Below are positions 1-64,000 of a stretch of DNA of 64,000 bases, in pieces. The stretch is from Nesterenkonia marinintestina (GTDB taxonomy: Bacteria; Actinomycetota; Actinomycetes; Actinomycetales; Micrococcaceae). The notes beneath the pieces are model-generated. The model was not told the DNA's origin. It searched no databases and saw only the letters and a program-made list of their open reading frames with translations. The stretch's first letter is position 1, and each line of letters starts with the position of its first letter. The position numbers and the translations under genes were made by a program. The stretch is from assembly GCF_025420485.1 (NCBI RefSeq), contig NZ_JAOEFD010000001.1, positions 1 to 64,000 of the forward strand. Reading direction: 5' to 3'.

Positions 1-203
1 TGGCGCTGATGAATTCCGGTAGGCTATTCGCATTGTTGCCCGTGATGACGCGGATAATCCGTAACAACTCGCGGCGTCATGCGGCAGCGATTAGTGGGGG
101 GACACGCCGTGAAACACTCCGTGGAACCATCCGGCCTGCCCACTCTCCACAGGTGTGGACTCTGTTGAGAGAAGTCCAGAACCCGGCGTGTCGCGGCGTG
201 TCG
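1..203. other. End of integrated element, no gene recognised
   Basis: This stretch lies downstream of the integrase gene and should belong to the integrated element that continues left of the window. I see no credible gene, RNA or strong hairpin in it. Confidence 0.5.
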
Positions 204-1565
204 TCAGGCCTTCGGGAGGATCTTCACGTCGGCAGGAATGAACTCTTTAGACCCCGGCTTCGAGTGAGGCTGGACCACCACGCGGACAAGGGCCTTCACC
301 ACTCCCCTACGTCGGTGGAGGTCCAAGGCATCCCACGCGGCGCGGATATCGTCGGCGTCCGTCAGGGACTCCAGGCCCGGGGTCATCGAGCTGGCGGCCA
401 GTTGCTCATGAATCTCTCCCAGGCGCTCCTGCAGGCGCTCATTGGCAGCCCGCAGCTGCGCAGCGGTCAACTCACCGTCTGCGAACTCGGTTCCGAGTTG
501 GACCTCCCGCTGTCTGAGGACATCGGCCTGCTCGACCAGAGCGTCCCTGTCGGGGGCGTTCGACTGAGGGGCCGCGGCCAGTCCATGACGCTGGATATAG
601 CTGAGGATGAACCGGGTCACCATCTCGTCCAGGTTGTCGGCCTTGCGAGAGACATGGCCCAGGCTGGGGCATGTGTAGTAGCGCACCTTGTCACGACGAT
701 TCTTCGAGCGGAGGCCGGCTCCGCATACGCCGCATTCGGCCACAGTTGATAGGAGGTACTTGACCCTGTTGTGTCCGGGACCGACCCGACGATGCCGCAT
801 CTTAGAGACTGAGGCCTCCCATGTCTCCCGCGGTACCAGTGCGGGCCATTGAGCTTCCGTGCCCGTCAGCTCGCCCTTATGCTGCGCGAGGCCCGCGTAC
901 CGGGGGTTCAGCAGCACCCGGCGGACACCGCCCTGAGTCCATTGGTTCCCGCGGGTTGTGAGGATGCCGGCCGCGTTGAGCTGGCGTGCGAGCTGGTGCT
1001 GGGGTGTGCCGGCCAGGAAGTCCGTGAACAGTTGACGGACTGCCTCAGCTTCACGGGGCTCCGGGGTGACCTTGTCGGCCTGATATCCGAACGGTCGTTC
1101 GACTCCCCACGGCTTGCCCAGCTCGGCCCGCTGCTTGGCTGCTCGCTTCTGTCGAAACGACTTCATCTCGATCTCGCCACGGCTGAACGCGGCCTTGGTC
1201 CGTGCGAACGTGCGGCCGTTGACGGTGGTGAGGTCGGCCTCTCCGTTCGCGGTCACCAGGGCCAGGCCATGCTTCTCGGCGGCGTCGATCCAATCCTCAA
1301 GCTGGCGCGGCTGGCGGGTCAGGCGGTCTAGGTCGAACGTCACCAGCGCGTTGAACTTCCCGGCGACATAGTCCTGGCGCAGCTGCTCATAGCCTGGGCG
1401 CGTGACAGAATCCTTGTACGCCGACACGCTGTTGTCTGTGTACACGCCGATGAGGTTCCACCCGCGCCGCTCGACTATGGCGCGGCAGTCCTCCTCCTGT
1501 CGCTTGACCCCTAGCTCGTCGCCGTGGCGGTCGTATGACAGCCTCGTATAGATCGCTGCTCGCAT
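204..1565 (-). CDS. Serine recombinase (integrase) of a mobile element
   Basis: A 453-residue serine-type site-specific recombinase. The N-terminal resolvase domain (about 1-150) starts with the nucleophile motif IYTRLS (Ser at residue 10) and holds the family motif LDRLTRQ. A Recombinase domain follows (about 155-255), then a zinc-ribbon-like segment with CGVCG near residue 279 and a further Cys in YYTCP, and a Glu/Arg-rich C-terminal helix region. This is the architecture of phage and ICE large serine integrases, which recombine short attP and attB sites without homology. The start codon lies only about 30-40 bp from the point where tadB homology breaks, the usual place for an integrase gene beside its own attachment site. 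The rest of the element must lie to the left, so I cannot say whether it is a prophage, an ICE or smaller. Confidence 0.93.
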   Translation of the reverse strand: MRAAIYTRLSYDRHGDELGVKRQEEDCRAIVERRGWNLIGVYTDNSVSAYKDSVTRPGYEQLRQDYVAGKFNALVTFDLDRLTRQPRQLEDWIDAAEKHGLALVTANGEADLTTVNGRTFARTKAAFSRGEIEMKSFRQKRAAKQRAELGKPWGVERPFGYQADKVTPEPREAEAVRQLFTDFLAGTPQHQLARQLNAAGILTTRGNQWTQGGVRRVLLNPRYAGLAQHKGELTGTEAQWPALVPRETWEASVSKMRHRRVGPGHNRVKYLLSTVAECGVCGAGLRSKNRRDKVRYYTCPSLGHVSRKADNLDEMVTRFILSYIQRHGLAAAPQSNAPDRDALVEQADVLRQREVQLGTEFADGELTAAQLRAANERLQERLGEIHEQLAASSMTPGLESLTDADDIRAAWDALDLHRRRGVVKALVRVVVQPHSKPGSKEFIPADVKILPKA

Positions 1566-1990
1566 ACCCTCATGGTACGCCTACTTGACACGCTCGGATG
1601 GATGAGGGCCTCGGGCAGAGACATGCCGGCACGCACGGCGGAGCGGAGATGGTCGACGGCGTCTGGCCAGATCTCGCGGAGCACGGCCTGGCGCTTATCG
1701 GCCTGCCAGCGGAGCAGTGCGATCGGGACGACGGCACCGAAGGCGCCGAAGCAGAGCGCCAGCGGCAGCGCCGTAGTGAGCACCAGCACCGTCAGGAAGC
1801 TCACGAGACCGCACCCGACCATGGCGGTCAGCACTCCTGAGACGCCCACTCGCCTGTGGCCGGCCTCTGCCAGGAGGCGGCGGAGGCGGCTGGGGCGTCT
1901 TGACGCGGCGCGTCTCCGAGGCCTCGGCCAGAACGACCACCAGATCAGCAGCAGTCCGATGCCGAGAGTCAGTCCCAGTGCGACGCTCAC
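1511..1990 (-). pseudogene. tadB: tadB, 5' part, cut by element insertion
   Basis: N-terminal part of a TadB-like inner-membrane platform protein of the Tad/Flp pilus (type II secretion F family). It starts with a membrane segment (about residues 2-22), then an Arg-rich stretch, two further hydrophobic segments (about 53-90), and the start of the cytoplasmic domain with the typical AGMSLPEAL motif. Family resemblance stops right after that motif near position 1,600. The frame then runs through the element junction into the integrase gene in another frame and ends at 1,511, giving about 27 foreign residues. TadB proteins are normally about 280-320 residues, so this 159-residue product lacks its main domain. 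The start overlaps the tadA stop by 4 nt (ATGA). The remaining 3' part would lie at the far side of the element, outside the window. Confidence 0.85.
1570..1603. other. Element/chromosome junction (att site)
   Basis: tadB-like coding ends near 1,600-1,612 and the integrase start codon is at 1,565, so the recombined attachment site must lie in this interval. It contains an imperfect palindrome, GTACGCCTAC on the plus strand (8 of 10 positions symmetric). The 2-bp crossover cannot be placed without the left junction or an empty site. Confidence 0.55.
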
Positions 1991-3222
1991 AGCTCGACTC
2001 CTGCACGGGCGATGCGCACCTTCGCATCATCGTCGAGCTTCTTCGAGTCCAGAACTGCCGACGGGTTCCGACGCAGCTCCCCCTGGCGCCGCTCGAAGAG
2101 GGTCGTGGTCTCGATGGTCTCTCCCTCCACACGTCCTCCCACGGCCAGGATCTCTTCGACATGCCGATGTCCGTCGGAGCTTCGCGCGCAATGGACCACC
2201 AGATCGACGCAGGATGCCACTGTGGGAACGATGAAGCTCCTACTGATGTTCTCCCCGGCGAGCAGCGGAAGGGTGCAGATCTTGGTCAGAGCGTCATGGG
2301 CGCTGTTGGCGTGGACGGAGGCCATACCGCCGAGTCCGCTGTTCAGAGCCACCAGCATGTCCAGGCTCTCAGCCTCACGGACCTCACCCACGATGAGCCT
2401 GTCTGGACGCATCCGAAGAGCCTCCTTGACGAGTCGACGCAGGGGGATCTCTCCCTCGTCCTCGAGATTCGCCTGGCGACATTGCATCGCGACCACGTCG
2501 CGCAGGGGCAGCTGCAGCTCGAAGATCTCCTCCACAGTGATCACCCGCTCCCGGGGACCGACTGAGGCTCCGAGGCAGTTCAGCATGGTGGTCTTGCCGG
2601 CCTGGGTTGCCCCGGACACGAGGATGTTGAATCCCGAGCCGACGCACGCCTCAAGCACGGCGGCGGCCTCATCACTGAGTGAACCGCCCTGCACGAGGTC
2701 TCGCAGACCGGTGGCGCGACTGACGAACTTGCGGATGTTCACGGCCCAATGACGGCGGGTGATATCCGGAATGACCACATGGAGTCGCGAACCGTCGGGC
2801 AACGCTGCGTCGACGAACGGCGACGAGAGATCCAGGCGACGTCCCGAACTCTTCAGCATCCGCTCGACCAGATCGCGTATCCGCTCTTCGGAAAGAGTGA
2901 TCGAGGTGAGTTCGGACCGTCCGTGACGAGCCACGAAGACCTGCTGCGGTCCGTTGATCCAGATCTCTTCGATGGAATCGTCGTCGAGGAGTGGCTGGAG
3001 CTCACCGAATCCGGCCACAGAGTCCAAGATGTGGCGGACAGCCTCGTTCGCCTCGCCGATCAGCGGCAATGAGGACGTCATAGACCGCCGGTCGTACTCC
3101 ACGACTGCTGACTCGACCAGGTCCTCAAGGTCAGCCTGGTGGTCCTGAGGATCCAGACCGCGCATTCTGATCTGGTCCCGGACCTCATCCTCGACTATGG
3201 TCAGGGCGTCCACCGTGACCAC
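1987..3222 (-). CDS. tadA: TadA/CpaF-family pilus assembly ATPase
   Basis: A 411-residue hexameric secretion ATPase of the TadA/CpaF (GspE/VirB11) superfamily, which powers assembly of Flp-type pili at the cytoplasmic face. The N-terminal domain (about 60-180) carries LDDDSIEEIWING, typical of CpaF. Walker A is GATQAGKT (204-211), a Walker-B-like RLIVGEVR follows at about 275-282, and the His-box region ASVHANSAHDAL is near 301-312. It is full length for the family. It overlaps tadB by 4 nt, as in an intact tadA-tadB-tadC operon. No TadZ/CpaE gene precedes it; a TAXI binding-protein gene lies there instead. With tadB broken, this ATPase probably has no complete partner unless other copies exist. 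Confidence 0.93.
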   Translation of the reverse strand: MVTVDALTIVEDEVRDQIRMRGLDPQDHQADLEDLVESAVVEYDRRSMTSSLPLIGEANEAVRHILDSVAGFGELQPLLDDDSIEEIWINGPQQVFVARHGRSELTSITLSEERIRDLVERMLKSSGRRLDLSSPFVDAALPDGSRLHVVIPDITRRHWAVNIRKFVSRATGLRDLVQGGSLSDEAAAVLEACVGSGFNILVSGATQAGKTTMLNCLGASVGPRERVITVEEIFELQLPLRDVVAMQCRQANLEDEGEIPLRRLVKEALRMRPDRLIVGEVREAESLDMLVALNSGLGGMASVHANSAHDALTKICTLPLLAGENISRSFIVPTVASCVDLVVHCARSSDGHRHVEEILAVGGRVEGETIETTTLFERRQGELRRNPSAVLDSKKLDDDAKVRIARAGVEL

Positions 3223-3540
3223 TCCCCCTCACGTCACTCCGGTTCCGTACATCTGATTCACAGGCCCAACGAACCGCCGCACGACACCGATGTGCTCCCC
3301 GGCGGCGCCGCCACACAATCATGTCCGGCCGAGGACACGCAAAACTGGAGCCTCATACCTGTGGAGAACTTCGCCGATGTCTCCTGTCATCCACAGTTCA
3401 CCGGCGTGCGGGAGTCCCGGCCGGCGTTCGATCCCTTCGATCATCGGAGTCGACGTCGGTAGGGATGGCACCGGCCTCGTGGGAGCACGTCGAGGCTGCA
3501 GAGGGGTTCCTCAGCGACGACAGGCTCCCCGGAGAGCGGA
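3223..3540. other. Gap between tadA and the TAXI gene
   Basis: 318 bp without a credible gene. It should hold the tadA promoter and the end of the TAXI transcript. I see no strong terminator hairpin or clear -10 box. The missing pilus gene tadZ would be expected here but is absent. Confidence 0.5.
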
Positions 3541-4548
3541 TCAGGGCTCCTCGACGTCGTTCTCCTCGTAGTACCTCTCAGCGCCGGGGTGCATCGGCCC
3601 GTCGGCCAGGCCCAGCAGCGCGTTGTCGTGGCCGATCATCTCGCCCTGGGGCAGTGTGATGCGGTCAGACTCCTCGAAGATGAGCTCGGTCATCTCATAG
3701 ACCATGTCCTCACTGACCTGGGTCGTAGAAGCGAAGAGTGCGGCGGTCACAGAGATCGTGGTGACGTCCTCCTCCATGAAGTCATAGGCATCCGACTCCA
3801 TGGTGAACTCGTCGAAGTCAGTGTCCTCCGTCAGTTCATCGATGACGTCCGGATCGATTCCCAGGAGTGAGATGTCGGTGCCTGCGGCCAGCTGATCGAC
3901 CGCGGCGTTCGGAGTCCCCACGGTGAACAGGGAGGCATCGATGTTCCCGTCCTGCATCAGGGACGCGGAGTCGTTGAACTCCTCCTCGTACGGGGTGTAG
4001 TCGCCCTCCTCGATGCCGTGGGCCTCGAGGATCGCGTCAGAGATGGCTCGGGTGCCTGACCCCGGTGCCCCGACCGCGACGGACTTGCCCTCGAGGTCCT
4101 CGATGGATTCGATCCCCGCCGAGTCCGCGACGATCAGGTGCATCGCCTCGGGGTACAGTCCGGCGACCCACCCGACGTTGGAGACATCGGCGTCCTCGAA
4201 GTCACCGTCGCCGCGGATGGCCATGGCGAACGTGTCGGACTGTGCCAGACCGAGCTGCATGTCCTCCTGGGAGATCCCCCCGATGTTGGCGACCGAAGCG
4301 TCACTGGTGATCGTCTCGACGGTCAGGTCGTCGATGTTCTCCTCCCATATCTGGGCGTACTCCCCCGCCAGGGGGTAGTAGACGCCGGTGGTCCCGGCGG
4401 TACCGAACGTCAGAGTGTCGACGAAGTCCTCTTCATCGCCGATCTCCAGGTCCTCGGCGTCGGACTGATCATCATCGGAGCCGCATCCGGCCAGCAGGAC
4501 GAGCCCCGAGATCGATGCGATGGCCAATGCGGTTCTGCGGATAGACAT
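3541..4548 (-). CDS. TAXI-family TRAP transporter substrate-binding lipoprotein
   Basis: A 335-residue extracytoplasmic solute receptor of the TAXI group (TRAP-associated extracytoplasmic immunogenic), which delivers small organic acids such as glutamate or dicarboxylates to a TRAP permease. The signal peptide ends in a lipobox LLAGC with Cys22 as lipidation site. An Asp/Glu-rich linker follows, then the TAXI fold, with TFGTAGTTGVYYPLAG near the start and DLEGKSVAVGAPGSGTR in the middle, both typical. The protein is extremely acidic, as in halotolerant actinobacteria. No TRAP membrane subunit (DctM or the fused DctQM of TAXI systems) lies nearby, so it is an orphan here. A purine-rich site (AGAGAGGACGATGAGG) lies just before the ATG. 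Confidence 0.92.
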   Translation of the reverse strand: MSIRRTALAIASISGLVLLAGCGSDDDQSDAEDLEIGDEEDFVDTLTFGTAGTTGVYYPLAGEYAQIWEENIDDLTVETITSDASVANIGGISQEDMQLGLAQSDTFAMAIRGDGDFEDADVSNVGWVAGLYPEAMHLIVADSAGIESIEDLEGKSVAVGAPGSGTRAISDAILEAHGIEEGDYTPYEEEFNDSASLMQDGNIDASLFTVGTPNAAVDQLAAGTDISLLGIDPDVIDELTEDTDFDEFTMESDAYDFMEEDVTTISVTAALFASTTQVSEDMVYEMTELIFEESDRITLPQGEMIGHDNALLGLADGPMHPGAERYYEENDVEEP

Positions 4549-4725
4549 GCCTCATCGTCCTCTCTTGATCCGAGAAACGTGAACAAGGAAAAGGCAATAC
4601 CGTTTCTCGCATGAAGCTTACCGTAGCCTATGGTGTAGATCACATCAAGGTCCGCAGCGGCGAATCGAAACGTGACGACGGATGGGCATCACCTACGGAC
4701 GGCCCGCGACATTCCACGTCCGTGA

Positions 4726-4731
4726 GTAGTC
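4726..4731 (+). promoter_or_regulatory. Candidate -10 of the E1 gene
   Basis: TAGTCT fits the actinobacterial TANNNT -10. A start about 7 nt downstream would give a leader of about 60 nt ending in the GGAGGTG ribosome site before 4,801. Confidence 0.4.
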
Positions 4732-4800
4732 TGAGACCACGGTCCTCTCGACGGTTCACACGCCACCCCAGAATCAGCTGACTCGAACCGGAGGTGCTGA

Positions 4801-6978
4801 ATGAACAGCATTGACGAACACTTCAGGAATGCCGTCTCTGCGTATCAGGGGGTCGAGGTTCGACCGGAGTCGGAAGTCCCGCCGGTCGTCCTTGAGCGGC
4901 TGTTCCGTGCGCAGGTGCAGAGTCGGCACCTAGATTTCGCGGCCCGCTGGCTCCAGTCGGAAGGCGCCGGCTACTACACCATCGGTTCTGCCGGTCATGA
5001 GAGCAACGCCGCCCTGGGTCTGCTGTCCCGGGTGGACGATCCCGCACTGCTGCACTATCGCTCGGGCGGCTTCTACGCGGCACGAGCACAGATGGCCGGG
5101 CACAGCACCGGTGCTCGGGACGTGCTGATGAGCCTGACCTGCTCGACCGAGGACCCCATCTCAGGGGGACGGCACAAAGTGTTCGGCCACCCGGACCTGA
5201 ACATCATTCCTCAGACATCGACCATCTCCTCGCATATTCCGCGCGCGGTCGGCCTGGCATTCGCCCTGGGATTGAGCCGAGCGGATCAGACGGTCACACC
5301 ATGGTCCGACGACGCGGTGGTCATCTGCAGCTTCGGGGACGCGTCGGTGAACCATTCCACGGCGACCGGAGGATTCAATGCAGCCGGGTACATGAGCCAT
5401 CGCGGCCTGGAGTGTCCCGTGCTCTTCGTCTGCGAGGACAACGACATCGGCATCAGCACCAGGACCCCGGAGGGCTGGACCGAAGCGGCGCTGAGCAGCC
5501 TCCCCGGTGTCGACTACTGGTCCGTCGAGGGGGCCGATCCGGAGTCCCTGCTCCGAGTCACGGAGCAGGCGTTGGACACAGTCCGGGTTCAGCGCCGGCC
5601 CGGTGTCCTGCACCTCCGCACCGTGCGATTCATGGGACATGCAGGCTCGGACGCAGAGATCGCCTACAGGACGCACACGGAGATCGTCGCCGACTACATG
5701 CGTGACCCGGTGCTGAAGACGGCGGAACGGCTGATCGACCAGGGCATCCGAACATCGGCCGAGATCCTTCAGGACTATGAGCAATCACGGGATCAGGTGA
5801 TGGATGTCGCTCGCGAGCTGATCGACACATCGCGTCTGAAGACTCCCCACGACGTGATGAAGCCCCTCTCACTGCCCACCCCCGAGTCATCGACGACCGT
5901 CGTCCCGTCACAACGGGTCAGAGAGCAGACATGGGGTGACCGACTGCCCGAACACACGAAGCCGATGACACTGGCCCAGGCGATCAACACCACCCTGATC
6001 GATCAGATGGCGCACGACCGACAGGTGCTCGTCTTCGGAGAGGACGTCGGGACGAAGGGGGGCGTCTACGGGGTGACTCGGGGGCTGCGCAAGCGGTTCG
6101 GCGGCCGACGCGTCTTCGATACCCTGCTGGACGAGCAGACGATCCTCGGCACAGCGCTGGGCGCCGCCCTCGTGGGCTATACGCCCGTGCCAGAGATCCA
6201 GTACCTGGCCTACCTGCACAATGCAGAGGACCAACTACGCGGCGAAGCCGCGACGCTGCGTTTCTTCTCCGCCGGCCAGTACCAGAACGGGATGGTCGTT
6301 CGGATCGCGGGGCTGGCGTACCAGAAGGGCTTCGGCGGTCATTTCCACAACGACAACTCTCTGGCGGTCCTGCTCGACATTCCGGGGGTCATCGTCGTCG
6401 TGCCCAGCCATCCGGCTGAGGTGCCGGAGCTGCTCCGAACCTGCTTCGACCTTGCCCAGCGCGACGGCCGCGTATGCATCTTCGTCGAACCGATCGCGCT
6501 CTATCACACCCGTGACCTGCATGAGCCCGGCGATGGCCTGTGGACGGCCGGGTACCGTCCGCCCTCTGAGCAGATAGGTGCGTCCCCCCTGGGAGAGATC
6601 ACCCGGCATGGAGACGGCCGGGACCTGCTGATGGTGACGTTCGGAAACGGCCTGCCCATGAGCCTCCGTGCCGCACGGACCTTGGCTGATGCCGACGTAG
6701 CCACGACGACTGTGGACCTGCGTTGGCTCGCTCCCCTTCCGGAGGAGGCGCTTCTGTCGGCGGCCTCCGAGTTCTCCGCCGTCCTCATCGTCGACGAGAC
6801 CCGTCGCAGCGGCGGGGTGTCGGAGCACATCGTCGCTGCTCTGATCGACGGAGGCTACCGAGGCAGACTGGCCCGGATCACCAGCGCCGACAGCTTCATC
6901 CCACTGGGCCCGGCCGCACACACAGTGCTGCTCGGAGAAGACGACATCGTGCAGGCCGCCGAGGATCTTCTGACCTGA
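4801..6978 (+). CDS. Fused alpha+beta E1 of a 2-oxoacid dehydrogenase
   Basis: A 725-residue thiamine-diphosphate enzyme joining the alpha and beta subunits of a branched-chain-type 2-oxoacid dehydrogenase E1 in one chain. The alpha half (about 1-350) has the ThDP/Mg motif starting GDAS at 179-182 and ending at Asn214 in CEDND, and an activation loop FMGHAGSDAE. The beta half (about 390-725) begins MTLAQAINTTL and contains VFGEDVG, with the C-terminal transketolase domain ending in FIPLGPA. E1 should decarboxylate a 2-oxoacid and pass the acyl group to the lipoyl domain of an E2. No E2 or E3 gene lies within the window. GGAGGTG before the ATG supports the start. The substrate cannot be read from sequence; a branched-chain keto acid is likeliest. 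Confidence 0.88.
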   Translation: MNSIDEHFRNAVSAYQGVEVRPESEVPPVVLERLFRAQVQSRHLDFAARWLQSEGAGYYTIGSAGHESNAALGLLSRVDDPALLHYRSGGFYAARAQMAGHSTGARDVLMSLTCSTEDPISGGRHKVFGHPDLNIIPQTSTISSHIPRAVGLAFALGLSRADQTVTPWSDDAVVICSFGDASVNHSTATGGFNAAGYMSHRGLECPVLFVCEDNDIGISTRTPEGWTEAALSSLPGVDYWSVEGADPESLLRVTEQALDTVRVQRRPGVLHLRTVRFMGHAGSDAEIAYRTHTEIVADYMRDPVLKTAERLIDQGIRTSAEILQDYEQSRDQVMDVARELIDTSRLKTPHDVMKPLSLPTPESSTTVVPSQRVREQTWGDRLPEHTKPMTLAQAINTTLIDQMAHDRQVLVFGEDVGTKGGVYGVTRGLRKRFGGRRVFDTLLDEQTILGTALGAALVGYTPVPEIQYLAYLHNAEDQLRGEAATLRFFSAGQYQNGMVVRIAGLAYQKGFGGHFHNDNSLAVLLDIPGVIVVVPSHPAEVPELLRTCFDLAQRDGRVCIFVEPIALYHTRDLHEPGDGLWTAGYRPPSEQIGASPLGEITRHGDGRDLLMVTFGNGLPMSLRAARTLADADVATTTVDLRWLAPLPEEALLSAASEFSAVLIVDETRRSGGVSEHIVAALIDGGYRGRLARITSADSFIPLGPAAHTVLLGEDDIVQAAEDLLT

Positions 6979-7185
6979 TCCACGGACCGGTCGAGTCGCC
7001 GCACGAGCACAGCCGACCGACCATTCGCAACAGGTGCGCCCATCCGCCTGTGGACAGACCGCTTCATAGGTGCGCTCATCCACAGGTCACGTGGATCGCC
7101 CCTCCCCCGGCCTCGTCCGGGTCCTAGCCTGGGCCGCAGCACACCCCCGTGCCGCACCCGCCGAACTGCTGAAGGATCCTCTCCG

Positions 7186-10100
7186 ATGCCCCTCGTCGTG
7201 AGTCTCGTCCATCACCCAGCTTCCGTATCTCGGGAGCAGTGGCGACGACTGCGCGCGTCCGCTCCCGGCCCTCACCCGCATGAGGTCCGCCTCGCCGTCG
7301 CCGGGGGCCATCAGGCCCCCGGTGCGGAGATCCGTACCGCGCTGCGGGATTGGGTCGCCCAGGTGCTCGGGGGTCCTCCGCACCGGGTCCCGGCGATGTA
7401 TGTCGCTGGATCGGACCTGTCCCACATCGCGTCCGGCTCCGCGCAGATCCATCCTGGGATGGTGGTGACCCTCATGCCTGACGAGCCGGCAGACGGTCCT
7501 GTCGCACGGGCGGACTTCGGTCTGAGACTCTGCGTGGACCAGGGACCCGACGCCGGTCAGGTCTACGCGCTGGGGCGCGGGTCCAGCGATGTGGGCCGCG
7601 CAGCCGACCAGGTGCGCATCGCTGATCCACGGTTGGGCCGCCGGCATCTGACCATCGAGGTCGGCACTCGGTCGGTCCGACTCCGTCGAAGCCCGGAAGG
7701 ATCCCGCCGACGTCGTCCCAGGACCGACACCTGGTCCGCCGAATCACCGCTCGTCATCGGTGACTCCACGCTGACCCTGCTCAACACAGTCTCACCTGCG
7801 CCGACGTCACGACGATGGCCGCCTCCGTCCGAGGTGGTGACGGAGAAGCCCCCCGAGGGTCGGCACCGAATGATGCTGATCATGGCACTGGTGCCGATGG
7901 TGATAGGTATCGTCCTGGTGACCGTCACAGGAATGTGGTTCTTCCTGCTCTTCAGCGCCGTCTCAGCTCTCGTCGCCGGTGCGACGGTCATCGACGCCCG
8001 ACGCCGACGTCGACGATTCCGCGCCGCAGTCTCACAGGCCGCGCACCGGTGGGCCGAGTCTGTGGACTCCGCCTGTCCGACGCCCGGACGGCTGGCGGCG
8101 ACGATCGGTGAGGCTGCGGGCCGCCCGAACAGACTGGCTGCCGGAGCCCTCGGACTGGTTGAGGACCGTCCGCCGTTCCGTGTGCTGCGGTGCGGTCGGG
8201 CCGTTCTGACTCCAGACCTCTCGATGCCCTCCGGCATCGACATGCCGGAGCGGACCCGGGTCGACGCAGTCCTGGCGCTCGAGACACCGGCGGCTCATGC
8301 CACTGAGATCGCAGGCCCGGCCCGAGGCCTCGAACGCACAGCCCGATGGCTCGTCGTCCAGATGCTCATCCGTCCAGCTCCGGAACGCGGCACCGTGCTC
8401 CTGGCAGGACGAGCCCGATCCGTCCTCTCAGACCTCACACCAGAACTGCCTGACCTGATCCGCTCGAATGACGCTGCGGACATCAGAGAGTTCCTCGACA
8501 CACCTGTCACCCCGATCCTCGTGTGCCGCAGCGAGGATCTTCGTGATCGTGAGGGAGACCCCACTGCACTGGCACGCCGCGCCGAGGACCTCCAGCGACA
8601 GGGCTGGCACGTGATGGTCCTCCGCCCCGAGGGTGCCGGCGGTCATCCGATCACCTGCCGGATCCGCCTGGACCTGACAGCCCACATACGAGAAGAGACG
8701 GATACAGACGGCCGCAGGTTCACCAGCGCCGAGAATGTGCTCGTCGACGGAGTGTCCGACGGGACGGCAGCTCGGATGCTGCGTCGTGCTCTTCCCTCCA
8801 GTACGAGCCTCACGGGAGCGACTCACATTCCGGACTATGTCACTGAGCAGCTACCGGAGCAGCTCATGGTCAGGAGCGCCGCGCAAGACCTCGCGACCGT
8901 TCTGGGAGTCTCGAGGAACGGGCCCCTGAGCCTGGACCTGGTGACCGACGGTCCACATATCCTCGTCGCCGGGACCTCAGGCTCCGGCAAGTCTGAGTTC
9001 CTGAAGGCACTGATGCTCAGCTGGGCCGGTCGGTACGGACCCGACGAACTGAACTTCATGCTCTTCGACTTCAAAGGCGGAGCCGCGTTCCGACGGATCG
9101 CCGACATCGAACATTCGCTGGGTCTCGTCACGGACCTCTCCAAGGCCCAGGCGGAGAGGACTCTCGAGGCCGTCCGCTCAGAACTGACCCGGCGGGAGGA
9201 GCTGTTCCTGGAGGCCGACGCCGCAGACTACCCCGAATTCAGGCGACGCCGACCCCGGGAACCGCTGCCTCGGATCCTCGTCGTGATCGACGAGTTCCGG
9301 ATCTTCTCCCATGAGCTGCCGGACACGATGGACGAGCTGATGCGCCTGTCCACCCTGGGGCGCTCTCTCGGACTTCACCTGATCCTGTCCACCCAGCGTC
9401 CGCAGGGGGTCGTCACCGCCGACATCCGTGCGAACATCGGGGCAGTCGTCGCACTCCGGCTGCGCAGCTCTGACGAGTCGCAGGACCTGGTCGGCACACC
9501 GGCCGCTGCAGATATCTCACGGCGGTCTCCGGGACGAGGCATCATCGCGCGACCGGGAGAACCGCCGCAGGAGTTCCAGAGCGCCCTCATCGTTCCCCGG
9601 ACCTCTGGACTCCGAGCACACCCGGCACAGGAGGTCGGACGTGAGATGCCGCGCGAACACGATCACGAGAACGCTGATGCGGTCGCCGCCGTGGTGGGGC
9701 AGGAGGTGTCGGTCCGCAGCCTGCGACGCAGCCACACGCCGGTGCTCGAGCCCCTTCCTGGCTGGTTGCACGTCTGCGGGGACGACCGCGCGGCAGGCGC
9801 CGCGGTCGTCGGTCGCATCGACAGACCTTCGCACCAAGCCCAGGACGCCCTCGTGTTCGATCCTGAGGAGAGTACGAGCCTCGGACTGATCGGCGAGGCC
9901 GCCTCGGGAGGACGTGAAGCGCTGCGGATGCTCGCACTCCAACTCCTCGACGGTCCTCACCGGGTCCACCTCTACCTGCTCGACGCCGACGGTGCGCTCG
10001 AGGGCCTCCAAGAACATGCACGCGTCGGAGCCGCGCTCACCGACGAACACCGTCCGGAGTTCGACCACCTGCTGCTTCGGCTGAAGGATGAGCTCTCCCG

Positions 10101-11073
10101 CCGCCGAACCCGTCCGGGGCCTCACACGCCGATCGTGGTGCTCATGAGCGGGCACAGCCAGTGGCACGCGCTGAATCAGTCCTTCGGCGCCGCCGGGATG
10201 GATCATGTGATGGGCACCCTGATCGCAGAGGGCGCTCAGGTCGGCATCACCGTAGTCATCTCGGGCGGACGCGAACTCGCCTCCGGAAAGCTCGGTGCGC
10301 GGTTCTCGCGTCGCGTCTACCTCCCCTACGGCGTCTCCCAGGACTCACGGTTCCTCTGGCCCAAGCTCCGGGAGGTGGATCCGGTCCCCGGCCGCGGAGT
10401 ACACGTCAGCCCGGAGACGCCGGCCGCAGGTCACGAAGTTCAGCTCGCGGGTGCGTGCGACGTGGACCGCCCGAGATCACCGTCCCCGGACGAACCGCGA
10501 CCAGATATCGTCGTGAGACCTCTGCCCGAGGACTTGGCCCTCAGCCAGCTCGCTCATCGACCCGGTGAGGACGAGGCTGTCCTCGGCGTGCGGCAGTTCA
10601 GCCTCGCTCCCGTCACGCTCACCCCTGCAGGTGTGACTCTCGTGTCGGGTGCACCGGGCACAGGCAGGACCAATGCCCTGCGAGTCATCGAGGCCCAGAT
10701 CCCCAAGACCCTGTGGGTCGGACCGCAGACCTCTGTTCCGACCCATCTCGACGAGGCGCCTTCCCTGGTGCTGGTCGACGACGCCGACCGGTGCACGCCG
10801 GCACATCATCGCCTGGTCGAACAGTGCCTCGACGCCGGGGCGGCCGTCGTCGCCACAGCTGCGCCCACCCCGGCGCTGTGGAGCCGCATCCCGTGGTCGC
10901 ACCATGCACGGACCGCGGGCGAACATCTCCTCCTCAGTCCGACCCAGCGGTCCCAGTCCGACGTCTTCGCCACTCCGGTGCCCCTGCTCGACCGTCCCGT
11001 ACCAGGCCGTGCGGTCCATCTGCGGAGCACGGGACCGGAGATGATCCAGTGGCTCCGACACGGCGACTCCTGA
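7186..11073 (+). CDS. FHA-FtsK/SpoIIIE (EccC/EssC-like) ATPase
   Basis: A 1,295-residue membrane ATPase of the FtsK/SpoIIIE group with the layout of type VII secretion motors (EssC/EccC). In order: an N-terminal ubiquitin-like or FHA-like region, an FHA domain at about 110-205 (GRGSSDVGR, then the GRRH stretch), two transmembrane segments at about 228-268, a first ATPase domain with Walker A GTSGSGKS (596-603) and Walker B ILVVIDE (697-703), a second domain with no recognisable P-loop, and a third with GAPGTGRT (1,155-1,162), where Arg replaces the Walker lysine. Only the first domain looks able to hydrolyse ATP, as is usual in EssC and EccC. No WXG100, EccB, EccD, EccE or mycosin gene is nearby. 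The ATG follows GAAGGA. Export role is inferred from family; a DNA pump is less likely. Confidence 0.85.
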   Translation: MPLVVSLVHHPASVSREQWRRLRASAPGPHPHEVRLAVAGGHQAPGAEIRTALRDWVAQVLGGPPHRVPAMYVAGSDLSHIASGSAQIHPGMVVTLMPDEPADGPVARADFGLRLCVDQGPDAGQVYALGRGSSDVGRAADQVRIADPRLGRRHLTIEVGTRSVRLRRSPEGSRRRRPRTDTWSAESPLVIGDSTLTLLNTVSPAPTSRRWPPPSEVVTEKPPEGRHRMMLIMALVPMVIGIVLVTVTGMWFFLLFSAVSALVAGATVIDARRRRRRFRAAVSQAAHRWAESVDSACPTPGRLAATIGEAAGRPNRLAAGALGLVEDRPPFRVLRCGRAVLTPDLSMPSGIDMPERTRVDAVLALETPAAHATEIAGPARGLERTARWLVVQMLIRPAPERGTVLLAGRARSVLSDLTPELPDLIRSNDAADIREFLDTPVTPILVCRSEDLRDREGDPTALARRAEDLQRQGWHVMVLRPEGAGGHPITCRIRLDLTAHIREETDTDGRRFTSAENVLVDGVSDGTAARMLRRALPSSTSLTGATHIPDYVTEQLPEQLMVRSAAQDLATVLGVSRNGPLSLDLVTDGPHILVAGTSGSGKSEFLKALMLSWAGRYGPDELNFMLFDFKGGAAFRRIADIEHSLGLVTDLSKAQAERTLEAVRSELTRREELFLEADAADYPEFRRRRPREPLPRILVVIDEFRIFSHELPDTMDELMRLSTLGRSLGLHLILSTQRPQGVVTADIRANIGAVVALRLRSSDESQDLVGTPAAADISRRSPGRGIIARPGEPPQEFQSALIVPRTSGLRAHPAQEVGREMPREHDHENADAVAAVVGQEVSVRSLRRSHTPVLEPLPGWLHVCGDDRAAGAAVVGRIDRPSHQAQDALVFDPEESTSLGLIGEAASGGREALRMLALQLLDGPHRVHLYLLDADGALEGLQEHARVGAALTDEHRPEFDHLLLRLKDELSRRRTRPGPHTPIVVLMSGHSQWHALNQSFGAAGMDHVMGTLIAEGAQVGITVVISGGRELASGKLGARFSRRVYLPYGVSQDSRFLWPKLREVDPVPGRGVHVSPETPAAGHEVQLAGACDVDRPRSPSPDEPRPDIVVRPLPEDLALSQLAHRPGEDEAVLGVRQFSLAPVTLTPAGVTLVSGAPGTGRTNALRVIEAQIPKTLWVGPQTSVPTHLDEAPSLVLVDDADRCTPAHHRLVEQCLDAGAAVVATAAPTPALWSRIPWSHHARTAGEHLLLSPTQRSQSDVFATPVPLLDRPVPGRAVHLRSTGPEMIQWLRHGDS

Positions 11074-11131
11074 CCCGCCGACCGTGAGATCACCAAGCAA
11101 CTGTTCGGCAGGTGGAATCACAGTCGACGGG

Positions 11132-11878
11132 TCAGCCGCGAGCCGACTCATCCAGAAGCTCCGGAGCAGCCGGCGCAAGGTCGGTGTGCTCGGAGTAGGC
11201 GTCTAGCACCGCCTCGGCGACCTTCTCGACCGTCACCTCCGCCACGAGATCCTGTGCCGAGCCGGCGGTCAGCGGATCCCACTCCATGTCCAGAGCCTCA
11301 TAGGCCTCGGAGAGTACGCCCCTGATGGGCGACGAGTCTTCGACGATGATCGCCGAGGAGAACAGCCAGCCGGTGCCGATGACCCGCTGGGCGGAGCCGA
11401 TGAGCTTCACCCGGCGATCCGGCTCCCCCGCAGCGACCCCGTGGATGGTGTGCTCCCCCGGACAGTACTCCCCCGGCAGCTCACCGATCCGAGCGTCCAC
11501 CCCGCACTCCTCCAAGGCGCGGCGCAGCACCTCTCCCAGGAGTGAGAAGCGACCCTGGGAGTCGATGACCGGATCGTCGTCGGGCTGGATATGGTCCACC
11601 ACCAGACACCCATGGTGGTACGCGGCCGCCCGGCCGCCGGCACGTCGCACCAGAGGTGTGAACCCGCGACGCCGGCAGGCCTCAGCGGCCTCATCGAACC
11701 CGGGAAGGCGCCGGTCACGCTGCCCGAACGCCACCGTGGGCTCGGGCCGATACAGACGCAGCATCGGAGGGGTCTCCCCGCGGCGTGTTCCCTGGAGGAG
11801 GGTCACCGCCGCCTGCAGATCTGCGGCCGCCCCCAGCGTCCTGTCCTGCCGCAGGACGGCGAGCTGCCCGGCGATCAT
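11132..11878 (-). CDS. Lipoate-protein ligase family protein
   Basis: A 248-residue protein of the LplA/BPL/LipB fold. The segment RRAGGRAAAYHHG (78-90) matches the RRxSGGGxVYHD substrate-binding loop of lipoate ligases, and KLIGSAQRV (158-166) matches the invariant Lys motif that contacts lipoyl-AMP. The start at 11,878 overlaps the preceding thioesterase stop by 4 nt (ATGA), so the open frame that runs further upstream is a shadow. The loop has fewer glycines than canonical LplA, and it lacks the separate C-terminal domain of E. coli LplA, so it may be a lipoyl- or octanoyl-transferase-like relative. A ligase could serve the E2 partner of the E1 enzyme encoded at 4,801, but they are not in one operon. 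Confidence 0.75.
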   Translation of the reverse strand: MIAGQLAVLRQDRTLGAAADLQAAVTLLQGTRRGETPPMLRLYRPEPTVAFGQRDRRLPGFDEAAEACRRRGFTPLVRRAGGRAAAYHHGCLVVDHIQPDDDPVIDSQGRFSLLGEVLRRALEECGVDARIGELPGEYCPGEHTIHGVAAGEPDRRVKLIGSAQRVIGTGWLFSSAIIVEDSSPIRGVLSEAYEALDMEWDPLTAGSAQDLVAEVTVEKVAEAVLDAYSEHTDLAPAAPELLDESARG

Positions 11879-12687
11879 GCGCCCGGCGCGGGACGGACCG
11901 TGAGGATCTGCTCGCTGCGGCCGAAGGGCCCCTCGACGTCGTGCAGCACCGCCGAGGTCAGCCCGATGCCGTCGGTGCCGTAGGTCTGCTGCGCCTGCAC
12001 TCCCAGCCACTCCCCGACCGGGCTGCGGTGCAGGTGGATCTGAAGGTCCACGTTCGGGAACATCCACGAGTCGGGCCCCGGTTCCACCCGCGGCGCCACC
12101 CCGTTGGCGGTGTCCACCAGGCCCAGCAGACGCACCAACGACGACGTCTCCACCCCATCCACCAAGGGGTACGGAGTGCGCAGCCACACCAGGCCGCGCC
12201 CCGGACGAAGCTGCGGATCCTTCCGGAACTCCAGACCCCGGATGTACCCGCCGGGCCAGACCTCCATACCGTCCCACCGGTCGAACTCCTCCGGCCCCGG
12301 CACAGCCTCGTCCTCCACGACGGCCACCGGGGATGAGTCTCCGGTGATCAGGCGCCAGGCCCGTGCCACGATGCAGGTCCGACCTGCCCCGATCATCTCG
12401 GCCTCGACCAGCTCGATGGTCCGCCCCGGACGGATCATGCGCGTCCTGACCTCGAACTCTCCTCCGGGGATCAGGCCGTGGATGTCCAGGCTCATGCGAG
12501 CGATCCGCATCTCCTCGCGCGGCTCGAAGCGTTCCAACACGTGGGTCAGGATGCCGGTGGCGGGAGCCATGTGCTGCTCATGCGGGTTCCACGCACCCTG
12601 AGCGTGCACCGTCGAGCGGAACCGTCCGTCGCCGAGGTCCTCATAGAAGAAGTCCCCCACCGCCAGCTCTGGGGTCTCGCTGCTCAT
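11875..12687 (-). CDS. Thioesterase family protein (double hot-dog)
   Basis: About 270 residues resembling the acyl-CoA thioesterase family with two tandem hot-dog folds (TesB-like). Visible features are an N-terminal half with GILTHVLERF and MSLDIHGLIPGGEFEV, a middle linker, and a C-terminal half with VDLQIHLHRSPVGEW followed by DGIGLTSAVLHD, the usual second-domain signature. The family hydrolyses acyl-CoA thioesters; the substrate is not evident. I place the start at the ATG at 12,687 because GGAGG lies 9 nt upstream; an ATG six codons earlier has no such site. It is translationally coupled to the lipoate ligase-like gene, which suggests an acyl or lipoyl handling pair. Confidence 0.72.
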   Translation of the reverse strand: MSSETPELAVGDFFYEDLGDGRFRSTVHAQGAWNPHEQHMAPATGILTHVLERFEPREEMRIARMSLDIHGLIPGGEFEVRTRMIRPGRTIELVEAEMIGAGRTCIVARAWRLITGDSSPVAVVEDEAVPGPEEFDRWDGMEVWPGGYIRGLEFRKDPQLRPGRGLVWLRTPYPLVDGVETSSLVRLLGLVDTANGVAPRVEPGPDSWMFPNVDLQIHLHRSPVGEWLGVQAQQTYGTDGIGLTSAVLHDVEGPFGRSEQILTVRPAPGA

Positions 12688-12796
12688 CTCAGAATTCCTC
12701 CTCACCCCGACGGGGGTCGACGCGGCACGGCCGGTGACCCTCCCGGATCACATCCTCTGACACCCTATATCTCGGCGGACCGAGTCGAGGGTCGGC

Positions 12797-15517
12797 TCAG
12801 TACTGCGACAGCGCCCGGCGGGCCGAGTCCGTGCGCTGCGAGGAGTCGGCGATCTCGATCCGCACGTGCAGCAGGTTCGTGCCCTCCGCCGAGGCCAGCA
12901 GCGGGGCGACCTCGAGCAGGGCGACCTGCGGATGGTTGTCCTTCAGCATCGCGATCCGCTGCAGGGTGTCCTCCAGTGCGGCCATATCCACGCCCGGGAT
13001 CCCCTGGTGACCCTGCAGCTTCACCGCCGCCCTCGGACGGCGGATCAGTCGGCGAAGGTCCTTGTCAGTCATGGGAGGGACGGCGTGGGCCCAGTCGTCG
13101 AGCAGATCCACCGCATCACCTGAGATCCCGAACGACACCACCGGCCCCATGAGCGGATCCTCGATGGCGCGGACCATGCACCCCTGACCGGGTGACGCCA
13201 TCGCCTGGACCTCAAGCTCCGAACCGCCGTAGCGCTCCAGATCAGCGCGCATGTCCTGGACCGCGCGGCGCAGCATCGACTCATCGGTGATGCTCAGGCG
13301 CACTCCGCCCAGATCGAGCCGATGACGCAGATAAGCATTCGCCGCCTTCAGCGCCACCGGATACCCGATGTCCTCAGCGACCGCGACCGCCTCATCCTCG
13401 GACTCGAAGGCCACCGAAGGCAGGGCCGAGAGGCCGTAGACATCCAACAGCTCTCGGCACTGCTCAGCGTCCAGCCGCTGCAGCTCCGTGCCGCCGCGGG
13501 AGTCCAACCACCCCTCGATCAGCTCCTCGGCACGCTTCTGGGGCGCCGAGGAATCCAGACCGGCGGGCACCAGCGGCTCCCCGACACCGTCCCGGCGCCA
13601 CCGCTGATAACGCACGACGGCGGCCAGAGCCTCCACAGACCGGGCCGGGGCGGAGAAGACCGGCACTCCGGGCTGCGGCGAACCCGCATCTGAGCCGGCG
13701 GCGGCATCGCCGATGAAGTTCAGCGGCACCTGCGGATCCAGCACGCCGATCAGGGACACGACCACGGGGATCTCCGCCTCCCGGGCCGCCGCGGCGATGG
13801 TGGAGGTCCAGTCCGGCATGTCCCCGGTGATCGAGGGCTGCAGGCACAGGGCGATCGAGTCCACATCGTCGGCCGCCGCCATCCGGCTCAGCGCCTCCTG
13901 CAGGGCGGCCGTGGCCTCACGATGCGTGCCCTCGAGGTCCAGGTCGCCCACGATCTGCGTGGTCCGCATCCCGTGGGAGTCGGCGGCGTCGGCCAGCACG
14001 CGGGCCAGCGACGGTGCGTTGGAGAGCACCCCCAGGCGTCCCCCGGACGGCAGCGGCTGGGTGGCGAGGATCTGCAGCACGTCCATCAGCGCGTCGTGGT
14101 TTCCGACCTGGATGACCCCGGAGTGCTCCAGCATCGAGTCCACCGCGCCCTGCGGCGCCCGGGTGGTGCGCACCTCGTGTCCGGGCGGCAGGCGACGGCC
14201 CATCACGTCGGACTTCGCCACGACCACGGGTTTGCTCCGGGACAGACGACGGGCGATCCGGGAGAACTTGCGCGGATTGCCGAAGCTCTCCAGGTACACG
14301 CCCACCGCGGCGGTGGCGTCGTCGTCCTCGAAGTACTGCATGGCGTCGTTGCCCGAGAGATCGGCCCGGTTGCCCGCGGATATCACCGAACTCAGACCCA
14401 TGGCCCGTCGGTGCGCCGCGGCGAACAGGGAGACCCCGATCGACGCGGACTGGCTGAACAGGCCCACGCGCCCGCGCAGCGGCATCGTCGGTGAGAGCGA
14501 GGCGTTGAGCGAGACCTCCGGATCCGTGTTGAGGAGTCCCACCGAGGCCGGGCCGATCACCCGCATCCCGTAGCGCCGGGCCAGACGCACCAGCTCACGC
14601 TGATCGATGCCCTCGTCGTCCTCGGCGTCCAGGCCGTCGGAGAACACGAGGATGCCGCGCACCCCGTGCCGCCCGCAGTCGGCGACCACCGAGGCCAGCT
14701 CCTCCCGCGGAACCGCCACCACGGCCAGATCCACGTCGCCGCCCGACTCCTCCAGCGTGGCGTAGGCCTCCGTGCCCCCGACCTCGAACGCCTCCGGGTT
14801 GATGGAGCTCACACCGCCGGCGAAGCGCCCCTCCACGATGTTCTGCAGGACGTGATAGCCCACCGCGCCGAACGTCCGGGAGGCTCCGAACACCGCCACC
14901 TGCTGCGGGGCCAGCAGCTCCCCGACGCTGCGCGCCTCGGCACGGTGCTCCCGGGACTCCATCACCTCACGGGACCGGTCGGTGGGATCGATGGAGAACT
15001 CCAGCAGGACTACGCCGTCCTCGAAGCGACGCTGGACCTCGTAGCCGGCCTCGGAGAACACGACAAGCATCTTCCGATTCTCCGGGAGCACCTCGGCGCT
15101 GAACCGTTCGATGCCGCGCTCGCGGGCGGCGGCCGCCAGATGCTCCAGCAGGATCGACCCCAGTCCCCGGCCCTGATGCGCGTCGGAGATGTTGAAGGCG
15201 ACCTCGGCCTCGCCGGTGTCGTCGATCCGGTCGAAGCGACCCACCCCGATGATCTCGTCGTCGAGCAGGATGACGAAGGCCACCCGGTCCACATAGTCCA
15301 CCTCGGTGAACCGTCTGAGCTCCTTCTCGGTGAGCGCGGACTTATAGGTGAAGTAGCGCAGATAGATGGAGGACTCCGACTGTCCGGCGTGCATGCGCTG
15401 GAGACGGTCGGCATCCTCGATGCTGATCGGACGGAGGTGGGCGGCCGCACCGTCACGCAGTACGACGTCGGCCTCCCAGTGGTCGGGATAGCGGCGGGAG
15501 GGGCTGACGCGTGCCAT
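12797..15517 (-). CDS. Pat-type GNAT / NDP-forming acyl-CoA synthetase-like protein
   Basis: A 906-residue multidomain protein: an N-terminal GNAT acetyltransferase (about 1-180, with the acyl-CoA loop HQGRGLGSILLEHL), a CoA-binding Rossmann domain (about 190-310, GASRTFGAVGYHVLQN), two succinyl-CoA-ligase-like domains (about 320-600) and a C-terminal ATP-grasp domain (about 680-900). This is the Pat family of protein lysine acetyltransferases, which switch off acyl-CoA synthetases; the GNAT-first order is found in actinobacteria. Where active ADP-forming synthetases carry the catalytic His (SSHTG), this protein reads VRTTRAP, so the synthetase half is probably only a sensor. A -10 box ends 6 nt before the ATG, so translation is likely leaderless, and an inverted repeat covers the start. 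Confidence 0.88.
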   Translation of the reverse strand: MARVSPSRRYPDHWEADVVLRDGAAAHLRPISIEDADRLQRMHAGQSESSIYLRYFTYKSALTEKELRRFTEVDYVDRVAFVILLDDEIIGVGRFDRIDDTGEAEVAFNISDAHQGRGLGSILLEHLAAAARERGIERFSAEVLPENRKMLVVFSEAGYEVQRRFEDGVVLLEFSIDPTDRSREVMESREHRAEARSVGELLAPQQVAVFGASRTFGAVGYHVLQNIVEGRFAGGVSSINPEAFEVGGTEAYATLEESGGDVDLAVVAVPREELASVVADCGRHGVRGILVFSDGLDAEDDEGIDQRELVRLARRYGMRVIGPASVGLLNTDPEVSLNASLSPTMPLRGRVGLFSQSASIGVSLFAAAHRRAMGLSSVISAGNRADLSGNDAMQYFEDDDATAAVGVYLESFGNPRKFSRIARRLSRSKPVVVAKSDVMGRRLPPGHEVRTTRAPQGAVDSMLEHSGVIQVGNHDALMDVLQILATQPLPSGGRLGVLSNAPSLARVLADAADSHGMRTTQIVGDLDLEGTHREATAALQEALSRMAAADDVDSIALCLQPSITGDMPDWTSTIAAAAREAEIPVVVSLIGVLDPQVPLNFIGDAAAGSDAGSPQPGVPVFSAPARSVEALAAVVRYQRWRRDGVGEPLVPAGLDSSAPQKRAEELIEGWLDSRGGTELQRLDAEQCRELLDVYGLSALPSVAFESEDEAVAVAEDIGYPVALKAANAYLRHRLDLGGVRLSITDESMLRRAVQDMRADLERYGGSELEVQAMASPGQGCMVRAIEDPLMGPVVSFGISGDAVDLLDDWAHAVPPMTDKDLRRLIRRPRAAVKLQGHQGIPGVDMAALEDTLQRIAMLKDNHPQVALLEVAPLLASAEGTNLLHVRIEIADSSQRTDSARRALSQY

Positions 15518-15535
15518 GACCTCACTCTAGGTCAT
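15516..15535. promoter_or_regulatory. Inverted repeat over start and -10 of the Pat gene
   Basis: ATGACCT, 6 bp, AGGTCAT: a perfect 7-bp inverted repeat covering the start codon (15,515-15,517) and the -10 box TAGAGT (minus strand, 15,524-15,529). The position suits a repressor operator. It could also form a small hairpin. No regulator is assigned. Confidence 0.45.
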
Positions 15536-15652
15536 GGGCCGGGCCCGGCCACCGGGTCAGGAGCCGGAGATCCCCGGAATCTGCGGGATGTGGTCGTAGG
15601 ATCGATGACGGACATCGGCCGCCGACACCCGTGAGGACGACCCCCAGACACC

Positions 15653-18235
15653 ATGGCCCGACGCACCACAGCCTCCGGCTCCCGCTCCGGCTCCGGGGAG
15701 CAGCCTCCGGTGACGCCGGAGGAGCAGATCATCGACATCGACGTCTCCGCAGAGATGGAGACCTCGTTCCTCGAGTACGCCTACTCGGTGATCTACTCCC
15801 GCGCCCTGCCCGACGCCCGGGACGGCCTGAAGCCGGTGCAGCGCCGGATCCTCTACATGATGTCCCAGATGGGGCTGCGCCCGGACCGCGGACACGTGAA
15901 GTCCGCCCGGGTGGTCGGTGAGGTCATGGGCAAGCTGCACCCCCACGGGGACGCGGCCATCTACGACGCCCTGGTGCGCCTGGCCCAGCCCTTCTCCCTG
16001 CGCCTCCCCCTGGTGGACGGCCACGGAAACTTCGGTTCCCTCGACGACGGGCCCGCCGCACCCCGGTACACCGAGGCGCGGATGACCGCCGCGGCGATCT
16101 CCATGACGACGGACCTCGACGAAGACGTCGTGGACTTCGAGCCGAACTACGACAACCAGATGACCCAGCCCTCGGTGCTGCCCGCCGCCTTCCCCAATCT
16201 CCTGGTCAACGGAACCTCCGGCATCGCTGTGGGCATGGCGACGAACATGGCCCCGCACAACCTGCGCGAAGTCGTCGCAGGCGCCAAGCACCTGGTGCGC
16301 AGCCCGCACGCCGGCCTCGACGAGCTCATGGAGCACATCCCCGGCCCGGATCTGCCCTCGGGCGGTCGGATCGTGGGCACCGAGGGGATCCGGGACGCCT
16401 ACCGGACCGGCCGCGGCTCGTTCAAGACCCGCGCCACCGTCTCGATCGAACAGGTCTCGGCCCGCCGGACCGGAATCGTGGTCACCGAGCTGCCCTACAT
16501 GGTCGGTCCGGAGAAGGTCATCGAGAAGATCAAGGACGCCGTCCAGGCGAAGAAGCTCACCGGCATCGCCGACGTGCTGGACCTGACCGACCGCAAGCAC
16601 GGACTGCGCATGGTCATCGAGCTCAAGACCGGCTTCGACCCCAAGGCCGTGCTCGGCCAGCTCTACCGGCTCACACCGATGGAGGACTCCTTCGGGATCA
16701 ACAACGTGGCCCTGGTCGACGGCCAGCCGCGGGTCATGGGCCTGGTGGAGATGCTCCAGGTCTACGTGGACCACCGCATCCGAGTCGTCCGCCGCCGCAC
16801 CACGTTCCGCCTGACCAAGCGCCGCGAGCGGCTGCACCTGGTCGAAGGTCTGCTCATCGCCATCCTCGACATCGACGACGTCATCCAGATCGTCCGGGCC
16901 GCCGAGGACACCGCCACCGCCCGTGAGCGGCTCATCGCGGTCTTCGACCTCACCGTCCCGCAGGCGGACCACATCCTGGAGCTTCGTCTGCGCCAGCTCA
17001 CCCGCTACTCCACCCTGGAGCTCGAGCAGGAGAAGAGCCGACTGGAGGAGGAGATCGCCGAACTCGCCGCGATCCTCGACTCGGAGGAGCGGCTGCGCGA
17101 GACGGTCGCCGGAGAGCTGGACGCCGTCGCCGAGGCCCACGGCGACGACCGACGCACCCGGCTGCTGGAGGCCGACTCCCTCGAGACGCCCCAGCCCCCG
17201 AAGGGCCGGGCGGCCGAGGCCCCCTCCGCGGGCCTGCAGATCGCCGACGACCCCTGCTGGGTGCTGCTGTCCACCTCCGGCCAGCTGGCGCGCACCACCG
17301 ACCGCTCTCCCCTCCTCAGCCCGAGCCGACGGCACCGCCACGACGCCCTGACGTCCGTGGTCGCCGCCTCGGCGCGCGGAGAGATCGGAGCGGTCACCTC
17401 CGCCGGGCGGATGATCCGGGTTCCGGTGGTCGACATGCCCGCCGTCGAAGTCGCCTCGGGGCGGGTGAACCTGAACCAGGGTGCGAAGGTCAGGGACTTC
17501 CTCGCCCTGGACCGGCGGGAGCTGCTGCTCGGCTTCGTCCCCCTGGACGCGGTCGTCGCCCTCGGCACGGCCGAGGGACGCGTCAAGCGTGTGAACCCCG
17601 AGTACCCGCTCAACAGAGACGAGTGGGAGGTCATGGCGCTCAAGGGGCGCGACAGGATCGTAGGGGCCGCCGTGGCCGCCGAAGACGGCGACCAGCTCGT
17701 CTTCCTCACCGCGCAGGCTCAGCTGCTGCGCTACGACGCCGCGACGGTGCGCCCGCAGGGCCGGACCGCGGCCGGAATGGCAGGTGTCCGGCTGAGCGCC
17801 GACGACGAGGTCATCAGCTTCACCGCGGTCCCGGCGGCCGTCACCGCCGAGGACGCGGCACCCGGATCGGCCGCAGTGGTGACCGTGGCGACCGGGGACG
17901 AGCCCTTGGAGGGCTTCGAATCGGGATCGGTCAAGGTCTCCGACCTCTCCGAGTTCCCCGCCAAGGGTCGCGGCACTGCGGGCGTTCGGGCCCATCGGTT
18001 CCTGCGCGGCGAGGACCGGCTGCGGCTGGCCTGGGCCGGAGCCGCGCCCGCTCTGGGGGCGGCGAAGAACGGCTCGGCCCGAGCCCTGCCGGTGGAGATG
18101 GGACGCCGCGACGGGTCCGGCGTGCCCCTGGACAGCACACTCGACGCCGTGGCCTCGGATCCCGAGGTCCTGGCCCAGCAGGCGGTGCGCACCCCGGGCG
18201 CCGCGGACGGCGCCGACGCCGCCGAACACGGCTGA
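15653..18235 (+). CDS. parC: DNA topoisomerase IV subunit A (ParC)
   Basis: An 860-residue type IIA topoisomerase A subunit that cuts and rejoins both DNA strands; with ParE it separates linked chromosomes. The active-site tyrosine is Tyr139 in APRYTEARM. The breakage-reunion domain fills about 25-500, with a coiled coil at about 450-490 ([17 protein letters not shown]), followed by six-blade beta-pinwheel repeats. The GyrA box (QRRGGKG-like) is absent, which favours ParC over GyrA. At the quinolone-interaction positions the sequence is [10 protein letters not shown]: Ala101 where E. coli GyrA has Ser83, and Asp105 at the second position. No parE lies in the window. A candidate -10, TAGGAT, is at 15,597-15,602. 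Confidence 0.9.
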
Positions 18236-18246
18236 GTCGGACACTA

Positions 18247-18259
18247 CTACCGGCTGTAG
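18247..18259. promoter_or_regulatory. Candidate BlaI-type operator
   Basis: CTAC-CGGCT-GTAG is an inverted repeat of the kind bound by BlaI/MecI repressors (core TACnnnnnGTA, often within TACTAC...GTAGTA). It lies about 70 bp before the BlaI-like gene, so self-repression is plausible. Based on resemblance only. Confidence 0.45.
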
Positions 18260-18330
18260 AAATCCCCTGGTCGGGGGTAAGATCGGAGCTCAGGAAAGTC
18301 GTCGTCGATCAGGAGAAGGTGCCCCGTCCC

Positions 18331-18675
18331 ATGGCGAGCCTCGGAGAGCTGGAACGTTCGGTGATGTCCATCCTGTGGGACGATTCTGAGGCACTCAGCG
18401 CCAATGAGCTGCGTGGCCGACTCGGCGACGGCCCGGCGGTGACCACCGTGCTCACCGTGCTCTCCCGCCTCGAGAAGAAGGGGATGGTCGTCCGAGACCG
18501 TGGGCTGCGGCCGCACCGCTACTCGCCGGCCGCCTCGCGCGAGGAGCACACCGTCGACCTCCTCAACGAGGTGCTGGGCACGGCCGGGGACCGACAGGCG
18601 GTCCTGACCCGGTTCATCGGAGGAGTCTCCGACTCCGAGGCGGCGGCCCTGCGGCGCATCCTGCAGGAGGGCTGA
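18331..18675 (+). CDS. BlaI/MecI/CopY-family transcriptional repressor
   Basis: A 114-residue winged-helix repressor: MASLGELERSVMSILWD opens the fold as in BlaI and MecI, the recognition helix region reads TTVLTVLSRLEKKGMV, and a short dimerisation helix ends in ALRRILQEG. Members block transcription until cleaved by, or released through, a partner membrane M56 peptidase, which is encoded 72 bp downstream. I use the ATG at 18,331; a GTG at 18,319 sits only 3 nt after AGGAG, so the start is uncertain by four codons. No beta-lactamase or penicillin-binding protein gene is close. In other actinobacteria such pairs control different targets, including cell-wall or respiratory genes. Confidence 0.88.
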   Translation: MASLGELERSVMSILWDDSEALSANELRGRLGDGPAVTTVLTVLSRLEKKGMVVRDRGLRPHRYSPAASREEHTVDLLNEVLGTAGDRQAVLTRFIGGVSDSEAAALRRILQEG

Positions 18676-18735
18676 CAGGCTCGTCCCCACGGGGGTGCGG
18701 AAACCGAACACCCCGGGGGACGGCTCGCACGGTCG

Positions 18736-18741
18736 TAGAAT
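18736..18741 (+). promoter_or_regulatory. -10 box of leaderless M56 gene
   Basis: TAGAAT ends exactly 6 nt before the GTG at 18,748, placing the transcript start at or next to the start codon. The same hexamer and spacing precede the ABC ATPase gene at 42,552. Confidence 0.55.
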
Positions 18742-18747
18742 GGTGCG

Positions 18748-19755
18748 GTGATCTGGCTCGCCGCATTCCTCGCCGTGCTCGCGGTGCTGATGGCGGCGCC
18801 CGCACCACGGCTCCTCAGCGGCGCGACGTTCCGCCTGAGCTCCCCCTGGACGGCGATGCTGCTGTGGCAGGCCATGGCTCTGGCCGGCGGCCTGTCACTG
18901 ATCGGTGCACCGCTGGTGTTCGGACTCATCCCGTTCGGCGACTCGGTGCCCTCCGCCGTCGCAGAGGTGCTGCGTCTGGTCCGCGCCGTCGACTACGGCG
19001 CCCTGGAGGACCGTCACGTCAGCCCGGTGCACCTGTTCTCCCTCTGTCTGGCGGTGCTGCTGGCCGGCCATCTCCTGCTCACCCTCCTTCGGACCTCGAC
19101 ACGCACCCTGGCCGCCCGACGCCGCCACCGAGACCTGGTCCGACTGCTCTCCTCCCCCGCCCACGGCGGCTCGCCGGAGCGGGGCACGCCGGTCGAAGGG
19201 TCCGGGACCGGCCGCCGTGCGGCGCTGATCATCGATCACGAGATCCCCTTGGCCTACTGCCTCCCCGGAGTCACGGCGGCACGGTCCATGACGGTGCTCT
19301 CGCAGGGCATGCTCGATGCGCTGGGGGCCGAGGACCTCGACGCCGTCGTCGCCCACGAGCACACTCACCTGCAGCAGCGGCACCACCTGCTCACCATGGC
19401 CTTCGAAGCCTGGTACCGCGCACTGCCCTGGCTCCCCACGACCCGCTACGGGCGGGAGGCGGTCCTGGAGCTGACCGAGATGCTCGCCGACGACGGTGCG
19501 CTGCGCGACCATCCCCGGGAGGCGCTGGTCCGCTCGCTCGCACTCGGCGCCCCGGCATCCGAGGCCACCACCGACGAGACGTCCTCCGACGGGCCGCTCG
19601 CCGCCGCGCACCACGACGACCTGCAGGTCACCGCGGCCCGCCTCCGCCGCCTGCTGTCCCCGCCCCCGCAGATGGGCCGCACCGCCCGAGGAGCCGTCGT
19701 CGTGCTGGCCGCGTCCCTGATGGTGGTTCCGACCGCCATGCTGCTCATCGTATGA
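18748..19755 (+). CDS. M56-family membrane metallopeptidase (BlaR1-like)
   Basis: A 335-residue integral membrane zinc peptidase. Transmembrane segments lie at about 2-20, 32-55 and 90-112, and a last one at the C-terminus (about 315-335). The cytoplasmic catalytic part has the zinc motif VAHEHTHLQQRHH (HExxH). An upstream IDHEIPLAYCLPG motif is typical of M56/BlaR1. No penicillin-binding sensor domain follows the last membrane segment, so it is not a classical beta-lactam sensor. With the adjacent BlaI-like gene it forms the usual repressor/peptidase pair. It starts with GTG from a probable leaderless transcript. Confidence 0.87.
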   Translation: MIWLAAFLAVLAVLMAAPAPRLLSGATFRLSSPWTAMLLWQAMALAGGLSLIGAPLVFGLIPFGDSVPSAVAEVLRLVRAVDYGALEDRHVSPVHLFSLCLAVLLAGHLLLTLLRTSTRTLAARRRHRDLVRLLSSPAHGGSPERGTPVEGSGTGRRAALIIDHEIPLAYCLPGVTAARSMTVLSQGMLDALGAEDLDAVVAHEHTHLQQRHHLLTMAFEAWYRALPWLPTTRYGREAVLELTEMLADDGALRDHPREALVRSLALGAPASEATTDETSSDGPLAAAHHDDLQVTAARLRRLLSPPPQMGRTARGAVVVLAASLMVVPTAMLLIV

Positions 19756-19777
19756 CCCGTTCTGCGACGATGGTGCC

Positions 19778-20404
19778 ATGAGCACCCCGGATGCGCCGCA
19801 GCTGCCCGAGCAGGTGCGTGAGTCCCTCGCCGCGGCATACACCCGCTACGCCGAGGCCGCGGCCTCCCGACGGCCCGAACGCCGCGCCCTGGGAGCCGAG
19901 GCCGCCGACCTGGTGGCCGCACTCCGGGTCAAGGGATGGCCCGCCACGCACCTCGCGGAGATATGCGGCGTCTCCTCGGAGCGACTGCGTCAGATCGGCA
20001 AGCAGTACGCCACAGGTGCCGCCTCTCAGGTCGCCGAGGACGCTCCGCAGTACTCCGCGCCCGCCCGGCGACGACCCCGGACTGTCCGACCGCACCTGAC
20101 CCGGGAGGAGGCCGCCGCGATCCGGGAGCTGGCCCCCGACGCCGCGCGCAACGCAGGATCCCTGCCCCAGGACTCGCCGTACCGCCTGGCCAGCGACCGA
20201 CTCACCTCGCTGGTGCGCGGCCACCACGGACGCGGCGTGATCTGGGCGGAGCTCTCGGACGCGACACGCCCCTGGGAGCAGTGGCCGATCCCACCGGAGA
20301 CTCTGGAGGCCGTCCGTGAGGCCGAACGGGCCGGCGAGCCGTCCCCCCTGCCTCCCGTCCTGCGGATCAGCGGCCTCCGGCAGCGGGTGGCGCGGCACTC
20401 CTGA
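19778..20404 (+). CDS. Hypothetical protein with helix-turn-helix-like segment
   Basis: A 208-residue soluble protein I do not recognise. Residues about 45-75 (KGWPATHLAEICGVSSERLRQ) read like a sigma-factor or resolvase type helix-turn-helix. The middle is Arg/Pro rich. The rest is charged and lacks membrane segments or catalytic motifs. The start follows GACGAT by 6 nt, the leaderless spacing seen elsewhere here, though this -10 lacks the usual T at position 1. It lies 22 bp after the M56 gene and could be co-transcribed with it. Confidence 0.6.
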   Translation: MSTPDAPQLPEQVRESLAAAYTRYAEAAASRRPERRALGAEAADLVAALRVKGWPATHLAEICGVSSERLRQIGKQYATGAASQVAEDAPQYSAPARRRPRTVRPHLTREEAAAIRELAPDAARNAGSLPQDSPYRLASDRLTSLVRGHHGRGVIWAELSDATRPWEQWPIPPETLEAVREAERAGEPSPLPPVLRISGLRQRVARHS

Positions 20405-20424
20405 GCCGGTCCCCCGCCGGCGGT

Positions 20425-20454
20425 GCTCACAGGGGATGCTCACAGGGGATGCTC
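20425..20454. repeat. 13-bp tandem repeat
   Basis: GCTCACAGGGGAT occurs twice in tandem plus a 4-bp start of a third copy, in the gap between two convergent genes. Confidence 0.7.
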
Positions 20455-20465
20455 GCCCGGAATGC

Positions 20466-21371
20466 TCACCGGCGGAGCAGGTGCTCCTCGGTCCAGGCGT
20501 CCTCCACGTCCTCGTCGGTGAGTCGGCCGCTGCGGAGCCGCTGACGACGTCGGGCCTCCCGCAGCCGTTCCTGACGCGGCACGCCGGCGGCACGGTGTCG
20601 GCCGTCGTCGAGGTCGTCCTCCTCGTCGCTGAGCTCATCGTGACGCGCCTGCACGCGTGCCGCATAGCCCCAGCCGACGAATCCGAGGAGCCCGAAGGCG
20701 TACCACTGCATCGAATAGGACAGATGCGGCCCCTCGTCGAGCTCCGGGCGGGCCAGCTGCTGAGGCGTCTCCTCCGGGGCCGGGTCCTCCGAGGCCATCT
20801 GCCCGTACGCTCCGAGGACCAGATCACGGTCCACCTCGGTCGCGTATTCGTCGAGGTCCACCGAGGCGAGCTGCCCCGCGGGGGCGTCCCGATCGATCTC
20901 GGGCTCACCGGGCTTCAGACGCATCACCATCTCGACCTCACCCTCCGGGGGCTGAGGCATATAGGCCGGTCGCGACCCGTCGGCTGAGTCCGTGGGGAGC
21001 CATCCCCGACTGACCACGACGACGTCGTCGGTCCCGGCGACGGAGAACGGCACCAGCTGCTCGTAGCCGATGGATCCGGCATGGGCGCGGTTGCGGACCA
21101 ACCGGGTCTCATCCTCCAGGTACTCTCCGGTGACCCGGGTCACGGTCCATTCGTCGTCCGCCGACGGATCGTGGAAGAGTTCCCGCACCTCGGAGTAGCT
21201 GACGGGATCCTCGTCGTAGTTGGACACCACCCGTCCGATCTCCTCCAGCGCCTGGTCCCGACGATCGATCTGCCACTGGGCCAGGAACACGCACGCCAGG
21301 GCGAACAGGGTGCACAGACCCAGCCAGCCGAGCCAGGTCGGTGAGAGCAGGAAGCGGTAGCGTCGTGTCAC
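20466..21371 (-). CDS. SURF1-family cytochrome oxidase assembly protein
   Basis: A 301-residue membrane protein of the SURF1/Shy1 family, which helps insert heme a during assembly of aa3-type cytochrome oxidase. It has two transmembrane segments, one at about 12-31 with the family motif LGLCTLFALACVFLAQWQ, and one at about 225-243 (SYSMQWYAFGLLGFVGWGY). The extracytoplasmic part lies between, with RVTGEYL and VVVVSRGWLP as usual. The C-terminal tail is highly charged. Its start overlaps the preceding small gene by 4 nt (ATGA). The oxidase itself is not in the window, but heme A synthase (ctaA) is at 44,266. Confidence 0.9.
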   Translation of the reverse strand: MTRRYRFLLSPTWLGWLGLCTLFALACVFLAQWQIDRRDQALEEIGRVVSNYDEDPVSYSEVRELFHDPSADDEWTVTRVTGEYLEDETRLVRNRAHAGSIGYEQLVPFSVAGTDDVVVVSRGWLPTDSADGSRPAYMPQPPEGEVEMVMRLKPGEPEIDRDAPAGQLASVDLDEYATEVDRDLVLGAYGQMASEDPAPEETPQQLARPELDEGPHLSYSMQWYAFGLLGFVGWGYAARVQARHDELSDEEDDLDDGRHRAAGVPRQERLREARRRQRLRSGRLTDEDVEDAWTEEHLLRR

Positions 21372-21655
21372 CGGGGCCCGGACTCCCCCGCCGCGGCATC
21401 GCCGCCGTCGGCGTCCCGACCGTCGCCCAGCGGCTCGGTGTCACGCCAGAACAGACGCTGGCGCAGGAAGTGCTCCAACCAGTCGCGGTGATCGTCGCAG
21501 GCCAGCCAGATCTTGCGGCGCTCCGCGTGGTGGATCTTCGGGTTGTTCCAGAGGATCTGCCAGCCGGCGGGGGCCCGGCAGCCCCGTCGGGAGCATTCGG
21601 GAGGCGACCCGTCGGCCCGTGGGCCGTCGGTTTCGAGGGATCTCAGCAGATCCAT
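21368..21655 (-). CDS. Small conserved actinobacterial protein
   Basis: A 95-residue soluble protein with CSRRGCRAPAGWQILW, WNNPKIHHAERRKIWLACDDH and a following DWLEHFLRQR helix. The Cys pair plus later Cys and His residues could bind a metal. I recognise this as a short conserved protein found beside SURF1 and DUF3099 genes in actinobacteria, of unknown role. GGAGGAGG lies 7 nt before the ATG. It follows the DUF3099 gene by 3 nt and overlaps SURF1 by 4 nt, so the three form one operon. Confidence 0.72.
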   Translation of the reverse strand: MDLLRSLETDGPRADGSPPECSRRGCRAPAGWQILWNNPKIHHAERRKIWLACDDHRDWLEHFLRQRLFWRDTEPLGDGRDADGGDAAAGESGPR

Positions 21656-21658
21656 CCG

Positions 21659-22102
21659 TCATCCTCCTCCGGTTCGTCGCTCCGCGGACAGGTCCTCTTC
21701 CGGATCGTCGTCGTCGAGCAGACCGGGTATCACTGTGTGTGGGTCCGCCTCGGCGCCGGAGTCCTGCCGCTCGTCGCGCTCCTCATCCTCCCACCACTGG
21801 CGGTCCAAGGCCTCATCCTCCTGCCCACCGGCGGTCAGCAGGGACGGGCCGTCGTCATAGGTGTCGGCGTCGCGCGTCCTCGCGTAGCGGTCTCCCCCGG
21901 CATTGGCGGCCACGACGGCGACGTAGGGCAGGATCACGGCGGCGGCCAGCAGGACCCAGCTCATCCAGTTCTGCAGCAGCACCGCAAGCACGAAGCACAC
22001 GATGCGGATGCCCATCGCCGCCGCATAGCGCACCATGCGACGGGTCTGCTCGTCGCTGTGCCGCTCCGGGGCGTCGGTGATGGAGTGGACGGGATCATTC
22101 AC
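21659..22102 (-). CDS. DUF3099 membrane protein
   Basis: About 147 residues with the DUF3099 pattern: an N-terminal ITDAPERHSDEQTRRMVRY motif, then two membrane segments (MGIRIVCFVLAVLLQ and WVLLAAAVILPYVAVVAA), then an acidic C-terminal tail. The function of DUF3099 is unknown. The frame is open further upstream, but I place the start at the GTG at 22,102 because TAGGAT (minus strand, 22,110-22,115) ends 7 nt before it, the leaderless arrangement, and because the family motif begins just after. It heads the DUF3099 / small protein / SURF1 operon. Confidence 0.78.
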   Translation of the reverse strand: MNDPVHSITDAPERHSDEQTRRMVRYAAAMGIRIVCFVLAVLLQNWMSWVLLAAAVILPYVAVVAANAGGDRYARTRDADTYDDGPSLLTAGGQEDEALDRQWWEDEERDERQDSGAEADPHTVIPGLLDDDDPEEDLSAERRTGGG

Positions 22103-22257
22103 CTCCCCGATCCTACCGCTCTCACCTGGTGCTCCGATGTCCGAGTCACATCCGCACGACCCCTCGGAGCGTGGTGTGACGCGACGGTCACCGGGCACCT
22201 GTCATAGTGTGGAGTTCCGAGCAGGTGGTGGTCCGGACCAGACGGACCGACCCGCCG

Positions 22258-22293
22258 GACCGATCCAGAGACCGACCCAGAGACCGACCCAGA
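22258..22293. repeat. 12-bp tandem repeat, three copies
   Basis: Three copies of GACCGAYCCAGA in tandem within the leader just before the fabG ribosome site. A candidate -10 (CATAGT) lies about 50 bp upstream, so the repeat would be transcribed. Confidence 0.75.
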
Positions 22294-22306
22294 GGCAGGC
22301 ACAGCT

Positions 22307-23014
22307 ATGAGCGGACGCAGCGTCCTGATCACCGGAGGCAACCGAGGCATCGGTCGCGCCATCGCCGAGGAGTTCCTCGCCGCGGGCGACAGGGTCGCCG
22401 TCACCACTCGCAGCGGAGAGGCCCCAGAGGGGGCCCTCGGTGTGTCGGCCGACGTCACCGACGCCGCCTCCGTCGACGCCGCGTTCACCACGGTGGAGGA
22501 GGCCCACGGCCCCGTGGAGGTCCTGGTCGCCAACGCCGGAATCACCCGGGACACCCTGCTGCTGCGCATGTCCGAGGACGACTTCACCGACGTGGTCGAC
22601 ACCAACCTGACCGGTGCCTTCCGCGTCCTGAAGCGGGCCTCGAAGGGGATGCTGCGGCTGAAGCGCGGCCGAGTCGTGCTCATCTCCTCGGTCGTCGGCC
22701 TCTACGGGTCCCCCGGCCAGATCAACTACGCCGCCTCGAAGTCCGGCCTGGTCGGCATGGCACGCTCCCTGACCCGTGAGCTCGGCGGCCGCGGCATCAC
22801 CGCCAACGTGGTGGCACCGGGCTTCGTCCGCTCCGACATGACCGACGCCCTGGACGAGTCCACCCAGAAGCAGTACCTGGAGTCGATACCCGCCGGACGC
22901 TTCGCCGAGACCGAGGAGGTCGCACGGGTGGTCCGCTGGATCACGTCCGAGGAGGCCGCCTACATCTCCGGAGCCGTCATCCCCGTCGACGGCGGTCTGG
23001 GGATGGGGCACTGA
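22307..23014 (+). CDS. fabG: 3-oxoacyl-ACP reductase FabG-like (SDR)
   Basis: A 235-residue short-chain dehydrogenase that should reduce 3-oxoacyl-ACP with NADPH in fatty acid synthesis. The cofactor motif is GGNRGIGRA (about 10-18), NAG follows in VANAGITRD, and the active site is Ser in ISSVVGLYG plus the YAASK motif, followed by VAPGFVRSDM. The length and the ending GGLGMGH match the MabA/FabG1 type of actinobacteria. Next to it, where mycobacteria carry inhA, is a different SDR. A weak ribosome site (AGGCAGG) precedes the ATG. Confidence 0.85.
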   Translation: MSGRSVLITGGNRGIGRAIAEEFLAAGDRVAVTTRSGEAPEGALGVSADVTDAASVDAAFTTVEEAHGPVEVLVANAGITRDTLLLRMSEDDFTDVVDTNLTGAFRVLKRASKGMLRLKRGRVVLISSVVGLYGSPGQINYAASKSGLVGMARSLTRELGGRGITANVVAPGFVRSDMTDALDESTQKQYLESIPAGRFAETEEVARVVRWITSEEAAYISGAVIPVDGGLGMGH

Positions 23015-23093
23015 CCCCGCCCTCCGCCCCACCTCCTGACGAACCGACCCCCCACTCGCAGCCGCTCCCCCGCCGAAAGGTGCCGCACCCGCC

Positions 23094-23873
23094 ATGACCG
23101 AGACGCAGCAGAACACCCAGGACCTCGCCGAGACCGGCGCCATCGTCACCGGCTCATCCCGCGGCATCGGAGCCGCCACCGCCGCTCTGCTCGGCGCCCG
23201 GGGGGCCGGCGTCGTGGTGAACTACCGGCAGAAGGCGCCCCGGGCGAACAAGGTCGTCAAGGCCGTCGAGGAGGCCGGAGGACGCGCCGTGGCCGTCGGC
23301 GCCGACCTGACGGAGCAGGTCGGCGCCCAGGCGCTGGTCGACGCCGCCGTCGAGGAGTTCGGCGGTCTGAACCTGCTGATCCTCAACGCCTCCGGCGGGA
23401 TGGAGTCCGACCGAGGCGAAGACTATGCGCTGACGCTGAACCGCGACGCGCAGGTGCAGATGCTGCGCACCGCGATGACCGTCATGCCCGAAGGCTCACA
23501 GGTCATCTTCGTCACCAGCCACCAGGCCCACTTCATCCGGGACACCGCGACGATGGACTCCTACGAGCCGGTGGCCCGGTCCAAGCGGGCCGGCGAGGAC
23601 GCCCTGCTCGAGATGATCCCCCAGCTCGACGAGCGCGGCATCAGACTGGCAGTGATCTCCGGCGACATGATCGAGGGCACGATCACCGCCACGCTGCTCG
23701 AGCGGGCGGAGCCGGGGGCGCTGGAGTCGCGCCGCACCGCCGCCGGACGGCTGTACTCCGTGGAGGAGTTCGCCGCAGAGATCGCCGCACTGGTCGGCCG
23801 GGACGACCTCGAGCAGGGACACCTCGAGCTGGTCGGCGGAGCCGAAGACTTCCTCCGGGACCAGCAGGGCTGA
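23094..23873 (+). CDS. Atypical SDR lacking the usual catalytic tyrosine
   Basis: A 259-residue Rossmann-fold SDR. The cofactor motif GSSRGIGAA is intact and LNASGG stands in for NAG. The active-site region reads VTSHQAH then SYEPVARSK: Val stands at the Tyr position of YxxxK, with a Tyr four residues earlier. It may therefore be inactive, use a shifted Tyr, or act on an unusual substrate. It follows fabG on the same strand after 79 bp and has its own GAAAGG site. It does not resemble InhA or FabI beyond the fold. I assign only the superfamily. Confidence 0.8.
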   Translation: MTETQQNTQDLAETGAIVTGSSRGIGAATAALLGARGAGVVVNYRQKAPRANKVVKAVEEAGGRAVAVGADLTEQVGAQALVDAAVEEFGGLNLLILNASGGMESDRGEDYALTLNRDAQVQMLRTAMTVMPEGSQVIFVTSHQAHFIRDTATMDSYEPVARSKRAGEDALLEMIPQLDERGIRLAVISGDMIEGTITATLLERAEPGALESRRTAAGRLYSVEEFAAEIAALVGRDDLEQGHLELVGGAEDFLRDQQG

Positions 23874-23877
23874 ACCC

Positions 23878-25476
23878 TCAGGCCAGGGTCACCAGGTCCT
23901 GGTACTCCGCGGTGTAGAGGTCCTCCACACCGTCGGGCAGCAGCACCACGCGCTCGGGATCCAGCGCTTCCACGGCGCCCTCGTCGTGGGTGACCAGCAC
24001 CACCGCGCCCCGGTAGGTCCGCAGCGCCGCCAGGATCTCCTCCCGCGACGCCGGATCCAGGTTGTTGGTGGGCTCGTCCAGCAGCAGCACGTTGGCGCTG
24101 GACGCCACCAGGGTGGCCAGGGCCAGTCGCGTCTTCTCTCCTCCGGAGAGCACTCCGGCGGGCTTGTCGACGTCGTCACCGGTGAACAGGAACGACCCCA
24201 GGATCCGACGCTGCTCGGTGTCGGTCAGCTCGGGTGCGGCCGTCTTCATATTGGCCAGCACCGAACGCTCGGTGTCGAGGGTGTCGTGCTCCTGGGCGTA
24301 GTAGCCCAGCTTCAGACCGTGGCCCGGAACCACCTCACCGGAGTCGGGATCGCCCACTCCGGCGAGCATGCGCAGCAGGGTGGTCTTCCCGGCCCCGTTG
24401 TAACCCAGCACCACCACGCGGGACCCTCGGTCCACCGCGAGGTCCACCCCACGGAAGATCTCCAACGAGCCGTAGGACTTCGAGAGCCCCTGGGCCGTCA
24501 GCGGAGTCCGGCCGCAGGAGGCCGGTTCGGGGAAGCGGATGTTGGCCACACGGTCGGTCTGCCGCTCCCCCTCGAGTCCGCGCATCATCCGGTCCGCACG
24601 CTTGAGCATGTTCTGCGCGGCCACGGCCTTGGTCGCCTTGGCCCGCATCTTCTCCGCCTGGCTGCGCAGCGCGGCGGCCTTCTTCTCCGCATTGGCGAAC
24701 TCCCGACGCCGGCGCGCCTCATCCTGGTCGCGCTGGGCCAGGTAGTGCTTCCAGCCCATGTTGTACACGTCGACGCACTGACGGTTGGCGTCGAGGTAGA
24801 GGACCTTGTTCACCGTACGCTCGACGAGCTCCACATCGTGGGAGATGATGACGCACCCGCCGGAGAAGTGCTGCAGGTAGTCCCGCAGCCAGACGATCGA
24901 ATCCTGGTCCAGGTGGTTGGTCGGCTCATCCAGCAGCAGCGTGTCGGCGTCGGAGAACAGGATCCGGGCCAGCTCCACCCGGCGACGCTGACCGCCGGAG
25001 AGCGTCTCCAGGGGCTGGGCCAGGATCCGCTCCGGCAGGTCCAGATTGGCGCAGATCGTCGCAGCCTCCGACTCCGCGGCGTAGCCCCCGTTGGCCTGGA
25101 ACTCGGACTCCAGCCTCGAGTAGCGCCGCATGGCCCGGTCGCGGACGGAGTCCACCTCGGAGGTCATCTGCTCCTCCGTCTCACGCATCCGGGTGATGAC
25201 CGAGTCCAGCCCGCGCGCCGAGAGGATCCTGTCCCGGGCCAGCTGCGTCATGTCGTCGACCCGGGGATCCTGCGGAAGGTACCCCACAGAACCGGTGCGT
25301 TCGACACGACCCGAGGTCGGCTGGCCGTATCCGGCCAGAACCTTGGTCATGGTCGTCTTGCCGGCGCCGTTGCGGCCGACCAGGCCGATCTTGTCCCCGG
25401 CGTCGACGCGGAAGCTCACCTCGTCCATCAGCAGGCGGGCTCCGATGCGCAGCTCGAGGTCGGACACGCTGATCAC
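23878..25476 (-). CDS. ABC-F family ATPase
   Basis: A 532-residue soluble protein with two ABC domains and no membrane segments. The first has Walker A GRNGAGKTT and signature SGGQRRRVELA, the second GYNGAGKTT and SGGEKTRLALA; a charged linker at about 240-310 (EARRRREFANAEKKAAALR) joins them. ABC-F proteins bind the ribosomal E site and act in translation regulation or rescue; some protect from ribosome-targeting antibiotics. No resistance type can be called from sequence. I choose the GTG at 25,476 as start because the ABC fold begins at once (ISVSDLELR) and the longer upstream frame has no family content. It converges on the SDR gene with a 4-nt gap. Confidence 0.9.
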   Translation of the reverse strand: MISVSDLELRIGARLLMDEVSFRVDAGDKIGLVGRNGAGKTTMTKVLAGYGQPTSGRVERTGSVGYLPQDPRVDDMTQLARDRILSARGLDSVITRMRETEEQMTSEVDSVRDRAMRRYSRLESEFQANGGYAAESEAATICANLDLPERILAQPLETLSGGQRRRVELARILFSDADTLLLDEPTNHLDQDSIVWLRDYLQHFSGGCVIISHDVELVERTVNKVLYLDANRQCVDVYNMGWKHYLAQRDQDEARRRREFANAEKKAAALRSQAEKMRAKATKAVAAQNMLKRADRMMRGLEGERQTDRVANIRFPEPASCGRTPLTAQGLSKSYGSLEIFRGVDLAVDRGSRVVVLGYNGAGKTTLLRMLAGVGDPDSGEVVPGHGLKLGYYAQEHDTLDTERSVLANMKTAAPELTDTEQRRILGSFLFTGDDVDKPAGVLSGGEKTRLALATLVASSANVLLLDEPTNNLDPASREEILAALRTYRGAVVLVTHDEGAVEALDPERVVLLPDGVEDLYTAEYQDLVTLA

Positions 25477-25553
25477 AGTGGGGCGGGGCCTTTCCGGGCA
25501 GGGGGCTCCGGACGGGCCGGAGGGGAACCCGGACAGTCTACCGGTGCACCCGC

Positions 25554-27092
25554 TCAGTACGCCCCTGAGCCGGAGGAGACGGCGCGCACAGTGCGCAGCA
25601 CGATCCCGATGTCCGTCCAGAGCGACCAGTTCTCCACGTAGTAGAGGTCCAGCCGCACGCTGTCCTCCCAGGACAGGTCGGACCGCCCCCGAACCTGCCA
25701 CAGACCCGTGATCCCCGGACGGACCAGCAGACGCCGGTGGGCCCAGTCGTCGTAGGCGTCGACCTCTCGGGCCAGCGGCGGCCTGGGTCCCACGATCGAC
25801 ATGTCACCGCGCAGGACGTTGAGGAATTGGGGCAGCTCGTCGAGGCTGTAGCGCCGCAGGGTGCCGCCGATCCGAGTGATCCGCGGATCCCGTCGCATCT
25901 TGAACAGCACCCCATTGCCCTCGGACTGCTGCTCCAGCTCGCTCAGCCGCGCCTCGGCGTCGACGACCATCGACCGGAACTTCAGCATCCGGAACCGAGA
26001 GTGGTGGACCCCGATCCGCTCCTGCCGGAACAGTGCCGGGCCCCTGCTGTCGAGCCGCACGGCCAGCGCCAGCACCACCAGCACCGGGGCGAGCAGGGTC
26101 AGGGCCGTCAGGGAGAAGACGATGTCGAACAATCTCTTCGTCAGCGCGGCACGGCCGGTGAGCCGGGGATAGTCCACATGGATCAGCGGCAGTCCGGCCA
26201 GTGGACGCGCATGGATCCGGGGGCCCGCGATGTCGGTCAGCGACGGCGCCACCACCAGGTTCACGTCGAGCTTCGCCAGCGCCCATCCGAGCTCACGCAG
26301 GGTGCGCGGCCCCATTCCGTCGGAGCTGGCGAGGATGACCATATCCGCGCCCGAGCGGGTGACCGCGTCGGCCACGGTGTCCACCGCGTCCGACCCCCCC
26401 ACGACCGAACCGCCGCCGTCCGAGGGATCGTCGGTCAGCATATCGACCACGACCATCCCCACCGACGGTCCCGCCGTCCGGATCTCTCCGACGACGTGGG
26501 AGGCCTTGGTGTGCTCGCCGATGACCAGGGCCCGGTGAAGACACTCCCCGTGGAGACGCCGGGTGCGCAGCCATCGCCGCCACAGCCAGCGGGAACCGAG
26601 GAGCAGGGCCAGCCCCAGCGGCAGCGCGACGAAGAGGTAGCCGCGGGAGACGTCCCAGCTGAAGGCGAAGGCCAGGATGGCCAGCAGCCCGAAGACCTGC
26701 AGCGTCGCGTCGACGACCCGCCGGTATTCGGTGAGTCCGCTGCCCAGCTGCTTCCAATGCCGACTCCCCCGCACCTGCAGCGCTGCGGACCACAGCACCA
26801 GCAGGGCGACGGACACCGTCCAGTGGTCCTTGAGGATGTCCGGGAGCAGCTGGTCCGAAGTGGATACGGCGGTGGAGCCGTCGGAGAAGCGCAGCTGCTG
26901 CGAGACCAGCAGCGCCGCGGCGACGACCAGCACATCGGTGATCCACAGGCCGACGGCATAGCGTCGCTGCCAGTGCCGCGTGACTTCGCTGCCGGCCCCG
27001 AAGGTATCTTCGGGACCGTTGCGCACCGGAGCTTCCGGCGGTTCCGGACTCGGGCGGACTTCGACCTGACTGTGAGTCAGCTGATCCGTCAC
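25554..27092 (-). CDS. Polyprenyl glycosylphosphotransferase
   Basis: A 512-residue membrane enzyme that starts surface polysaccharide synthesis by moving a sugar-1-phosphate onto undecaprenyl phosphate at the inner membrane. Four to five N-terminal transmembrane segments (about 35-175) are followed by a CoA-binding-like Rossmann region with LHRALVIGEHTKA. The C-terminal bacterial sugar transferase domain starts TKRLFDIVFSL and contains MLKFRSMVVDAE, SLDELPQFLNVLRGDMS, VGPRPPL and RPGITGLWQVRGRS, all family hallmarks. The GTG start overlaps the preceding gene stop (GTGA) and follows GGAGGTGG. It is the last gene of the five-gene operon. Confidence 0.93.
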   Translation of the reverse strand: MTDQLTHSQVEVRPSPEPPEAPVRNGPEDTFGAGSEVTRHWQRRYAVGLWITDVLVVAAALLVSQQLRFSDGSTAVSTSDQLLPDILKDHWTVSVALLVLWSAALQVRGSRHWKQLGSGLTEYRRVVDATLQVFGLLAILAFAFSWDVSRGYLFVALPLGLALLLGSRWLWRRWLRTRRLHGECLHRALVIGEHTKASHVVGEIRTAGPSVGMVVVDMLTDDPSDGGGSVVGGSDAVDTVADAVTRSGADMVILASSDGMGPRTLRELGWALAKLDVNLVVAPSLTDIAGPRIHARPLAGLPLIHVDYPRLTGRAALTKRLFDIVFSLTALTLLAPVLVVLALAVRLDSRGPALFRQERIGVHHSRFRMLKFRSMVVDAEARLSELEQQSEGNGVLFKMRRDPRITRIGGTLRRYSLDELPQFLNVLRGDMSIVGPRPPLAREVDAYDDWAHRRLLVRPGITGLWQVRGRSDLSWEDSVRLDLYYVENWSLWTDIGIVLRTVRAVSSGSGAY

Positions 27093-27991
27093 AGGCGTCC
27101 ACCTCCACCGGTCAGCACACCGTCGTCGACCAGGTCGCGAGCGATGGTCGGGACGTCGTCGACCCCGGCCCACCAGGCGCCGAGGAGGATGTCGAAGGAC
27201 TCGGGCTCGAAGGGGTCCATCCCGCCCGATGGGTAGGGAGTGAGCTCGCCGAACCAGATGCGGCCGTCGACCTGGTAGAGGTCGACGCGCATGAAGTCGA
27301 AGTCTCGCCCCAGCTCCTCGGCGGCGGCGATCATCTCTTCCAACCCTTCCGGCGCCGGCCCCGGCGGATGGAGCGGACCGCAGTTGCTGATGTCCAGACT
27401 GCGCCAGTCCCGGGTGTAGAAGCGCTCGCCGTCGTCGTCGGTGAACCGTCCCGACATGTGTTCGATGAGCAGGGCCCGGCCGTGGAAGACGAAGAACTTG
27501 AAGTCGTCGATGGAGTTCCCCCCGCCGAGATGCTGCTCCACGATCAGCGTCCGCTCCGCCTCTCCGTAGGCCCACTCCCCGACGGCGTGCCGGTCATAGA
27601 CCTTCAACCACCCCGCAGTGGCCTCATGCAGCTCGTCCGTGGTGGTGGAGCGGTCACCCATGAACACGCGTTTGCTGGAGTGGTTCGGTTTGAGCACCCA
27701 TCGCTCGGGCAGCTCCGAGACCGGCAGCTCCGAGACGTCGCGCCCGTGCCACAGCGTCTGGGGGACCATCAGGTTCGGGCAGCGCCGGGCGGCGAAGGCC
27801 TTCATGCGCAGCTTGTCACAGGTCCACGCGAACCTGTCGTCGCGATCCTGGAGGAGACGCCGGACCAGGAACTCGGAGAAGCGGCTGGGACTGGAGAAGT
27901 TGCCCCACCGTCCGAACCGTCGGCGGTACATCAGGTGGCGCAGAAGAGGGTCGGGGACCACGCGCAGGAGCCTGCGGACGTCATCATGCAT
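27089..27991 (-). CDS. TupA-like ATP-grasp protein
   Basis: A 300-residue protein of the TupA-like ATP-grasp group, named after the teichuronopeptide enzyme of alkaliphilic Bacillus and often found in polysaccharide clusters. It carries RWVLKPNHSSKR (nucleotide-binding Lys), LIVEQHLGGG, DDFKFFVFHGRALLI and FDFMRVDLYQVDGRIWFGELTPYP near the C-terminus, the Mg-binding part of the fold. It should ligate an amino acid or similar carboxylate to an acceptor, perhaps decorating the polymer. It overlaps both neighbours (8 nt with the flippase, 4 nt with the glycosylphosphotransferase). Confidence 0.83.
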   Translation of the reverse strand: MHDDVRRLLRVVPDPLLRHLMYRRRFGRWGNFSSPSRFSEFLVRRLLQDRDDRFAWTCDKLRMKAFAARRCPNLMVPQTLWHGRDVSELPVSELPERWVLKPNHSSKRVFMGDRSTTTDELHEATAGWLKVYDRHAVGEWAYGEAERTLIVEQHLGGGNSIDDFKFFVFHGRALLIEHMSGRFTDDDGERFYTRDWRSLDISNCGPLHPPGPAPEGLEEMIAAAEELGRDFDFMRVDLYQVDGRIWFGELTPYPSGGMDPFEPESFDILLGAWWAGVDDVPTIARDLVDDGVLTGGGGRL

Positions 27992-29372
27992 GGTTGGTCA
28001 CCTTTCCTGAGTGTCGTGCGGCGTCGGAGGCCGTGACCGGCGACTCCTGCCGCGAGGAGGTGTGGGCGCCCGTTCGGCGATGTCCGATCAGCAGACCGGG
28101 GACGACCTGTGCGCACAGCACGCACAGCACCATCGAGGCCGCAGGGGCCGCGGCCCCGAGGCCCAGCGAGAGCCCCAGCAGTGTGACGGGGACGATCAGG
28201 ACCAGGACCGAGAGGTTCATGGCGGCCTGCTTCCAGAACCCCGAGCGGTCGGTCAGCAGGTTGACCTGGGTGAGATGGGCCGACTGTGCCACCAGTGCCG
28301 CGGAGAAGCACACGACTGCGGTCCAGGACAGCTCCAGCTCCGATCGGCTGACGATCGCGGCGACCGGCCGGGCGAAGACGAGATACCCCATCGCCGCCGC
28401 GAGGCCGAACCCCACCAGGACCATGTTGGCCCGCAGCCACAGCGTCCTGTCGCCGCCGGCGGCGAAGCGTGGCCAGAACACGGTGGCCGCCATGTACAGC
28501 ACCGAGAAGATCGGCATGTACAGCTGAAGCCCCAGAGCGTACTCGCTGAGGACCTCCGGCGACGCCGCGGCCGCCAGGACGAAGCGGCCGTGCTGCTCGG
28601 CGAGCACCATGCCTGCCGTCGCCAGGACCACCGGAACTCCGCCGAGGAGGAGCGGACCCACCGGCGGTCCCTCCTGAGCACGCAGCAGCCCCCCCGGATG
28701 CAGACCCGGGCGGAGCCCGACGGCGTCCGGCTGGCGGAAGGCCGCACGCCAGCACACCAGGAGGAAGACCAGTGAGCCCAAGGGCAGACCCATCGCCAAC
28801 CACATGGGGGCGACGCCGGCCGATCCGGCCAGGAACACGTAGACCACGTTGCCCAGTGCCGGGACCAGCCCGTAGATGACTACGAGGTCGGACCGGTCCA
28901 GCCCGATGAGCACGCGCTCGGCGATCCCTATGGGAAGGCTGAGGAAGAAGACGACGAGGACCACCGTCATGGCGGCGTCGACGTCCGCGGCCAGGGAATC
29001 AGGGGCACGGAAGGCCGCCGACCAGGCTCCCGCGAATCCGAGACCGACGGCGACCACGGCCCCGGCGATGCCGATGACCGTCAGGATCTGCACGGTCCGC
29101 CGGATCAGCAGCGCCGTCTCCCGGCGTGCGGACGCACCGGCGTCGCGACCCTGGGCCACCGCCCTGGTGACCGCGGCGCCCATGCCCAGATCGGTGAACG
29201 GCAGCGCCATCCTGAGCTGGGAAACCAGGGTGATCAGCCCGAAGGCGGCGGCACCGGCATAGTGCATCGTCAGGCCGGCGGCGGTGAGGACCAGAAGCGC
29301 CGAGAGCGGCAGCACCGCCAGCCGGAGTCCGGCTGTGCGGAGGAACATGCCGAGCCACGAGCGTTCAGGCAT
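27984..29372 (-). CDS. Wzx-like polysaccharide flippase
   Basis: A 462-residue polytopic protein with about 12 hydrophobic helices and a short polar C-terminal tail, like Wzx/MATE-type lipid-linked oligosaccharide flippases. Early segments include SALLVLTAAGLTM and a loop LPFTDLGMGAAVTRAVA, the G-x-G-x-A pattern usual after the first two helices. It would turn lipid-linked repeat units to the outer face. I place the start at 29,372, overlapping the glycosyltransferase stop by 8 nt with GGTGG upstream; the open frame continues upstream as a shadow. No Wzy polymerase is encoded beside it. Confidence 0.83.
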   Translation of the reverse strand: MPERSWLGMFLRTAGLRLAVLPLSALLVLTAAGLTMHYAGAAAFGLITLVSQLRMALPFTDLGMGAAVTRAVAQGRDAGASARRETALLIRRTVQILTVIGIAGAVVAVGLGFAGAWSAAFRAPDSLAADVDAAMTVVLVVFFLSLPIGIAERVLIGLDRSDLVVIYGLVPALGNVVYVFLAGSAGVAPMWLAMGLPLGSLVFLLVCWRAAFRQPDAVGLRPGLHPGGLLRAQEGPPVGPLLLGGVPVVLATAGMVLAEQHGRFVLAAAASPEVLSEYALGLQLYMPIFSVLYMAATVFWPRFAAGGDRTLWLRANMVLVGFGLAAAMGYLVFARPVAAIVSRSELELSWTAVVCFSAALVAQSAHLTQVNLLTDRSGFWKQAAMNLSVLVLIVPVTLLGLSLGLGAAAPAASMVLCVLCAQVVPGLLIGHRRTGAHTSSRQESPVTASDAARHSGKVTNHA

Positions 29373-30294
29373 GTCGCCACCGGGAATGGGTCGCCCCGCT
29401 GATCCCGACCATGAGGGCCGCAGGGTGGGCCCCGGAGAACACGGCGCCCCAGAGCTTGCGGACGCCGGCCCCCCAGTTCCCGGCCTCGAAGGCGTTCCGT
29501 GCGACCACCGAGGCGTTGAAGTCCGCACGGGCCCGAGACGAGACGGGCACCGGGAGCGAATCGATCCAGTCGATGCTGGCTCGCCAGTCCGGACGGCGGG
29601 AGACGGATCCCGAGCTGTCCTGGAAGACCCGGACGAGGATGTCGGGCAGGGATCGGAGCTCAGCGCCCTCAGCCTCGACGCGCATGAGCCAGTCCCAGTC
29701 CTGGTGGCGCGGCAGCGCCTCGTCCCAGGGAACGCTCAGAGCCCAGTCACGGCTGCACATCAGCGAGGAGGTCTGCATGAATCGGCGCCGGAGCCGAAGG
29801 GTCGACCGGTCCAGGACGTAGTCGGCCACGGCACCGCCGGGCTTCTCCGACGTCGCGTCAGCGGCCGCCGATCCCGATGCGGAGGAGTAGAGCTGCTCGG
29901 GCACGACCCGGCTCATCTCACCGATCAGCAGGGAACGGGAGCTGACCACGGCACCCTGCTGAGCGTGGGGCAGCTGGGACTCCGACTTCTGGGCGACCCA
30001 TTCGTCGTCGTCGTCGAGGAAGGCCACGTACGGAGTGTCGGCCGCGAGGACTCCGAGGTTCCGCGCCCGGGCACCGCCCTCGCGGCCTTCGGTCGAGATC
30101 AGTCGGTGCGGCATGCCGTCGAGGCGGCGTCGCACCTCTCCCGCGGCGTCCGGATCGTCGAGGACGACCAGCGGCACAGTGGGTTCGGTCTGACGAAGCG
30201 CCGATCCCACCGCCCGCTTGAGCGAGAGTCGGCCGACGGTGGGGATGATCGCAGTCACCAGGGGTTCGGTGCTGTTCGGTCCTGTCGTGTTCAT
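29365..30294 (-). CDS. Family 2 glycosyltransferase
   Basis: A 309-residue GT-A-fold glycosyltransferase. The N-terminus reads VTAIIPTVGRLSLKRAVGSAL, the donor site AGEVRRR, and FLDDDDEW supplies the DxD-like metal site; HQDWDWLMRVEAEG later supplies the acceptor-side acidic motif. It should add one sugar to the growing lipid-linked unit at the cytoplasmic face. The start at 30,294 overlaps the preceding stop by 4 nt (ATGA). The donor and acceptor cannot be read from sequence. Confidence 0.88.
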   Translation of the reverse strand: MNTTGPNSTEPLVTAIIPTVGRLSLKRAVGSALRQTEPTVPLVVLDDPDAAGEVRRRLDGMPHRLISTEGREGGARARNLGVLAADTPYVAFLDDDDEWVAQKSESQLPHAQQGAVVSSRSLLIGEMSRVVPEQLYSSASGSAAADATSEKPGGAVADYVLDRSTLRLRRRFMQTSSLMCSRDWALSVPWDEALPRHQDWDWLMRVEAEGAELRSLPDILVRVFQDSSGSVSRRPDWRASIDWIDSLPVPVSSRARADFNASVVARNAFEAGNWGAGVRKLWGAVFSGAHPAALMVGISGATHSRWRHA

Positions 30295-31079
30295 GCGGTC
30301 CTCCTGGCCAGCAGCGCACGGGCGAGCCGCACGGGTTCGACGAGATAACGTCCGGCGAAGCGTCGCGGATCCGAGGCCAGGCGCCAGGCCCATTCGAATC
30401 CCGTACGACCGAGCCAACGCGGCGCAAGCGACTGCGCCCCCGAGATCTGATCCACAGCACCGCCCACGGTCGCGATCACCGGAATCCGAGTCCCGTCCGC
30501 CACGGCGACCGCGATGCTCTCCTGAAGCGGCATGCCCATCCCGACGAACAGGACCTGGGGGTCGAAGTCCTGCAGACGCCCCAGGAGCTCCGGGAGCCGC
30601 CGCTCGTCCCAGGGGTGGCCCGGGATGCCCAGGTACTCCACGTGGCGGGAGCGACCGGCCATGTGCTCCACCGCCGCCGAGTTGGAGGGCTCGGGCGCTC
30701 CCAGGACGGCCACTCGTCGGACGCAGTGGAGACGATCGCACTCACGGATCCAATCCGTGGAGCCGAGCCGATGGGACACCCCCGTCGCCCCCCGACCGGC
30801 GAGCATGTCTCCGAGGTTCAGCGCGGCCAGCACCGGCATCCCGTCGATCAGTTTGATGTCGGTGCGCTCGTAGAAGCGGCGGAAGGAGTCGTCCGTGGTG
30901 CTCAGGTAGACGGAGTGCAGATTGTGCCCGGCGACCATGAGCCGCCCGCCGTGGTCCACGGCGTCACAGATCTCCGAGAGCAGCTGATCCAACGTCAGCG
31001 GTGTCACGTCGATGTCGAACACCGGTACGCGTCGCGTGAGGGTCATCGGTGCGCCCAGTCCTTTCCCGTCCTTCGGCAT
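30291..31079 (-). CDS. WecB/TagA/CpsF-family glycosyltransferase
   Basis: A 262-residue GT26-family glycosyltransferase, the type that adds N-acetylmannosamine or a related sugar as the second sugar on undecaprenyl-linked intermediates. Family motifs are MVAGHNLHSVYLS, IKLIDGMPVL (the catalytic Asp region), RVAVLGA, VLFVGMGMPLQE and VIATVGGAVDQISG, followed by APRWLGRTGFEWAWRLASDP. I keep the ATG at 31,079 since TAGAAC (minus strand) ends 6 nt upstream, giving a leaderless transcript; a second ATG eleven codons later is possible. First gene of the leftward polysaccharide operon. Confidence 0.9.
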   Translation of the reverse strand: MPKDGKGLGAPMTLTRRVPVFDIDVTPLTLDQLLSEICDAVDHGGRLMVAGHNLHSVYLSTTDDSFRRFYERTDIKLIDGMPVLAALNLGDMLAGRGATGVSHRLGSTDWIRECDRLHCVRRVAVLGAPEPSNSAAVEHMAGRSRHVEYLGIPGHPWDERRLPELLGRLQDFDPQVLFVGMGMPLQESIAVAVADGTRIPVIATVGGAVDQISGAQSLAPRWLGRTGFEWAWRLASDPRRFAGRYLVEPVRLARALLARRTA

Positions 31080-31085
31080 CAGAGC

Positions 31086-31091
31086 GTTCTA
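31086..31091 (-). promoter_or_regulatory. -10 of the polysaccharide operon
   Basis: TAGAAC on the minus strand ends 6 nt before the ATG at 31,079. No clear -35 is seen. An inverted repeat CTACTG / CAGTAG (31,150-31,155 and 31,175-31,180) lies about 60-90 bp upstream; it may be the end of the LuxR-type transcript or an activator site. Confidence 0.45.
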
Positions 31092-31205
31092 CACACGCTA
31101 TGGACCGAGCGACGGTTCCGGATCCGTCTTGTCCGAGTTCAGGTGACCGCTACTGAGCGACTCCCGTGGTGTGCCAGTAGTCTCCCCGTGATTCCCAGTG
31201 CAGGG

Positions 31206-34022
31206 TCAGTCGTTGATCAGGCGCCGCAGATCGTGCCGCGAGCCCAGATGAAGCTTCGAGAGGACGTTCGCCACGTGGTACTCCACCGTACGGACCGACA
31301 CCATGAGTCGACCTGCGATCTCGCGGTTGCTGCCTCCCTGGGCCACGAGCATGGAGATCTCGCGCTCGCGTCCCGTCAGCGGGGCCAGTGCCTCCTGGGC
31401 CGAGGCGGTGAGCACGCTCGGGATGCCGACCAGCCGCAGATCGCCGCCCCGGCGGCCGTTCTTCGACATCGGTGCGCGAAGCCGCTGGGCAAGTTCGTCG
31501 GCGGTACGGAAGAGCATCGGCTGCCCCCACCGTTCGAACTGGGATGCGGACCAGCTGACCGCATACAGGACGGACCGTCGTTCCTCGGCCTCCGTGCCCG
31601 GGGACTGGGCCACCGCGTAGGCCATGTCCACCCCCACCAGAGCGGCGTAGAGGCGGGCGGACCAGACGCCCCAGACCTCCTCCCCCTCACTCGCAGGCCC
31701 TTCGCCCCGAAGCGTCGTCCACACGTTCAGCAGATGTCCGAGGGCGTCGTCGGGCCCCTCGCCGGTCAGCGAAAGGAGGCCGGAGAGGTACTCCTCCACA
31801 CAGGCACGGACCCATCGGACGGTCTTGCGGTCCTCTCGGACCTCCTGGACCAGAGGTCCGATGAGGTGGCCGCGCGAGCTGTGCAGGTAGGCCCGTGCCA
31901 GCAGCACCGTGGACCACACCCCTCCGGTCCAATGGTTTCCCCCTCCCCTGACCTTCAGAAGGTGCCGCACCGTGTCCTCGTGGTCCTGACGGGCGATCGC
32001 GGACCAGGCCGCCGCATAGGCCTGGGCCACCGTGACCAGCCGCGAAGGCTCACCCTCATCTGCCGTCATGACGGGGTCGGGCCGCCGCTCACCCCGCGCA
32101 CAGGGGACCAGGTCGACGACGCTGCGCACGTAGGAGCTGAAGTCGTCGCCGATGCTCAGCACGCTCCCCGCCGAGAGCAGGGCCATCTCATGGGCATCGT
32201 TCCACCGACCGGCGTGGAAGAGCACCAGGGACAGCCAGATCCGCGCTGAGGTGAAGACCCCCGCGCCCGGTTCCAGGGGAAATCGGGTGACCTCTTGCAT
32301 GGCGGCGAACCCACCGGCGAGATCACCGGCCCGACAGAGCACGTTGCCCTTCATCAGCAGCAGTATCGCCGTCGGGTAGTCCGGGTCCACCGTCCCGTCC
32401 AGACGTGCGATCAGCGCATCCAGCTCATCGATCATGGTCTCGACGGGGAGATGCTCCACCCGGGTGAGCAGGAGCCACATCTCCAACAGCGCCCGCAGCT
32501 GGACGGCGGTGCCCCACAACGTCGAGGTCCGGTCGAGCACCGGGATCCCCGACTCATCGCCCCCGCCCTCCATCGCCTCGCGGAGTTCCTCCTCCAGGAC
32601 GACCAGTGCGCCGATCGTCGGCTGCAGGAACGACTCGAGGTCGACGTCGACCTGGCGGATGCTGTGTGCCGCTGCGATCGCGGACACCGCCTCGGCGTGC
32701 ACGAGGAGGGTCTTGGTCGGTACCTCGGTGAGGCGTTCCCGACCGGCGAGCAGCCGTTCCGCCCCCTCGATGTCCCCCACCGACATCGCGCGCTGAGCGT
32801 GGATCACATCGGTGAGAGCCCCAGGTCTCAGGTGCGGCACCAGACCGGACAGGGTCCAGGTCAGGGTGGTGCTCTTCACGTACAGGGCCAAGAAGGCGAA
32901 CTCTTCCGCCGTCTCGCCGGTCGGACGGAGATGACATCCAGCTCTGGCCAGCGCGATCGCCTGATCCTTCTCACCGGCGTCCAAGGCACGCTTCGCAGCC
33001 TCGATGAGCTCCGACGCACCTTCTGGTCGAGCACCCTCGGCCTCCCGGACGGGGTCCGACTCCAGAAGAGTCGTGGCGGGATACTCCAGGCTCAGGCGTC
33101 CGGAACGGGACCGCCACTCGATCAGGCCCGTCTCCAACAGCTCCTCCATGTTCAGCTCTCCGCTGCCGAGGACCTCCCGGATCTCCTCGGCCGAGATCGG
33201 CTCGCCGGCGTCGGCGACCAGCGAGATGACTCGGCGGACCTCGGTCGGATAGTCGTCGAGCATGGTGCGCAGGTCGGCCGCCCGACGGTCGAAGGGACCG
33301 TCGACTTCGGCCAAGGCGTTGAGGGCGTCGGTCAGCCGGTTCCCCCAGGTTCCGGTGCGTCTGGTCAGGTGGTCGCAGACGAAGGAGACGATCCCGGGGA
33401 GCCCGTCGGTGGCCTCCCGGATCACGTCAGCGATCATGGGATCGACGGGCATCCCGGTCTGCGCCTCGAGGTGACGTCGGATGTCCCAGGAGTCCAGCGG
33501 GCGCAGCCGCAGCAGCAGACCCTCTGCGGAGGTCTCGGCGAAGCGCGCGAGTCGATTCAGGATCGTTCGTCTTGTCGACCGTGCCGTCAGGACGATGAGC
33601 AGGGGCGCAGAGCGCAGGGTGCGCAGGGCGTCGAAGAGGACGTCGGCCGAGAGATCGTCGATCCAATGGAGGTCGTCCAGGAGCACCACCGCCGGGGTCC
33701 GCACATCACGCGTCCGCCTCAGCAGGGCCTCGACCTGTTCCTCCGGTCCCGCGCCCGGAGAGGGGGAGACGCCCGATCCGTGGAGCAGCTGCCGGAGGAC
33801 GAATCCCTCCGAGCTCCTGTCATGCTCCTGCAGATACACGCTCACGCGACCGCGAGAGCTCATGTGGTCGGCCGCGTGGTGCATCAGGGCGGTCTTGCCG
33901 ACGCCCACAGCACCCTCGATCACGACCAGGCGGGGAGCACGGCGGGTGATGACGTCGGAGACCATCTGTCGCAGGCGCAGCCCCTCGGTCTCACGACCGA
34001 TCAGTACGGGCCGATCCGACAT
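31206..34022 (-). CDS. Large LuxR-type regulator with AAA domain (first)
   Basis: A 938-residue LAL/MalT-type regulator. An N-terminal AAA ATPase has Walker A EGAVGVGKT (about 37-45) and Walker-B-like VVLLDDLHWID; a long helical, TPR-like region follows; the C-terminus is a LuxR helix-turn-helix (LTGREREISMLVAQGGSNREIAGRL region, about 878-938). Such proteins bind a signal or partner, oligomerise with ATP and activate target promoters. I place the start at the ATG at 34,022 because GGAGGAGGAG lies 6 nt upstream; the open frame extends 59 codons further without family content. It lies just upstream of, and on the same strand as, the polysaccharide operon. It is a paralogue of the next gene. 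Confidence 0.88.
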   Translation of the reverse strand: MSDRPVLIGRETEGLRLRQMVSDVITRRAPRLVVIEGAVGVGKTALMHHAADHMSSRGRVSVYLQEHDRSSEGFVLRQLLHGSGVSPSPGAGPEEQVEALLRRTRDVRTPAVVLLDDLHWIDDLSADVLFDALRTLRSAPLLIVLTARSTRRTILNRLARFAETSAEGLLLRLRPLDSWDIRRHLEAQTGMPVDPMIADVIREATDGLPGIVSFVCDHLTRRTGTWGNRLTDALNALAEVDGPFDRRAADLRTMLDDYPTEVRRVISLVADAGEPISAEEIREVLGSGELNMEELLETGLIEWRSRSGRLSLEYPATTLLESDPVREAEGARPEGASELIEAAKRALDAGEKDQAIALARAGCHLRPTGETAEEFAFLALYVKSTTLTWTLSGLVPHLRPGALTDVIHAQRAMSVGDIEGAERLLAGRERLTEVPTKTLLVHAEAVSAIAAAHSIRQVDVDLESFLQPTIGALVVLEEELREAMEGGGDESGIPVLDRTSTLWGTAVQLRALLEMWLLLTRVEHLPVETMIDELDALIARLDGTVDPDYPTAILLLMKGNVLCRAGDLAGGFAAMQEVTRFPLEPGAGVFTSARIWLSLVLFHAGRWNDAHEMALLSAGSVLSIGDDFSSYVRSVVDLVPCARGERRPDPVMTADEGEPSRLVTVAQAYAAAWSAIARQDHEDTVRHLLKVRGGGNHWTGGVWSTVLLARAYLHSSRGHLIGPLVQEVREDRKTVRWVRACVEEYLSGLLSLTGEGPDDALGHLLNVWTTLRGEGPASEGEEVWGVWSARLYAALVGVDMAYAVAQSPGTEAEERRSVLYAVSWSASQFERWGQPMLFRTADELAQRLRAPMSKNGRRGGDLRLVGIPSVLTASAQEALAPLTGREREISMLVAQGGSNREIAGRLMVSVRTVEYHVANVLSKLHLGSRHDLRRLIND

Positions 34023-34153
34023 GGATGTCTCCTCCTCCGCCGGCTTCCGGGGTCCGGCCCCGCTGATGTGGTCCTCCGGATGCCGGTGTCCGTTCCTCCC
34101 ACCAGGCACATCCCCTTCCGTGCGGGGGGAATGATAATTCTCAGGCAGGCGCC

Positions 34154-34171
34154 AGATACTGTCCAGTATCT
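34154..34171. promoter_or_regulatory. 18-bp palindrome upstream of the first LuxR-type gene
   Basis: AGATACTG-TC-CAGTATCT, perfectly self-complementary apart from the 2-bp centre. A related half, ATACTGGA, is repeated upstream of the second LuxR-type gene (minus strand, near 37,311-37,318). It may be an operator; GATACT / CATACT could also be the -10 hexamers. Confidence 0.5.
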
Positions 34172-34269
34172 CATTCGGTTGAGACATGACGGCCCGCACA
34201 ATCCTCGGCGAGGACGACGCTATAGCTGTGGAACAATGCGATCACGTGACCCGCCGATCAGTGCGGCCG

Positions 34270-37236
34270 TCAGCTGCGGGGATCCACCCGCGGGGGGTCC
34301 TCCATGCGGAGCAGCTCACGCAGTTCCCGACGGGAGTCCAGAGAGAGCTTCGCGAGGACGTTGCTCACGTGGAACTCCACAGTGCGGACTGAGAGGACCA
34401 GGCGTTCGGCCACCTCACGATTCGTCCGGCCCTCCGCCACGAGGACGGCGATCTCGGCCTCTCGGTCGGTCAGGCTCGCCGTCGTCCCGGCCCTCGTGGT
34501 GAGGCCGCGCGTACCCGCGGACACGCGACGACGAGGCGCCTCGACCGGGCCACGACGTGCCGGATGACGCAGCACTCGGGCCAACAGTTCGGCCTGACGC
34601 ACCAGAGGCGTCGAACCCATCTCGAGGAAGAGCATCGCAGCCCAGTCCACCAATGCGAGGGCCGCCGTCCTGGTGTCCTGGTCGACGGCGTGGAGGTCGG
34701 ACGCCGTGGCATGACCGATGTCCAGGGCGAGCAGCCCCCGCTGGATGCGCAGCGCCCCGCCCTCATCAGCACGGCCGCCCCCCGTCACTCGCAGGCGAGG
34801 TCTCGCTATACCGTCCAGGGAGGCCAGAGCCGAGTGGAGCGACCGTCGTGCGGCTGCGAAGTCCTCCCGCGCGAAGGATTCCATACCGGTCACATAGGCC
34901 TCTACGAAGTCACCCAGGCCCGGGGACCATTCCCTGCGTGATCGGACGGTCGCCAGAAGCTCGGTGAAGCCCGCGGCACTGCGGGTGTGCCCGAGGGACC
35001 GTCCGAGCATGACCTCGGCGGTGTACCCGCGGGAGACCAGCGACTGCTCCGCGATGAGACCGGCCAGGCATGCCGCCGCACGGCTGTGGTCTTCCTCGGC
35101 CGTCGCCCGCCACGCCTCGCCCAGTCGCTGCCCCGCCCGCACCATCGAGTTGGGCTCGCGGACGTCCGGAGGATGGGCACCGCCGACGAAGTCGGATGCA
35201 CAGAGAGTGCCCCTGGCTCCCGGCACGAGCCGCAGAGCCCAGTAGGCCGACGGCCCCATCTCGTCGTCGCTGACGGCCAGGGTCATACCCGCGGCGGCTT
35301 CGGCCTGTGCGGCCGCCTCATCCCATCGGCCCGCGTCGAAGAGCACGTACGTCAGGTGGATCCTGGCCAGGGCCACCACCCGAGGGTCCCGGCTGGCCCA
35401 GGTCGTCGTCGCCTCTACGAGGTCGGTGTGTGCGCCCTCCATCTCCCCTGCGGTCCGGTGCACGACGGCGCGGGCGACGAGCAGCATGGCCCGGATGTGG
35501 TCGGCGCCGCCGACGTCGGCGATGCCTCGGAGCAGGCCCCCGACGGCCTGGGCGAAACCCTGGTGCCCGAGCTCGTCGAGGTCGAGCATCAGCAGCCACA
35601 GCCTCAGACCGGTCAGCAGGCACCGACGCTCGGCATCGAGCACACCGTCCGGGATCAGACCCGCGAGATCCTCGGCTCCCGGCCCGAGTCCCCGCTCAGG
35701 ACGCTCCAGCTCAGCGACTACTCGAGACACGGGCCGGCGCAAGGAGTCCAGGCCTCCCCGCAGGTTCGCCGTCCTAGCGGTCTGCAGCACGGTGTCGGCG
35801 AAGCAGAGCAGTGTGGCGGTCCAGCAGTCCCTCAGGACTTCCTCCTCCATGAGCACGCTGACGGCCCCGTCGAAGTCTCCGGACTGCAGATGGTCTCGGG
35901 CCTGACTGCTCCTGCGCAGCAGGTGGGGCACCGGGCCGCTCTCCTCCCACGCGGCGACCATGTCGAGGTCGGGGTGCACTCCGACCCGCATCGCACAGAA
36001 CGCCGCGGCGACGACGGTGGCCGGAGATCGGCTGAGTTCGAAGAGCGTGTCCGACAGGCCGACCGCATCGAGGCGTCGGCCCGCGGCCTGGGCCCCGTAC
36101 ACCGCACCGCGCAGCTCCTCGACCACTCGTCCGTGGTCCGCCGTGGTGAGGTCCCAGAGGGCCGCGCGGGCGCGATGAGATCCGGCGGTGACCCCCATCT
36201 CGCCGTCCGCGAGTCCTCCGAGCACATGGACCGCGGTCTCCCGGTCGAGCGCCTCGGCCACCGACCGTGCCCGATATCCGGGGCTGAGGACGAATCGTCC
36301 GCTGCGTTCGTCTTCGCACAGCATCGGTGAACCGCGCAGTTCGTCGAGCTCGGCCTCTCCGCTGCGGGTGATCCGCCGGATCTCGCGGAACGAGAGGGGG
36401 TGGGCCGCCAGGGCGACGGCCGCTGCAGCATCGACGACGTCGGGGGAGGACTCTGTGAGCATCTGGGACATCGCGGCCCGCTGATCGCGGACGGGACCGG
36501 CTCCGCGGTGCAGCTGCGCCAGAGCGTCGCGCAGCCGTCGGCCGCTGGTGAACGACGAGGTGCCGCGGAGCTGAGCGAGGATGTGATGGACGAACCCCGG
36601 GAGCCCGCCGGTCTCCGCCCTCACCTGCGCGGCGACCTCCTGGCCGACGGGCAGTCCGGTCGCCTCGCTGAGCAGGGCGCGCACCTCTGCGGTGGTGAAC
36701 TGCTCCATCCGGATGCGTTCACCCTCCGCCGAGGCTTCGGCCAGACGACAGAACCGGCGGATCTCCGGGCGTGAGGGTTCCCGCAGGGTGACGATGCTCA
36801 GGAGCGGCACCTGTTCGATCTCCCGGTACATCTCATAGATGACCCGGGCGGAGAGCGGGTCCAACCAGTCCAGGCCCTCGATGATGATGGCCGACGGCAC
36901 GTCGACGGCTGCGATCTGCTCATCCAGGCGGTGCCTCAGGAGCACCGCGGAGGCCTCCCCCGACTCGTCATCGGCGAACTGGGCCGCCGCCGCGCGCGGC
37001 AGCAGACGCTGCGCGCCGTAGCCCTGACGCTCGAGGTCCTCCGGGTCGAGATGGACGGTGCGCCGCCGCATCTCGGGCATGTGTCGAGCCGCCTCCTGCA
37101 CCAGAGCCGTCTTGCCCACGCCGGGAGGGCCCTGGACCACGACCAGACGAGCTTCGCCGAAGACCCGGACATCGTCCGCACAGCGGATCAGCGTGTCGAA
37201 CTCGTCCCTCCGCCCCAACAGCGGCTTCATCGACAC
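34270..37236 (-). CDS. Large LuxR-type regulator with AAA domain (second)
   Basis: A 988-residue relative of the previous gene. It opens with GRRDEFDTL and Walker A QGPPGVGKT (35-43), has a Walker-B-like IIIEGLDWLD, a long helical repeat region, and a C-terminal LuxR domain (LTDREAEIAVLVAEGRTNREV and RTVEFHVSNVLAKL). The start codon is GTG at 37,236, chosen because GGGAGG lies 8 nt upstream; an internal ATG two codons later is an alternative. The two tandem regulators share layout and orientation but differ clearly in sequence, so the duplication is old. Targets are not known; the nearest downstream structural genes are the polysaccharide cluster. Confidence 0.88.
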   Translation of the reverse strand: MSMKPLLGRRDEFDTLIRCADDVRVFGEARLVVVQGPPGVGKTALVQEAARHMPEMRRRTVHLDPEDLERQGYGAQRLLPRAAAAQFADDESGEASAVLLRHRLDEQIAAVDVPSAIIIEGLDWLDPLSARVIYEMYREIEQVPLLSIVTLREPSRPEIRRFCRLAEASAEGERIRMEQFTTAEVRALLSEATGLPVGQEVAAQVRAETGGLPGFVHHILAQLRGTSSFTSGRRLRDALAQLHRGAGPVRDQRAAMSQMLTESSPDVVDAAAAVALAAHPLSFREIRRITRSGEAELDELRGSPMLCEDERSGRFVLSPGYRARSVAEALDRETAVHVLGGLADGEMGVTAGSHRARAALWDLTTADHGRVVEELRGAVYGAQAAGRRLDAVGLSDTLFELSRSPATVVAAAFCAMRVGVHPDLDMVAAWEESGPVPHLLRRSSQARDHLQSGDFDGAVSVLMEEEVLRDCWTATLLCFADTVLQTARTANLRGGLDSLRRPVSRVVAELERPERGLGPGAEDLAGLIPDGVLDAERRCLLTGLRLWLLMLDLDELGHQGFAQAVGGLLRGIADVGGADHIRAMLLVARAVVHRTAGEMEGAHTDLVEATTTWASRDPRVVALARIHLTYVLFDAGRWDEAAAQAEAAAGMTLAVSDDEMGPSAYWALRLVPGARGTLCASDFVGGAHPPDVREPNSMVRAGQRLGEAWRATAEEDHSRAAACLAGLIAEQSLVSRGYTAEVMLGRSLGHTRSAAGFTELLATVRSRREWSPGLGDFVEAYVTGMESFAREDFAAARRSLHSALASLDGIARPRLRVTGGGRADEGGALRIQRGLLALDIGHATASDLHAVDQDTRTAALALVDWAAMLFLEMGSTPLVRQAELLARVLRHPARRGPVEAPRRRVSAGTRGLTTRAGTTASLTDREAEIAVLVAEGRTNREVAERLVLSVRTVEFHVSNVLAKLSLDSRRELRELLRMEDPPRVDPRS

Positions 37237-37390
37237 GTCGTCATCCTCCCTTCGGCAGGGACGGGCTGTACGGGCCCGGCGCGCGCACCGACGAACAGTC
37301 GCGTGTCACTCCAGTATGACCCACGACGGCACCAGGCGCCCCCGAAGAATCCGGCCGATCTCTCAGCACGGCGCCCACGACTTTCAGACA

Positions 37391-37438
37391 CGTGTCAGGC
37401 CGCCCCGACTCAGTTCTGAGTCGGGGCGGCCTGACACG
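37391..37438. terminator. Perfect 23-bp-arm palindrome, probable bidirectional terminator
   Basis: Two 23-bp arms (CGTGTCAGGCCGCCCCGACTC...) separated by TT form a perfect palindrome, mostly G+C. It lies 38 bp after the sufT stop and about 155 bp before the second LuxR-type gene. No U-tract follows on either strand, as often in high-GC actinobacteria. Most likely it ends the suf transcript. Confidence 0.75.
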
Positions 37439-37475
37439 GTCACGAGCACGCCGGAAGGATCCGGATGCCGGAACC

Positions 37476-37808
37476 TCAGATGTTGAAGCCGAGGGCGCGC
37501 ATCTGCTCGCGCCCGTCCTCGGTGATCTTCTCCGGGCCCCACGGCGGCATCCACACCCAGTTCAGACGCCATTCGTCGACCATGGTGCCGACCTGCTGTC
37601 CGACCTGGTCCTCCAGCACGTCGGTCAGAGGACAGGCCGCGGTGGTCAGCGTCATGTCGATGATGAGTGCGCCGTCCTCGGCGTAGTTCAGGCCGTAGAG
37701 CAGGCCGAGATCGACGATGTTGATCCCGAGCTCAGGGTCGATCACGTCCTTCAGCGCCTCTTCGACGTCCTCGAGCGGAGCCCTCTCCGAAGTGGTCGTA
37801 TCGGTCAT
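37476..37808 (-). CDS. sufT: SufT-like DUF59 iron-sulfur assembly factor
   Basis: A 110-residue MIP18/DUF59 family protein. DPELGINIVDLGLLYGL and LTTAACPLTDVLEDQV carry the conserved Asp and Cys of the family, and the C-terminal half reads WVWMPPWGPEKITEDGREQM. Members help mature iron-sulfur proteins and usually close actinobacterial suf operons. The start is the ATG at 37,808 with GGAAGGAGAG upstream, 47 nt after sufC. Confidence 0.88.
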   Translation of the reverse strand: MTDTTTSERAPLEDVEEALKDVIDPELGINIVDLGLLYGLNYAEDGALIIDMTLTTAACPLTDVLEDQVGQQVGTMVDEWRLNWVWMPPWGPEKITEDGREQMRALGFNI

Positions 37809-37855
37809 CGGTGCATCTCTCCTTCCTGCCCCGTCCTGCACGTGGCAGCTGATCC

Positions 37856-38617
37856 TCACGCGCGGACCGCGCTGAGGAACCGGTCGTAGCCTTCGGCCTC
37901 GAGCTCGTCGGCGAGCTCCGGTCCGCCCTGCTCGGCGACCTGACCGTCGACGAACACGTGCACCCGATCAGGCTTGATGTAGTTGAGGATCCGCGTGTAG
38001 TGGGTGATCAGAAGCGTACCCATCCCATTGGTCTCATGGGCACGGTTCACGCCCTCGGACACCACTCGCAGGGCGTCGATGTCGAGTCCGGAGTCGGTCT
38101 CGTCGAGGACGGCGATCTTCGGCCTGAAGAGCTCCATCTGCAGGATCTCCACACGCTTCTTCTCACCGCCGGAGAATCCTTCGTTCACGTTGCGGTTGGC
38201 GAACTCGGCGTCGATCTTCAGCTTGTCCATCGCCTCCCGGACGTCCTTGGTCCAGGTGCGCAGCTTCGGGGCCTCGCCGTCGATGGCGGTCTTGGCCGTA
38301 CGGAGGAAGTTGGTCATGGTCACACCGGGCACCTCGACCGGGTACTGCATGGCCAGGAACAGGCCGGCTCGTGCCCGTTCGTCGACCTCCATCTCCAGAA
38401 CGTCCTCACCGTCGAGGGTGATGGAGCCGGAGGTGACCTCGTAGGCCGGGTGGCCCGCGATGGTCGAGGCCAGGGTGGACTTGCCGGAGCCGTTGGGACC
38501 CATGATGGCGTGGATCTCGCCGGAGTTCACGGTCAGGGAGACGCCCTTGAGGATCTCCTTCGGGCCGTTCTCGGTCTCGATCTGCGCGTGCAGGTCCTTG
38601 ATCTCAAGCGTAGACAT
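37856..38617 (-). CDS. sufC: Fe-S cluster assembly ATPase SufC
   Basis: A 253-residue ABC ATPase that energises the SufBCD scaffold. Walker A is GPNGSGKS (40-47), the Q-loop [13 protein letters not shown] is typical of SufC, the signature is [11 protein letters not shown], Walker [16 protein letters not shown], and the switch His lies in [10 protein letters not shown]. It follows sufD after an 84-bp gap that contains AAAGGA but no obvious terminator. Length and motifs are canonical. Confidence 0.96.
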
Positions 38618-38701
38618 GGTCTGTGTCGAATCCTTTGCTGATGCGAAGATTGGTGCCGGTTCGTCGGCGGGGTCTGATGTCGTGGGGCTCTGTGCGGCGG
38701 G

Positions 38702-40003
38702 TCAGAAGCCGGAGATCTGCAGCTCCGCCTCGAGTGCGTCTCGGAGCGAGTCCTGGATCTCCTCCACGTCGATCTTCTGGACGATCTCGTTGAGGAAGCC
38801 CCGGACCACCAGCTGGCGCGCCTCCTTCTCCGGGATGCCCCGGGCCATGAGGTAGAACAGGTGGTTCTCGTCGAAGCGTCCGGTCGAGGAGGCGTGGCCC
38901 GCACCCTCGATGAGACCGGTCTCGATCTCCAGATTGGGCACCGAGTCCGCGCGCGCACCGTCGGTGAGCACCAGGTTCTGGTTCTTCTCGTAGGAGTCGG
39001 TGCCCTCGGCCTCCTTGCGGATGAGGACGTCTCCGACCCACACGGTGCGTGCGGTCTCGCCCTGCAGGGCACCCTTGTAGAGGACGTTCGAGGAGTTCCG
39101 CGGCGTGTTGTGGTCCACGAAGGTGCGGTGCTCGATGTGCTGTCCGGAGTCGGCGAAGTACAGGCCGTACATCTCGGCCTCGGCGCCCTCCGCCGCATAG
39201 CGGAAGTTGGTGTTGAGCCGGACGACGTCACCGCCGAGGGAGACGCTGATGTGCTTGTAGCTGGCGTCCTTCCCGACCTCGGCGTCGTGCTGACCCAGGT
39301 GCACCGCGTCGTCGTCCCACCGCTGCAGCGAGATCACGCTGACCGAGGCACCCTCGGCGACCTTGGTCTCCACATTGCCGTTGAACGCGGCGCTGCCGCG
39401 GTGCTCGATCACGAACACGGCGCGAGCGTTGGGCTCGGCCTCCAGGACCATGTGGCTGTTCGCCCGTGCTCCGGCCTGCCGACCCGTGACGTCGATCCGG
39501 ATCGGTTCGGCGACCTCGGTGCCGGCGGCGATCTTCACGTGGAGGGCCTGGTCCACCCGGCTGTACGCCACGGCCGCGGCCCGGTCGGCCGGCTGGAGCA
39601 CCGTGCCGCGGGGGGCCTGGCCGTGGGCCAGGGTGGAGACCTCCACACCGGAGAGGCCTTCGGTGACCCGGTAGTCCACCGGCTCCCCGTCGGTGCCGGC
39701 GTCCTCCGTCGGAGCGTCGCTGAGCACGGCGCTGAGCTTCTTGAGCGGCGTGAAGCGCCACTCCTCCTCGGTCCCGGTCGGCTCGGGAAAGCCGGCGACG
39801 TCGAAGCCGGTGTGCCGATTCGCGCGGGATCCGGCGCCCGCCGTGACCTCGCGGGACTCGCCGAGTCCGCCGTGGCTGTGCTCCTCGGCCGTGTTGGTCT
39901 CGGCGGCGAGGTTCTCGCCCTCTTCAGTGAAGCCGGGGATGGAGATGCGGCGTTCGCCGACCTCCACTCCGGCGACTGCCTCCTTGGAAGGAGTATCGGT
40001 CAT
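38702..40003 (-). CDS. sufD: Fe-S cluster assembly protein SufD
   Basis: A 433-residue scaffold subunit with the right-handed beta-helix SufB/SufD core. Late motifs VDHNTPRNSSNVLYKGAL and VWVGDVLIRKEAEGTDSYE match the family, and the ending FYLMARGIPEKEARQLVVRGFL is the shared SufBD C-terminus. The N-terminal part (about 1-130) is variable and acidic. It pairs with SufB and SufC. It starts 56 bp after the sufB stop, with GGGAAGAG upstream. Confidence 0.95.
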   Translation of the reverse strand: MTDTPSKEAVAGVEVGERRISIPGFTEEGENLAAETNTAEEHSHGGLGESREVTAGAGSRANRHTGFDVAGFPEPTGTEEEWRFTPLKKLSAVLSDAPTEDAGTDGEPVDYRVTEGLSGVEVSTLAHGQAPRGTVLQPADRAAAVAYSRVDQALHVKIAAGTEVAEPIRIDVTGRQAGARANSHMVLEAEPNARAVFVIEHRGSAAFNGNVETKVAEGASVSVISLQRWDDDAVHLGQHDAEVGKDASYKHISVSLGGDVVRLNTNFRYAAEGAEAEMYGLYFADSGQHIEHRTFVDHNTPRNSSNVLYKGALQGETARTVWVGDVLIRKEAEGTDSYEKNQNLVLTDGARADSVPNLEIETGLIEGAGHASSTGRFDENHLFYLMARGIPEKEARQLVVRGFLNEIVQKIDVEEIQDSLRDALEAELQISGF

Positions 40004-40059
40004 CGTGGTGTTCTCTTCCCTGTTCTTCGTCTGGTGGCCGTGTGGTCGTCGGGGGACGG

Positions 40060-41517
40060 TCAGCCGACCGACCCCTCCATCTGCAGCTCGATCAGTCGGT
40101 TGAGCTCCACGGCGTACTCCATGGGCAGCTCCCGGGCGATGGGCTCGATGAAGCCGCGCACGATCATCGCCATCGCCTCGTCCTCGGCCATGCCGCGGGA
40201 CATCAGGTAGAACAGCTGCTCCTCGGAGACCTTGGACACCGTGGCCTCATGCCCGAGGGTGACGTCGTCCTCCCGGATGTCGATGTAGGGGTACGTGTCG
40301 GTCTTCGAGATCGTGTCGACCAGCAGCGCGTCGCAGACCACGGAGTTGGCCGCACCGGCCGCATTCTCGTTGATCTGCACGAGACCCCTGTACGAGGCCC
40401 GTCCACCGGAGCGTGCCACCGACTTCGAGACGATGGAGCTCGAAGTCCTCGGCGCCATGTGGACCATCTTCGAGCCCGTGTCCTGGTGCTGGTTCTCACC
40501 GGCGAAGGCCACCGACAGGGTCTCGCCCTTGGCGTGCTCACCGGTGAGGTAGACCGCCGGGTACTTCATGGTCACCTTGGAACCGATGTTGCCGTCGATC
40601 CACTCCATGGTTCCGCCGGCGTCGACGACGGCCCGCTTGGTGACCAGGTTGTACACGTTGGTCGACCAGTTTTGGATGGTCGTGTACCGCACACGGGCGT
40701 TCTTCTTGACCACGATCTCCACCACAGCCGAGTGCAGCGAGTCCGAGTCGTAGATCGGTGCCGTGCAGCCCTCGATGTAGTGGACGTAGGAGTCCTCGTC
40801 GGCGATGATCAGCGTCCGCTCGAACTGACCCATGTTCTCCGTGTTGATCCGGAAGTAGGCCTGCAGCGGGATCTCCACGTGCACGCCCTTGGGGACGTAG
40901 ACGAAGGAGCCTCCGGACCACACCGCGGTGTTCAGTGCCGCGAACTTGTTGTCACCGACCGGGATGACCGAGCCGAAGTACTCCTCGAAGAACTCCGGGT
41001 GCTCCTTCAGCGCGGTGTCGGTGTCCATGAAGATGACGCCCTGAGCCTCGAGGTCCTCACGGATCTGGTGGTAGACGACCTCGGACTCGTACTGGGCGGC
41101 CACTCCGGCCACCAGGCGCTCCCGCTCGGCCTCCGGGATGCCGAGCTTCTCGTAGGTGTTGCGGATGTCCTCCGGGAGGTCCTCCCAGGTCCGCGCCTGG
41201 CCCTCGGTGGAGCGGACGAAGTACTTGATGTTGTCGAAGTCGATCTCCGAGAGGTCGGCGCCCCAGGTCGGCATGGGCTTGCGCTCGAAGTACTTCAGAC
41301 CCTTCTTGCGCATCTTCAGCATCCACTCCGGCTCGTCCTTCTTGCCGGAGATGTCCTCGACGACATCGGTGTTCAGGCCGCGCTGGGCCTGGGATCCGGC
41401 CTCGTCGCTGTCGTGCCAGCCGTACTCGTACGCGCCGATCGCGTTGAGCTCCGGATTCTTCTCGAGGATCTCGGAGATCACGCCCGGGTCCTCCGTGCGG
41501 GGAATCTGTTCCGTCAT
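40060..41517 (-). CDS. sufB: Fe-S cluster assembly protein SufB
   Basis: A 485-residue scaffold subunit on which new iron-sulfur clusters are built. Hallmarks include [20 protein letters not shown] near 90-110, [20 protein letters not shown], and [20 protein letters not shown] with the Cys of the SufB core, then [14 protein letters not shown] and the ending [19 protein letters not shown]. Full length. Its ATG overlaps the sufR stop by 4 nt (41,514-41,517). Confidence 0.96.
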
Positions 41518-42401
41518 GACAACCTCTCTTGTTGACGCGGGGAGATGATGATTCGTCGGCGTCCGACGCCGGGCACGCTGTCCGGTCCGGCGCGGCGGTC
41601 TTCTGTGTCCGGAGCGGAGCCGCTGCGGCGCCGCCCCTCCTCCGCGGCGAGCCGTTCGCGGCCCACCGGGACGTGTGTGGTGCAGACGTGCGCTCCCCCG
41701 GCCTGGGTGGAGAGCCGCCTGACGTCGACGTCGAGCAGACGTCCGATCATCTCTGTCTCCACCTCGCAGAACACCGGATGGGCCTCCGCTATTTCACGGA
41801 TGGGGCAGTGGCCCTGGCACAGCTGGGTGGAGCGCATCGCCAACTGCGGGGCGTCTCGGCCCACATGGCGGGTGAATCCGGCGAAGCCGCGGTCGGCGAG
41901 CAGTCGTGCCAGCAGGTCGGTGCGATCGTCGAGGTCCTCGACCGCACGGAGCTGCGGCCCGCAGGTCTCCTCGAAGTCGGCGAAGTAGACCTGGGCCAGG
42001 GAACGAGCCCCGTCGTCCTCAGAGGTCCCACGGTCGCCGTCGCGGGCCCCCAGCAGGTCCAGGGCTCGGCGGGCCAGCGTGAGGTAGTCGTCCCCGAGCA
42101 CGTCCTGACCGCGCTGGGAGATGACGTAGCGCCGCGACGGCCGACCGGCGCCCCGGCTGCGGGAGCTGACCTGCTTGACCTCCACGATGCCCTCCTGGGT
42201 CATCGCGTCCAGGTGGCGCCGGACGGCGGCGGCGGTGATGTCGAGGCGACGTCCGAGGGCGGCCGCACTGATCGGGCCCTCCTCGACGACGAGCTGGATG
42301 ACCCGCTCGCGCGTGGACTGCTCCGCCTCACGACCGAGGTCCTCGCGATCGGCGTCGCCCGCCTCGGATCGCGCGGAGGACGTCGCGCCGTTCGAATACA
42401 T
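41514..42401 (-). CDS. sufR: SufR, Fe-S sensing repressor of the suf operon
   Basis: A 295-residue regulator with an N-terminal winged helix (about 30-95: [19 protein letters not shown], then [13 protein letters not shown]) and a cluster-binding C-terminal half. Cys199, Cys212 and Cys240 keep the spacing (13 and 28 residues) that I recall for the ligands of mycobacterial SufR (Rv1460), and Cys195 is additional. When the cluster is lost the protein should release the operon. It has an extra charged tail after residue 250. CATGAT (minus strand, 42,408-42,413) ends 6 nt before the ATG, so translation may be leaderless. The gene heads sufR-B-D-C-T. Confidence 0.92.
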
Positions 42402-42539
42402 GACTCCATCATGTCCTAATCGGAGGGCAGGCTTCCAGTAAGGTTCCCCTGCCCCACGCCTGCCCAGGGGCCTCGGCCCTCAGGCGGATCACGCCCGGGA
42501 GCGCCGCGCAATCGGCGGCCCGAGGCCGCGGGGCGACTG

Positions 42540-42545
42540 TAGAAT
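42540..42545 (+). promoter_or_regulatory. -10 box of leaderless ABC transporter operon
   Basis: TAGAAT ends 6 nt before the GTG at 42,552. It is identical in sequence and spacing to the M56 gene promoter at 18,736. The intergenic region is shared with the divergent sufR promoter. Confidence 0.55.
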
Positions 42546-42551
42546 GGGCCG

Positions 42552-43493
42552 GTGCCTCCGAACCCCCTGTGCCTCAGCATGCGCGATGTGCGCTACGCCG
42601 TCGGCGCCGCAGGCTCGGGGTCCGGAGTCCGGGAGATCCTCCACGGTGTGGACCTGACGGCGCGCTGCGGAGAGGTCACCGTACTGCTGGGACCGAACGG
42701 CGCGGGGAAGACCACGACGCTGGGGTGCGCCCAGGGACTGCTGAGACCCTCGCACGGCACGGTGCGGCTCCTCGACGAACATCCCTACCGGGCCGGGGCC
42801 GGCCTGCGGGCCCGCGTCGGCGTCATGCTGCAGGACGGAGGCCTTCCCCAGTCCGTCCGTCCTCGGACGCTGCTGCATCACGTCGCCCGCCTCCATCGGA
42901 ACCCCTGGCCGGTGGACGACCTGGTCGCACGGCTTGAGATGGACTCCTTCGTCGACACCGCACCGCGGCGCCTCTCCGGGGGTCAGCGCCAACGGGTCGC
43001 CCTCGCCGCCAGTCTGGTCGGCCGACCCGAAGCGGTCTTCCTGGACGAGCCCTCGGCCGGCCTCGACCCACAGTCCCGCCGGATGGTCTTCGAGCTGATC
43101 GAGGAGCTTCGACGACGGGGGCTGGGTATCGTTCTGACCACGCACCTGCTGGAGGAGGCCCAGCGGCTCGCCGACGTCGTCCACATCCTCAAGGACGGCC
43201 GGGTGGTGCGCAGCGGCACGGTCGCCGAACTCACCGGAGGCGACCACGAACGGCGACTGTCCTTCGTCCTTCCGCGCACCCTGACCGCTGAGGAGCTCAG
43301 CGCCGCACCGGCGACCCTGGACCGCCGGGACGGAAACCGTCCCGGCGCCCGATGGACCGCACGCGGGGTCTCGACCCCGGCGGACCTGAGCGCGCTCACC
43401 ACCTGGTGGGAGCACATCGACATGATGCCCGGTGAGGTCAGCTTCGAGTCACGGTCCCTGGAGGACGTCTTCTGGGAGGTGTCAGCCTCATGA
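42552..43493 (+). CDS. ABC transporter ATP-binding protein
   Basis: A 313-residue ATPase: Walker A GPNGAGKT (47-54), signature LSGGQ (141-145), Walker B AVFLDEP (161-167) and a switch His in LTTHLLEEAQ. It resembles the drug/heme-exporter (DrrA/CcmA) class, with a C-terminal extension typical of that group. With the permease below and ctaA it forms the block found beside suf genes in mycobacteria (Rv1456c-Rv1458c region). Substrate unknown; heme or lipid export is a guess from context. Starts with GTG from a probable leaderless transcript and overlaps the permease by 4 nt. Confidence 0.9.
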   Translation: MPPNPLCLSMRDVRYAVGAAGSGSGVREILHGVDLTARCGEVTVLLGPNGAGKTTTLGCAQGLLRPSHGTVRLLDEHPYRAGAGLRARVGVMLQDGGLPQSVRPRTLLHHVARLHRNPWPVDDLVARLEMDSFVDTAPRRLSGGQRQRVALAASLVGRPEAVFLDEPSAGLDPQSRRMVFELIEELRRRGLGIVLTTHLLEEAQRLADVVHILKDGRVVRSGTVAELTGGDHERRLSFVLPRTLTAEELSAAPATLDRRDGNRPGARWTARGVSTPADLSALTTWWEHIDMMPGEVSFESRSLEDVFWEVSAS

Positions 43494-44275
43494 CGACTCC
43501 GACCCGCCTCCGCTCCGAACCTGCCCAGGAGCCCCCGATCTCCCGGCCGGCCCCGCTGGCACGTCGCGTCCTGGCGCACGGCTTCTATGAGACCGGCAAC
43601 GTCCTGCGCAACGGCGAGCAGCTGCTGGTCTCACTCATCCTGCCGATCCTCGTGCTGTTCGGCGCGCATCGGCTCGACCTGCTCTCCGGCGCCGACGTGC
43701 CGGGGATCGACCTCATCACCCCCGGTGTGCTCGCACTGGCGGTCATGGCCTCGGCGTTCACCGGGCAGGGCATCGCCACCGGATTCGAGCGTCAGTACGG
43801 AGTCCTGGCCTACCTCTCGACCACGCCCCTGGGTCCGGTCGGCCTGATCCTCGGAAAGGCCGTGGCCGTGATGGGCGTGGTCCTCCTGCAGCTGCTGGTG
43901 ATCGGTGCGGTCGGACTGGCCCTGGGATGGTCGCCGGAGCCCGGAGGGCTGATCTGGCTGGTCCTGGGGCTGGTCACGGGAGCCGCCGCGTTCACGGCGC
44001 TGGGACTGCTGCTGGCCGGCACCGTCCGCGCGGAGGCCACGCTGGCGGTGACCAACGTCGTCTGGGTGCTGCTGGGGGCCGTGGGAGGCAGCGTCTTCCC
44101 CCTGTCCCACGACGGCGCCGGCGCCCTGCTCCTGGCTCTCCCCTCGGCGGCGCTCGGCGAGACGCTGCGCACCGCCGCGATGACCGGCGCCGCCGCGCCG
44201 ATCCCCCTGCTCATCCTGGCGGGCTGGACGATGCTCGCCGTCCTCGCTGCACGAAGGTGGTTCCGATGGCGATGA
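43490..44275 (+). CDS. ABC-2 type transporter permease
   Basis: A 261-residue membrane protein with six predicted transmembrane segments (for example VSLILPILVLFGAHRL, LGPVGLILGKAVAVMGVVLLQLLVI, LIWLVLGLVTGAAAFTALGLLL and IPLLILAGWTMLAVLAA), as in ABC-2/DrrB-like exporters. It partners the ATPase it overlaps by ATGA and overlaps the ctaA start by 10 nt, so the three are translationally coupled. Role unknown; linkage to heme A synthase suggests cytochrome biogenesis. Confidence 0.87.
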   Translation: MTTPTRLRSEPAQEPPISRPAPLARRVLAHGFYETGNVLRNGEQLLVSLILPILVLFGAHRLDLLSGADVPGIDLITPGVLALAVMASAFTGQGIATGFERQYGVLAYLSTTPLGPVGLILGKAVAVMGVVLLQLLVIGAVGLALGWSPEPGGLIWLVLGLVTGAAAFTALGLLLAGTVRAEATLAVTNVVWVLLGAVGGSVFPLSHDGAGALLLALPSAALGETLRTAAMTGAAAPIPLLILAGWTMLAVLAARRWFRWR

Positions 44276-45321
44276 ACTCCCCCGCACCCCGCTCATCCGA
44301 CACAGCCCGCTCCGCCGACCGCACCGGCGGCCTCCTCGGAGCTGTGATGCCCGACAGGATCACGCGCTGGACCCGGCTGATCGCCCTGCTGACGCTGATC
44401 AGCAACACCGGCATCATCCTCACCGGCGGTGCCGTGCGGCTGACGGCCTCCGGGCTGGGATGCCCGGAATGGCCCCGCTGCACCCCCGAGTCATGGACCT
44501 CCACGCAGGAGATGGGCATGCACGGGGCGATCGAGTTCGGCAACCGCCTGCTGACGTTCGTGCTGGTCGTCATCTCCATACTCATGTTCCTCGCCGTCGT
44601 CCGGCTCTGGACCAGCCACCGCAGCCTGGTGGTGATGACCCTGCTCGTCGTCGCCGGCATCCCGGTCCAGGCGCTCATCGGCGGGGTCACCGTGTGGACG
44701 GACCTCAATCCGTGGGTCGTCGGCCTGCACTTCATCGTCTCCGCCGGCCTGGTGATGGTCGCGACCATGCTGCTGGCGCGCGTCTCCCTGGAGCTCCGTG
44801 CCGGCGGACGCACCGGAGTCCCCCTCGTCGACGGTGAGACCGATGCGGTCTCCCGCTCCATGGCCTCGGCCGTCCTCCTCACCGCTGCGGCGGCGGTGAT
44901 CCTCGGGACCATCGTCACCGGTACCGGTCCGCACGCCGGGGACCCGATCGCCCCGCGCCACGAGTTCACCCCCGAGCTGGTCACCCGGCTCCACGTCGTG
45001 CCCGTATGGGTGCTGTGCGCCGCACTGGTGGTGCTGGTGCTCCGCCAGATCCGACTGCGCACCTCGTCCCGCCAACGCTCCGCCGTCCTGCTCACGGTGC
45101 TGGCCGTGGTGGCCCAGGGTGTGATCGGCTACGTCCAGCACTTCACCGGACTGCCCCTGCTGCTGGTCTGGCTGCACATGCTGGGCTCGGCGCTGGTGGT
45201 GATCACTGCGACCATGGTCTGGGACCGCTACCGGGCCGGATATACGACCCGCGGGCTCGACGGCGCCGCGGCGGCGCCGAGGACGACGGCGACGTACGCC
45301 CCACACGGATCCGGGGACTGA
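44266..45321 (+). CDS. ctaA: Heme A synthase (COX15/CtaA)
   Basis: A 351-residue, eight-helix enzyme that oxidises heme O to heme A for aa3-type oxidases. The paired-bundle histidines lie in MHGAIEFGNRLL, VVGLHFIVSAG, VTRLHVVPVWV and LVWLHMLGSAL; an extracytoplasmic loop has the Cys pair CPEWPRC, typical of one CtaA class. I choose the ATG at 44,266, 5-6 nt after GAAGGTGG; the next ATG (44,272) would give a plain ATGA overlap with the permease. Functionally connected to the SURF1 protein at 20,466. Confidence 0.92.
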   Translation: MAMNSPAPRSSDTARSADRTGGLLGAVMPDRITRWTRLIALLTLISNTGIILTGGAVRLTASGLGCPEWPRCTPESWTSTQEMGMHGAIEFGNRLLTFVLVVISILMFLAVVRLWTSHRSLVVMTLLVVAGIPVQALIGGVTVWTDLNPWVVGLHFIVSAGLVMVATMLLARVSLELRAGGRTGVPLVDGETDAVSRSMASAVLLTAAAAVILGTIVTGTGPHAGDPIAPRHEFTPELVTRLHVVPVWVLCAALVVLVLRQIRLRTSSRQRSAVLLTVLAVVAQGVIGYVQHFTGLPLLLVWLHMLGSALVVITATMVWDRYRAGYTTRGLDGAAAAPRTTATYAPHGSGD

Positions 45322-45333
45322 CCCCTCTCCGGC

Positions 45334-46692
45334 TCAGTCTTCGTCCTCGTCCGCGGCTTCCTCCTCGGCTTCGTCCTCGCCTTCGCCCGTGTCGTCGAAC
45401 ACGGTGAGGCTGCCGGCATAGTCCGCGACCCACACCGTCTCCGTGGTGGGTTCGTAGGTCACGCCGACCGGCATGCCGCCGGTGGTTTCGCGCTGGATCT
45501 CCTCCATGGTCTCGGCGTCGAACTTGGAGACGGTGTCCTCGTCGTAGTTGACCACGTAGAGCGCGGTGCCGTCGGCCGAGATCGCCATGGACCGCGGCTC
45601 CTGCCCGGTGGTGACCTCATCCACGACCTCACCTGACGCGGGATCGATCTTCAGCAGTCGGTCGGCTCCGGCGACGGTGAGGTACATGGCCTCACCGGAC
45701 TCGTCGAGCACCAGGTGGCGCGGCCGCTCGCCCGTGGTGAACGCCACCTCCGACTCACCGCTGTCGAGGTCGACACGGTAGACCTCGTCCGCGTACATGG
45801 CGGTGACGTAGGCGGTGGTCTGGTCGGGCAGGACGACGATGCCCCGCGGCATGGAGTTCAGGGGGATCTGTTCGGTCTCCCGGGCCGTCTCCGTGTCGAC
45901 GACCGAGAGCGAGCGGTCGCACCAGTTCGAGACGAGCAGCGTGGAGTCGTCGGGGCTGAGGGCCACGTACTTGGGCACGCGACCCACCTCGATGACCTGG
46001 TCCCAGTCCTCCTCCTCGACGGAGTACCGGTAGACCACCGACTCGGCGATGGCCTCGCCCGAGGCGCAGTCGTCCTCCGCCGGGGCACCGACTCCGGTGA
46101 GCTGGTACTGGGAGACGTAGGCGTACTGCCCGTCGGAGGTCCAGACGGCCTCCACCGGGGCGCCGGTGATCTCTCCCGAGACGTCCTCCACATCGAAGTC
46201 GCCGGCGTCGACGGTGTCGTCCAGGGTCTGAGTCAGCTCACGGGACTCGGCGTCGTAGAGGGTGACGGTGTGGCGATACATCATGTTGTTCGCGATGACC
46301 GTGCCGTCACCGCTGGCGACGACCGACTTCGGACTGATGTCCCCGGTGACGGTCTCCGCATGCGACATCCGGGTCTCGGCGGAGGCGGGGCCCTCGGGCC
46401 CGTCGCTCTCATCCTCGCCCTCGTCGTCGTGAGCGGACTGGTCGTCCTCCTCAGACTGCTCGGCAGAAGACTCCGCCGCCTCGTCGGAGCCGCCCTGATC
46501 CTCGGACTCCTGCCCGTCGGCGTCATCGGGCTCCGAGGCCGCGTCCTCGTCCGAGCCCCCTCCGCCGCAGGCGCTCAGCACCAGCGCGGCTGCCGCGGCG
46601 ACCGTCGCGGCCGAGGTCAGCACGCCGGCCCGAGGCCGACCTTGCACTGATGCGACGCCGTCCCCGATGCGCCGCGCGACTTCCCGTCCCAT
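45334..46692 (-). CDS. YncE-like beta-propeller lipoprotein
   Basis: A 452-residue exported lipoprotein. A basic N-terminus and hydrophobic stretch lead to LVLSAC with Cys42 as probable lipid site, followed by GGGG and a low-complexity Asp/Glu/Ser linker to about residue 105. The rest is a seven-blade YVTN/YncE-type propeller: repeats such as VPKYVALSPDDSTLLVSNW, PRGIVVLPDQTTAYVT, PRHLVLDESGEAMYLT, PRSMAISADGTALYVVNY. The tail is again acidic. Function unknown; such proteins bind partners or surface ligands. It converges on ctaA with a 12-nt gap. Confidence 0.85.
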   Translation of the reverse strand: MGREVARRIGDGVASVQGRPRAGVLTSAATVAAAAALVLSACGGGGSDEDAASEPDDADGQESEDQGGSDEAAESSAEQSEEDDQSAHDDEGEDESDGPEGPASAETRMSHAETVTGDISPKSVVASGDGTVIANNMMYRHTVTLYDAESRELTQTLDDTVDAGDFDVEDVSGEITGAPVEAVWTSDGQYAYVSQYQLTGVGAPAEDDCASGEAIAESVVYRYSVEEEDWDQVIEVGRVPKYVALSPDDSTLLVSNWCDRSLSVVDTETARETEQIPLNSMPRGIVVLPDQTTAYVTAMYADEVYRVDLDSGESEVAFTTGERPRHLVLDESGEAMYLTVAGADRLLKIDPASGEVVDEVTTGQEPRSMAISADGTALYVVNYDEDTVSKFDAETMEEIQRETTGGMPVGVTYEPTTETVWVADYAGSLTVFDDTGEGEDEAEEEAADEDED

Positions 46693-46850
46693 GCCCCGCC
46701 CCCGTCCTCGCCCGCGCGAGCCGCAGGCCCGCGCCGGTCACATGCCGTCCCACGCCCCCGCGTCGTCGCCCCGGCGCCGTGGACGGCCGATATGTCAGGA
46801 GTGAGTCTATGCGCAGACGCTGTCGATGCCCAGAGGGCGACGACGGCGCA

Positions 46851-47273
46851 TCACATGCGGATCTCCATAGTCCCGGCGGCACGGTCGTGGAGGCACCTGC
46901 CGTCCGGGGCGGGGATCAGCGCCGGGATGACCAGCAGGAGCAGACCGGTGCGTACGGCGGCCCAGAGCGGTCCGGGCACACGGTGTCCGCGGACCACCTG
47001 GATCCGCACCAGCCGCTTCCCGATGGTCACACCGAGCAGGCCGATGAGGATGATGTGCATCGCGACGAACAGGATGAGCGTCGCGATGGGGTCGCCCTCG
47101 AAGAAGCCCGCGGAGATGAGCATCGCGAGGCCCCAGTCGATGAGCAGGGCGAGGACCCGGCGTCCGAAGCCGGTGATGCTGCCGGGCCCGGTCTCCGGCA
47201 GGCCCAGCCGCTGACCGGGCCAGGCGTCGCCGAGGTCTCCGGAATCGCGGGAGGGATCGTCTCGGGTGGGCAC
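46851..47273 (-). CDS. RDD-family membrane protein
   Basis: A 140-residue protein of the RDD family: RRVLALLIDWGLAMLISAGFF opens the fold with the conserved Arg and Asp residues, a second helix is LILFVAMHIILIGLLGVTIGKR, and a third hydrophobic stretch follows PLWAAVRTG. Role unknown; some members are ion antiporters. The frame opens earlier, but I prefer the GTG at 47,273: TAGGCT (minus strand, 47,282-47,287) lies 8 nt upstream, the leaderless pattern. Divergent from glnA, in the slot used by Rv2219A-like RDD genes in mycobacteria. Confidence 0.8.
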   Translation of the reverse strand: MPTRDDPSRDSGDLGDAWPGQRLGLPETGPGSITGFGRRVLALLIDWGLAMLISAGFFEGDPIATLILFVAMHIILIGLLGVTIGKRLVRIQVVRGHRVPGPLWAAVRTGLLLLVIPALIPAPDGRCLHDRAAGTMEIRM

Positions 47274-47316
47274 GAAGACCAAGCCTACTGCGCCGCGTGC
47301 GGGGATCGTCGCTGTT

Positions 47317-47354
47317 GTTACACGCCTGAAACATCAGCGTCACGGTGCTGAAAC
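47317..47354 (+). promoter_or_regulatory. GlnR box upstream of glnA
   Basis: GTTAC-n6-GAAAC-n6-GTCAC-n6-GAAAC, a complete match to the published actinobacterial GlnR box (gTnAc-n6-GaAAc repeated with 22-bp period). The candidate -10 TAGTCT lies 11 bp further on (47,366-47,371), so the box covers the -35 zone. GlnR control of glnA is expected under nitrogen limitation. Confidence 0.8.
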
Positions 47355-47434
47355 GGGATTCTCGATAGTCTGGAGGACAGTGGGCGACGCCCCGGCGACG
47401 TCCTTCACTGACGATCACACGAGGAGCAGAACAC

Positions 47435-48859
47435 ATGTTCAGCAGCCCTGACGAAGTCCTGAAGTTCATCCAGGAGGAGGACGTGAAGTTCGTGGACGTG
47501 CGGTTCACGGACCTCCCCGGCAGCCAGCACCACTTCAACGTGCCGGCCAAGACCGTCGACGAGGACTTCTTCGAGGACGGCCAGCTGTTCGACGGCTCCT
47601 CGATCCGCGGGTTCCAAGGCATCGCCGAATCCGACATGCAGCTGATCCCGGACGTCGCCACGGCGTTCGTCGACGAGTACCGGGTCGAGAAGACCCTGGC
47701 CATGAACTTCTCCATCGTGAATCCGCGCACCGGGGAGCCGTACCACCGCGACCCGCGGGGCATCGCGCAGAAGGCCGAGGAGTACCTGGCCTCCTCCGGC
47801 ATCGCCGACACCGCCTTCTTCGCACCCGAGGCCGAGTTCTTCCTCTTCGACGACATCACGTGGCGCTCCTCCCCCCAGGAGTCGTACTACTCCATCGGTG
47901 CGGTCGAGTCCGACGGCGGCCCCGACGAGACGCTGACCGGCCAGAGCCTGGGCCACAAGCTCGCCGTCAAGGGCGGGTACTTCCCCGTGTCCCCCCAGGA
48001 CAAGTCCTCCGAGGTCCGCGACGCGATCTGCATGGCGCTCGACCGCGCCGGACTCGAGGTCGAACGGTCCCACCACGAGGTCGGCGCCCCGGGTCAGCAG
48101 GAGATCAACTACAAGTTCAACACCCTGGTGCACTCCGCCGACGACCTGCAGAAGTTCAAGTACATCGTGAAGAACACCGCCCTGGAGTTCGGCAAGTCCG
48201 CCACGTTCATGCCGAAGCCGGTCTTCGGCGACAACGGTTCCGGCATGCACTGCCACCAGTCGCTGTGGAACGACGGCGAGCCCCTGTTCTACGACGAGAA
48301 GGGCTACGCGAACCTGTCCGACACCGCCCGCTGGTACATCGGCGGCCTGCTGAAGCACGCCTCCGCCGTGCTGGCGTTCACCAACCCGACGGTGAACTCG
48401 TACCGCCGTCTGGTCAAGCACTTTGAGGCACCAGTCAACATGGTCTACTCGCAGGGCAACCGCTCGGCCGCGATCCGCATCCCGATCACCGGGTCGAACC
48501 CGAAGGCAAAGCGCCTGGAGTTCCGTGCCCCGGACGCCGCGTCGAACCCGTACCTGGCGTTCGCCGCCCAGCTGATGGCCGGCCTCGACGGCATCCGCAA
48601 CCGCATCGAGCCGGCGGAGCCGATCGACAAGGACCTCTACGAGCTGCCGCCGGAGGAGGCCGCAGACATCCAGAAGGCCCCGGGAACGCTCGACGAGGCG
48701 CTCGAAGCACTGGAGGAGGACTACGAGTTCCTCCTCGAGGGCGACGTGTTCACCGAGGACCTGATCCGCACCTGGATCGAGTACAAGCGCGAGGAGGAGA
48801 TCCTCCCGCTGAACCTGCGTCCGAACCCCTACGAGTTCGAGCTGTACTACAGCATCTGA
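47435..48859 (+). CDS. glnA: Glutamine synthetase type I (GlnA1)
   Basis: A 474-residue dodecameric glutamine synthetase making glutamine from glutamate, ammonia and ATP. Motifs: [21 protein letters not shown], the ATP site [16 protein letters not shown], and the metal/glutamate region [11 protein letters not shown]. Tyr402 in [11 protein letters not shown] is the adenylylation site (E. coli Tyr397), matching the presence of GlnE at 50,069. GAGGAG lies 8 nt before the ATG and a GlnR box upstream. A strong hairpin follows the gene. Together these indicate both transcriptional and covalent control of nitrogen assimilation. Confidence 0.96.
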
Positions 48860-48898
48860 TCCCTCATACCGGCAGGTTCCGGCACCCGGTCCGGCACA

Positions 48899-48937
48899 CA
48901 GGCCCCCGCTCCGAATGCGACTCGGAGCGGGGGCCTG
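48899..48937 (+). terminator. glnA terminator
   Basis: Two 16-bp perfect arms (CAGGCCCCCGCTCCGA / TCGGAGCGGGGGCCTG) with a 7-nt loop, about 40 bp after the glnA stop, then TTCCGTCCTT. A strong intrinsic-type hairpin with only a weak T-run. Confidence 0.85.
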
Positions 48938-49073
48938 TTCCGTCCTTCATCGGAGTGAGGCCGAGAGGGCGCACCCCGGGGCGTCGGAATGACGACCGCC
49001 GACCCCGCGTTGCACCGAAGGTCCCCGTCGCGGCCGCCGCGACCCTCCCGACCGCTCTGGAGCGTGATCCCCC

Positions 49074-50087
49074 GTGCCGGCAACCCGTCCGCTGTCGCTG
49101 CTGGACCTGGCCACCGTCCGTTCAGAGGACACCATCGCGGAGGCGTTCGACCGCAGCCGCCGACTGGCCCGGACCGCCGACGGGCTCGGCTACACCCGAA
49201 TCTGGTTCGCCGAGCACCACAACATGCCCCACATCGCGTCCTCGGCCACCGCACTGATGATCCAGCACATCGCCGCGGCCACGGAGAACCTGCGGGTCGG
49301 CGCCGGCGGCATCATGCTCCCCAACCATGCGCCGCTGACCGTCGCCGAGCAGTTCGGCACCTTGGAGACCCTCTTCCCCGACCGGATCGACCTCGGCCTC
49401 GGACGTGCCCCCGGCACCGATCCGCCCACCATGCGCGCGCTGCGACGCGACGGCTCCGAGGCGCAGCACTTCGAACAGGACGTCCTCGAACTCAACGGCT
49501 ACCTGAGCGGCTTCTCCAGGATCCCCGGCGTCAACGCCTACCCGGGGCTGCGCACCCACGTGCCCCTCTACATCCTGGGCTCCTCACTGTTCGGCGCACA
49601 GCTCGCGGCCAAGCTCGGGCTCCCCTACGCCTTCGCCTCGCACTTCGCACCGCAGATGCTCTCCGAGGCCGCCCAGTCCTACCGGGCACACTTCGACGCG
49701 AGCAACAGCCTGCTCGGGCCCGACGCCGAACCGCACTTCATCGCGGCGGCCAACGTCGTCGCCGCCGACGAGGAGGAGGCCGCGCTCGACCAGCGGCGGC
49801 GCGCCGAGGACGGATGGATCCGTGCCATGCTGGGCCGCGGACGCCGTCTGAGCGACGAGGACGTCACCGCTCTGCGTGACCACCCGGCCGGACAGCAGGT
49901 GCTCGGCATGCTCTCCGAGACCTCGGCCGGCACCGCGGACCAGGTGACCGCCTGGCTCGACGCGTTCGGCGACCGGGTCGGGGCCGACGAACTGATCCTC
50001 GTCAACCTCGCTCCGGAGGAGCAGGCCAAGCACCGAACCCTGGAGCTGCTCGCCCCGGTGCCGCAGCCTCAGTCGACCTCACCGTAG
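49074..50087 (+). CDS. LLM-class flavin-dependent oxidoreductase
   Basis: A 337-residue luciferase-like monooxygenase. Family marks: LSLLDLATV at the start, [42 protein letters not shown] and [11 protein letters not shown], then [24 protein letters not shown]. It should use FMNH2 or a related reduced flavin on an unidentified substrate. It starts with GTG (GGAG 10 nt upstream) and interrupts the glnA / glnE pairing. Its 3' end overlaps the convergent glnE gene by 19 nt. Confidence 0.9.
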
Positions 50088-53000
50088 AAGAGGCGCTCAT
50101 AGACCTGGCGGCATCGACGAGTCGTGCGCAGATAGTGCTCCTCGAAGGTCGCCGCTCCCCCGGCGCCGAATCCGCACCACCTCGCGACGGCCTCCAGATC
50201 CCGACGCGACGACGGCAGGACGTCGGAAGTCTTCCCGGTCCAGATCTTGACCGCGCTGCGCACCCGGGTGCACAGACGCCACGCGTCGGCGAGCGTCTCG
50301 GCGTCCTCGGCGGCGACGAGCTCCATCTGCACCATCGCCTCCAGAGCCGGCAGGGTCGACGGCGTACGGAGCTCGGGGTACTCCTCCGCGTCCTCGAGCT
50401 GGATCAGCTGCACCAGCCACTCGACGTCGGAGAGCCCGCCGCGGCCCAGCTTCACATGCCGCGACGGGTCGGCTCCCCGCGGCAGCCTCTCTGACTCCAC
50501 ACGCGCCTTGATCCTGCGGATCTCACGGATCTGCCCGCTGCTGGGAGCCGGGCCGTACCGCACCTCGTCGACGATGCCCATGAACTCGGCCGCCAGGTCG
50601 TCCGAGCCGGCCACCGGTCGGGCGCGCAGGAGGGCCTGGCGCTCCCAGACCTCCATCCATCGCCGGTAGTACTCCCGATAGGACTCCACCGACCGGGACA
50701 GCGGGCCCTTCCGGCCCTCCGGTCGGAGGTCGGCGTCGACCTGCAGCGGGTATTCGCCCTTCACGGCGGGCTTGGTGGGGCGCTGCAGCAGGGCGGTCAG
50801 CCGTGCCGCGAGCTTCTGGGCCTGCTCGTCGGCGACGGAGGAGTCCGCGCCCTCCACCGCCCGATGGACGAACAGCGCGTCCATGTCGGACCCGTAGGAG
50901 ATCTCAGCACCGCCCTGGCGGCCCATCGCCACCACGAGGAAGTCGATGTGGCGCCCGTCCTCGGCGAAGATCTCGTTCTCAGCGACCCGCAGCGCACCCA
51001 GGGTCGCGGCACGGTCCACCTCGGCCAGGGCTCCGCCGACCTGCTCCTGGTCCAGCAGCCCGGAGGCGTCGGCGACGGCGATGCGGAGGATCTCCCGCTG
51101 CCGGACCAGACGGGTCAGCCGGATCGCGTTCTGACCGTCGTCCTTCTCATGACGGTCCAGCTGCGAGGAGACCTCCTGCCAGAGCTGTTCGAAGCGGCGC
51201 GGCGTCAGCGAGGAGTCGTCCCCCAGCCAGCGGGCCGACTCCGGCGAGTGCTCCAGCAGGTCGGCGATGAACCGCGAACTGGAGAGGATGTGGCTCAGCC
51301 GCTCCGCCGCGACCGAGGAGTCGCGCAGCATCGTCAGGTACCACGGGCTCTGACCGAGGGACTCGCTGAGCCGGCGGAAGGCCAGCAGGCCCCCGTCGGG
51401 GTCCACGCCGTCGGCGAACCAGCCGAGCATCATCGGCAGGATCCGGCGACGCACCGTCGCCCGTCGGGTCACCCCGGAGGTCAGAGACTCGATGTGCCGC
51501 ATCGCCGACCGGGTGTCGGCGTAGCCCAGAGCGGCCAGCCGGTCCTGCGCCGCCTCCGAGGAGAGCCGGACCTCGTCGTCGGAGAGCACCGCTGTGGTGG
51601 ACAGCAGGGGACGATAGAAGATCTGTTCGTGGAAGGAGGCCACCTCCCGCCGGACGCGGCGCCACTCCTTCTGCAGATCCTCCGCCGCAGGGCGCTTCCG
51701 CATGCCGGGCGGTGCGGCGGCCAGCGCCAGGGCGCGCAGGTCTTCGTCCCGTCGCGGGAACAGGTGGGTCCTGCGCATCTGTGACATCTGCACGCGGTGC
51801 TCCCACAGACGCAGCCGTCGGTAGCAGGCGGACATGGCCTCCTGGTCCTTCGACGCCATGTACTCCCCGCGCGCCAACCTGTCCACCGCCGTGAGGGTGT
51901 CCCGCACCTGCAGCGTCTCGTCGACCCGCCCGTGGACCAGCTGCAGCAGCTGGACGGTGAACTCGATGTCCCGCAGCCCGCCGGATCCGAGCTTGATCTC
52001 CCGGTCCACCTCGGCATCGGGGATGTGCTCGAAGACCCGGCGACGCATCCGCTGGACGTTCTCGACGAAGCCCTCCTGCTGCGAGGAGGTCCAGACCTGG
52101 GGCCAGATCGCCTCGATGTAGTCGTCCCCGAGCCGGCGGCTCCCGGCGACGGGACGGGCTTTGAGCAGCGCCTGGAACTCCCAGCCGTGGGCCCACCTCC
52201 GGTAGTACTCACGGTGGGAGTCCAGCGTCCGGGAGAGCGGCCCGTCCTTCCCCTCGGGGCGCAGGTTGGCGTCGACCTCCCAGAGCCCCGGCTCCGGGGC
52301 CGCGGAACCGATGATCCTCGTCAGTCCCCCGGCCAGGGCGATCGCGGTCTCGGAGAGGAGTCCGGCGTCGACGTCATCCGGTCCGCGGTGGACGTAGATC
52401 ACGTCGACGTCGGAGATGAAGTTGAGCTCGCGGGCACCGCACTTGCCCATGCCGATGACCGCGAACTCGATCCGTTCGGCGAGGGTGCGGCCGGACTCGG
52501 ACTCCTCGCCTCGGCGCTCTCTGTCCCGCCGTTCGGCACGAGCCACGGCCAGGGCCGCGTCGAGGGCCGCTGCGGCCAGGTCCGAGAGCTGATGGGACAC
52601 CAGGGGCTGGTAGGCCAGCGGGTCTTCGGCGCAGAGGTCCCGCAGCGCCAGAGCGGTGATCTCCCGCCGGTAGGCGATGCGCAGCGCGACCGTGGCGTCC
52701 TTGACCGTGAAGTCGTCGTCTAGGGCCGCCGTCGGAGGGACGGCGTCGTCATCCTCGTCACCGTCCCTGCCGCCGTCCCCGTCACCGTCGCCGCCCGCGG
52801 CGTCGGCGCGGACGGCTGAGAGCAGCCGACGTCGCAGCTCCTCGGATGCGACCGTCTCGGGCACACTGATGCTGTGACCGTCCTCGACCTCCGAGACATG
52901 ACGTCCCGGATCGGCCTCGGTGACCAGGTCGACGTGATCGGGCCGACGGATCAGGAACTCCCCCAGCGCCTGGGAGGCTCCCAGCAGCCGGATGAGCGGC

Positions 53001-53248
53001 ACCGCATCGGCGTAGTGGTCCTCTCCGTCGTCGGTGAAGACGGAGCGGACGGCATCGGCCCGTTCGAGGAGCCGGATCAGCAGAAGGAGGGCCTGGTCCG
53101 GGTTGGCCGCCTCGCGCATCGTCGTCAACAGGCGCGAGGCGTCCAAGTCTCGGAGCTGGTCGTCGTCCAGGAAGGAGGCCGCCCTGTCGAGCTCCTGGAA
53201 GCCGGCGGCGATGAGTGCACGCCGGGAGGTCTGGGTGCTCTCACTCAT
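50069..53248 (-). CDS. glnE: Bifunctional glutamine synthetase adenylyltransferase/deadenylase
   Basis: A 1,059-residue enzyme that adds AMP to, and removes it from, the GlnA tyrosine. Two nucleotidyltransferase cores are visible: [13 protein letters not shown] preceded by [10 protein letters not shown] in the N-terminal deadenylase half, and [12 protein letters not shown] preceded by MGRQGGAE in the C-terminal adenylylase half, each with an associated helical domain. I start at the ATG at 53,248, 7 nt after the glnA2 stop, since the family sequence begins there; the longer upstream frame overlaps glnA2. Translational coupling to glnA2 is likely. Confidence 0.94.
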
Positions 53249-53255
53249 GACGTGC

Positions 53256-54596
53256 TCAGATCTGACCGAGGTACCGCTGGATCTCGTACGGTGAGACGTT
53301 GACCCGGTAGTCGTCCCATTCCGCCTGCTTGTTGCGCAGGAGGTTCTCGAAGACCTGCTCGCCGAGCACCTCGGCCACCAGCTCGGAGTCCTCCGTCTGG
53401 CGGATCGCATCGTGCAGGGTGCCCGGGAGCGGCTTGATCCCCATCGCCTTGCGCTCGGCGGTGGTCAGCGACCACACGTCCTCAGTGATGGCGTCCGGCA
53501 GCTCGTACTCCTCCTGGATCCCCTTCAGCCCGGCGCCGATCACCACGGCATAGGCCAGGTAGGGATTCGCCGCAGAGTCGATGCCGCGGAACTCCACCCG
53601 CGCCGACCCGCCCTTGGTGGGCTTGTACAGCGGCACCCGCATGAGGGCGGAGCGGTTGTTGTGGCCCCAGGAGATGTGCGACGGCGCCTCTCCCCCGCCC
53701 CACAGCCGCTTGTACGAGTTGACGAACTGGTTGGTCACCGACGTGAACTCGGCCGCGTGGGTCAGGACGCCGGCGATGAACTGCCGGGCGATCTTCGACA
53801 GGTTGAACTCGGCGTTGGGCGCATAGAACGCGTTGGCGTCACCCTCGAAGAGGCCGAAGTGGGTGTGCATCCCCGAACCGGGGTGCTCGGTGAAGGGTTT
53901 TGGCATGAACGTGGCGTACTTGCCCTGCATCACCGCGACCTCCTTGATCACGGTGCGGAAGGTCATGATGTTGTCCGCCGTGGTCAGGGCGTCGGCGTAG
54001 CGCAGGTCGATCTCGTTCTGACCGGGGCCGGCCTCGTGGTGGCTGAACTCCACCGAGATCCCGACGGCCTCGAGCATGGAGACCACGTGGCGGCGGAAGT
54101 CCTGGCTCACGCTTCCGGTGACGTGGTCGAAGTACCCGGCGCGGTCCACCGGCACCGGGACTCCGTCGGAGTCGATGGTCTCGGAGTCCAGCAGGTAGAA
54201 CTCGATCTCCGGGTGGGTGTAGCAGGTGAAGCCCATGTCGGCGGCGCGGTCCAGCTGCCGCCGCAGCACGGCGCGGGGATCGGCCGCCGCGATCTCCTGG
54301 TCCGGGGTGAGGATGTCGCAGAACATCCGCGAGGTGGGCTCCTCCTCGCTGCGCCAGGGCAGGATCTGGAAGGTGCTGGGGTCGGGGCGCAGGAGCATGT
54401 CGGACTCGAAGACCCGGGAGAACCCCTCGATGGAGGACCCGTCGAATCCGAGGCCTTCGCTGAACACGCCCTCCACCTCGGCGGGGGCCAGAGCGACCGA
54501 CTTCAGCGAGCCGACGACGTCGGTGAACCACAGCCGCACGAAGCGGACGTCCCGCTCCTCGATGGTGCGCAGTACGAATTCCTGCTGTCGGTCCAT
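53256..54596 (-). CDS. glnA2: Second glutamine synthetase-like protein GlnA2
   Basis: A 446-residue type I glutamine synthetase relative, the same length I recall for mycobacterial GlnA2, which also lies next to glnE. Conserved pieces: FDGSSIEGFSRV, PEIEFYLL, KPFTEHPGSGMHTH and NNRSALMRVP. The adenylylation motif DKDLY is absent (DAITEDVWSL instead), so it is not a GlnE target. Streptomyces GlnA2 has been described as a gamma-glutamylpolyamine synthetase, so the role may be polyamine or glutamate use and not glutamine supply. Leader about 40 nt from TAGAGT (minus strand, 54,645-54,650); GGAAGGCGG precedes the ATG. Confidence 0.9.
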   Translation of the reverse strand: MDRQQEFVLRTIEERDVRFVRLWFTDVVGSLKSVALAPAEVEGVFSEGLGFDGSSIEGFSRVFESDMLLRPDPSTFQILPWRSEEEPTSRMFCDILTPDQEIAAADPRAVLRRQLDRAADMGFTCYTHPEIEFYLLDSETIDSDGVPVPVDRAGYFDHVTGSVSQDFRRHVVSMLEAVGISVEFSHHEAGPGQNEIDLRYADALTTADNIMTFRTVIKEVAVMQGKYATFMPKPFTEHPGSGMHTHFGLFEGDANAFYAPNAEFNLSKIARQFIAGVLTHAAEFTSVTNQFVNSYKRLWGGGEAPSHISWGHNNRSALMRVPLYKPTKGGSARVEFRGIDSAANPYLAYAVVIGAGLKGIQEEYELPDAITEDVWSLTTAERKAMGIKPLPGTLHDAIRQTEDSELVAEVLGEQVFENLLRNKQAEWDDYRVNVSPYEIQRYLGQI

Positions 54597-54676
54597 GCCG
54601 TGCCGCCTTCCGCTCGCCCGTCTCACGCATCGTCGTCCGGCTCCACTCTACCCACCGGGGTCCGCGGCTGTGCCGG

Positions 54677-54682
54677 TACCCT
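54677..54682 (+). promoter_or_regulatory. -10 of leaderless panB
   Basis: TACCCT ends 6 nt before the panB ATG, with no ribosome site, so the transcript probably starts at the start codon. The divergent glnA2 -10 is 27 bp away on the other strand. Confidence 0.5.
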
Positions 54683-54688
54683 GAGGAC

Positions 54689-55567
54689 ATGTCCACTGAT
54701 CAGCCTGCCCCCTACGGCGGTGCCGACTCCGGCGCCGCCCGACCCTCCGGAACCACGCCGGAGCCGCTGACTCCGGCCCGTGTGCGCACCGTGCACCTGC
54801 AGCGGTGCAAGGACCGCGGAGAGCGGTTCTCGATGCTCACCTCCTACGATGCCATGACCGCCGAGATCTTCGACGAGACCGGCATCGAGGTGCTCCTGGT
54901 CGGCGACTCGGCGGCCAACGTGGTGCTGGGTCGGGAGTCGACGCTGCGGATCTCCCTGGAGGAGATGATCGTCTTCACCTCGGCCGTGGTGCGGTCGGTG
55001 TCACGGGCCATGGTGGTCGTCGATGCTCCGTTCGGCACCTATGAGGCCTCCCCGGAGCAGGCGGTCGGATGCGGGGTCCGCCTGATGAAGGAGTCCGGCG
55101 CCCATGCGGTGAAGGTCGAGGCCGACGCGTCGATGGCCGACCACGTGCGGGCCATGGTCTCCGCCGGGATCCCCGTGATGGCCCATGTGGGCTTCACGCC
55201 CCAGTCCGAGCATGCCCTGGGCGGCTACCGGATCCAGGGCCGCGGCGAGAGCGGCTCCCAGGTGCTGGAGGACGCCCTGGCCCTCGAGGCGGCGGGCGCC
55301 TTCGCCGTGCTGCTGGAGATGGTCCCCGCCGACGTCGCCGCCGAGGTCGATCAGAGGCTGAGCGTCCCGACCATCGGCATCGGCGCCGGGGGTGCGACCA
55401 CGGGCCAGGTCCTGGTGTGGCAGGACATGCTGGGGCTGACATCCGGCCGGGTGCCGAAGTTCGTCCGACAGTACGCCGACCTGCGCGCCACCATGACCGA
55501 GGCCGTGCGGACGTACCGGGACGAGGTCCGCAGCGGGGAGTTCCCCACCGATCAGCACGTCTACTGA
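54689..55567 (+). CDS. panB: 3-methyl-2-oxobutanoate hydroxymethyltransferase (PanB)
   Basis: A 292-residue TIM-barrel enzyme making ketopantoate from alpha-ketoisovalerate and methylene-tetrahydrofolate, the first committed step to pantothenate and CoA. Motifs: FSMLTSYDAMTAEIFDE, LVGDSAANVVLGRES, VVVDAPFGTYEASPEQAV, MKESGAHAVKVEA and MAHVGFTPQSEHALGGYRIQG, with LLEMVPADVAAEV later. About 25 extra residues precede the core. panB lies beside glnA2/glnE in mycobacteria as well (Rv2225 next to Rv2220-Rv2222c). Confidence 0.95.
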   Translation: MSTDQPAPYGGADSGAARPSGTTPEPLTPARVRTVHLQRCKDRGERFSMLTSYDAMTAEIFDETGIEVLLVGDSAANVVLGRESTLRISLEEMIVFTSAVVRSVSRAMVVVDAPFGTYEASPEQAVGCGVRLMKESGAHAVKVEADASMADHVRAMVSAGIPVMAHVGFTPQSEHALGGYRIQGRGESGSQVLEDALALEAAGAFAVLLEMVPADVAAEVDQRLSVPTIGIGAGGATTGQVLVWQDMLGLTSGRVPKFVRQYADLRATMTEAVRTYRDEVRSGEFPTDQHVY

Positions 55568-55591
55568 GCCTCTGCTGAGCCTCTGCTGAGC
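55565..55591. repeat. 11-bp tandem repeat at the panB stop
   Basis: TGAGCCTCTGC occurs twice in tandem plus a partial third copy; the first copy includes the panB stop codon, so the duplication leaves the protein unchanged. Confidence 0.65.
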
Positions 55592-55603
55592 GGGGCGGCC
55601 GGG

Positions 55604-55789
55604 TCAGTCGTCCTCGTCGGCCTCGTCGGCCTCGTCGGCCTCGTCCCAGGCTTCGTTGTTCGCCCGGACCTGCTGCATGGCCTGAGCGGCCTCCTCGCGC
55701 GTCGGATAGGGACCCAGCAGCTTCGACCAGCTGGACTGCTGTCCCTCTTCGACCTGACCGGTCTGCACGTTGTACCAGTACTCAGCCAT
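55604..55789 (-). CDS. Short SPOR-like protein with acidic repeat tail
   Basis: A 61-residue protein beginning AEYWYNVQTGQVEEG, then WSKLLGPYPTREEAAQAMQ, the pattern of short SPOR-like proteins conserved in Micrococcales. It ends in a repetitive acidic tail (EADEADEADEDD) encoded by a 9-bp tandem repeat. Role unknown. Its length is too small for a full peptidoglycan-binding SPOR domain, but the fold is plausible. Confidence 0.72.
   Translation of the reverse strand: MAEYWYNVQTGQVEEGQQSSWSKLLGPYPTREEAAQAMQQVRANNEAWDEADEADEADEDD
55612..55647. repeat. 9-bp in-frame tandem repeat
   Basis: CCTCGTCGG three times plus a degenerate fourth copy, inside the 3' end of the short SPOR-like gene, encoding the repeated Glu-Ala-Asp tail. 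Copy number changes would keep the frame. Confidence 0.8.
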
Positions 55790-55860
55790 CGCGGCTCCTC
55801 CTCCGTCGTCGGTCCGGCGGCTCTCAGCGCCAGACTACCCCTCCGCATCCCACACCCCAT

Positions 55861-55926
55861 GCGTCTACCCCGGATGCACACGTCCCCCGCAGAGGGACGG
55901 GGGACGTGTGCATCCTGGGTAGACGC
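55861..55926. terminator. Long inverted repeat, probable terminator
   Basis: 29-bp arms (28 paired, one C/T mismatch) with an 8-nt loop, between the leftward small SPOR-like gene and the rightward map promoter. No T-tract follows. It may end panB transcripts or insulate map; a dispersed palindromic element is the alternative. Confidence 0.7.
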
Positions 55927-55974
55927 GAAGACGGGTCGGCGGGCGTGAGGTGGCCGGAGAACCCTCGCGCTGGC

Positions 55975-55980
55975 TACGAT
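55975..55980 (+). promoter_or_regulatory. -10 of map; supports start at 55,988
   Basis: TACGAT ends 7 nt before the ATG at 55,988. The first in-frame ATG (55,979) overlaps this box, so the second is preferred as a leaderless start. Confidence 0.5.
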
Positions 55981-55987
55981 GACGGAC

Positions 55988-56890
55988 ATGTCTTCCGTCG
56001 CCTCCGCCACCGCTCCGATCGGCACTCTGACCAAGGGCACGGTGAGTCCGGAACGGCCGGTCCCGGCCGAGATCGAACGCCCGAACTACGTGGGCCTCGA
56101 CGCTCCGCCGAAGTACACCGGAGAGGACGCCTACGACGCCGAGACCGTCGAGCGCATCCGTCGCGCCGGTCGACTCGCGGCCGACTGCATGGTCGCCACC
56201 GCGGAGCTGATCCGTCCGGGCGTGACCACCGACGAGCTCGACGCCTTCGCCCACGAGTACCTCACCTCCCGCGGGGCCTACCCCTCCTGCCTGGGCTACC
56301 GGGGCTTCCCCAAGGCCATCTGCACCTCGATCAACGAGGTCATCTGCCACGGCATCCCGGACTCGACCGTCCTGAACGACGGGGACATCGTCAACATGGA
56401 CATCACCGCCTACATCGACGGCGTCCACGGCGACCACAACCGCACCTTCCTCGTCGGCGACGTGGACGAGGAGTCCCGGCTGCTGGTCGAGCGGACCCAT
56501 GAGGCGATGATGCGCGGGGTCAGGGTCGTGAAGCCCGGCCGTCCCATCAACGTGATCGGACGCGCCATCGAGTCCTACGCCAAGCGGTTCGGCTACGGAG
56601 TCGTCCAGGAGTTCATCGGCCACGGGGTCGGGAAGGCCTTCCACACCGGACTGGTCATCCCCCACTACGACGCCGCCCCTGACTACGCCCAGCCGATGGA
56701 GCCGGGGATGGTGTTCACCATCGAACCGATGCTCACCCTGGGCACCCGCCACTTCGACATGTGGTCCGACGGGTGGACCGCCGTCACCCGAGACCGGCGG
56801 CGCACCGCCCAGTTCGAGCACACCCTGGTGGTCACCGAGACCGGTGCGGACATCCTGACCCTGCCCACGTCGGAGACCGTCGGCGACTGA
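55988..56890 (+). CDS. map: Type I methionine aminopeptidase
   Basis: A 300-residue metalloprotease that removes the N-terminal Met of new proteins. The five metal ligands are visible in order: Asp in [11 protein letters not shown], Asp in HGDHNRTF, His in [10 protein letters not shown], Glu in VFTIEPML and Glu in AQFEHTLVV. The N-terminal extension of about 50 residues with [14 protein letters not shown] matches the longer actinobacterial MAP form. ppgK follows after 39 bp. Confidence 0.94.
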
Positions 56891-56898
56891 TCCGGCGC

Positions 56899-56920
56899 GC
56901 AGAGAGGACGCAGAGAGGAC
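56899..56920. repeat. 11-bp tandem duplication at the ppgK ribosome site
   Basis: GCAGAGAGGAC twice in tandem, about 9 bp before the ppgK ATG. Each copy contains an AGAGAGG-type Shine-Dalgarno, so the ribosome site is duplicated. Confidence 0.7.
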
Positions 56921-56929
56921 TTCACACCC

Positions 56930-57808
56930 ATGACTGAGACAGGCACCTCCTCCGGCACCCCCTCGCACCGCCCGGCCGGCATCTCCCGGGAGACGCTGAA
57001 TCGGCTGCCCCACCGCGCACTGGGCGTCGACGTGGGCGGCACCGGCATCAAGGGCGGCATCGTCGACCTCGGGACGGGGGAGCTCGTCGGCGAGAGGTTC
57101 CGCATCGAGACGCCCCAGCCCGCGACCCCGGATGCGGTGCGGGAGGTGATCGCCGAGATCATCGATGAGCTGCTCTCCCGCGAGGAGGCCCCGGCGCAGG
57201 AGGATCTGACCGTCGGAGTGCTGATCCCCGGGGTCGTCGTCGACGGAGTCGTCTACTCGGCGGCGAACATCGACCCGTCCTGGATGAACACGGATCTCGA
57301 CTCCCTGCTCGCTGATCTGCCCGGCCGGATCCGCACCCTCAACGACGCCGACGGCGCCGGACTGGGCGAGGCGCGCTACGGCGCCGGCTTCGGCCAGGAC
57401 GGCACGGTGATGACCATCACCCTGGGCACCGGCATCGGATCGGCCGTCGTCCACGACGGCGTGCTGGTCCCCAACATGGAGTTCGGGCATCTGGAGTTCG
57501 AGGGCCGGGTCGCCGAGCACAGGGCCTCGGCGGCGGCGCGCAAGGCCGCGGACATGCCGTGGGAGGACTACGGCCGGCTGCTGAACCGCCTCCTCACCCA
57601 TGTGGAGCGGCTGACGGCTCCGCGGCTGTTCATCATCGGCGGCGGAGTCTCCAAGCGCAGCGACGACTTCCTCCCCTTCGTCACCGACACCCGGGCACCG
57701 GTGGTGACGGCGAAGCTGCGCAACAACGCCGGCATCGTCGGCGCCGCCCTCTTCGCCGCGGAGCAGGAGGCCTCGGCGCGGGCGATCCGCGACGGCGCCG
57801 TCGACTGA
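56930..57808 (+). CDS. ppgK: Polyphosphate glucokinase (ROK family)
   Basis: A 292-residue ROK-family kinase that phosphorylates glucose with polyphosphate or ATP. Motifs: [15 protein letters not shown] (about 32-46), the glucose site [16 protein letters not shown] with catalytic Asp, [15 protein letters not shown], and [10 protein letters not shown], which is typical for PpgK. The Cys-rich ROK zinc motif is absent, as in polyphosphate glucokinases. A 25-residue N-terminal extension precedes the fold. C-rich low-complexity sequence follows the gene. Confidence 0.92.
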
Positions 57809-57928
57809 TCCCACCCCGTCCCCACGCCGTCCCCACCCCCGTTCCACACCCCCGTCCCCGGCGCGCTCTCCGTCGGATGGGGCGGCGACCGCTTGGCGAT
57901 GTCATCGGACGGACCTACACTCAGAGGA

Positions 57929-57944
57929 TCGAAAGTATGTTCGA
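57929..57944. promoter_or_regulatory. LexA (SOS) box before DUF6504-dnaE2
   Basis: TCGAAAGTATGTTCGA matches the mycobacterial LexA box TCGAACRNNYGTTCGA at 15 of 16 positions (A for C at position 6). TACACT at 57,916-57,921 is a candidate -10, putting the box over the transcript start, where LexA would block transcription. Confidence 0.85.
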
Positions 57945-57961
57945 ATCTCTGAGGGTGTGAG

Positions 57962-58264
57962 ATGACTGTCGAGACCACCACGGGCCATGAGCTGGCCACG
58001 GTGTGGACCACCGCGACGGGTGCCCCCGAACGACTCCTCTGGGCGTCCCGGCGCTTCGTCGTGGTGGCCCGACCCATCCCGTGGATCGATCGGATCTCCT
58101 GGTGGGAGCACTCCCCCCGGGTGCCTGCCGGTGAGGCGGCCCAGGTGTTGGAGCGGCAGATGTGGCAGGTCCAGGTCAGGGCCCTGGACACCGGTGAGCT
58201 GCTGATCGTGGACCTCTCGGTCGCCGAGGGTCCCCAGTGGCCGATCACCGCAGTCTTCGACTGA
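57962..58264 (+). CDS. DUF6504 family protein
   Basis: A 100-residue protein matching DUF6504 as I recall it, with motifs RRFVVVARPIPWIDR, WWEHSP and QMWQVQVRALDTGELLIVDL. Genes of this type sit between imuB and dnaE2 in actinobacteria. Here it is the first gene of a LexA-controlled unit and lies 11 bp before dnaE2; the imuA and imuB genes are not upstream. GAGGG lies 6 nt before the ATG. Molecular role unknown, probably in the mutasome. Confidence 0.8.
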   Translation: MTVETTTGHELATVWTTATGAPERLLWASRRFVVVARPIPWIDRISWWEHSPRVPAGEAAQVLERQMWQVQVRALDTGELLIVDLSVAEGPQWPITAVFD

Positions 58265-58275
58265 GGGGCGCTGCG

Positions 58276-61200
58276 ATGGCGAGCTTCACCCATCTGCACG
58301 TCGCCGGCGCCTTCTCCGCCCACTACGGCACGGCCCGTCCGGAGCTGCTGGTCGACGCCGCTCGGGACGCCGGGGCGACGGCGGCGGCGCTGACCGACCG
58401 CGACGGCGTCTACGGAGCGGTACGGCACATCCGCGCCTGTCTCGAGTCCGGCCTCTCCCCCATCGTGGGGGTCGACCTCCAGGTCCGCGAGGCCGAGGAG
58501 CTCTCCGAGGTCACCGTGCTCGCCCACGGGCAGGACCGCGGAGCGGGCTGGGCCTCACTGGTCCGACTGGTCTCCGCGGCGCATTCTCCGCGACGCCGCG
58601 GAGGACGCAGGCTCAGCGGCACCGCCCACCGGTCCGCCTGGGTGGAGGTCGGGCGCCTGGAGGGCTTCCTCGCCGGCGAGGAGGGGCCCACCGCCACCGT
58701 GCTGCTGGGACCCTCCTCCGACGTGGGCCGGGCCGTCCTGGCCGGGGAGAGGAGCCGCGCCCGTCAGCTGCTCCAGCGGTGGCGCAGACTGCTGCCCGGC
58801 GGCGTCGTCGTGGAGGTCGTCTGCCATCGGACCCGGCCGGGCATCTCGGCCAGTCTGCGGCATGCCGCAGATATGCTCCGCCTCGCCGTCGCCTCGGAGA
58901 CTCCGGCGGTGCTGACCAACGCAGTGCGGTACCTCACCCCCGACGACGCGCTCACCGGCGACGTCCTCGACTCTGCGGCGCATCTGCTCCCGCTGGGCAG
59001 CTTCCGCCCCCAGCCCAACGGGCAGGCCTGGCTGAAGCCCCCGGAGGCGATGCGTCGCCTGGCCCACGAGATCACCGAGTACGCCGGGCTGCGTCGGGAC
59101 GCGGCGGCGGATCTGCTGACCGCCACCGAACAGGTCGCCGACCGGTGTCGGCTGGACCCGGTGACCGATGTGCAGTGGCGCAGGCCCAAGGTTCCCGAGC
59201 TGGAGGTCATCGGCGTGGATGAGGACCCCCGCAGAGTCCTGGCACGACGCTGTGAGACCGCTCTGGCCGAACGTTATCCGGACGCCGGCGGGCGGCGTCT
59301 GACCGGGCTGCATGACCGTCTGGACACTGAGCTGAGGACGATCACCGACTTCGGCTTCGAGACCTACTTCCTGGCGGTGGCCGACGTCGTCTCGCTCATC
59401 CGGGGGATGGACGTCCGGGTCCAGGCCCGCGGCTCCGGGGCCGGAAGCCTGGTCAACTACCTGCTGCGCGTCAGCAACGTCGATCCTGTCGAGCATGACC
59501 TGCTGTTCGAACGGTTCCTGGGCAGCAGGCGCTCGACCCTGCCGGACATCGACATCGACACCGAGTCCGCCCGCCGCCACGACGTCTACCGCAGGATCTT
59601 CGAGCACTACGGCCATCACCGCGTGACGCTGCTGTCGATGCAGAACGCCTACCGGGCGCGCGGGGCCGCCCGTGACGCGGGCCTCGCGCTGGGCCTGGAG
59701 GAGCACCGGATCGATCAGATCGCCGAGAGCCTCTGGCGGTTCCCGGCCCGCGAATTCCGTGAGGTCCTCGGCGAGAAGCCCGAGCTGCGCGAACTGGCCG
59801 AGCTCGTCGACGCCGACCCCCGGCTGGACACCCTGGTGGACCTGACCGAACGGCTGGACCGTCTGCCGCGGCACATCTCCATGCATCCCTGCGGGGTGAT
59901 CCTCGGCGACAGCGGCCTGCTCTCGGTCACTCCCACGCAGCCCTCGGGGATCGGGCTGCCCATGAGCCAGTTCGACAAGGACGACATCGACGATATGGGG
60001 CTGCTCAAGCTCGATGTGCTGGGGGTGCGGATGCAGTCCACCATGGCCTATGCGGTCGGGGAGATCATCCGTGTCAACGGCTCCGGCGCGGCGGTGGCGG
60101 GAGGTCTCCCTCCGGATGCGCCGTACGTCTCGGCGGAGGGCAGGATCGATCTCGACGAGATCCCCCAGGACGACGAGCCCACCTTCGCCGCGATCCGCAC
60201 CACCCACACCCTGGGCATGTTCCAGATCGAGTCCCCGGGACAGCGCGAACTCATCGGCAAGCTCCAGCCCGACCGGTATTCGGATCTGATCGCCGACATC
60301 AGTCTGTTCCGCCCGGGTCCGATGAAGGGGAACATGGTGCTGCCCTTCATCGACACCAAACACGGATACCAGCGGCCCGACTACCTCCATCCGCGGTTCC
60401 GTCCCTTCCTGCAGGACTCCTACGGTGTGGTGATCTATCACGAGCATGTGCTGCGGATCCTCCACGAGACCATGGGGGTCTCCCTGGCCGAGGCCGATGA
60501 GATCCGCCGCGCCATGGAGCGCGACGTCGACCGGATCGAGGAGGCCTTCCGCACCCGCACCGCGGCCCGCCGGGACGAGGACGGAGAGCGCCTGTTCGCC
60601 GATCGGGACGTCGACAGGATCTGGTCGACGCTGCGCGGGTTCGGCAGCTTCGGCTTCTGCAAGGCCCACGGGGCCGCCTTCGCCCTGCCCACCTACCAGT
60701 CCTCCTGGCTGAAGACCCACTATCCCAGCGAGTTCATGGCGGGGATCTTCGAGCATGATCCGGGGATGTACCCCCGCAGGCTGCTGATGGGCGAAGCCCG
60801 CAGGATGGGCATCAGTCTGCTGCCCCTGGACGTCAACGCCTCCACCGAGCAGTACCGCGTGGAACGTCTGGAGGACGGGAGCAAGGCCGTCCGGCTCTCC
60901 CTGCGGGACGTCCGGGGCATCACCGACGCCGAACTCGGACGCATCACCACCGGTGCGCCCTACGGGTCGATCAGCGACTTTCACCGCCGGGCACGTCCGT
61001 CCCGTCCGCTGATGCGGAGCCTCGCCGCCCTCGGTGCGCTCGACTCCCTCGCCGCGGAGGGCGGCATCCCCGCCGGACGCGGAGGCATCATCGCCTACGT
61101 CAGGCAGCTCACCGCCGCCCCTCCGAGGCACCCGGTCCCGGAGGCGGAGCACCAGCCCGCCCTCTTCGACGACCGGCTGCTCATCGACCCTGCCGCTCCC

Positions 61201-61647
61201 GAGCCGAGCGCGGAGGAGAGGATCACGACCTCCCTGGACCTGCTGGCGGCGGAGACCGAGGGGCACGTCATGGACCTGTACCGCCCGATGCTCAGAGGTC
61301 TCGGCGTCGTCGCCGCGGAGGATCTGCTCGGTGAGCGCAACAACTCCGAGGTCCTGGTGGCCGGCATCCGGGTCGCCACCCAGACTCCGCCCATGCGGTC
61401 GGGCAGGCGTGTGGTGTTCATCAGCCTCGACGACGGCACCGGCTGCTCCGACGCCACCTTCTTCGAGGACGCCCAGGAGCAGGTCGGACCGCTGCTGTTC
61501 GGCACCAAGCTGATGATCATCCGAGGGCGGACCCGACGCACCGGAGAGCGGGGGATCTCCATCCAGGCGGAGACGGCCTGGGACCTGCGAGAGGTCTTCG
61601 AGCAGTGGCGGGCGGATCAGGAGCACACGGCCCGGCAGGCGGTCTGA
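58276..61647 (+). CDS. dnaE2: Error-prone DNA polymerase DnaE2 (ImuC)
   Basis: A 1,123-residue C-family polymerase for translesion synthesis and SOS mutagenesis. An N-terminal PHP-like domain (FTHLHVAGAFS, then ALTDRDGVYG) is followed by the palm with PDIDIDTE as catalytic aspartates, fingers with FGSFGFCKAHGAAFALPTY, a helix-hairpin-helix region and a C-terminal OB fold (VVFISLDDGTGCSDATFFED). The length is that of DnaE2 and shorter than replicative DnaE1. I choose the ATG at 58,276 since the family start is there and GAGGGG precedes it. LexA control is indicated by the upstream box. Confidence 0.93.
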   Translation: MASFTHLHVAGAFSAHYGTARPELLVDAARDAGATAAALTDRDGVYGAVRHIRACLESGLSPIVGVDLQVREAEELSEVTVLAHGQDRGAGWASLVRLVSAAHSPRRRGGRRLSGTAHRSAWVEVGRLEGFLAGEEGPTATVLLGPSSDVGRAVLAGERSRARQLLQRWRRLLPGGVVVEVVCHRTRPGISASLRHAADMLRLAVASETPAVLTNAVRYLTPDDALTGDVLDSAAHLLPLGSFRPQPNGQAWLKPPEAMRRLAHEITEYAGLRRDAAADLLTATEQVADRCRLDPVTDVQWRRPKVPELEVIGVDEDPRRVLARRCETALAERYPDAGGRRLTGLHDRLDTELRTITDFGFETYFLAVADVVSLIRGMDVRVQARGSGAGSLVNYLLRVSNVDPVEHDLLFERFLGSRRSTLPDIDIDTESARRHDVYRRIFEHYGHHRVTLLSMQNAYRARGAARDAGLALGLEEHRIDQIAESLWRFPAREFREVLGEKPELRELAELVDADPRLDTLVDLTERLDRLPRHISMHPCGVILGDSGLLSVTPTQPSGIGLPMSQFDKDDIDDMGLLKLDVLGVRMQSTMAYAVGEIIRVNGSGAAVAGGLPPDAPYVSAEGRIDLDEIPQDDEPTFAAIRTTHTLGMFQIESPGQRELIGKLQPDRYSDLIADISLFRPGPMKGNMVLPFIDTKHGYQRPDYLHPRFRPFLQDSYGVVIYHEHVLRILHETMGVSLAEADEIRRAMERDVDRIEEAFRTRTAARRDEDGERLFADRDVDRIWSTLRGFGSFGFCKAHGAAFALPTYQSSWLKTHYPSEFMAGIFEHDPGMYPRRLLMGEARRMGISLLPLDVNASTEQYRVERLEDGSKAVRLSLRDVRGITDAELGRITTGAPYGSISDFHRRARPSRPLMRSLAALGALDSLAAEGGIPAGRGGIIAYVRQLTAAPPRHPVPEAEHQPALFDDRLLIDPAAPEPSAEERITTSLDLLAAETEGHVMDLYRPMLRGLGVVAAEDLLGERNNSEVLVAGIRVATQTPPMRSGRRVVFISLDDGTGCSDATFFEDAQEQVGPLLFGTKLMIIRGRTRRTGERGISIQAETAWDLREVFEQWRADQEHTARQAV

Positions 61648-61728
61648 CCCCCTCAGTGGACGCCCCGGTGCCCTGCCTTGCACCCCACCTCAGGTGCTCG
61701 TACAGTGCGGAGCGGAGGAGGGCGGATC

Positions 61729-62106
61729 ATGTCAGAGACCACAGGTGAGGCACGGAGCCCGGAGCACCCCCACGCTGCAGACATCTCCGTGCGGGAGGAC
61801 GTCCGGCGCCGACGCTTCGAACTGCTCGACGGAGAGACCGTGATCGGAGCGACCCATTGGGTGCCCTTCGAGGTCTCCGACGAGACCGTGAGGATCTTCC
61901 ACCACACCACCGTCGATGAGGCCTACGGCGGGCAGGGCCTGGCCTCGATGCTGGTCCGGCACGCTTCGGACCGCACAGCCGAGGAGGGGATCACGCTGGT
62001 CCCGGTCTGCCCGTACGTCAAGAGGTGGCTCGAGAAGCATGAGGATCACCCGGTCCGACGCTCCCCGGTGCGTCCGGAGCACCTCGAGGCGATCCGGAAC
62101 GCCTGA
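61729..62106 (+). CDS. Small GNAT-fold acetyltransferase (Acetyltransf_CG type)
   Basis: A 125-residue protein of the small GNAT group (PF14542). Marks: RFELLDGETVIGATHWVPF, then TTVDEAYGGQGLASMLVRHA as the acetyl-CoA loop (GGQGLA), and VPVCPYVKRWLEKHED near the end. The acceptor is unknown. GGAGGAGG lies 7 nt before the ATG, and TACAGT at 61,701-61,706 is a candidate -10. The longer open frame upstream has no family content. Confidence 0.88.
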   Translation: MSETTGEARSPEHPHAADISVREDVRRRRFELLDGETVIGATHWVPFEVSDETVRIFHHTTVDEAYGGQGLASMLVRHASDRTAEEGITLVPVCPYVKRWLEKHEDHPVRRSPVRPEHLEAIRNA

Positions 62107-62174
62107 ACGCCGCCGACGGCGGTGATAGAGTGTGTGGCCGGTCGGCCGGACCGTCTGCGTCCGACGCCGCACGA

Positions 62175-62250
62175 GGGCCTTTAGCTCAGCTGGTAGAGCA
62201 TCGCGTTTACACCGCGAGTGTCATCGGTTCGATCCCGGTAGGGCCCACCA
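62175..62250 (+). tRNA. tRNA-Val (anticodon UAC)
   Basis: 76 nt including encoded CCA. The 7-bp acceptor (GGGCCTT with AGGGCCC, one G-T pair), the D arm AGCTCAGCTGGTAGAGC, the anticodon loop TTTACAC (anticodon TAC, reading GTA codons) and the T arm with GGTTCGATCCC are all visible. TAGAGT at 62,126-62,131 is a candidate -10. Confidence 0.97.
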
Positions 62251-62308
62251 GAGCGCCGCCCACCCCGCCGCAGCCCGATCGACGGTCGAGCTCCGGGACG
62301 GGGCCGTG

Positions 62309-62343
62309 CCTGCACATCCTCACCCGTCTCGGGTGTGCAGGTG
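62309..62343 (-). terminator. Hairpin at the 3' end of the DinB-family gene
   Basis: CCTGCA / TGCAGG outer arms and CACCCG / CGGGTG inner arms with a TCT loop and one bulge. It overlaps the DinB-family stop codon (62,320) and lies about 60 bp after the tRNA, so it could end both transcripts. Confidence 0.5.
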
Positions 62344-62886
62344 GAGATCGCGCAGCAGGGACACCTCGGACAGGTGGTGGATCAGCTCCCGGTTGATGTG
62401 CAGCACCAGCCGCGCCACCGGATCCTCGGCGAAGGGCCCCTCCGCCTCGCCGCACGGTCGCCGGAGCCCCTCTTCGCCGAGGGATCGGACGCCGTCGATC
62501 CACCGGGCGTACTCCTCGTCGAGCTGGGCCAGCGCCCGGTCTGCGCCGGCGGCATACTCGAAGGACTCGTAGTCGACCGGCGGGCGCCCGAAGTGTGAGG
62601 CGCTGCGCATCGCCAGCACGCCGACGATGACGTGACCCAGCCTCCAGGCGATCGTCGTCATCGGCGCAGGCGCGGGCTCCGGGAAGGCGAAGTCGATGGT
62701 CATCGCTCCGGCCCCGGCCTGCACCGGCGCGGTGCCCGTGCCCCGCGGTCTGACGTTCCAGCAGCCCGGGGCGGGCTCCCAGAACTACTCCTCGTCGGTC
62801 AGACCGTCGAGCCGAGCACGCAGCTGGAACTGCCAGTGCCAGTCGATCTGGTCCACCGAGAGGCGGTTCAGTGAGGGGCTGCCCAT
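62320..62886 (-). pseudogene. DinB-family gene with in-frame amber stop
   Basis: Reading from the ATG at 62,886, the frame encodes MGSPSLNRLSVDQIDWHW, then LDGLTDEE, then TAG at codon 34 (62,785-62,787), then FWEPAPGCWNVRPRGTG and a DinB-type bundle with TTIAWRLGHVIVG and LVLHINRELIHHLSEVSLL. Related proteins carry Tyr or similar where the stop lies (EEYFWEP), so one base change (TAC or TAT to TAG) would create it. Without the stop the product is about 188 residues, normal for DinB/YfiT-like metal-dependent proteins. It may be a real pseudogene, a read error or a suppressed amber codon. The downstream part has a possible restart at the ATG at 62,703. Confidence 0.82.
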
Positions 62887-62923
62887 GGCACCGATCCTTC
62901 CATCATCCGACCCGCCGCGTCCT

Positions 62924-62993
62924 GCACCGTCTAGAGCGCACCGTCTAGAGTGCACCGTCTGGAGTGCACCGTCTGGAGTGCACCGTCTAGAGG
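62924..62993. repeat. 14-bp tandem repeat, five copies
   Basis: GCACCGTCTRGAGN, five copies in perfect 14-bp register, with A/G variation at position 10 and different last bases. It lies between the cardiolipin synthase-like gene and the start of the DinB-family gene, and covers the last two codons plus stop of the former (62,987). Variable-number locus candidate. Confidence 0.92.
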
Positions 62994-64000
62994 AACGACC
63001 GCAGCGGCACCAGCACCAGTTCGGCGACCCGGGCCAGCGGATTGCGCTCGCGCCACTCCGGCGAGGTGAGCACCTCGCAGTGCTCCACGTCGGAGCGGAA
63101 GACCTTCTCCATCTCTGCGGCGAAGTCCTCGTCGATGATCTCGATGTTGGTCTCATAGTTGAACGAGAGCGACAGACGATCGATGTTCGCCGTGCCCACG
63201 GTGGACCACACCCCGTCGATGGTCGCGGTCTTGGCGTGGATCATGGCCGCCGAGTAGAGCAGGATCGTCACCCCGTGGTCGAGCATCTGTCCGTAGAATC
63301 CGCGGGAGACCCAGTCGGCGACGATGTGGTTGGAGTCCTTCGGCACCATCACCCGGACGTCCACTCCACGCTCCGAGGCGACCAGCAGCGCCTTGAGGAT
63401 CTGCTGGTCCGGGATGAAGTACGGGGTGGTGATCCAGATGTGGTCACGGGCCCGCTCGACGGCGTTGAGGTACATCTGACGGATCGGGTAGACCAGCTGC
63501 ACCGGCAGGTTCGCCGAGACCTGGACCTCGGGGTCCCAGTTCGTCGGCTCGATCCACGGGATCTTCGCACCGTGGTCGAACATGTCGTTCCAGACGCGCT
63601 TGACCGAGTGCCGCAGGCCCCACACCGCCGGTCCGATCTCGCGGACGTGGGTGTCCCGCCATTCCCGCGCATAGGTCTCACCGATGTTGAATCCGCCCAC
63701 GAAGCCGATCCCGTCGTCGACGACGAGGATCTTCGAGTGGTTGAACCCGGTGTGCCGGACGGGACCCCTCCAGTAGCGACGGGCCAGCACCGGCATCCTG
63801 ACCACGTGGACCTGCTCCGAGAAGCCGCGGAAGAACGCCCGCGGCACCACGAGGTTGGCGAATCCGTCGTAGAGGACGTGGACCGCCACCCCCCGCTCGG
63901 CGGCCCGGTTCAGCGCCTGCATGAACCGCCGTCCGACGGCGTCGTCCTTCCAGATGAAGGTCTCCATCTGGATGGAGCTCTCCGCCGAGTCGATGGCGGA
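62987..64000 (-). CDS. Cardiolipin synthase-like phospholipase D protein (5' end missing)
   Basis: The C-terminal 337 or so residues of a PLD-superfamily enzyme that joins phosphatidyl groups to make cardiolipin in the membrane. Two HKD motifs are present: HSKILVVDDGIGFVGGFN and HAKTATIDGVWSTVGTANID. The frame is open to the window edge (codons for SAIDSAESSIQ precede the first ATG at 63,967), so the N-terminal membrane part lies outside. The end PLRSFL falls in the tandem repeat. Confidence 0.88.
   Translation of the reverse strand, partial: SAIDSAESSIQMETFIWKDDAVGRRFMQALNRAAERGVAVHVLYDGFANLVVPRAFFRGFSEQVHVVRMPVLARRYWRGPVRHTGFNHSKILVVDDGIGFVGGFNIGETYAREWRDTHVREIGPAVWGLRHSVKRVWNDMFDHGAKIPWIEPTNWDPEVQVSANLPVQLVYPIRQMYLNAVERARDHIWITTPYFIPDQQILKALLVASERGVDVRVMVPKDSNHIVADWVSRGFYGQMLDHGVTILLYSAAMIHAKTATIDGVWSTVGTANIDRLSLSFNYETNIEIIDEDFAAEMEKVFRSDVEHCEVLTSPEWRERNPLARVAELVLVPLRSFL

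Follow-up and report, generated by a model that had tools for sequence, protein, structure and literature searches.

A site-specific insertion in tadB

The window, the whole stretch of 64,000 nucleotides analysed here, is the start of contig C1 (511,638 bases) in a Nesterenkonia marinintestina genome of 2.58 Mb and 37 contigs. A large serine integrase of 453 amino acids is encoded close to the contig edge (204..1565, minus strand) in an unbroken reading frame. Resolvase (3e-25, 89.4 bits) and Recombinase (5.7e-16, 59.1 bits) domains from Pfam score above their cut-offs, and the zinc ribbon, at 23.1, falls slightly below its cut-off of 25.3. With this one marginal match, the protein has the domain layout and the size (~450–500 amino acids) of a large serine integrase. 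The contig begins in element DNA downstream of the integrase (1..203). On the other side, an att-site arm of the element (1566..1598), which does not resemble the corresponding tadB sequence of the relatives compared, runs from the integrase start to the crossover region (1599..1606, minus strand), placing the crossover ~35 bp from the start codon. Next come a 5′ fragment of tadB (1607..1990, minus strand), recognised by tblastn to relatives and by a genus search with intact TadB, and tadA (1987..3222, minus strand). The latter encodes an intact ATPase of 411 amino acids (Pfam T2SSE, 9.8e-39), for which 22 of the 30 genomes searched within the genus give a full-length match. Neither megablast of window positions 1–6000 against phage records nor an Rfam search of positions 1–12000 matched anything.

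Read from position 1990 on the minus strand, the tadB frame resembles TadB of relatives as far as SLPEAL(I). This leaves a stub of ~130 codons, past which the open reading frame adds ~30 residues before a stop at 1511. An earlier note on this DNA had described such a break beside a serine recombinase gene, next to an intact tadA, and had proposed site-specific integration. Alignment to relatives, the position of the integrase start and the complete tadA bear out that description. We located the 3′ half of tadB by searching the contigs of the same genome for T2SSF. It lies at C23:5401–5883, beyond 5.4 kb of element DNA. Next to it come another gene of the T2SSF family, tadC, and then minor-pilin genes, the pilins being recognised by eye. 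Compared with intact TadB of a congener, the window fragment corresponds to residues 2–138 and the C23 fragment to residues 126–286. A missing 3′ half, or relatives sharing the short tadB, would have spoken against integration; instead, the 3′ half is present, and in the relatives' loci both halves match adjacent stretches of a single uninterrupted gene. Both halves found, element genes on either side and an uninterrupted gene in relatives support the site-specific insertion of an element into tadB. Hence, intact TadB is lost, and tadC and the minor pilins are cut off from the upstream tad DNA.

The earlier note had bounded the att core to 1,570–1,603. This overlaps the crossover at its edge only, since we place the crossover at 1599–1606. 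Here the sequence is CTCATCCA, compared with CTGATTCA at position 5416 of locus L040 (C23). The letters common to both sides of the junction are CT.AT.CA. Hence, the crossover dinucleotide is CT, AT or CA.

Two tad clusters have been described in M. luteus, and both are required for transformation (PMC4322843). The first, tad-1, has separate tadB and tadC genes and pilins of ~150 amino acids with an E[FS] motif; tad-2 has a fused tadBC and a small Flp pilin with EY (PMC4322843). The window's cluster has tadA, separate tadB and tadC, and TadE/F pilins of ~150 amino acids with E[FS], again judged by eye. It shares with M. luteus tad-1 (Mlut_07500–07560) the order tadA–tadB–tadC followed by minor pilins with E[FS], a likeness of gene order and motif only, with no sequence comparison by name. 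By these marks, the insertion may lie in a gene needed for transformation. Contig C4 of the same genome was considered as the home of the missing tadB and rejected, because the tad cluster on that contig is another, undamaged one that includes a Flp pilin. That pilin has 80 amino acids and EY, as in tad-2. The tadB and tadC of this cluster are separate genes, unlike the fused tad-2 gene of M. luteus, a difference that counts against the explanation favoured below.

The element and a sibling in the same genome

The window's element is known from its two ends, on C1 and C23; 11 short contigs read N. Its length may be ~10–12 kb, an estimate from a 10.4-kb relative in genome G042. Positions 1–5394 of C23 are element DNA, with the end point set by likeness to contig C12. 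The genes here encode an SPP1-type portal, a scaffold, a major head protein (Pfam Phage_capsid) and a head-closure connector (Hc1). A head-maturation or morphogenesis match (protease) is weak (2.3e-5), and one of the six scanned proteins matched no family. No tail families were found among these six proteins, from a scan that covered C23 up to 4.2 kb, or in the elements of G042 and G157 that were scanned. Homologous elements of ~10 kb, with both ends present, occupy tadA in G042 and G157. The former encodes a large terminase, a portal and a capsid protein, the last two homologous to those of the window's element. The latter, in another genus (L162 916–9376), is a satellite with a serine integrase, large terminase, portal, capsid and connectors, and a weak HNH match; a small terminase is named in neither. 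Two further stretches, L184 (G018:C4) and L185 (G005:C75), carry elements with terminase, portal and capsid genes related to those of the window's element; no tad gene was found in either stretch.

In a search of phage records, the capsid protein was 27–28% identical to the 12 listed of 329 matches, and all 329 were below 60%. This likeness is distant, and hence no helper phage is named. We propose, from its gene content, that the element is a phage satellite, or what is left of one, with capsid genes but no tail genes in view. The closest described type is the capsid-forming PICI (cf-PICI). PICI integrases are usually of the tyrosine type, and the window's element differs in using a serine integrase. 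It also differs in its lack of a named helper and in the low identity of its capsid to the phage records listed. Shared features, on the published definition of cf-PICIs (PMC10690885), are an integrated element of ~10 kb that has its own portal, capsid and connector, with a protease match that is weak here. That definition also asks for terminase subunits, an HNH endonuclease, a lack of tail genes and packaging with tails of a helper; the large terminase in complete relatives, and the lack of tail genes among the proteins scanned, may be further points in common.

The genome contains a sibling element as well. At its very end, C36 has 214 bases that are 98.6% identical to window positions 2–215, and the start of C12 is 86% identical to C23 over 4.4 kb and 95% over 376 bp. 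C36 (L039 8567–10655) encodes a second serine integrase, 49% identical to that of the window, at the point where another reading frame is cut short. This frame resumes on C12 (L054 1–5800) just past the end of the element, and encodes a PKD-like domain, named by eye. Taken together, the shared backbone and the evidence from C36 and C12 indicate two sibling elements that differ in integrase and in insertion site. Recombination across the sequence they have in common could have re-paired the contigs. The two integrases are partners in our tree, and identity of the window's integrase to the 29 other tad-adjacent integrases compared is at most 40%.

Recurrent insertion in tad-1

Across the genus, tad-1 tadA was found in 28 of 30 genomes. 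It is in one piece in 22 (the window's included), broken in G017 and split in five. G017 is a 62% complete genome with broken frames typical of poor assembly, and was counted as unsplit; tadA of G012 is in one piece but has an in-frame TAG. The three single-contig splits are insertions of 8.3 kb (G003; serine integrase and capsid gene), 8.0 kb (G023; serine integrase, Rep and Mob genes) and 10.4 kb (G042; tyrosine integrase, terminase, portal and capsid). The other two, each split over two contigs, were kept outside the insertion counts: G040 has two serine integrases 2.0 and 3.4 kb from the break, and G041 only a short resolvase. In G010 it is tadC that is interrupted, by 8.5 kb of element DNA that includes a serine integrase gene. 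Only the window's genome, G000, has an insertion in tadB among the 30; tadB of G009 matched in two touching frames, with no insert.

For comparison, we considered paralogous ATPases in the same genus. After removal of six short or overlapping weak rows (four of G017, two of G013), all 39 gave one match in one piece (30 at 31–35% identity, nine at 39–43%). The difference between 0/39 split paralogues and 5/28 split tad-1 tadA genes has a p value of 0.01, or 0.07 with the three single-contig cases only. Furthermore, 4 of 38 Recombinase-domain matches in the genus adjoin tad-1 genes, against ~0.04 expected if placement were uniform, a naive null in which the cluster is ~0.1% of the genome. This excess argues against chance, but not against the view that tad-1 is a harmless place to insert.

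We extended the survey to 395 genomes of the Micrococcaceae. Three of these agree in match coordinates and scores with named genomes, which supports the family assignment: G209 with Kocuria varians NBRC 15358, G074 with Arthrobacter koreensis DSM 16760 and G264 with Sinomonas sp. ASV486. Among the matches listed, 49 outliers, whose best E-value was much weaker than those of congeners, were picked by eye and searched again. Thirty-eight were taken up: 27 with a serine integrase at the break, three with a tyrosine integrase and eight outside both groups (G168, G136, G206, G220, G357, G133, G325 and G352). Left out were six genomes with only 40–45% paralogues listed (G197, G079, G264, G080, G188 and G342, the last of which does have tad-1 tadB), three whose genes look full-length or just frame-shifted (G353, G343 and G181) and two with pieces on several contigs (G310 and G334).

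In genus and family together, at least 33 insertions, in 31 genomes, have a serine integrase no more than 180 bp from the break in a tad-1 gene. Four more genomes have a tyrosine integrase near the break: G042 and G285, together with G154 and G358, where the distance is ~300 bp. These 37 insertions comprise 34 in tadA (33 genomes), two in tadC (G010 and G364) and one in tadB, that of the window. Hence, at least 33 of the 395 sampled genomes have a tadA interrupted by an element whose integrase sits at the break, and no fewer than eight sites are used. The tadC count covers the cases encountered along the way. Judged by best E-values only, tadB appears clearly interrupted in the window's genome alone. 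Both gene halves are on one contig for 24 of the serine insertions and on two contigs for five (the window's included); a single half was found for four (G047, G263, G404 and tadC of G364). Pfam domains were checked for seven serine and three tyrosine examples, plus G042 and the window's, and a local profile was used for the others; the G318 integrase showed the Resolvase domain only.

Where both flanks lie on one contig (n = 29, including G206 and G357), the median insertion length is 9.85 kb. Twenty-five are 14 kb or shorter, and the four longest are 25, 29, 59 and 107 kb. No integrase was found at the breaks of G206 and G357. In G206 (L170, L187), the tadA halves are 107 kb apart, which may reflect a large element or a rearrangement, and no integrase was found within ~19 kb of either tadA end. 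Two genomes carry double insertions. In G377 (L178 157–18351), two different serine-integrase elements lie in series in one tadA, at sites 298 and 329. In G364 (L164 5932–19885), tadA and tadC of one cluster are both cut, each next to a separate serine integrase, and the distal side of the tadC break was not located. Separately, tadA of G325 (L182) ends at residue ~170 and its tadC matches from residue 86 only, possibly by deletion beside an insertion; no tadB was found in this genome. In Arthrobacter terricola JH1-1, the tadA match stops at residue 315.

We assigned insertion sites by reading the junctions, and those with an integrase at the break fall at conserved TadA motifs. The most used is EEIW(I/L)N(G/A/S)P at tadA residues ~88–93, occupied by serine integrases in ten genomes and, slightly upstream, by tyrosine integrases in four. 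Other sites with an integrase at the break are LDLS (~132), SPFVDA (~137), VNIR (~164), SGATQAGK (~210, Walker A), SGLP (298), HDA (310) and NISS (329). Breaks at HVVIPD (~155, G136) and VHA (304, G357) have no integrase located. Insertions near the 3′ end of tadA that restore the C-terminus were considered and rejected; in 15 cases the frames enter unrelated sequence.

Integrase lineage and site go together. Single clades of serine integrases correspond to the sites at ~92 (ten), 298 (seven), 329 (five) and 310 (three) and to the two tadC insertions; the label ~137 covers two clades, and G023 sits at 132. The 12 site labels need 11 changes on the tree, the minimum possible, compared with a mean of 32.0 after shuffling. 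This is a quick tree with a few long branches, and its reference rows were chosen by likeness to the window's integrase. A single integrase family with fixed tad specificity is rejected, because 31 integrases (the sibling's included) form 16 clusters at 50% identity and seven at 40%. Thus, distinct serine clades, and tyrosine integrases, converge on tad-1. Among the 54 named loci closest to the window's integrase, only one (L085) has a tad fragment; these relatives do not favour tad genes, which counts against the explanation favoured below. In L085 (1–1518, binned as Armatimonadota), the named integrase nearest to the window's (45% identity) lies 39 bp from a tadA fragment. That fragment is 72% identical to the window's tadA over 46 residues, and the contig is possibly mis-binned actinobacterial DNA.

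Possible reasons for the targeting of tad-1 and known precedents

On balance, we favour the explanation that a satellite inserted in tadB, that the tad-1 pilus was lost, and that the case belongs to a recurrent anti-uptake targeting of tad-1 in the family. A serine-integrase satellite would have entered tadB by site-specific recombination. With TadB reduced to a stub, and tadC and the minor pilins severed from upstream, assembly of the tad-1 Tad/Flp pilus should fail. Several integrase lineages would have evolved independently to settle on conserved coding sites in tadA, and rarely in tadB or tadC. If tad-1 is part of a DNA-uptake machine, its breakage may keep incoming element-free DNA from replacing resident elements through homologous recombination. 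The window's cluster fits tad-1, and M. luteus needs tad-1; hence, breakage should hurt DNA uptake. Since both M. luteus clusters are needed for transformation, blocked DNA uptake is the likeliest benefit. Insertion, gene breakage, recurrence and the tie between site and integrase clade are observations; the loss of pilus and of transformation in the window's strain, and the selective reason, we infer in this way. That elements gain by breaking competence genes has been argued for comK, comYC, comFA and comM (PMC4774983), and deletion of prophages by transformation has been studied in pneumococcus (PMC12637031). The earlier note's analogy with comK is strengthened by the need for tad-1 in M. 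luteus transformation (PMC4322843) and by the repeated strikes on the cluster. Deletion of tad-1 tadB in M. luteus lowers transformation more than 100-fold, although this mutant is leaky, the mildest of the tad-1 mutants (PMC4322843). That mildness counts against the anti-uptake explanation. So do the double insertions in G377 and G364, where the second insertion gains nothing against competence.

A broader form of this explanation has, in our view, about an even chance of being right. Here, tad-1 of the Micrococcaceae would be a general anti-transformation integration hub, for which satellites, mobilizable and larger elements each evolved integrases for separate conserved motifs within one ATPase gene. 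Related satellites would have swapped integrase modules, so that one sibling strikes tadB and the other an unrelated gene.

Alternatively, tad-1 could be conserved enough to offer a wide host range and dispensable enough to lose, a safe harbour onto which integrases drift in the absence of any selection for loss of competence. The tadA positions tested, ten sites and that of L085, all exceed the median of nucleotide conservation in a set of 25 intact relatives (n = 11, p 0.008), as this alternative would have it. The double insertions fit it too, and so does the sibling element, in a PKD-like-domain gene (by eye) without a known uptake role. However, the paralogous ATPases are whole in all 39 counted, and competence genes are over-represented among published targets of serine integrases (PMC10083194). 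We regard this alternative as possible, if rather unlikely.

Tad pili are phage receptors in some Gram-negative bacteria. Loss of the pilus might then guard a lysogen from pilus-dependent phages, by superinfection exclusion, and this would also explain insertions anywhere in the cluster. Conversely, the annotated elements resemble satellites or a mobilizable element, which need helpers for entry, and the literature consulted on related topics offered no Tad-dependent phage of Micrococcaceae. Receptor removal therefore seems improbable.

Prophages excise from comK in Listeria. Excision of a prophage from spsM in Bacillus is a further precedent for a switch (PMC4191935), and the window's element might likewise excise under some condition and restore tadB. 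The integrase gene has an unbroken frame, and each tadB half can still be aligned to the intact gene. However, no excised junction or excision factor was seen in the assembled ends of the element, and comparable sites elsewhere show an integrase broken between two frames (in G390) or a loss of cluster DNA (in G325). A switch is thus very improbable here. We give almost no credence to chimeric contig ends from misassembly or binning: both tadB halves are near contig ends, and the siblings share sequence that could break assembly, but the junctions lie 1.6 and 5.4 kb inside contigs and the single-contig genomes G003, G176, G186 and G066 show the same kind of tadA insertion.

To return to the favoured explanation, mobile DNA would repeatedly disable the tad-1 pilus in this family, possibly because the pilus serves DNA uptake. 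Transformation of actinobacteria is little studied, and among the pili used for DNA uptake its Tad pilus stands apart. If elements break Tad this often, natural strains with and without an insert offer a direct way to learn whether uptake through Tad rids chromosomes of mobile DNA. The same comparison, if the explanation is true, bears on why competence might be patchy in these genera. Should the hub exist, the insertions would already document an arms race in which Tad-dependent DNA uptake is at stake. At least eight integrase/attB pairs in one conserved gene are also possible integration tools for Kocuria, Arthrobacter and their kin.

Elements in competence genes, including those with serine integrases, are known; we found no Tad version, and the Tad target and the unusual many-site form appear to be new. 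Titles and abstract starts, in a search with preprints and supplements outside its scope, yielded no report of mobile elements in tad genes. No such insertion was seen in what we consulted of a Gardnerella study of tad and competence and of a Rhodococcus genome paper. Neither "tad" nor "actinobacter" occurs in the main text of PMC4774983, and a word search of PMC12637031 did not find "tad". The main text of PMC10083194 lacks the words pilus, secretion and ATPase, and its supplements may list Tad targets. That work states that distant large serine recombinases converge on one gene, with enrichment in DNA competence genes (Durrant 2022, PMC10083194), and the convergence of distant serine integrases on a single gene is what tad-1 shares with it. 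Elements in comK, comYC, comFA, comM and comEC (Croucher 2016, PMC4774983) likewise share with ours site-specific insertion and the convergence of divergent integrases. They differ in target, which here is the actinobacterial Tad/Flp pilus, struck at eight or more sites in one gene.
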